IMG/VR virus record: IMGVR_UViG_3300010151_004451
Span: 1 to 21,702 of that record
DNA from: a virus
Strand: one strand, 5' to 3'
Length of the DNA: 21,702 bases
The notes beneath the pieces were generated by a model, which saw only the letters and a list, made by a program, of their open reading frames with translations, had not been told where the DNA came from and made no database searches. A program made the translations under genes and the position numbers. This document shows, piece by piece, positions 1 through 21,702 of the stretch. Every line of letters starts with the position of its first letter. Positions within the stretch are counted from its first letter, which is position 1.

Positions 1-16
1 AAGCGGTAGGTAAGTA

Positions 17-169
17 ATGCTAAAGATAATAATAGGTAAATTTGTTGCAAAACATGGGCTTATTCCTCTACTTATAAAAGTAGGGGATTTAGCAGTTAAA
101 GCAACAAAATCAAAACAAGATGATAAGAACTGGGCAAAAGTAAAAGAGACTATAAATAAACTTGGATAA
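17..169 (+). CDS. Small basic phage protein, 50 aa, unknown function
   Basis: This short ORF encodes 50 aa starting MLKIIIGKFVAKHG and ending TINKLG. Residues 2-28 form a hydrophobic, basic amphipathic stretch (LIPLLIKVGDLAVKA), and the C-terminal half is charged (KSKQDDKNWAKVKE). A membrane-contacting helix is possible, but no recognised domain is visible. The ATG follows a weak AGG-type ribosome site. Three closely spaced stops (TAG at 7, TAA at 11, TAA at 15) lie just upstream, so an earlier gene probably ends here. It overlaps the next gene by 8 bases, which suits co-translation in the virion operon. Small proteins of this shape are common between head and tail genes of aquatic phages; that is context, not a functional assignment. 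Confidence 0.55.
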   Translation: MLKIIIGKFVAKHGLIPLLIKVGDLAVKATKSKQDDKNWAKVKETINKLG

Positions 170-524
170 AGAATTTGTAAATAAAAATAAAGGTTTATAT
201 TTAGAGAAATCTAAAACCACTGATATAGATTGGGATGGTACATCAAGATACCCATTTTTTTCTACAGATAATTTTCCTGGATGTAATAAAGGATGGTTTA
301 CATACAGGATTGATGATGCTAATAATATATTCATTATTGGTTCTTTATTTTATTCTGGAAATAATAAAGAGTCTACAAATAATGCCTTTGGTTTTCTTAA
401 ACAATTTGCAAAAAGGAAAAATTGTAATAAAATTAAATTTTACACTTCACGTAATGGTAAGATATGGGAAAGGAGATTTAAAGATATGAAAATAACAGGT
501 TGGCGTATGGAGGTAGATTTATAA
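162..524 (+). CDS. Hypothetical 120-aa protein, possibly GNAT-like
   Basis: This ORF encodes 120 aa from a TTG start. The only other in-frame option before the upstream stop is an ATA codon, so TTG is the best start; an AAAGAGA sequence lies about 12 bases before it. The C-terminal half has a hydrophobic strand (NIFIIGSLFY), then a helix and strand (GFLKQFAKRKNCNKIKFYTS), then WERRFKDMKITGWRMEVDL. This order recalls the second half of small phage GNAT-fold proteins, where an Ala/Lys-rich helix precedes a basic 'Gc..i.f.s..gWer' segment. The N-terminal acetyl-CoA-binding part is not evident, so enzyme activity is not claimed. It ends in TAATG, shared with the next gene's start. The acetyltransferase link is a weak inference. 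Confidence 0.6.
   Translation: MDKEFVNKNKGLYLEKSKTTDIDWDGTSRYPFFSTDNFPGCNKGWFTYRIDDANNIFIIGSLFYSGNNKESTNNAFGFLKQFAKRKNCNKIKFYTSRNGKIWERRFKDMKITGWRMEVDL
509..514 (+). promoter_or_regulatory. Ribosome binding site that fixes the start of the 865-aa tail gene
   Basis: A perfect GGAGGT lies 9 bases before ATG 524. The open frame reaches back to a TTG at 500, but that start would place this strong Shine-Dalgarno inside the gene. ATG 524 also overlaps the upstream stop as TAATG. Confidence 0.8.
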
Positions 525-3121
525 TGGGTGGCTTAGGTGGTGCTGATTTTAGTACATTAGGCTCTGGGAAAGCGGGAAGTACAACTGCCTTTACAGGTAC
601 ATCCTCAACACAGACTCCAACGCCCACAACTCCCCTAATGACTCCAACAGGGACAACTGATTTTACCACGCTTGACATGGGGGTTGGTGTAGAAAATGTT
701 GCTACTCCGCCAAGTGAAACTTTTCTCACTTCTTCCAAGTCATCTGAATGGGTTAAAACAGCACAAGCTGGAGCACAAGCTTTAGAGTTAGCAGCTCAGA
801 GGCAAGCAGGTGATGTTCAATTAAATGCTGCTGCATCTCTTCCATCTATTTCAAATGTTGGTTCTTTTGCCCCAACTGGCGTTGTTAATTGGAATGCTAT
901 TCCTGGTGGCTTTCAACCTTTACCTCAAGCAGCAGGTGGTAAAAAGAAGTTGTATCAACTTTCACAGTTTCATGGAGGTATTAATCAATCCTCTTCTCCA
1001 CGTGATATAGCTGATTTTGAATGTCAAGAAGCTTCAAATGTTACATTTTCACAGGTTGGCAGAATTAAACTACTTGGAGATTGTTTAAATGAGACTAATT
1101 CATTAAAAGAATTTGCAGCCACTAATACTTCTGGCCCAAATCTTCCTGGATATGGATTATTTGAATTTAAAGCTCCTGTTGATGCAGATGGTGCTGCGGG
1201 AGAAACTACTATATTACTTACAGCTGATGGAGATCAAGTAGATAGTATGTGTACTAATATTGCTGGATCATTAGATACTAATCAAGGTTGGATTGATATA
1301 GGGGGTGCTGGGAGTGACGATGGTGACGAAGCACAAATATATTATGCTGCTGGAAATGGAGTATATGTAGCTGATGCAAATTTTGTTGGTCGCACAACTG
1401 TAAGAGCTGCAAGAATATATGTATCTAGAAATGATATAAATGCACAAGTTGATATAAGTGGATGGGAAACAGGTGCTCCACTTCTTTCCTCTCCGCACTA
1501 TGAAGATAATGGGACTACCCCAACTAGAGTAGAATTAAATACATCACATGTAGATGCTGGTGCGACTGGAAGGTTTGAAGTTACTATTATTAATTCTGGC
1601 ACAGGAACTTGGGATGGAACATATTATTTCTATCTTTCTTGGCTTTTTGATGGAGGGTGCGAAACTGGTTTAACTGCTATTGGTACTGGTGATACATTTT
1701 CTAATGAAACATGCCATTTTAATGTAAGTATGGCACATAATAATAATGACCCATGTGGAGGAAGTAAAAGAATTAATGGAGCAAGAATATATTTTAAAAA
1801 AAGTGGTACATCAGAAAGATGGCTTTTAGGGGAAGTTAGCTTAATTGATGGTGTCAAAGGAGCACTTGATTCTACGTTTACCCCTTGGTATACAGCTGGT
1901 ACAAGTCTATATGACCTAGAGGATGAAATTATATTTGAAAATCCTCCTGAAGTATATTCATATGCTTCATTAAATGGATATTATGCAAATGAAGTGTACA
2001 CTAAGTCTCCTGATGCTACTGGTACTAGATCAGACCCAATTCCAGTACATTATAAAACATGTGTAGTTGGGCAAGCAGGAATTGTATTTATTGGAAATGT
2101 TATGTTCGATAGTAAGCATATGCCTGATTCTATGATGTTTTCAATGCCAGGAAAGCCTGCGGTATTTCCTAAGTTTAATGTATTTGATTCGCCATCCTCT
2201 GATGGAAGCGGGATAACAGCTCTTGCAGCATTCCAAGATAAGATATTGCAGTTTAAACAAAATGCAATGTATGTTATAAACGTATCAAATCCTGCACAGT
2301 TTTATGCACAATCTTCATTTAGAGATTGCGGTGTATTTAATTCATGTCAAGTATTTACTACTTCATTTGGAGTTATATTTGTAAATAAAAATGGATGTTT
2401 TATTTATGATGGGCAGAAAGTTATTTCACTTACAGGTGGTAAATTTGATTGGCTTAATCAATCAGGAGTTTCTGAAGCGACTTCAAATATTAGCACTGCT
2501 CAAGTTCCTTGTATTGGATATGATCCACGATCTCAAAGCATTATTATACTTAAAAATATTGGAGATGATGCTGATACTACATCGCTTACAAATGAAGGTG
2601 CATGGGTTTATAATATGGCAACACAATCGTGGACAGAAGGTTCTGATATGATTATAAATGGAAATGGTGTAAGGCATACTAATTTTATTATAACATCAGA
2701 AGGTTACTTATCAATTAAAGCTAGTAATGATGCCACACTTTTAAATTATAATCATGATAAATCTGTTGATACTGGTGCACAAACAATTACATATATAACA
2801 AAAGATTTAGACTTTGGTCTTCCAACGCAAACAAAAAAGATATTTAAAATCTATGTTACCTATAAAGGTGATGGAAGTAGTGTTACTGTTACCTATGGTG
2901 CTGATGGTGATACAACTCCAACAGAAGCTTTAACAAATAGTGAAAACAGTGGAGCAACACTTACAAGTGCTGGTGTAACAGATCACAATGTAGCAACTTT
3001 TACGCTCAATTCTCATCCTTCAGCCCTTAAAAGTATTGCACTTAAATTTACAGGATCAGCAGCAGCAGATTTTGAGATAAATGATATTTCAATACTATAT
3101 AGAGTGAGACCAATCAAATGA
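524..3121 (+). CDS. Tail nozzle / stabilisation-like structural protein (P22 gp10 or T7 gp12 type)
   Basis: This gene encodes 865 aa from ATG 524. Residues 1-120 are low-complexity Gly/Ser/Thr/Ala. From about residue 140 the segment KKLYQLSQFHGGINQ, then SPRDIADFECQEASNV and GRIKLLGD, matches the opening typical of podovirus tail nozzle and P22 gp10-like stabilisation proteins ('G.n....p.di...e...a.NV....GRi...G'). Beta-strand-rich sequence follows. Around residues 566-645, ALAAFQDKILQFKQNAMYVI and then GVIFVNKNGCFIYDGQKVIS resemble propeller-type repeats in those families. No signal peptide or membrane segment is seen. It sits directly before the fibre gene (ATGA overlap), as expected for a tail component that may anchor fibres. 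The exact family (gp10, gp12 or a related aquatic-phage group) is inferred from pattern only. Confidence 0.65.
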   Translation: MGGLGGADFSTLGSGKAGSTTAFTGTSSTQTPTPTTPLMTPTGTTDFTTLDMGVGVENVATPPSETFLTSSKSSEWVKTAQAGAQALELAAQRQAGDVQLNAAASLPSISNVGSFAPTGVVNWNAIPGGFQPLPQAAGGKKKLYQLSQFHGGINQSSSPRDIADFECQEASNVTFSQVGRIKLLGDCLNETNSLKEFAATNTSGPNLPGYGLFEFKAPVDADGAAGETTILLTADGDQVDSMCTNIAGSLDTNQGWIDIGGAGSDDGDEAQIYYAAGNGVYVADANFVGRTTVRAARIYVSRNDINAQVDISGWETGAPLLSSPHYEDNGTTPTRVELNTSHVDAGATGRFEVTIINSGTGTWDGTYYFYLSWLFDGGCETGLTAIGTGDTFSNETCHFNVSMAHNNNDPCGGSKRINGARIYFKKSGTSERWLLGEVSLIDGVKGALDSTFTPWYTAGTSLYDLEDEIIFENPPEVYSYASLNGYYANEVYTKSPDATGTRSDPIPVHYKTCVVGQAGIVFIGNVMFDSKHMPDSMMFSMPGKPAVFPKFNVFDSPSSDGSGITALAAFQDKILQFKQNAMYVINVSNPAQFYAQSSFRDCGVFNSCQVFTTSFGVIFVNKNGCFIYDGQKVISLTGGKFDWLNQSGVSEATSNISTAQVPCIGYDPRSQSIIILKNIGDDADTTSLTNEGAWVYNMATQSWTEGSDMIINGNGVRHTNFIITSEGYLSIKASNDATLLNYNHDKSVDTGAQTITYITKDLDFGLPTQTKKIFKIYVTYKGDGSSVTVTYGADGDTTPTEALTNSENSGATLTSAGVTDHNVATFTLNSHPSALKSIALKFTGSAAADFEINDISILYRVRPIK

Positions 3122-4437
3122 GTTGGGGTAATCCAAGAAGACCAAAGATTAGATATGGTGTCATTTCTTTTCCTAATGCAAGAGAGGGAAGTGATGGTGA
3201 TATACAGATAAGAGAGACAAATCTAGGAGCTAAGTTATTTGGAAAGGTTGGTGGGAAGTGGTATGGACAACCACTAACTGCGACAGAAGGTGCTCCAATC
3301 ACAAGAATTGGTGTAAAATTATCAAATCATCTTGCTATTAGTTCTGATAAATTAGAATTTATAAAAGATTCTGTTTCAATGTTATCTATAACAAGTGATG
3401 GTGATATTAATCTGAATGGTCAGATTAATTTAACTAGTAAGAAAATTGGCGGTGCAGATGGAGGTAATGTTGTTATTGGAATTCGCAATAGCAATAAAGG
3501 ACAATATAATGTTTTATTAGGATACGAAGCAGGCAAAAATATAGCTGATCTTGGCTCTAACTATGCTGAAGCGAATGTTTGCATTGGTGGAAATACTGGT
3601 CAAAATTTAACAGCTCAATTAGCATCTGCCATGGCTTCTGAGAATGTATTTATCGGAGTTAATGCTGGAAAAGCTGCTGTATCTTCAAGACGTAATGTTG
3701 CCATTGGGTCAGGTGCTATGGATACAGCATCTAGTTCAAGCGAAAATGTAATTATAGGCTATCGAGCTGGTGAACATGCAGATTTTGAAGGGAATAGGAA
3801 TATATTTCTTGGTCTTGAGTCAGCCGATACCATAACAACTGGTGAAAATAATATTTGTATTGGGTATCTTTCGGATGGAGCTGCTGCTGTAGATGAACAA
3901 ATTGCTATTGGTCACGCAGCTGTTTGCACAGGACAATATGGCATCTCAATTGGTGATGGTACTTCTGCTGCTTCTGATCATATGGTTATTGGTAGGGCGG
4001 GTGCAGGTAATTATTGGTCTATTGATTTTACTTCTAGTACTACTTGGGCACATAGTTCAGATTTAAGAATGAAAAGAAATATTCAAGATGATACTTTAGG
4101 GTTATCTTTTATAAATGATTTAAAAACTAAAACATTTCAATATAAATCGGCAGAAGAATTTCCTGAAGAATGGGGAAATTATACCATAGATGAGAATGAT
4201 AATAAAAAATATCCAAAGATGCATGATAAAGTTATGCATGGCATGATAGCTCAAGATGTAAAAGCAGCATTAGATAAAGCTGATGTTGATACATTTGGAG
4301 CATGGATGGAAGACGAAAAAGGTATTCAACGATTAGCTTCAGGAGATTTTGTCTATCCTCTCATAAAATCAGTACAAGAATTATCAGCAAAGATAGATAC
4401 AATGCAAACAGAAATTAATAATTTAAAAGCGGAGTAA
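3118..4437 (+). CDS. Tail fibre/spike with C-terminal S74 intramolecular chaperone
   Basis: This 439-aa protein starts in an ATGA overlap with the upstream stop. Residues 1-55 (SDGDIQIRETNLGAKLFGKV.GKWYGQPL) match the attachment-proximal region of many aquatic phage fibres. Residues about 115-305 carry repeats of the pattern N-[VI]-x-[IVL]-G-x-x-[AS], for example ENVFIGVNAG, RNVAIGSGAM, ENVIIGYRAG and ENNICIGYLS, suggesting a trimeric beta-roll or beta-helix shaft. The peptidase S74 domain starts near residue 312: SSDLRMKRNI contains the likely Ser314/Lys319 autocleavage dyad with the five-residue spacing known from endosialidase chaperones. MIAQDV and GDFVYPLIKSVQEL follow, and a C-terminal coiled coil ends the protein. 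It probably trimerises and cuts off its own chaperone to give a mature receptor-binding fibre. Confidence 0.9.
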   Translation: MSWGNPRRPKIRYGVISFPNAREGSDGDIQIRETNLGAKLFGKVGGKWYGQPLTATEGAPITRIGVKLSNHLAISSDKLEFIKDSVSMLSITSDGDINLNGQINLTSKKIGGADGGNVVIGIRNSNKGQYNVLLGYEAGKNIADLGSNYAEANVCIGGNTGQNLTAQLASAMASENVFIGVNAGKAAVSSRRNVAIGSGAMDTASSSSENVIIGYRAGEHADFEGNRNIFLGLESADTITTGENNICIGYLSDGAAAVDEQIAIGHAAVCTGQYGISIGDGTSAASDHMVIGRAGAGNYWSIDFTSSTTWAHSSDLRMKRNIQDDTLGLSFINDLKTKTFQYKSAEEFPEEWGNYTIDENDNKKYPKMHDKVMHGMIAQDVKAALDKADVDTFGAWMEDEKGIQRLASGDFVYPLIKSVQELSAKIDTMQTEINNLKAE

Positions 4438-4441
4438 AGTT

Positions 4442-5527
4442 ATGGCAATACAAACAGGAGGTTTTCTCAAAAGGGCATTGGAAAAGGAATCAAGAGCCAA
4501 GCTTGCAGCAGACTATAAAGCACAAGCAGCGAGAGCAAAAAAGCGTAGTAAATGGAGCAAAATGTTAGGTGGTATCGGAGGTAAGCTTTTAGGTACTGCT
4601 GCTACAGGTTTATTTGGCTTAACTGGTTTTGGAGTACCAATTGCAATGGCTCTTAGTTCTATGGCTGCAAAAAAGGGTGCACATGAAGCAACTAGAGGTA
4701 TGGCTGCTGATGCAAGCAAATTAAAATCTGATAAATATGGATTTGCAGCTGGCGATCTAGCAACTTATAAAGAAGGTTTGAAAGCACAGATGGCAACTGA
4801 TCCTTTTAAGCAGCATGGTGCTCTTGGACAAGAACTTGCAACTGCTTTTATTTCTTCCGCTATGGCTGGTGATCTTAAAGGTGCTACTAAACAGATAGGG
4901 AGTGGTAAGGATATTGGAAAAGCATTTATTGATCCTAAAGCAACAAAGGGTCTCGAAGGGATGAAAGAATCGCTCATGGATTTAGTTCCAGGATATAAGA
5001 AATTTACTGGAAAAACGATGGAACCAGAGAAACTTAGTGAAGCTGCACAGGAACATTTACAAGAAGTAACTTCTGGCATTGGAGATTACGGTAGCGGAAA
5101 ACTTGAATTGCCAATGGCAGCAGATTCATCAGCTTTTAATATTCCACCAATGGCAACTTCCCCAGTTATTCAAGAAGAATGGATACCTGAGTTTGGACAA
5201 GCAACTCTAAATACACCAGATTCAAATCTTATAACTTCAAGTCCCCAAGATTCTATCTTTTCAGGCGAAGACTTTCCATCATTAATATCTGATGAGTACT
5301 TTGAAAAAAGTAAAAAGAAATCTAGCGGTTGGGGACAATCACAAAGTAAGGAATTTAGAGATAAATTTGAATTTCAATATGGTGGTCAAGTTCCAAAGTA
5401 TTATGGTGGAGGTATGACTGGGGAAGAAAATGCTCCTCCTACAATTGCAAATTATTTTGAAATGCAAGGCATGTCACTTGGTGGAAGTAATAAGAAATCA
5501 CTATCACAGATGTTAGGACAAAAATAA
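4442..5527 (+). CDS. Putative virion-associated protein, 361 aa, unknown function
   Basis: This gene encodes 361 aa; GGAG at 4431-4434 is 7 bases before the ATG. The N-terminus is basic and helical (about residues 8-40, ESRAKLAADYKAQAARAKKR). Residues 40-75 form a hydrophobic Gly/Ala stretch (GGIGGKLLGTAATGLFGLTG, then PIAMALSSMAA) that could insert into membrane or line a channel. The middle is Ala/Gly/Lys-rich helix and the C-terminal third is polar. Near the end it carries QYGGQVPKYYGGG (residues 312-324), a motif partly shared with the next gene. Position between the fibre and the giant protein suggests an internal virion or tail-tip role. No enzyme motif is seen and no family name can be given. 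Confidence 0.75.
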   Translation: MAIQTGGFLKRALEKESRAKLAADYKAQAARAKKRSKWSKMLGGIGGKLLGTAATGLFGLTGFGVPIAMALSSMAAKKGAHEATRGMAADASKLKSDKYGFAAGDLATYKEGLKAQMATDPFKQHGALGQELATAFISSAMAGDLKGATKQIGSGKDIGKAFIDPKATKGLEGMKESLMDLVPGYKKFTGKTMEPEKLSEAAQEHLQEVTSGIGDYGSGKLELPMAADSSAFNIPPMATSPVIQEEWIPEFGQATLNTPDSNLITSSPQDSIFSGEDFPSLISDEYFEKSKKKSSGWGQSQSKEFRDKFEFQYGGQVPKYYGGGMTGEENAPPTIANYFEMQGMSLGGSNKKSLSQMLGQK

Positions 5528-5529
5528 CT

Positions 5530-6654
5530 ATGTCTAAAATATACAATGAAATAATAATTGATATGAATCCAGAGTCTTCTACCTTTGAGGAGACGTTGTA
5601 TGAAGATAGCTTTGAGTATAGTGGTGATATGATGTTTGCACAAGGTGCTAATCAGCGACTTCGTGGTAAAGAGCAACTTTCGACGGGAGGTGTTCCCCCT
5701 TCAACACAGCCCGATGCTGATGAATATCTTTCAAAAGTGGGACAAAATTCAATAAAATACGAAGGGAAATATTATTATTATTATGCAGATGGGTTTAAAG
5801 AAATAGACCCTTCCACTGCACCTGGTTTTAACGAGACAAGTTATAAGGATGTGACAGCTCTAATGAAAGACTTTGAGGGCGGTTCTCCATATGGAGCACC
5901 TACTTTAACAAAGGCAGATTTTATTAATGCAGATGGAAGCCAAAAATCTCCAGACGAGGTTGCAGATGCACTTTTCGCAGCTAATGCTGGTAAAGGTAAA
6001 GGTGGGACAGATGCCCAAGGAAATCCTAAAAATTGGTCAAGGGATGAGATAAAAGAACAAGTTCTGAAACTTATGCCAAAATATCTTGGGCCATCACAAG
6101 AAGAACAGGATTTTATTACACAGCAATACGGTGGTCAATTTCAAGTAGGTGGAGGGAGGCATGGTGAAGAGTCAGGGGTATATGGCTTTGAAGAGTTTGG
6201 GCCAGGGCCAGATGGTATATATGGAACACCAGATGATCCAGGTGGTATATCGGGTCAAGAGGCTGGTCTTTCAATGCGAGCTGCTGGAGCTACAAAAGAA
6301 GCTGGGCTTAGAGAGCTTCAAAAAGGGGCAAAGCAAGTTGGTGCTGCGGGTCAAGCTGCAATTTCTACTGGAATGGCTTCTAAGATGAGAGATGTCGCAG
6401 AAGGTCAAGAATCCTTAGCCAAGGGCTTAGGTACTACATATGAAGCATATGGTGCTGCGGAAGATGTCTATGGTCTTGCAGGGGAAAAAGCTAAACTTGC
6501 AGCAGAAAAAGCAGCACATGGTCTTACTGGCACCGCAGAGAAAGAATTTGAAACCGATGTAGCAAATATATTTTTTGCTAAAGGTGGAAGAGTCCCAAGT
6601 AGTAAAAGTTTCTCACATTTTTTAACACAGTTACCAGACGCAGGGGGAATTTAA
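5530..6654 (+). CDS. Putative virion protein, 374 aa, with a Gly/Asp loop and GGRVP tail motif
   Basis: This gene begins 2 bases after the previous stop and encodes 374 aa. The N-terminal part is acidic, with a tyrosine run (KYYYYYADGFKEIDP, about residues 79-93). Residues 198-209 read QQYGGQFQVGGG, echoing QYGGQ in the upstream protein. Residues 224-238 (GPGPDGIYGTPDDPG) look like a Gly/Asp calcium-binding-type loop as in thrombospondin-3-like repeats; binding is inferred only. Residues 245-340 are Ala/Gly-rich helix with periodic AAGATKEAG / AKQVGAAG / AAEDVYGLAG blocks. The C-terminus has FAKGGRVPSS (residues 349-358). Virion or ejection-apparatus membership is inferred from operon position; no family is recognised. 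Confidence 0.75.
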   Translation: MSKIYNEIIIDMNPESSTFEETLYEDSFEYSGDMMFAQGANQRLRGKEQLSTGGVPPSTQPDADEYLSKVGQNSIKYEGKYYYYYADGFKEIDPSTAPGFNETSYKDVTALMKDFEGGSPYGAPTLTKADFINADGSQKSPDEVADALFAANAGKGKGGTDAQGNPKNWSRDEIKEQVLKLMPKYLGPSQEEQDFITQQYGGQFQVGGGRHGEESGVYGFEEFGPGPDGIYGTPDDPGGISGQEAGLSMRAAGATKEAGLRELQKGAKQVGAAGQAAISTGMASKMRDVAEGQESLAKGLGTTYEAYGAAEDVYGLAGEKAKLAAEKAAHGLTGTAEKEFETDVANIFFAKGGRVPSSKSFSHFLTQLPDAGGI

Positions 6655-6655
6655 T

Positions 6656-8227
6656 ATGGCACAAGATGTATGGACAATGATAAATAGAGAACTTGAAAAA
6701 GCTCAACGAGCTTCAAGTGGTAAGTCTGAAACTCCTTTTCTTGACGCAATATCCGAAACAATGAAATATGCAAAAGAAGATAGACAATGGAAAGAGCGAA
6801 AGAACTTGCAAAGACAAGAGATTATAGCTACATTTTCTAAGGGTCTTGGAACAATGTATAATAATGATGATGTTGCTATACAGAGAGATAGAGCACAATC
6901 ATATATGGATAAATATAGCGGTGACATGGATGAAGCTACAATGGAAATGGCTCAGATGACAATTGATAATTTTAATTTACAAGAAGAGAAGAATAATAGC
7001 TTTGCACAATTTAGTGCTCGTCAAGATAGTGAGATGAAAAAAGTTACTGATTTTACAAATTCTATTGAAATTGGTAAAGAGTATTCTGATGAAGATTGGG
7101 CAGAGAAGGTTGAAGAATTTAGAGGAGTAGTAGATGGTTATACAGATTATACGGAAAAATTTGCAGAAAAACATTCTGAAAGATTAAGTCATCCTTCTTA
7201 TCAACATATAAACCAAAACCTTGCTCATGGTGCTTATATTAATCAATTTACTCTTGATTCATTTTTTGATGGAAAGAAGCTAGATGAAGTAGAATATAAA
7301 GCTCGTAAACAATCTATTGCAAGCAATTCAATAAAACCTGTAACTGATTATAATCGAAGAGAAGCTTCATTTATTAAGACTGCTAGTGATAATTTACTTT
7401 CAAAGATAGACGCTAACGTTCAATCATATAAAAATATTGAAGCTCAGATAAGAGGTGAAGCACTTATTCAAATACCAGGTGGTGATCCTGTATATTTTAA
7501 AGAACTTTCTGGCCCTGAACAAGAAGCTTTAGAAGATCAACTATTTACACTATCGGGGCAGATAAAACTTGATGATAAGACGCAGGAAACGAGAGTTGGT
7601 GAAAGTTACATTGGATACCAATATCCAAATTTGTTTCCAAAGACTGAAACTCCTCCTCAAGGAACTCCTCCTCCAGGAACTCCTCTTCCTCCTAAAACTC
7701 CTGGTGGGCAAGATCAAGCTAAAATTACAGATCAAGATGTTTCTAATATACAGTTATATATGAAAGATAGCAAGGGATATAATAGCACAATAGCTAAGGA
7801 GTTTAGAAAATCAAGAAGGGGTAAAGAAGATATGACTCTAAAAGAGTTTTTAGAGAATAGACCTGACTTAGCAGGGGATATAAAGGATGCTTACGAGCAT
7901 AAAATTATATTAGAAGATGCAAAGAAATTTCTTGAGAAAGAATTTGATTATAATAAGATTGGTGAGACAACTTATGCTAAGGAAGATGGCAATAGAATTA
8001 GATATACTACTTACTATCTATCTCCAGATGGAAAAATAGTCTCAACTTCTGATTTAAAAAGAAGAAAAAAAGATGCTCTCAATTATTTAGGTGCAACAAT
8101 GGGAGGAAGTAGAAGCAATTGGGAAAATATGCATGATGAACTTGCAAATGCAAAATTATATAAAATAAAAAGTGTGTATGATCCTTATAAACGTGAATGG
8201 ACTGAACTAGAACGCAAGGAAGCATAA
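6656..8227 (+). CDS. Putative internal virion protein, 523 aa, helical with Pro/Thr linker
   Basis: This gene encodes 523 aa from an ATG 9 bases after an AGGGGGA ribosome site. The first ~325 residues are highly charged and predicted mainly helical (MINRELEKAQRASSG, then REDRQWKERKNLQRQE-like patterns), with no signal peptide or membrane span. Residues 332-350 form a proline/threonine linker built from near-repeats of GTPPP and TPLPP, encoded by repeated ggaactcctc units. A second charged domain follows (about 355-523), rich in Lys, Glu and Tyr. Location immediately before the giant protein and the two-domain, linker-joined layout suggest a structural or ejected protein. No catalytic motif is seen and the family is not recognised. 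Confidence 0.75.
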   Translation: MAQDVWTMINRELEKAQRASSGKSETPFLDAISETMKYAKEDRQWKERKNLQRQEIIATFSKGLGTMYNNDDVAIQRDRAQSYMDKYSGDMDEATMEMAQMTIDNFNLQEEKNNSFAQFSARQDSEMKKVTDFTNSIEIGKEYSDEDWAEKVEEFRGVVDGYTDYTEKFAEKHSERLSHPSYQHINQNLAHGAYINQFTLDSFFDGKKLDEVEYKARKQSIASNSIKPVTDYNRREASFIKTASDNLLSKIDANVQSYKNIEAQIRGEALIQIPGGDPVYFKELSGPEQEALEDQLFTLSGQIKLDDKTQETRVGESYIGYQYPNLFPKTETPPQGTPPPGTPLPPKTPGGQDQAKITDQDVSNIQLYMKDSKGYNSTIAKEFRKSRRGKEDMTLKEFLENRPDLAGDIKDAYEHKIILEDAKKFLEKEFDYNKIGETTYAKEDGNRIRYTTYYLSPDGKIVSTSDLKRRKKDALNYLGATMGGSRSNWENMHDELANAKLYKIKSVYDPYKREWTELERKEA

Positions 8228-8229
8228 AT

Positions 8230-11200
8230 ATGCCAATACCAGTAGAGGTACGAAGTGCAATTGATGAACTTCGTAGTAGAAATCCAGCAACAGCAGGTAA
8301 AAGTGATGAAAGACTTTATAGATATTTAAAGAAAAGTAATCCTTCTCTCGTATGGAGTGAAGTTGATTCTGCCGTAGAATCTAAAGGACAGCAAAGGCAA
8401 GTCGATACATCACCTTCCTTTCTAAACTCATTTCAAACATGGTTTGATTATGGAATAGATGAGAACTCTGCTGATTGGATGAAGTCTGCATACACCAATT
8501 CACTTACTGGACTTACCGAAAAGCTTGTAACTGGAAAAGAACGTTACGATTTAAAACAAGGAGAGCCAGGTGGTTATAACCCAAATATATTTGAAGATAT
8601 ATTTTCAATGGCTCTTTCCTTTCTTATGCCACTTGATTTTATGGCTATGGCTGCTGGTGGTGGTGCAGGAGGGTTAGCTCTTAAAGGCTTCGGAGTTACA
8701 GCTGCAAAAGAAGCTTCAAGAATTGGTGTTAAACAAAGCCTAAAACATGCACTTGCCGAGCAAGCTATTAAACAAGCAGGTGGACTTGCTGTATATGAAG
8801 GTGCTTTAGGGGGCGTACAGGCTGGTATTGATGGTGAAGATGTAATGGGTGCTATTGGTAAGGGTGTTGTGCATGGTGGTATTCTAGGTGGACTCGCTGG
8901 ACTTGCAGGTGGAGGGTTAGCATATCGCAATGCTTCTCTTTTAAATAAGTTTACAAAGGAAGGTAAGATAGCAACTGAAGCTGGAAAAGAAGCTTCCAAA
9001 ATGCTTTCTATTGGTGAAAAAGCATCGTTAAAAGCTACAGGTATTTTAGGTCAAGTACCTGCTGAAGCTGGGGTATTTACAGCTGCTGAGATGGCTGAAA
9101 GAATCGCTCATGGAGAAGACCTTAGACTTAGAGACCTTGGCACTGCATTCTTTAGAAACTTAGGTTTATTTACTGTTACCAAAGCACAGCACAAATTATT
9201 TAGTAAAAGCTATGAGCATTACAAACTCTTAGAAGAAGCTGAAAGACAAAAGTTTGGCGTAGATTCTGAGGGAAGACCTAATGAAGCTGCTATTTCGGAT
9301 AAAGCTGCTACGGAACATTTCAAAGAAGCAAGAGAAAAAAGAGAGCAGGGTGATGAGCTAGGTGCTATTGCTGCTGAAAGAGCAGGCGAGGAACTAAATA
9401 AACATAAAAGAGGAGTAGATGAAAAATATATAAAATTCAAAGAAGACCTCGACCAATCCAGAAATGACACTAAAACTCTTATTAAAGATCATGAATCTGG
9501 TATTCAAAAAGAATCTATACCTAGGGCAAATAAACTAATTAAAAGTGTTGAAGAGCAAATTGGTCTTGCTGAAAAACTTATTGAGCATGCTACTGATCCT
9601 GTTAACCCAATGTTTGAGGGATTACTTGAATCATTCAGACAACATAAAGAAGAACTTTTGGTTCAACGTGAGAAATGGTCAGGTGAGGCTGCTAGAAATC
9701 AAGCTTCTAAGGAAAAACCTGTTTGGTTAGAGAAAAAAATACTTGAAGAGGGTGAAAGACTTGGCATTGATATTTCAGATATTAATCTTAAAAATAGAGA
9801 GGGTAGGGCTGAGGCTACTAGTATATTAAAAGAAGAAAGATTAGACATAGCAAAAGAAAAAGGTATTGGAACTGGTCGAGCATTAGGTGCAGAACAATAT
9901 AAAGATGTTGCAACGACTTCTGCTGAAATTAAGCAAATATCAGAAAGTATAAGAGAGAAGGCTAAAGAAAAAGACTTTAAAATAAGGGAAGCGACAGAAC
10001 TTGAAAGAACAATTCTTGACTTTGATAGACCGTCAAAACAGCCTACTCATATCCCAGAAATAAAACATGATGTTACAAAAAACGCCTTACTTACATGGGT
10101 TGGTGAAGGAGAGGGAAGTCGTGGGTCTGCACGTCTTATTGCCAAGGGATTAAAATATCTTAAAAAAGATTCTATTGAGCAAGTTAAGGCAAAAGATGTA
10201 AAGAAAATCTTACAGGGGATTGATAAGCGTGATTCTAGTCTCCCTTCAAGACCAGAGGGCATGGCAACTGCTTTTGCTGAGTTTGTTGATTGGGCGGGTT
10301 ATAAAAAACTTATAGAGCCACCTTTTAGAAAAGTAGATTTATCCAATAAAGGTGTTTGGCAATTAGCAAAACAAATACGTGAACGTATTGCAGGTGAAAG
10401 AATAGAAGCTATTGGAGAAGTTGATCTTCAAAGGGATATATCAAAAAGTGTAAAAAAGCTTCCTAAATTTAAAGAATCCACTACAGAGCAAAAGGAGCTT
10501 CATGTATCTGCTGATCTTCATAGTGTAGAGGGTTTAGGTATTCGTACTGGTGAATTTAATGCTTTAACTCCAGCAAATATAAAAACAAAAAGTGTAAAAG
10601 GGAAAAATATATATTATTTCCATGTTACTCCTGGGCTTGTTAAGAAGGGTGGTGGTAATCCAAGGCCAGTTGAAATCTCTAAGCAAACTTATGATAGAAT
10701 ACAAAAAATTATAAAAGAAAATCGTGTTGGCAAAAATGAACCTATATTTAAAAGTAAAAATACTGCGGAATTAATAAAAGGTTTATATGAAGCTAATATA
10801 AAGGTTGAAGATGTAAGAAAGTTTATAGAGACAAAGGCAGATCAGGTTGGAATGACTCAAAGACAAAAAGATTTATTGTCTTTTTATCTTGGACATAGGG
10901 GTAGCTCTGAAGTTGTTACTAAGTACTATAAGGGTACTATGAAAGAATCTACTAAGGTTGAACTTAGTGGTATATTAAAAGATATTATAAGTGAAAAAAT
11001 AAGTCCAGTTGAGGGGTCATCCAAATTATCAAAATTATTTGGCACTAAGGAAATAAAATATCAACTTGAATCTGCTGCTTCTGATCTAGGTACAACTGTT
11101 AAGGAATTAAAGAAACAAATAGATCATTTCAAAAAACTTTATCCTGAACTTGATATACAATTAAAGAAAAATCTTGGAAAACTCCAAGGAGAAAATGTGC

Positions 11201-14200
11201 TTGGTCGTATTACAGGTCATCTTGTGGAAATTGCAAAGGGTCGTGCCAAAGCTGATACTATACCACATGAGGTATCTCACCATGTTGTTGACGTTCTTCG
11301 TGCATTTGGAGATAAGGGTAGTAAAGACCTTATACGTGATGGTGAACGTATGTTTAGAGGTGAAGAGAATATGGTGCAATCTATTGGGGAATATGTTGCT
11401 GGTAATCTTAAAAATAAAACAACTATTGGTAAGGTTAAGAATTTTCTTCAAAAGTTTTGGAGTCACTTAAAGCATAAATTTGGTGTTCATAATGAAGCTG
11501 ATGTTACTCGTATTCTTGGTGAAAAAGTTATAAAAGGCAAGCTTCCAGATGGTAGATTAAAAGAATTTACAACTAAATTCCAAAAGTCTAAAGAAAGCCC
11601 TGAAGCAAAAAAAGAGATAACTAAAATAAACAGAAGCATACATAAAGGTGGTGAAGAAAGTTTAGACAGAAGAGTTAGGGATGCTGATCCAAAAGGATAT
11701 GAGAAAGCAAGAATTGATATTTTTGGAACTAAAGATTTTAAAGAAAGCAACGCAACTGTTCAAGATATGCGTAGGTATGAAGAATATCTTACAAGCCATC
11801 CAGCAAATTTTGGTAACAGTAGGTCTGCCCTACCTATTGCCAAATCAATAGAACAGATAAATGAGAAGTATCATATTAACCCTGATATAGCTAAAGCTAA
11901 TTTAAAGCTTATGGGTGTGAAGGATGGTCTGTATGAGAATGCATCACCTGGGACTGTGAAAGCATATGAATCATTTGTTCGTCAAAACTATGATGCTCCA
12001 GCATTATTGGATAGAGCTTATACTGATATGTTATCACTAAAGGGATCGGAAATTGGAAAAACAAAACATCCTTGGATGTATAGATATGGCAGAGGCGTTA
12101 TGCCTGCGTGGCTTGTTCTTAGAAAATTTGGTGGTAAATATGGGGAAAGAATATCTGATAGAATGCTTGACCATGAGTGGGCAGAACATGTTCTCTTTAA
12201 AGGCCCAGGAGATCAAGCAATGCATCTTATTCAAAAAACTCTTGGGAAGGAAAAATCAAAACACATGTTTCTTTTTGACAAAGAAAGAGCTGAGAGAAAT
12301 TATAGAGAGGGCAATTTAACTCCATCACAAGTTGATTTCTATCATAAAATTTATGGTGAAAAGGGTCATATAGATAAAAAGACTGATGAGTATAGAGCAC
12401 ATCAAGCATTTAAGGATACTATGGAATTCTATTGGAAGTCATATGAAAAAGAACTTCTGAAACATCAGACTCCAGAAGGTGCTAAACGTACTATAAAGGA
12501 ATTGAGAGAAAAACATGTTGATGGTTATATGATGCGTAGATGGACAAGTGATGCTATAAAACATATTCATAAAGATCATGATATTATAACTAAACTTGTT
12601 GATAAACAAGTAGATAAACTTGCAAGAGAAAAAGCACAAAAGGAAGCTAAGACTGATACGGAAGTCAAAATATTAGAAGAAAGATATAAGAAGGATATGG
12701 AAACCAGAGATATGGCTAGGCATGAAATTTACAATGTTCTTAGATATGGATACGGACATGCAAAATTCCCTCATCTTATTCCACGTAAAGGATTGATGAA
12801 GGAGTATGTAGAGATTACAGATGCTAAAACAGGTCAACTTAAAAAAATTAAAGTATATGAAAATTCTGTAGAAGCAACTGCCGAGACTTATATATCAAGA
12901 ATGTCTAAACATCTTGCAAATGTACGTCTATTCCCTGAGTGGACTGGTGTTGGAAGTAAGTATAAGATTCGCAAAGGTACACGTCAAGAGTTAGTTGCAC
13001 TAGAGGAAGGTGCAGCAATTAGTAATTATGCACAGCTTGCCATTGAAAGACAGCTTGGTTTTGATAAAAATTTAAGAGAATCTATGGCAGAGCCTATATA
13101 TAAAGGTGGTAAAATGGCAGCAGCTGTATCAGCTGTTATTGGACTTTCATCTCCTCTCGCTGGCCTTAAAAACCTTGCTATTGGTATTCCACGTGCAATC
13201 GGTGTTATGGGAACTTGGAGAACAATGAAGGGAATAAAACATGCATTTACTGCTCAAGCATGGAACGAAGCAAGGGCAAAAGGTTATCTAGAGTATGGAG
13301 CTAAGACTTTAGAGCTTGGTTCTGTGGGTGTTGATGTTCTTGGTAAGAACTTTAATATGAGACAGTTATTTAGTTTTAATCAAATGACTAGAACTGAAAA
13401 TATAAATAGAATTATATCTTCACATGCAGGACAATTATATTTTACTGAAGTTTCTGCTAAGATGCGTGGTGAAAAGGGAACGTTTTTAATGAAGACAAAT
13501 AAAAAACGTATGAGAAGACTTATGGAAGAGGTCTGGCATCTAAGTAAGGAAGAAATAAATTTCATTGAAAAAACAAAAGACCTTACTACAAAAGAAGCTA
13601 TGGCTAAACATTCTGAGATATTAAATAAAGTAGGACATTTTTCTCACACTACTACTCAAGGTGGAACATCAACTGTACTTCTTCCTTTATGGATGTCATC
13701 ATCAGAGGCAAAGCCATTAACACTTTTCCAGAGGATGGCTATGTCTACAACAGTTGATATATATAGAAACTTTGTAAAACCAATTGCTGAGTTTGGAAAC
13801 TTTGCTCCTATGGCAAGGGCTGCTGTTGCTCATTCCGTTACTGGTTCTGCATTGTATTATGTATACAAGGAGCTGTTTGGTAAAGAGCCACCATTAGGAT
13901 CAAAGCTTACACAGGAAGATAGCTTTGACAAAATTATGTTAAATCTTTTTAGGTCGGAATTCTTCGGACTTGCTGGAGAAATTATACCTGGGCTCAATCC
14001 ATATGAAAGGGAGCTTGGAGTTCCAATTGCACAACCTGTTATAATTAGAAATCTTACAGAAGCATTAAATGAATATACTAAATGGAATGCTGGTGGTAAG
14101 TCTGGAATGCAAGCTATACAAGATTGGACAAAAAAGTCTGTAGTTGGATTAAGCCAAGTAAAACAGATATGGAGAACGCAGATGGCAGAATCAGCAGCTG

Positions 14201-14691
14201 GCAAAGAACCATACTACAAAGACTTTATGGCTATGAGATCAATGGTTAGGCAATTTAAAAAAGAACGTGAGCTTCCAATGTACTCTGGTGAGGGGACAAT
14301 AAGCAGGAGACAGCCTTATTATTATGATTTAAAAGAGGCTATGATGTTTGGTTCTGAGGAAGACGTAGCAAAAGCTTACTGGACTGCTGTTGATTTTATT
14401 GTTAGTGATATTGAGAAATTCGATCCATACACAACTCCTAATAGTAGGTATAAAAAAGCTAAGACTTCATTGAAAAATGTTATGTCTCACTACAGTCCTT
14501 TGAATATTCAGGATAAAAGAAAGGGAACTTCAAAAGCTTTATTAAATCAATTTTATGAATGGCTTTCACCTGAGAATGAAAAAAAGGCAAAGAAACTAAA
14601 GAAACAATATGAATACAAGCATAGAAATTTTCTCCGCATAGTACGTAATCGTAAGTGGAGGAGCAAATACTATGTCTATCCATACACCTAA
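8230..14691 (+). CDS. Giant polyvalent/ejection-type protein with embedded tyrosine recombinase and zincin peptidase modules
   Basis: This gene encodes 2153 aa; AAGGAAG lies about 8 bases before the ATG. Residues 1-100 are soluble. About 115-225 holds hydrophobic Gly/Ala segments (SMALSFLMPLDFMAMAAGGG; GGILGGLAGLAGGGLAY), possible membrane-insertion elements. Residues 330-600 are charged coiled coil. About 614-700 resembles a recombinase core-binding domain. About 745-905 resembles a tyrosine-recombinase catalytic domain: Arg772 (GLGIRTGEFNAL), Lys805/806 (VKKGGG), Arg863 (VEDVRKF), His889 (YLGHRG), Tyr899/900. Residues 1013-1017 are HEVSH with Glu1054 (SIGEYVAG) as likely third zinc ligand. 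About 1100-2153 is a long helical region with aromatic and hydrophobic patches (AAAVSAVIGLSSPLAG; VLLPLWMSSSEAK). Large last-gene proteins of this kind are usually packaged and ejected. Activity of either module is inferred from residues only. Confidence 0.85.
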   Translation: MPIPVEVRSAIDELRSRNPATAGKSDERLYRYLKKSNPSLVWSEVDSAVESKGQQRQVDTSPSFLNSFQTWFDYGIDENSADWMKSAYTNSLTGLTEKLVTGKERYDLKQGEPGGYNPNIFEDIFSMALSFLMPLDFMAMAAGGGAGGLALKGFGVTAAKEASRIGVKQSLKHALAEQAIKQAGGLAVYEGALGGVQAGIDGEDVMGAIGKGVVHGGILGGLAGLAGGGLAYRNASLLNKFTKEGKIATEAGKEASKMLSIGEKASLKATGILGQVPAEAGVFTAAEMAERIAHGEDLRLRDLGTAFFRNLGLFTVTKAQHKLFSKSYEHYKLLEEAERQKFGVDSEGRPNEAAISDKAATEHFKEAREKREQGDELGAIAAERAGEELNKHKRGVDEKYIKFKEDLDQSRNDTKTLIKDHESGIQKESIPRANKLIKSVEEQIGLAEKLIEHATDPVNPMFEGLLESFRQHKEELLVQREKWSGEAARNQASKEKPVWLEKKILEEGERLGIDISDINLKNREGRAEATSILKEERLDIAKEKGIGTGRALGAEQYKDVATTSAEIKQISESIREKAKEKDFKIREATELERTILDFDRPSKQPTHIPEIKHDVTKNALLTWVGEGEGSRGSARLIAKGLKYLKKDSIEQVKAKDVKKILQGIDKRDSSLPSRPEGMATAFAEFVDWAGYKKLIEPPFRKVDLSNKGVWQLAKQIRERIAGERIEAIGEVDLQRDISKSVKKLPKFKESTTEQKELHVSADLHSVEGLGIRTGEFNALTPANIKTKSVKGKNIYYFHVTPGLVKKGGGNPRPVEISKQTYDRIQKIIKENRVGKNEPIFKSKNTAELIKGLYEANIKVEDVRKFIETKADQVGMTQRQKDLLSFYLGHRGSSEVVTKYYKGTMKESTKVELSGILKDIISEKISPVEGSSKLSKLFGTKEIKYQLESAASDLGTTVKELKKQIDHFKKLYPELDIQLKKNLGKLQGENVLGRITGHLVEIAKGRAKADTIPHEVSHHVVDVLRAFGDKGSKDLIRDGERMFRGEENMVQSIGEYVAGNLKNKTTIGKVKNFLQKFWSHLKHKFGVHNEADVTRILGEKVIKGKLPDGRLKEFTTKFQKSKESPEAKKEITKINRSIHKGGEESLDRRVRDADPKGYEKARIDIFGTKDFKESNATVQDMRRYEEYLTSHPANFGNSRSALPIAKSIEQINEKYHINPDIAKANLKLMGVKDGLYENASPGTVKAYESFVRQNYDAPALLDRAYTDMLSLKGSEIGKTKHPWMYRYGRGVMPAWLVLRKFGGKYGERISDRMLDHEWAEHVLFKGPGDQAMHLIQKTLGKEKSKHMFLFDKERAERNYREGNLTPSQVDFYHKIYGEKGHIDKKTDEYRAHQAFKDTMEFYWKSYEKELLKHQTPEGAKRTIKELREKHVDGYMMRRWTSDAIKHIHKDHDIITKLVDKQVDKLAREKAQKEAKTDTEVKILEERYKKDMETRDMARHEIYNVLRYGYGHAKFPHLIPRKGLMKEYVEITDAKTGQLKKIKVYENSVEATAETYISRMSKHLANVRLFPEWTGVGSKYKIRKGTRQELVALEEGAAISNYAQLAIERQLGFDKNLRESMAEPIYKGGKMAAAVSAVIGLSSPLAGLKNLAIGIPRAIGVMGTWRTMKGIKHAFTAQAWNEARAKGYLEYGAKTLELGSVGVDVLGKNFNMRQLFSFNQMTRTENINRIISSHAGQLYFTEVSAKMRGEKGTFLMKTNKKRMRRLMEEVWHLSKEEINFIEKTKDLTTKEAMAKHSEILNKVGHFSHTTTQGGTSTVLLPLWMSSSEAKPLTLFQRMAMSTTVDIYRNFVKPIAEFGNFAPMARAAVAHSVTGSALYYVYKELFGKEPPLGSKLTQEDSFDKIMLNLFRSEFFGLAGEIIPGLNPYERELGVPIAQPVIIRNLTEALNEYTKWNAGGKSGMQAIQDWTKKSVVGLSQVKQIWRTQMAESAAGKEPYYKDFMAMRSMVRQFKKERELPMYSGEGTISRRQPYYYDLKEAMMFGSEEDVAKAYWTAVDFIVSDIEKFDPYTTPNSRYKKAKTSLKNVMSHYSPLNIQDKRKGTSKALLNQFYEWLSPENEKKAKKLKKQYEYKHRNFLRIVRNRKWRSKYYVYPYT

Positions 14692-14823
14692 AATAGAGAT
14701 ATAAATTTTCCCCATAAAGTTTGTACGCATTTATATTCCTTCCCATCAGCACGAATAAGATAAAACTGTCGTGGTCTCTTCTTTCTTTTAAAAGGCCAAT
14801 ATGGGAGTCGTTTAAGCCCCATA
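14692..14823. other. Convergent intergenic region between virion and replication blocks
   Basis: These 132 bases separate the stops of two converging gene blocks. A weak + strand hairpin, CACGA (14750-14754) with TCGTG (14769-14773), is followed by a T-rich run (about 14776-14789) and could stop transcription from the virion genes. A stronger inverted repeat starts at 14798. No gene is supported here. Confidence 0.5.
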
Positions 14824-14825
14824 TT
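14798..14825 (-). terminator. Perfect 8-bp inverted repeat at the end of the resolvase gene, likely terminator
   Basis: AATATGGG (14798-14805) pairs perfectly with CCCATATT (14818-14825) around a 12-base loop and overlaps the resolvase stop codon. Read on the - strand, the stem is followed by GGCC and a short TTTT, so it is at best a weak intrinsic terminator for the replication block. Its position between converging operons favours termination or mRNA 3' end protection. Confidence 0.45.
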
Positions 14826-15351
14826 ACCCGCTTAAAGCCACTTTCTCTGTTAAAACGGGTTCAACCCAAGGTAAAGCACGTTTGTAGCTTAAATGAGCTT
14901 CAACCCCATAGATAGCTATAAGTAATGCATCTGCTGTCTTGAGTGTTATCTTCTTTGCACTAGGGCATCTATCTATAGCCATTTGTTTTAGCATTCTCTT
15001 TCTTATATCTTTCTTTAATCCTTTTTTTATCTCGAAATGTGACTGCCACATCTTTGGAGTTACAAGTAAAGGCTCTATTTCATGTGAGGCAAGTATGCCT
15101 TGCCATTGTCCATAGTTCTCACCAAAGGTAAATGATCCAGCTCTTCCATCTGTAGGGAATGACCATACTTTCTCCAGAAATACTCTTGTTCTATATACTG
15201 CGACATCATTGAGACACATACCCATTAAGTGTGCCATACTATCTACTGTTCTAGGGCAGTTATGTAGTTCAACTGTCTCATCAGTGATAACAGCTATTCC
15301 TCCACCTTTGCCTGGGTCAATTCCTATTGCTTTTTTAAAAGGGGATTTCAT
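14824..15351 (-). CDS. RuvC-like Holliday junction resolvase
   Basis: This gene encodes 175 aa from ATG 15351, with AGAGG 9 bases upstream. The frame stays open 25 codons further, but those fall inside the helicase gene and precede the fold. The RNase H/RuvC fold begins at once: AIGIDPGKGGGIAVI (Asp12). Then come VFLEKV (Glu60), GENYGQWQGIL (77-87), TPKMWQSHF (98-106) and KTADALLIAIYG (Asp141), the usual acidic residues and helices of small phage RuvC-type resolvases. It would cut four-way junctions or branched replication and recombination intermediates before packaging. It overlaps the helicase end by 17 bases and closes the - strand block. The fold is well supported; specificity for Holliday junctions is known of the family, not shown here. 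Confidence 0.88.
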   Translation of the reverse strand: MKSPFKKAIGIDPGKGGGIAVITDETVELHNCPRTVDSMAHLMGMCLNDVAVYRTRVFLEKVWSFPTDGRAGSFTFGENYGQWQGILASHEIEPLLVTPKMWQSHFEIKKGLKKDIRKRMLKQMAIDRCPSAKKITLKTADALLIAIYGVEAHLSYKRALPWVEPVLTEKVALSG

Positions 15352-16684
15352 TTTGTTGATCCTCTGTTGTTGGAGGTACGAATAGTTCGTCCTCGTTATT
15401 ATACATCTTGCATTTATCTCCATCATATGCCATTTGTATTGCTCCTGTTTCTCCGTACCTTACCTTTGCAGCTACAAGTACTAATTTGTTTTTATTCTCT
15501 GGTTTTGCTGTTGCTGGCACTTTATACGGATAGTAGACAAAGAATACATTCTCAGCAACTTGCTCAATAGCACCACTTTCTGCTAAATCTGATAATTGTG
15601 GTTGTGGATTTCCTCTTGTTTCTAAAGCTCTATTGAGCTGTGATGCTAAAATTACAACACAATTATATTCTTTTGCAATCCATTTATAGTCATTAACTAT
15701 CCGCTCTAACTGTAGTCTTCGTTGATCTTCCTTTCCTGTTGGAGTTATAAGTTGAATGTAGTCATCAAATATGACATCTGGTTTGAACTTCTTTATCTCT
15801 GTTGCAGAGGTAGGGAAGTCTCTTATCTGATCGTACATACGGAAATGCTTTGGATCATATTTCTTTGCAATATAGTCACGTACTCTATCAAGTTCTTGTA
15901 ATTGTTTCACATCATACATGCCTTGACGTATCATTCCATAAGAAAGTCTTCCAGATTCTAATGCGAGTAGTTTTTTCAAGACTTCTACGTTTGTAAGTTC
16001 TCTGTTAAACAGAATCACTTTTTGTCTACTTGAAAGTATATTCGAGAGTAAATTTAACAACATTGTAGATTTGCCATGTCCAGGTCTACCACCTACTATT
16101 GTGATTTCACCTCTCGTTAAACCACCTGCAAACTTATCAACATTCACAAAGCCAGTCTTGACAAGTAGTTTATCTGTATTTCTTATTGATTCTATAGCAT
16201 CACCAAGAGCCTCATTAATATCAAATGAGCTATCTGGTCTAAGATTTATTAGCTCTCCAATATTTGTATGGGCAGAGACAAGTACGTCTAAGGCATCTAC
16301 CTTATTATCCATTGCCTTTTCTTCTATCTCTTTAGCTGATTCAATAACAAGCCTAAGAAGGTACTTTTCATATATCTTCTTAGCATATATTTCTATCGTA
16401 CTTTCCGTACCTGCACTTTCTTTACAGTCTACAATAAATATATTATCAACCCCCATTGCTATATTAGCAGCATCTAGATTAGCAGAGATAGTCATGATGT
16501 CAATATGCTCTCTTCTTTGTATCATCCCAACAAGTATGCTCCACAGCACTTTACATCTGCTGTCGTACCACACCTCGTTTGATACAATATACTTCGCTAT
16601 ATCATTGAATTTGGAAGGATAATTAATAACAGCACCAACTACAGCAAGTTCTATCGTTACATCATTTGGAAGTTCTTTTGACAT
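15335..16684 (-). CDS. dnaB: DnaB-type replicative DNA helicase
   Basis: This 449-aa protein starts at an ATG overlapping the methyltransferase stop (TAATG), with AGGAGGAA 8 bases upstream. Residues 8-105 match the helical DnaB N-terminal domain (ELAVVGAVINYPSKFNDI). The RecA-like domain has Walker A GGRPGHGKST (198-207), the segment VILFNRELTN after it, Walker B PDVIFDDYIQLI (302-313), and ILASQLNRALETRG then LSDLAESGAIEQVAE (345-377), typical of DnaB family members. It would form a hexamer that unwinds DNA ahead of the phage or host polymerase. Length is normal for a phage DnaB. No separate primase or loader is visible here, so these are elsewhere or host-supplied. Confidence 0.95.
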   Translation of the reverse strand: MSKELPNDVTIELAVVGAVINYPSKFNDIAKYIVSNEVWYDSRCKVLWSILVGMIQRREHIDIMTISANLDAANIAMGVDNIFIVDCKESAGTESTIEIYAKKIYEKYLLRLVIESAKEIEEKAMDNKVDALDVLVSAHTNIGELINLRPDSSFDINEALGDAIESIRNTDKLLVKTGFVNVDKFAGGLTRGEITIVGGRPGHGKSTMLLNLLSNILSSRQKVILFNRELTNVEVLKKLLALESGRLSYGMIRQGMYDVKQLQELDRVRDYIAKKYDPKHFRMYDQIRDFPTSATEIKKFKPDVIFDDYIQLITPTGKEDQRRLQLERIVNDYKWIAKEYNCVVILASQLNRALETRGNPQPQLSDLAESGAIEQVAENVFFVYYPYKVPATAKPENKNKLVLVAAKVRYGETGAIQMAYDGDKCKMYNNEDELFVPPTTEDQQNEIPF

Positions 16685-17592
16685 TAGAAGAGTTCCTCCT
16701 GTGCTGTCTTAGTATTAATGAATCTTGCATAATCTTCATTAAGCTCAATTCCTATCCATTTTCTGCTAAGTCTTTTAGCTACATTTGCTGTTGTACCACT
16801 ACCCATGAAAGGGTCTAATACCACATCTCCCTCTTTTGTTCCCGCTTTTATGCAAAGTTCTGGTATTTTTTCTGGAAAGACAGCGAAGTGTGCTTCGCCA
16901 GATGATGCGGTATTTATACTCCATACACTACGTTTATTTCTATACTCTCCAGTCGGCTGCGAGTCAGCTGCCATGCTGGCAGCAAGAACAATATCTCTTC
17001 GACTATCACCTCTTGATGCTCTGTTGTCACCAACATGGACAGCCTTCTCTTGTATAGCTTCGTAGTCAAAATAATACCTAGGTTTTAATGACAGCAAGAA
17101 TATATACTCATGCGACTTGACACACCTATCCTTTACCGCTTCTGGCATAGGATTAGGTTTATGCCATATAATATCCTGACGTAAATACCATCCATCTTTT
17201 TGCAGAGAGAATGCAAGCATCCAAGGGACGCCAGATAAGTCTTTTGTCTTTAAACGAGGATGTTTAGGTGGAGCTTTGCGATGCATTCTGTAGTTTTCTC
17301 CAGTAGCATCATTAGTTATTGAGTTACCACCTTCCCAGTGGCCACCCTTTGCTCCAAAGTATGTGTCCCCTATGTTAAGCCACAGAGTACCATCATCTTT
17401 TAAAACACGTTTACATTTACGGAAAAAGGCTGTAAGTGTTAGAACGAAATCTTCTGGAACAAGTTCCTCACCAATTTGTCCACCAACTTTGTAATCACGC
17501 AGTCCCCAGTATGGGGGTGATGTAACTATTGCCTGTACGGACTTTTCTTTTACTTCTTCTATTTTTTTAAAACAATCACCAATCAGTAGCAC
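16684..17592 (-). CDS. Orphan site-specific DNA methyltransferase (N4-cytosine/N6-adenine, beta-type order)
   Basis: This gene encodes 302 aa from a GTG start; GGAG is 7 bases upstream, inside the preceding small gene. The catalytic motif TSPPYWGLRDY (residues 24-34) is near the N-terminus and the AdoMet-binding motif DPFMGSGTT (260-268) near the C-terminus, the permuted order of N6_N4 methylases; WIGIELNEDY follows. The variable middle (about 95-235) should hold target recognition. SPPY rather than DPPY leans towards N4-cytosine, but TSPPYWGLRDY enzymes of both specificities are known. No restriction endonuclease is adjacent, so it probably protects phage DNA from host restriction or marks it for regulation rather than serving a restriction-modification pair. 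Confidence 0.92.
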   Translation of the reverse strand: MLLIGDCFKKIEEVKEKSVQAIVTSPPYWGLRDYKVGGQIGEELVPEDFVLTLTAFFRKCKRVLKDDGTLWLNIGDTYFGAKGGHWEGGNSITNDATGENYRMHRKAPPKHPRLKTKDLSGVPWMLAFSLQKDGWYLRQDIIWHKPNPMPEAVKDRCVKSHEYIFLLSLKPRYYFDYEAIQEKAVHVGDNRASRGDSRRDIVLAASMAADSQPTGEYRNKRSVWSINTASSGEAHFAVFPEKIPELCIKAGTKEGDVVLDPFMGSGTTANVAKRLSRKWIGIELNEDYARFINTKTAQEELF

Positions 17593-17785
17593 TATTTTTC
17601 TCCATTAACTGAGAATACCTGTGCATAGTGATCTTTACAAGACGTGGTGTAATCTTTACACCATATTTTGTAGTTCCACCTATGTCACCAAGGAATTTTT
17701 GTAACTGTTCCTCGTAAAAAGATATTAACCAGTCGTGGAGTTCTTGCTCTGATTCGAAATTGGGTTTGTCTCTTGAGTTTCCCAA
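17576..17785 (-). CDS. Small hypothetical protein, 69 aa
   Basis: This gene encodes 69 aa from a TTG start with AGAAGAGG 7 bases upstream. No ATG or GTG is available before residue 54, so the TTG is the best choice. The sequence has a helix (SEQELHDWLISFYEEQLQKFL) and then GGTTKYGVKITPRLVKITMHRYSQLME. It overlaps the methyltransferase by 17 bases, and the methylase ribosome site lies inside its end, suggesting translational coupling. The start overlaps the upstream small gene by 61 bases. No family is recognised; a DNA-binding or replisome accessory role is only a guess. Confidence 0.6.
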   Translation of the reverse strand: MGNSRDKPNFESEQELHDWLISFYEEQLQKFLGDIGGTTKYGVKITPRLVKITMHRYSQLMEKNSATDW

Positions 17786-18138
17786 GCTAACGCCTCTTCT
17801 ATTACTTTTTCTATTTCTGATTCGTCAACTTGGTTTACCTTGTAAAGTGCAGTGCCATCTTGTGTTTCAAGTGGCTGTATTGGTTGGATTTTATAATAAA
17901 CCCCCCAATTCTTACTCTTTAAAACCTGCATTATCAGTTCTATTGTTTCCATGATCCTTTGTCTCTGTTGTAGTTTACGCTCTTTACACATGAGTATCTG
18001 TGCCTCTGCACAACGTGCATCCATGTAATTTAAGTGCTTTTTACCGCTTGAGTCTATATATACAGTGTCAAGCTCCTTCTTTATCTCCAGATCGTTGTTG
18101 ATTTTCAAACTCTTCTGCCTTTGCCTTGACGAACTCAC
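17725..18138 (-). CDS. Hypothetical protein, 137 aa
   Basis: This gene encodes up to 137 aa from a GTG start. The N-terminus is basic (SSSRQRQKSLKINN), the centre is helical with MDARCAEAQILMCKERKLQQ (39-58) and RIMETIELIMQVLKSKNWGV, and the C-terminal third is acidic (DESEIEKVIEEALAWETQET). Two cysteines (Cys43, Cys51) are not spaced like a zinc ribbon. It overlaps the neighbouring small genes on both sides (71 and 61 bases). The start is uncertain: the GTG lacks a clear Shine-Dalgarno, and the next ATG is 38 codons downstream. Function is unknown. Confidence 0.6.
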   Translation of the reverse strand: MSSSRQRQKSLKINNDLEIKKELDTVYIDSSGKKHLNYMDARCAEAQILMCKERKLQQRQRIMETIELIMQVLKSKNWGVYYKIQPIQPLETQDGTALYKVNQVDESEIEKVIEEALAWETQETNPISNQSKNSTTG

Positions 18139-18286
18139 CGAAATCTTCAGTGTCTTTTCTATACTCTAAATATAACCCTACCAGGTTATCAATATAAAGC
18201 ACTTTGTTATAAACAATCTGAATATTATTACTCAGTCCTTCAAGAGCCTCTGTTATTTCTTTATTGGTTAATTTCTTTTTCTTCAA
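18068..18286 (-). CDS. Hypothetical helical protein, 72 aa
   Basis: This gene encodes 72 aa from a TTG start, with AAGAG about 6 bases before it. It begins with a basic run (KKKKLTNKEITEALEGL) and continues as predicted helix (NNIQIVYNKVLYIDNLVGLY), ending with acidic and basic residues. It overlaps the upstream zinc-ribbon gene by 26 bases and the downstream gene by 71. The heptad-like spacing of hydrophobic residues hints at a small coiled coil. No known domain is recognised. Confidence 0.55.
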   Translation of the reverse strand: MKKKKLTNKEITEALEGLSNNIQIVYNKVLYIDNLVGLYLEYRKDTEDFGEFVKAKAEEFENQQRSGDKEGA

Positions 18287-18488
18287 GTAGTCTCTTTTGT
18301 TTAGCTGTTTTCATCCCAACTGTGCCATAAGATTCCTTATAAGCACAATCTCTACAGATATTTATTTCATCACCAGTGAACCAACTCTTCCAGAGGAACT
18401 TATTTTTTTTTGAAACCTTTCCGCACATATTGCATTCGTAAGGCTCGAATGGTTTCTCCTTCAGCAGTGTGATACTTGGCACTCCCAT
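18261..18488 (-). CDS. Small zinc-ribbon protein, 75 aa
   Basis: This gene encodes 75 aa from ATG 18488. Two CxxC knuckles, CNMC (Cys19/Cys22) and CRDC (Cys45/Cys48), 22 residues apart, form a classic four-cysteine zinc ribbon. Basic residues lie between them (KVSKKNKFLWKSW) and a Lys/Glu-rich tail follows. Such phage proteins usually bind DNA, RNA or a polymerase subunit, but the partner here is unknown. The ribosome site (AGACAGG) is weak and very close to the start. It is one of three small four-cysteine proteins in this replication block. Confidence 0.75.
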   Translation of the reverse strand: MGVPSITLLKEKPFEPYECNMCGKVSKKNKFLWKSWFTGDEINICRDCAYKESYGTVGMKTAKQKRLLEEKEINQ

Positions 18489-18600
18489 ACCTGTCTTTTA
18501 AATAATCTCTTATTCTTTGTGCTACAGTTTTAGGCAACTGTCGCAGTTTTGGACTTAGTAGTTTTTTTACGTTTGCCAACAGGAGGTGTAAATTCTTCAT
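18400..18600 (-). CDS. Doubtful 66-aa basic ORF overlapping two genes
   Basis: This open frame could encode 66 aa, basic and partly helical (TVAQRIRDYLKDRYGSAKYH). However, it overlaps the better supported zinc-ribbon gene by 89 bases and the 83-aa gene by 71 bases, each in another frame, and no strong ribosome site precedes its ATG. Only 41 bases would be left uncovered without it. It is listed because the C-terminal part reads like plausible protein and could begin later inside the gap. It may well be noise. Confidence 0.25.
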   Translation of the reverse strand: MKNLHLLLANVKKLLSPKLRQLPKTVAQRIRDYLKDRYGSAKYHTAEGETIRALRMQYVRKGFKKK

Positions 18601-18781
18601 CTGGTTCTAACTCAACACCATGATCTTTTACATTCAAATCTTCTGTTAAATCTACATGCTTTACTCTTGTTTGTATCATTTCTTCAAGTGCATCTTCCAT
18701 AAGTTTTAATCTACGATCAAAATCGTCCTGTCTTAAATCACTCTTATCCTGTCTTTTATCCACTTCTATTGCTCTACCCAT
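18530..18781 (-). CDS. Small acidic/basic hypothetical protein, 83 aa
   Basis: This gene encodes 83 aa from ATG 18781 with a strong AAGGAGAGA site 6 bases upstream. Residues 5-45 are charged helix (DKSDLRQDDFDRRLKLMEDA), likely a short coiled coil. The next part is acidic (ELEPDEEFTPP), and the C-terminus is a Lys/Thr-rich tail (GKRKKTTKSKTA). This layout suits a small nucleic-acid or protein adaptor, but no family is recognised. It overlaps the upstream gene by 8 bases. Confidence 0.75.
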   Translation of the reverse strand: MGRAIEVDKRQDKSDLRQDDFDRRLKLMEDALEEMIQTRVKHVDLTEDLNVKDHGVELEPDEEFTPPVGKRKKTTKSKTATVA

Positions 18782-19061
18782 TTTGTTTCTCTCCTTTTTT
18801 ATTTTGTTTTTTTGTTATCTCTTTACAATAATTGCAGACTCTTCTATCTAGTTTATAAGTTGGAAAACCTTTGTAGTAATATGTCTTTGCACCATCATTT
18901 GTAAATACATTTAGTTCATAAACCCGATTGCACTCAGTACATAAATGTACATTGAACCTTGCCTTATCACGTCTTGATCTTGCATATCTATTTTTGTACC
19001 TGATGTTTTGCTTTGTTTGTCCATCATCTCTTAGTATCCAACTATTTACTGTTTCTTTCAT
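18774..19061 (-). CDS. Small zinc-ribbon protein, 95 aa
   Basis: This gene encodes 95 aa from ATG 19061, with an AAGGAAAGG ribosome site 2-10 bases upstream. Two CxxC pairs, CTEC (Cys41/Cys44) and CNYC (Cys76/Cys79), flank a beta-type segment (RVYELNVFTND.AKTYYYKGF), as in zinc ribbons. The N-terminal 35 residues are strongly basic (RYKNRYARSRRDKARF) and the tail is Lys-rich, pointing to nucleic-acid binding. A structured leader (19084-19158) lies just upstream and may control its translation. No exact family is recognised. Confidence 0.8.
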   Translation of the reverse strand: MKETVNSWILRDDGQTKQNIRYKNRYARSRRDKARFNVHLCTECNRVYELNVFTNDGAKTYYYKGFPTYKLDRRVCNYCKEITKKQNKKGEKQNG

Positions 19062-19083
19062 TGCCTTTCCTTTTAAAAATTTT

Positions 19084-19158
19084 GAGCAGGTAGCTGGTAG
19101 AGTTGTGCGAGTGCACTATATTCACCAATCAAGCTAACAATAAGGAGCTTACCTGCTC
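19084..19158 (-). ncRNA. Structured 75-base intercistronic element (candidate cis-regulatory RNA)
   Basis: The ends pair as GAGCAGGTA (19084-19092) with TACCTGCTC (19150-19158), 9 bp. Inside are TAGCT (19091-19095) with AGCTA (19132-19136), GGT/ACC, and GTGC-GAGT-GCAC (19105-19116), so alternative stacked folds exist. On the - strand it starts inside the 33-aa gene's stop and ends 22 bases before the zinc-ribbon start. It contains UCCUU (19146-19142), which could pair with that gene's AAGGA. Length and the 7-bp outer stem recall tRNA, but no T-arm is seen. Strand and function are inferred. Confidence 0.4.
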
Positions 19159-19258
19159 ATTTCATAGCCCAAAACAATAGTACCATTACAGCTTTATCAA
19201 GTATCCATAATAGTATAAGTATTGTCAGTTTTGTTTCATTACTTACCTTGTTTATCAT
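19157..19258 (-). CDS. 33-aa putative single-span membrane microprotein
   Basis: This small ORF starts at ATG 19258 and encodes 33 aa. After a polar N-terminus (MINKVSNETK) it is almost entirely hydrophobic (LTILILLWIL, then KAVMVLLFWAM), broken by one Asp-Lys pair at 21-22. This suggests one membrane helix or two half-helices. No clear Shine-Dalgarno is present; the start lies just after the 19270-19315 inverted repeat. The stop merges with the start of the structured element. Phage replication operons often carry such peptides, but coding is uncertain. Confidence 0.4.
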   Translation of the reverse strand: MINKVSNETKLTILILLWILDKAVMVLLFWAMK

Positions 19259-19269
19259 TCTAAAATTGC

Positions 19270-19315
19270 GGGAGAGACACTTACCCTTTTAAGTTTTCGT
19301 GTTCCGACCTCTCCC
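19270..19315. repeat. Inverted repeat GGGAGAG/CTCTCCC
   Basis: GGGAGAG (19270-19276) pairs perfectly with CTCTCCC (19309-19315). ACAC (19277-19280) and GTGT (19299-19302) allow a second inner stem with a bulge. It lies between the 43-aa helix-turn-helix gene and the 33-aa gene. Lack of a T-tract on either side argues against an intrinsic terminator; an operator or mRNA structure is more likely. Confidence 0.45.
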
Positions 19316-19345
19316 TGTTTATTGATCTCTTAGAAAGACCTATTT

Positions 19346-19477
19346 TTACTTTTTCAAGTACCTGTACACTGTAGCTCTGCTTATGTTAAGCTTTTTTGCT
19401 ACACTATCAGGCTTCATTTTTAAAGCCTTTACAGCTAACTGTGCAAGCTTTTTCTTTAACTTAGAACGGAAGATCAT
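19346..19477 (-). CDS. 43-aa helix-turn-helix microprotein (resolvase/Hin-type HTH)
   Basis: This 44-codon ORF overlaps the SSB-like gene's end by 17 bases and encodes 43 aa. Residues 1-20 form a basic helix (MIFRSKLKKKLAQLAVKALK). Residues 23-41 (PDSVAKKLNISRATVYRYL) are a textbook helix-turn-helix like the C-terminal DNA-reading domain of serine recombinases (Hin/resolvase HTH_7), with no catalytic domain. The ATG lacks a clear ribosome site; translation may be coupled to the upstream gene. An internal ATG at residue 21, preceded by AAAGG, would give only the HTH. It likely binds DNA, possibly the inverted repeats just downstream, as a small operon regulator; that link is inferred. Confidence 0.65.
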   Translation of the reverse strand: MIFRSKLKKKLAQLAVKALKMKPDSVAKKLNISRATVYRYLKK

Positions 19478-20093
19478 TAGTCGTAGTAGTAGCTAGTCTT
19501 TTTCCATCTTTCCATAACTTAGTGAATTTAGTTCTCCAAGAAGGTCTTGTTTCACCAGCATCATTCACCCAATCTTGTCCACGTCCAACTACAGCAATCA
19601 CAGGAGTACCATTAAGATCAGTTTCCTTGATGTCTGGTAGAAGTTGTACTTTTACAGTCTTGTCATTTATTGTACGTTCTTCTGTTTTAAGTTCAAGTCC
19701 TAGAGATTCACAAAATCTCATATATCTCTTATTACCTTCTGCATTTGACTCAAACTTATCACCATCAGCTGGTTCTAAGAACCTAAATACACCATCAGCA
19801 ACTACAGTCCAATCAACATAATGCTTACCAGTGATTTCTCTTGTAGTGCCATCTTTGCCATGTATAGTGTAGGTATTGTGCTCATTCTCTGGGGCAACAT
19901 GTACTTTAAAGTTAAAGATACGTGCCTTGAATGTTCTTCCATCTTTTGTAAATTCCCTTGTAATTGTACGAGCATCAGTAATATGTCCATGATAGTCACC
20001 TGCTACCTTGGGAACATATTCTTCCTCTGTACTTTCACTAGGAATAAATAAAGCTTCTTCATGTTTCAACGTATCAGTCATTGTTGTATCCAT
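19461..20093 (-). CDS. Single-stranded DNA-binding-like protein (phage OB-fold/DUF669-like)
   Basis: This gene encodes 210 aa from ATG 20093 with AAGGAGAGA 5 bases upstream. The core is beta-rich (GDYHGHITDARTITREFTKD; RTFKARIFNFKVHV; DLNGTPVIAVVGRGQDW; RTKFTKLWKDGK), consistent with an OB-type fold. The extreme C-terminus is NDLPF, resembling the acidic, aromatic tip by which SSBs recruit partners. Position directly after the annealing protein supports an SSB role that coats and protects single strands during recombination and replication. The exact family (DUF669-like or another phage SSB group) is inferred from pattern and context, not certain. Confidence 0.75.
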   Translation of the reverse strand: MDTTMTDTLKHEEALFIPSESTEEEYVPKVAGDYHGHITDARTITREFTKDGRTFKARIFNFKVHVAPENEHNTYTIHGKDGTTREITGKHYVDWTVVADGVFRFLEPADGDKFESNAEGNKRYMRFCESLGLELKTEERTINDKTVKVQLLPDIKETDLNGTPVIAVVGRGQDWVNDAGETRPSWRTKFTKLWKDGKRLATTTTNDLPF

Positions 20094-20105
20094 CTTTATC
20101 TCTCC

Positions 20106-20666
20106 TTATGAGTTTGTGTAATGTTCCATAGCTTTATGGAAATTACTTTGGTTTATTTGTCCAATGCTTATCTGATGCATTACTGTATCAACTAAGCCTT
20201 CATTGTCATTATCTTTCAGGGTTGAAAGTAATTCTTTTGTCTGCGTTTCATCTAATGGTGGACTTGGAGGTAAATCCTCACCAGCATACAGATGAATGCC
20301 AAGACCATGTAGTGCAATACATTTAGCTAAACATCTCTGTATACTTGTGTTTATTTGAAATGCATTTGGTGTTAACACAGGTTTGTTTTGATGATCTAGA
20401 ACAGGATGTACTTGAGTCATCTCAACCGCATTCACTACCACAGAAACCTTAACAAAGTATCCACACTCTGTCTTGATAAATGGAGCACCATGTTCTCCAT
20501 ATTCATGTACTTCCCAAGTTGAACTTGGATGTCTTTTCTTTAGCTCTCTTACAGCAAACGCCCAGCTTAGATAACTAAACTTACCTTTCTTCTCGATATG
20601 CCTAGTAACATCTACCTGATCTAATTCTGTAAAATAGTTTACTTGCTTACTTTTAGCTGTTGCCAT
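20106..20666 (-). CDS. DUF1071/Sak3-type single-strand annealing protein
   Basis: This gene encodes 186 aa from ATG 20666. The frame is open 18 codons further, but AAGGAGAGA (20671-20679) points to the MATAKSK start. Family hallmarks are clear: HIEKKGKFSYLSWAFAV (23-39), FVKVSVVV (71-78), HPVLDHQNKPV (87-97) and TSIQRCLAKCIALHGLGIHL (107-126), then YAGEDLP (127-133). The known family anneals complementary single strands and drives phage recombination, often with an exonuclease and SSB, both of which flank it here. The C-terminal 50 residues are variable. It overlaps the upstream 47-aa gene by 14 bases and leaves a 12-base gap before the SSB gene. Confidence 0.88.
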   Translation of the reverse strand: MATAKSKQVNYFTELDQVDVTRHIEKKGKFSYLSWAFAVRELKKRHPSSTWEVHEYGEHGAPFIKTECGYFVKVSVVVNAVEMTQVHPVLDHQNKPVLTPNAFQINTSIQRCLAKCIALHGLGIHLYAGEDLPPSPPLDETQTKELLSTLKDNDNEGLVDTVMHQISIGQINQSNFHKAMEHYTNS

Positions 20667-20796
20667 TATTTCTCTCCTTATTTTCATTCTTGATTTGCCA
20701 GAAATGTTCATTCCTACCATCTGTGCTATCTATACAGTTACAACATACAACATCTTCTTTATCTATTTCTGCATTACATTTGTAACATTTATTCAT
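20653..20796 (-). CDS. 47-aa zinc-ribbon microprotein
   Basis: This small ORF starts at ATG 20796, four bases after the nuclease stop, and encodes 47 aa. CYKC (Cys4/Cys7) and CCNC (Cys18/Cys19/Cys21) form two zinc knuckles in a compact ribbon, followed by a polar tail (HFWQIKNENKERNNGNS). It ends inside the annealing protein's start (14-base overlap) and its last codons contain that gene's ribosome site, so translation is probably coupled. Metal binding is inferred from the cysteines; the partner is unknown. Lack of its own clear ribosome site lowers certainty. Confidence 0.6.
   Translation of the reverse strand: MNKCYKCNAEIDKEDVVCCNCIDSTDGRNEHFWQIKNENKERNNGNS
20671..20679 (-). promoter_or_regulatory. 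Ribosome binding site that fixes the annealing protein start
   Basis: AAGGAGAGA lies 4 bases before ATG 20666 (GGAG about 8 bases away). The same nine bases precede the SSB-like gene (20099-20107) and the 83-aa gene (18788-18796), so this is the block's standard strong ribosome site. Confidence 0.8.
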
Positions 20797-20799
20797 TTG

Positions 20800-21588
20800 T
20801 TAAAATGCTAATGGTGGATTACAGTGATCTTTAAACTGACAATAATTACATACCCATTTATGCACAGGTGATGTGCCAGCTCTAAATTGTGGCAATCCTT
20901 TTGCGTGTTCTTCGTTTATATTATACCAATATCTTCTAGCCTGATCTAAGTATGTAATTGGTACTACAGATTCTCTCATTGTTGAATTATCTTTGTTGTA
21001 ATATATTAAACCCATGCTGTCTAAGTTCCCAAACTTTTCTTTAATAGCTAAACCATAAGTTCCAAGCTGTAGATAATGATGTCCACTTTCTACTGGGTTT
21101 GTTTTGCTGAACCTTTTTGACCATTGAAATGTTCCAATAGTTTTTATATCATATAGTCTGGTAATTGGGTCTGTATCCGAAACCGAGCAATCTTGCGATA
21201 CAACATCATAAAACCCTCTGACGTTTAACGAAGGAATGGAAACTTCACCCTCAATGTGAAATTTTAGATTTTCTAAATTTTTCTTTTTGTAAGAAGGTAT
21301 TTCTTTTTTTTCTTTTATTGTACAATTTATATTATTATATATATTATTATAATATATTAAAGAGTCCTGAATCTCTTTATGAACAATAGTTCCTAATCCC
21401 ATTATTCTCATACTTTTTTTATTTGCTGGATTTGTCGGTGTTGCTTTTTCTATGGATTCAAAATATAGCTTGCGAGAACAAAGACCAGCACCACTGGCGT
21501 GATACCAGTCTTCATTTCCATCATATCTCTCTTTACGATTCTGTTCGTTTTTATGGATTAAGTATTCATGATAAATTTCTTCAAACAT
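20800..21588 (-). CDS. Cas4/RecB-like PD-(D/E)XK exonuclease with Fe-S cysteines
   Basis: This gene encodes 262 aa from an ATG in TAATG overlap with the upstream gene. One cysteine lies near the N-terminus (GLCSRKLYF, Cys37) and three near the C-terminus (CNYCQFKDHC, Cys247/250/256), the four-cysteine arrangement that holds a 4Fe-4S cluster in Cas4, AddB and related nucleases. The nuclease core shows His70 (TIVHKEIQD), Asp128 (GFYDVV), Asp147-x-Lys149 (YDIKTIG) and Gln174..Tyr178 (LQLGTYG), matching RecB-family motifs. It probably resects DNA ends to make single strands for the annealing protein. No CRISPR genes are nearby, so adaptation is unlikely. Residues 79-90 are a Tyr/Asn/Ile-rich insert encoded by an AT-only-like tract. 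Confidence 0.88.
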   Translation of the reverse strand: MFEEIYHEYLIHKNEQNRKERYDGNEDWYHASGAGLCSRKLYFESIEKATPTNPANKKSMRIMGLGTIVHKEIQDSLIYYNNIYNNINCTIKEKKEIPSYKKKNLENLKFHIEGEVSIPSLNVRGFYDVVSQDCSVSDTDPITRLYDIKTIGTFQWSKRFSKTNPVESGHHYLQLGTYGLAIKEKFGNLDSMGLIYYNKDNSTMRESVVPITYLDQARRYWYNINEEHAKGLPQFRAGTSPVHKWVCNYCQFKDHCNPPLAF

Positions 21589-21702
21589 TATGTGCCAACG
21601 TACCTCTCAATGATCTTTGTCAGAGTTTCTCTGTATGTCGCATCTTTTTCTGTCAGTGATTTAATCTTGAATTTTGTAAATAGGTCTTTGGGAATTCGCA
21701 GA
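21588..21702 (-). CDS. C-terminal end of a ribbon-helix-helix protein (partial)
   Basis: Only the last 37 residues are in the window; the gene continues beyond 21702. The visible part, RIPKDLFTKFKIKSL then EKDATYRETLTKIIERYVG, matches a ribbon-helix-helix (Arc/CopG-type) fold: a 'RIP.dL...FK' strand and helix, then a turn and second helix. Such small dimers usually repress their own operon or assist DNA segregation. It shares TAATG with the exonuclease start, so it heads or belongs to the replication block. The assignment rests on pattern in a fragment. Confidence 0.55.
   Translation of the reverse strand, partial: LRIPKDLFTKFKIKSLTEKDATYRETLTKIIERYVGT

Follow-up and report, generated by a model that had tools for sequence, protein, structure and literature searches.

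The stretch of DNA analysed here (the window) comprises 21,702 nucleotides of the IMG/VR virus record IMGVR_UViG_3300010151_004451. It carries a structural block on the + strand (500-14691), which abuts a replication block on the − strand; Pfam searches of the homologous genes of a relative, L001, identified a DnaB helicase, a Sak annealing protein and an N6/N4 methylase in the latter. The structural block contains the following genes.

500..3121, + strand: structural-block gene with a weak match to the internal virion protein family phrog_511 (E=2.8e-4)
3118..4437, + strand: tail fibre or spike with a Peptidase_S74 chaperone (Pfam, 8.7e-10; also matched in PHROGs)
4442..8227, + strand: three genes (361, 374 and 523 aa) immediately 5' of the giant gene, syntenic in relatives L001 and L002
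8230..14691, + strand: giant protein gene (2153 aa), the final gene of the block

The giant gene is a single unbroken frame of 6.5 kb and is likewise uninterrupted in its relatives. The L001 homologue of the first gene also matched phrog_511 (E=7.7e-4), the three genes of 361, 374 and 523 aa occupy the place of podoviral internal-protein genes, an assignment made by position, and in the L001 contig the genes for portal, capsid and tail fibre share the block of the giant gene. Because of this gene order, the giant protein is probably an ejection ('polyvalent') protein of the podovirus type. The L001 contig (L023-L025, 52775 bases) has identical ends of 113 bp and is probably a complete genome, either circular or terminally redundant.

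Relatives of the giant protein were drawn from IMG/VR contigs and include near-duplicates (L006 is the same as L009, and L041 and L039 closely resemble L042 and L046, respectively). Full-length homologues were found in L001 (64 % identity in the best segment) and L002 (41 %), while others were recovered through their C-termini (L004, L006, L007, L008, L010, L012 and L022), through the recombinase-like module (L014, truncated) or through the zincin region (L039-L047). Pattern-based scans for relatives miss diverged members. No relatives of the giant protein were found among GenBank phages or in genome contigs.

The initial annotation described a complete tyrosine-recombinase module embedded in the 2153-aa frame, and every residue that it named was found at the position given. 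The features of this part of the giant gene are as follows.

9250..10029, + strand: fast-evolving charged region preceding the module, residues 341-600 (53 % identity to L001)
10051..10389, + strand: helical region at the position of a core-binding domain, residues 608-720 (four helices in low-confidence models)
10462..10944, + strand: tyrosine-recombinase-like catalytic domain, residues 745-905 (profile matches)
10543..10545, + strand: R772, box I arginine, invariant in the window, L001 and L010 and paired with the integrase GlR
10645..10647, + strand: K806, candidate hairpin lysine, invariant in the same three members
10807..10809, + strand: E860, at the box II His position, Glu in 3/3 members and paired with the His of HxxR
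10816..10818, + strand: R863, box II arginine, invariant in the three members and profile-aligned
10894..10896, + strand: H889 of the LGH motif, invariant in the three members and profile-aligned
10927..10929, + strand: Y900, candidate nucleophile, invariant in the three members
11185..11499, + strand: zincin-like peptidase domain, residues 986-1090 (HEVSH at 1013-1017; candidate third ligand E1054)

The window-type members (the window, L001 and L010) thus retain the tyrosine-recombinase set of R, K, R, H/W and Y as R772, K806, R863, H889 and Y900. The proposed replacement of the box II His by Glu860 held in all three, none of which has His or Lys at this position. Where two candidates had been offered (Lys805/806 and Tyr899/900), K806 and Y900 proved to be conserved, whereas Y899 is replaced by F in L010. 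The description of the module as complete therefore stands for the catalytic set R-K-(E)-R-H-Y, but not for the box II His, which is absent, nor for the core-binding half, which was undetectable by profile. The recombinase-like region of the window shares 80 % identity with L001 and 48 % with L010. Against L001, dN/dS was 0.14 in residues 745-905, the lowest of the regions measured, and was highest in residues 341-600, so that purifying selection is strongest in the catalytic half. We also considered a free recombinase made from an internal start; this is unlikely, because the sole in-frame start in residues 521-700, an ATG at 678 with a weak GAGG upstream, sits within the helical region.

The homology of this domain was examined with several profile methods. 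PHROGs returned the integrase family phrog_216 over residues 769-866 (E=9e-4 with the whole protein), and the isolated 299 aa matched the same family at 3e-5, as well as phrog_1. As the slot sequences of relatives were too diverged from one another, such that the window-group profile did not match single relatives in hhalign, an external integrase profile was needed. To build it, 80 XerD loci were supplemented with other integrases of twelve of the same genomes and reduced to 70 non-redundant sequences; profiles were compared with hhalign, each against 30 column shuffles. The window group scored 29.0 against the 70 integrases (shuffles 12.6±1.5, maximum 16.4), with an alignment that pairs GIRTGE with GlRxsE, GGGNPR with the Lys hairpin, EDVR (E860-R863) with HxxR, and LGH889 with LGH. 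Negative controls from the same proteins, the zincin (13.4; shuffles 12.5±2.1) and the C-terminus (19.8; shuffles 14.7±2.3, maximum 20.3), did not exceed their own shuffle ranges. Relatives gave stronger signals in the same slot: that of L008, inside a 2166-aa frame, scored 61.4 (shuffled 13.6±2.3) and lay above the curated cut-off of PF00589, and L006, L007 and L043 together scored 42.0 (shuffled 12.2±2.0), the slot of L007 falling just under that cut-off. The profile test of the core-binding half (608-720) was negative in the window, though this half is predicted to be helical; core-binding profile matches were found in permuted relatives (described below) and in L022.

Profile and structure searches had been suggested as a check on the module, and the outcome was divided. 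The PHROGs and profile-profile matches supported it, whereas Pfam gave no PF00589 match to the window protein and nothing significant in the domain region, and PDB sequence searches with this protein returned nothing useful. Two AlphaFold models were of low confidence (pLDDT 48 and 56), so that the ranking of their top Foldseek matches, Cre/XerA or TopoI/integron integrase (all with E > 0.03), is no more than suggestive. The lack of a Pfam match and the low-confidence models would suit a chance resemblance within a helical virion protein, but we consider this extremely improbable, given a score about 11 standard deviations above the column shuffles and a relative, L008, that passes the Pfam cut-off in the same slot. 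Another reading that we regard as highly improbable is a domain akin to topoisomerase IB that would relax the DNA as it enters. Topoisomerase IB belongs to the same catalytic superfamily as tyrosine recombinases, it supplied the first Foldseek matches of one poor model, and the K806-R863 spacing of 57 resembles that of this enzyme. Topoisomerase IB lacks a core-binding domain and has KxxR at box II, whereas the window has ExxR, relatives carry a core-binding-type domain, and integrase profiles match directly. Taken together, these comparisons confirmed residues ~745-905 as a predicted tyrosine-recombinase catalytic domain of divergent sequence.

The expectation that related giant proteins would carry the same fusion was borne out. 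Most homologues have a tyrosine-recombinase-like domain in the same slot, between the N-terminal region and an HExxH domain of zincin type, and the recombinase-like sequences found there are mostly mutually unalignable. About half of the homologues have their box I on the C-terminal side of the catalytic tyrosine. In L004, L012, L039-L042 and L044-L047, a box I of the form TxxRxxE (e.g. LETMVNYLLKTGPRLNEV) was found between the catalytic tyrosine and the zincin; one such case is L041:6167-6925, where box I (TGPRxNE) follows the tyrosine rather than preceding the Lys hairpin. Box I is in its usual place, with none after the tyrosine, in the window group, L006, L007, L008 and L043. A box I motif match after the tyrosine of L010 falls inside the zincin and was dismissed as chance. 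L012 additionally has a VRTGE stretch at the usual box I place, which makes its permutation status less clear.

The permuted group scored 62.8 against the integrase profile (shuffled 12.0±2.2; probability 95%), and in this in-order alignment the box I region of the integrases falls into a gap. A second, out-of-order match placed integrase columns 126-142 on permuted-group columns 335-351, and the N-half alone matched at the same place with a score of 21.6 (shuffled 9.8±1.8, maximum 16.0). Only 13 of the 459 columns of the permuted group are invariant, and six of these are the motif positions K150, R222, R225, T355, R358 and E361. In the seven members measured, a linker of 23-54 residues joins the tyrosine to the relocated half. 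A circularly permuted tyrosine-recombinase catalytic domain is thus well supported in these members, but it is not proven, since Pfam scans of the separate native halves gave no integrase match and the permutation is deduced from sequence. No permuted tyrosine recombinase was described in the literature searched in full text, where the most suggestive papers apply the term to something else. The recombinase-like domain is, on these comparisons, a family-wide feature with an unusual, apparently permuted branch.

Homologues carry the zincin-like domain behind the recombinase domain, and two of them lack the pair: L002 (9766-14409) lacks the whole slot and the zincin, and L022 (6197-11875) lacks the catalytic domain and the zincin while retaining a core-binding-like segment. 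The cassette is not essential, as these two relatives do without it. HExxH is kept in all homologues that retain the zincin domain. Neither Pfam nor PHROGs recognizes residues 986-1090; lacking a Pfam match, the domain was assigned by the HExxH motif and its conservation only. Most family members share the zincin domain, whose profile retrieves further giant phage proteins.

The distribution of the cassette does not follow that of the rest of the protein. L004 is, at 73 % identity, the nearest C-terminal relative of the window, yet it carries a slot of the permuted kind. In the C-terminal tree L004 is nested in the clade of the window, L001 and L010 (support 100/99), and the other six permuted members included form a separate clade. 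Between the window and L001, identity was 79-82 % in the two module domains and 53-68 % in the non-cassette regions, and synonymous divergence was also lower in the module domains. The tree position of L004, together with this likeness of the modules at low synonymous divergence, points to exchange of the recombinase-zincin cassette between close relatives.

Loss of function was also weighed: the domain may be a recombinase relic, domesticated to bind DNA without cleaving it, which would hold or guide the incoming DNA. Glu860 in place of the box II His, the absence of the LGH His in L004, L039 and L046, and the retention of nothing beyond a core-binding-like segment in L022 would fit such a relic. 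This is opposed by the retention of R, K, R and Y in the window group, by invariant R, K and R in the permuted group and by a catalytic half under tighter constraint than any other part; we therefore judge a relic to be quite unlikely.

Of the functions proposed by the initial annotation, classical integration is the least supported, because the searches turned up neither a free lysogeny recombinase nor a tRNA or a prophage copy. The reported lack of a free integrase in the window was upheld by Pfam and integrase HMM searches. PF00589 matches were confined to the giant proteins (ten contigs), the integrase HMM found nothing significant outside the giant proteins of four genomes, nine contigs yielded no serine recombinase, and a search for integrated copies revealed no prophage copy in genome contigs. 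A lysogeny integrase fused by chance to a virion protein would agree with the phage integrases that were the best PHROGs families and with contigs devoid of another integrase. It is nevertheless very unlikely, as fused delivery leaves no path to later excision, no tRNA or prophage copy accompanies it, and the apparently complete L001 contig has neither a serine recombinase nor a free tyrosine recombinase.

Since most relatives carry a recombinase-like domain in the same place, the phages of this family may deliver a DNA-cutting-and-joining enzyme along with their genome. The reading that we favour, to which we give an even chance, is that of an ejection-type polyvalent protein whose exchangeable cassette of recombinase and zincin performs strand transfer on the incoming phage genome. 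The giant protein would be ejected together with the phage genome, and the zincin would then cut the polypeptide, perhaps freeing the recombinase domain. This domain would act by the tyrosine mechanism, with R772, K806, R863, H889 and the nucleophile Y900, and its likeliest job would be site-specific strand transfer on the incoming genome, for example circularizing or resolving it before early gene expression. The sequences show that the domain is homologous to tyrosine recombinases and conserved, that it occupies a slot common to the relatives, that it is present or absent jointly with the zincin, that the cassette is exchanged and that no free recombinase was detected in the contigs searched; that the protein is packaged, ejected and cut, that the domain is catalytic and which DNA it targets are what we infer here. 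The Glu at the box II His position, the lack of the LGH His in some relatives, the dispensability of the cassette and the low confidence of the structure models count against this reading. An extended form, which we hold more tentatively, is that zincin-released recombinases are delivered with the genome and that in about half of the lineage they are permuted, with the hairpin Lys, box II Arg, His and Tyr first and the helix with box I (TGPRxNE) last, while still forming a working active site.

Polyvalent proteins, which occur in phages and conjugative elements, reportedly enter with the injected DNA and probably undergo processing by their zincins; a role in circularizing or integrating incoming DNA has been proposed for one of their domains (Iyer et al. 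2017, PMC5512222). The window protein is likewise a very large phage protein of several domains, in which a zincin-like peptidase, recognized by its motif, lies beside another enzymatic domain, whereas the text of PMC5512222 names no tyrosine recombinase or integrase domain. DdrB of phage P1, a cleaved and packaged protein (PMC5512222), shares the zincin-like domain thought to process its own carrier, but has a ParB-like domain rather than a tyrosine recombinase. Polyvalent proteins have also been described as conflict effectors (PMC5512222), and a delivered domain whose target is not the phage's own genome but the host chromosome, plasmids or competing phages would suit the fast divergence, exchange and loss of the cassette. 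We regard this as unlikely, as a tyrosine recombinase fills the slot in nearly every case, with no assortment of effector types, and this points to a single need for DNA processing that recurs.

Strand transfer on the phage's own genome, as favoured here, has a parallel in Cre of phage P1, a tyrosine recombinase able to circularize incoming phage DNA; Cre is a free enzyme produced after entry, whereas the window domain is fused within a giant protein. Compared with tyrosine recombinases such as XerC/XerD and phage integrases (PF00589, phrog_216), the window shares the motif order R-K-xxxR-LGH-Y, but its domain is embedded in a 2153-aa virion-type protein, with Glu for the box II His and an H-Y spacing of 11 instead of the usual 9, and about half of its relatives are apparently circularly permuted. 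As far as the literature searched shows, with most subscription journals outside it, a recombinase-like domain is new to the theme of entry proteins. Provided that the domain is delivered and active, site-specific recombination could take place ahead of any phage gene expression, and DNA strand transfer would join the activities of entry-phase (polyvalent) proteins. The role of the cassette is testable by comparison, because related phages differ in it, and the permuted relatives would offer a natural experiment on active-site assembly in tyrosine recombinases.

Two further observations concern genes outside the structural block of the window. A DNA methylase gene with a GTG start lies at 16684-17592 of the window, and its L001 homologue matches N6_N4_Mtase (4e-57). 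The L001 genome also encodes, at L023:7950-8957, a protein with NUMOD3 motifs, which are usually associated with homing endonucleases.
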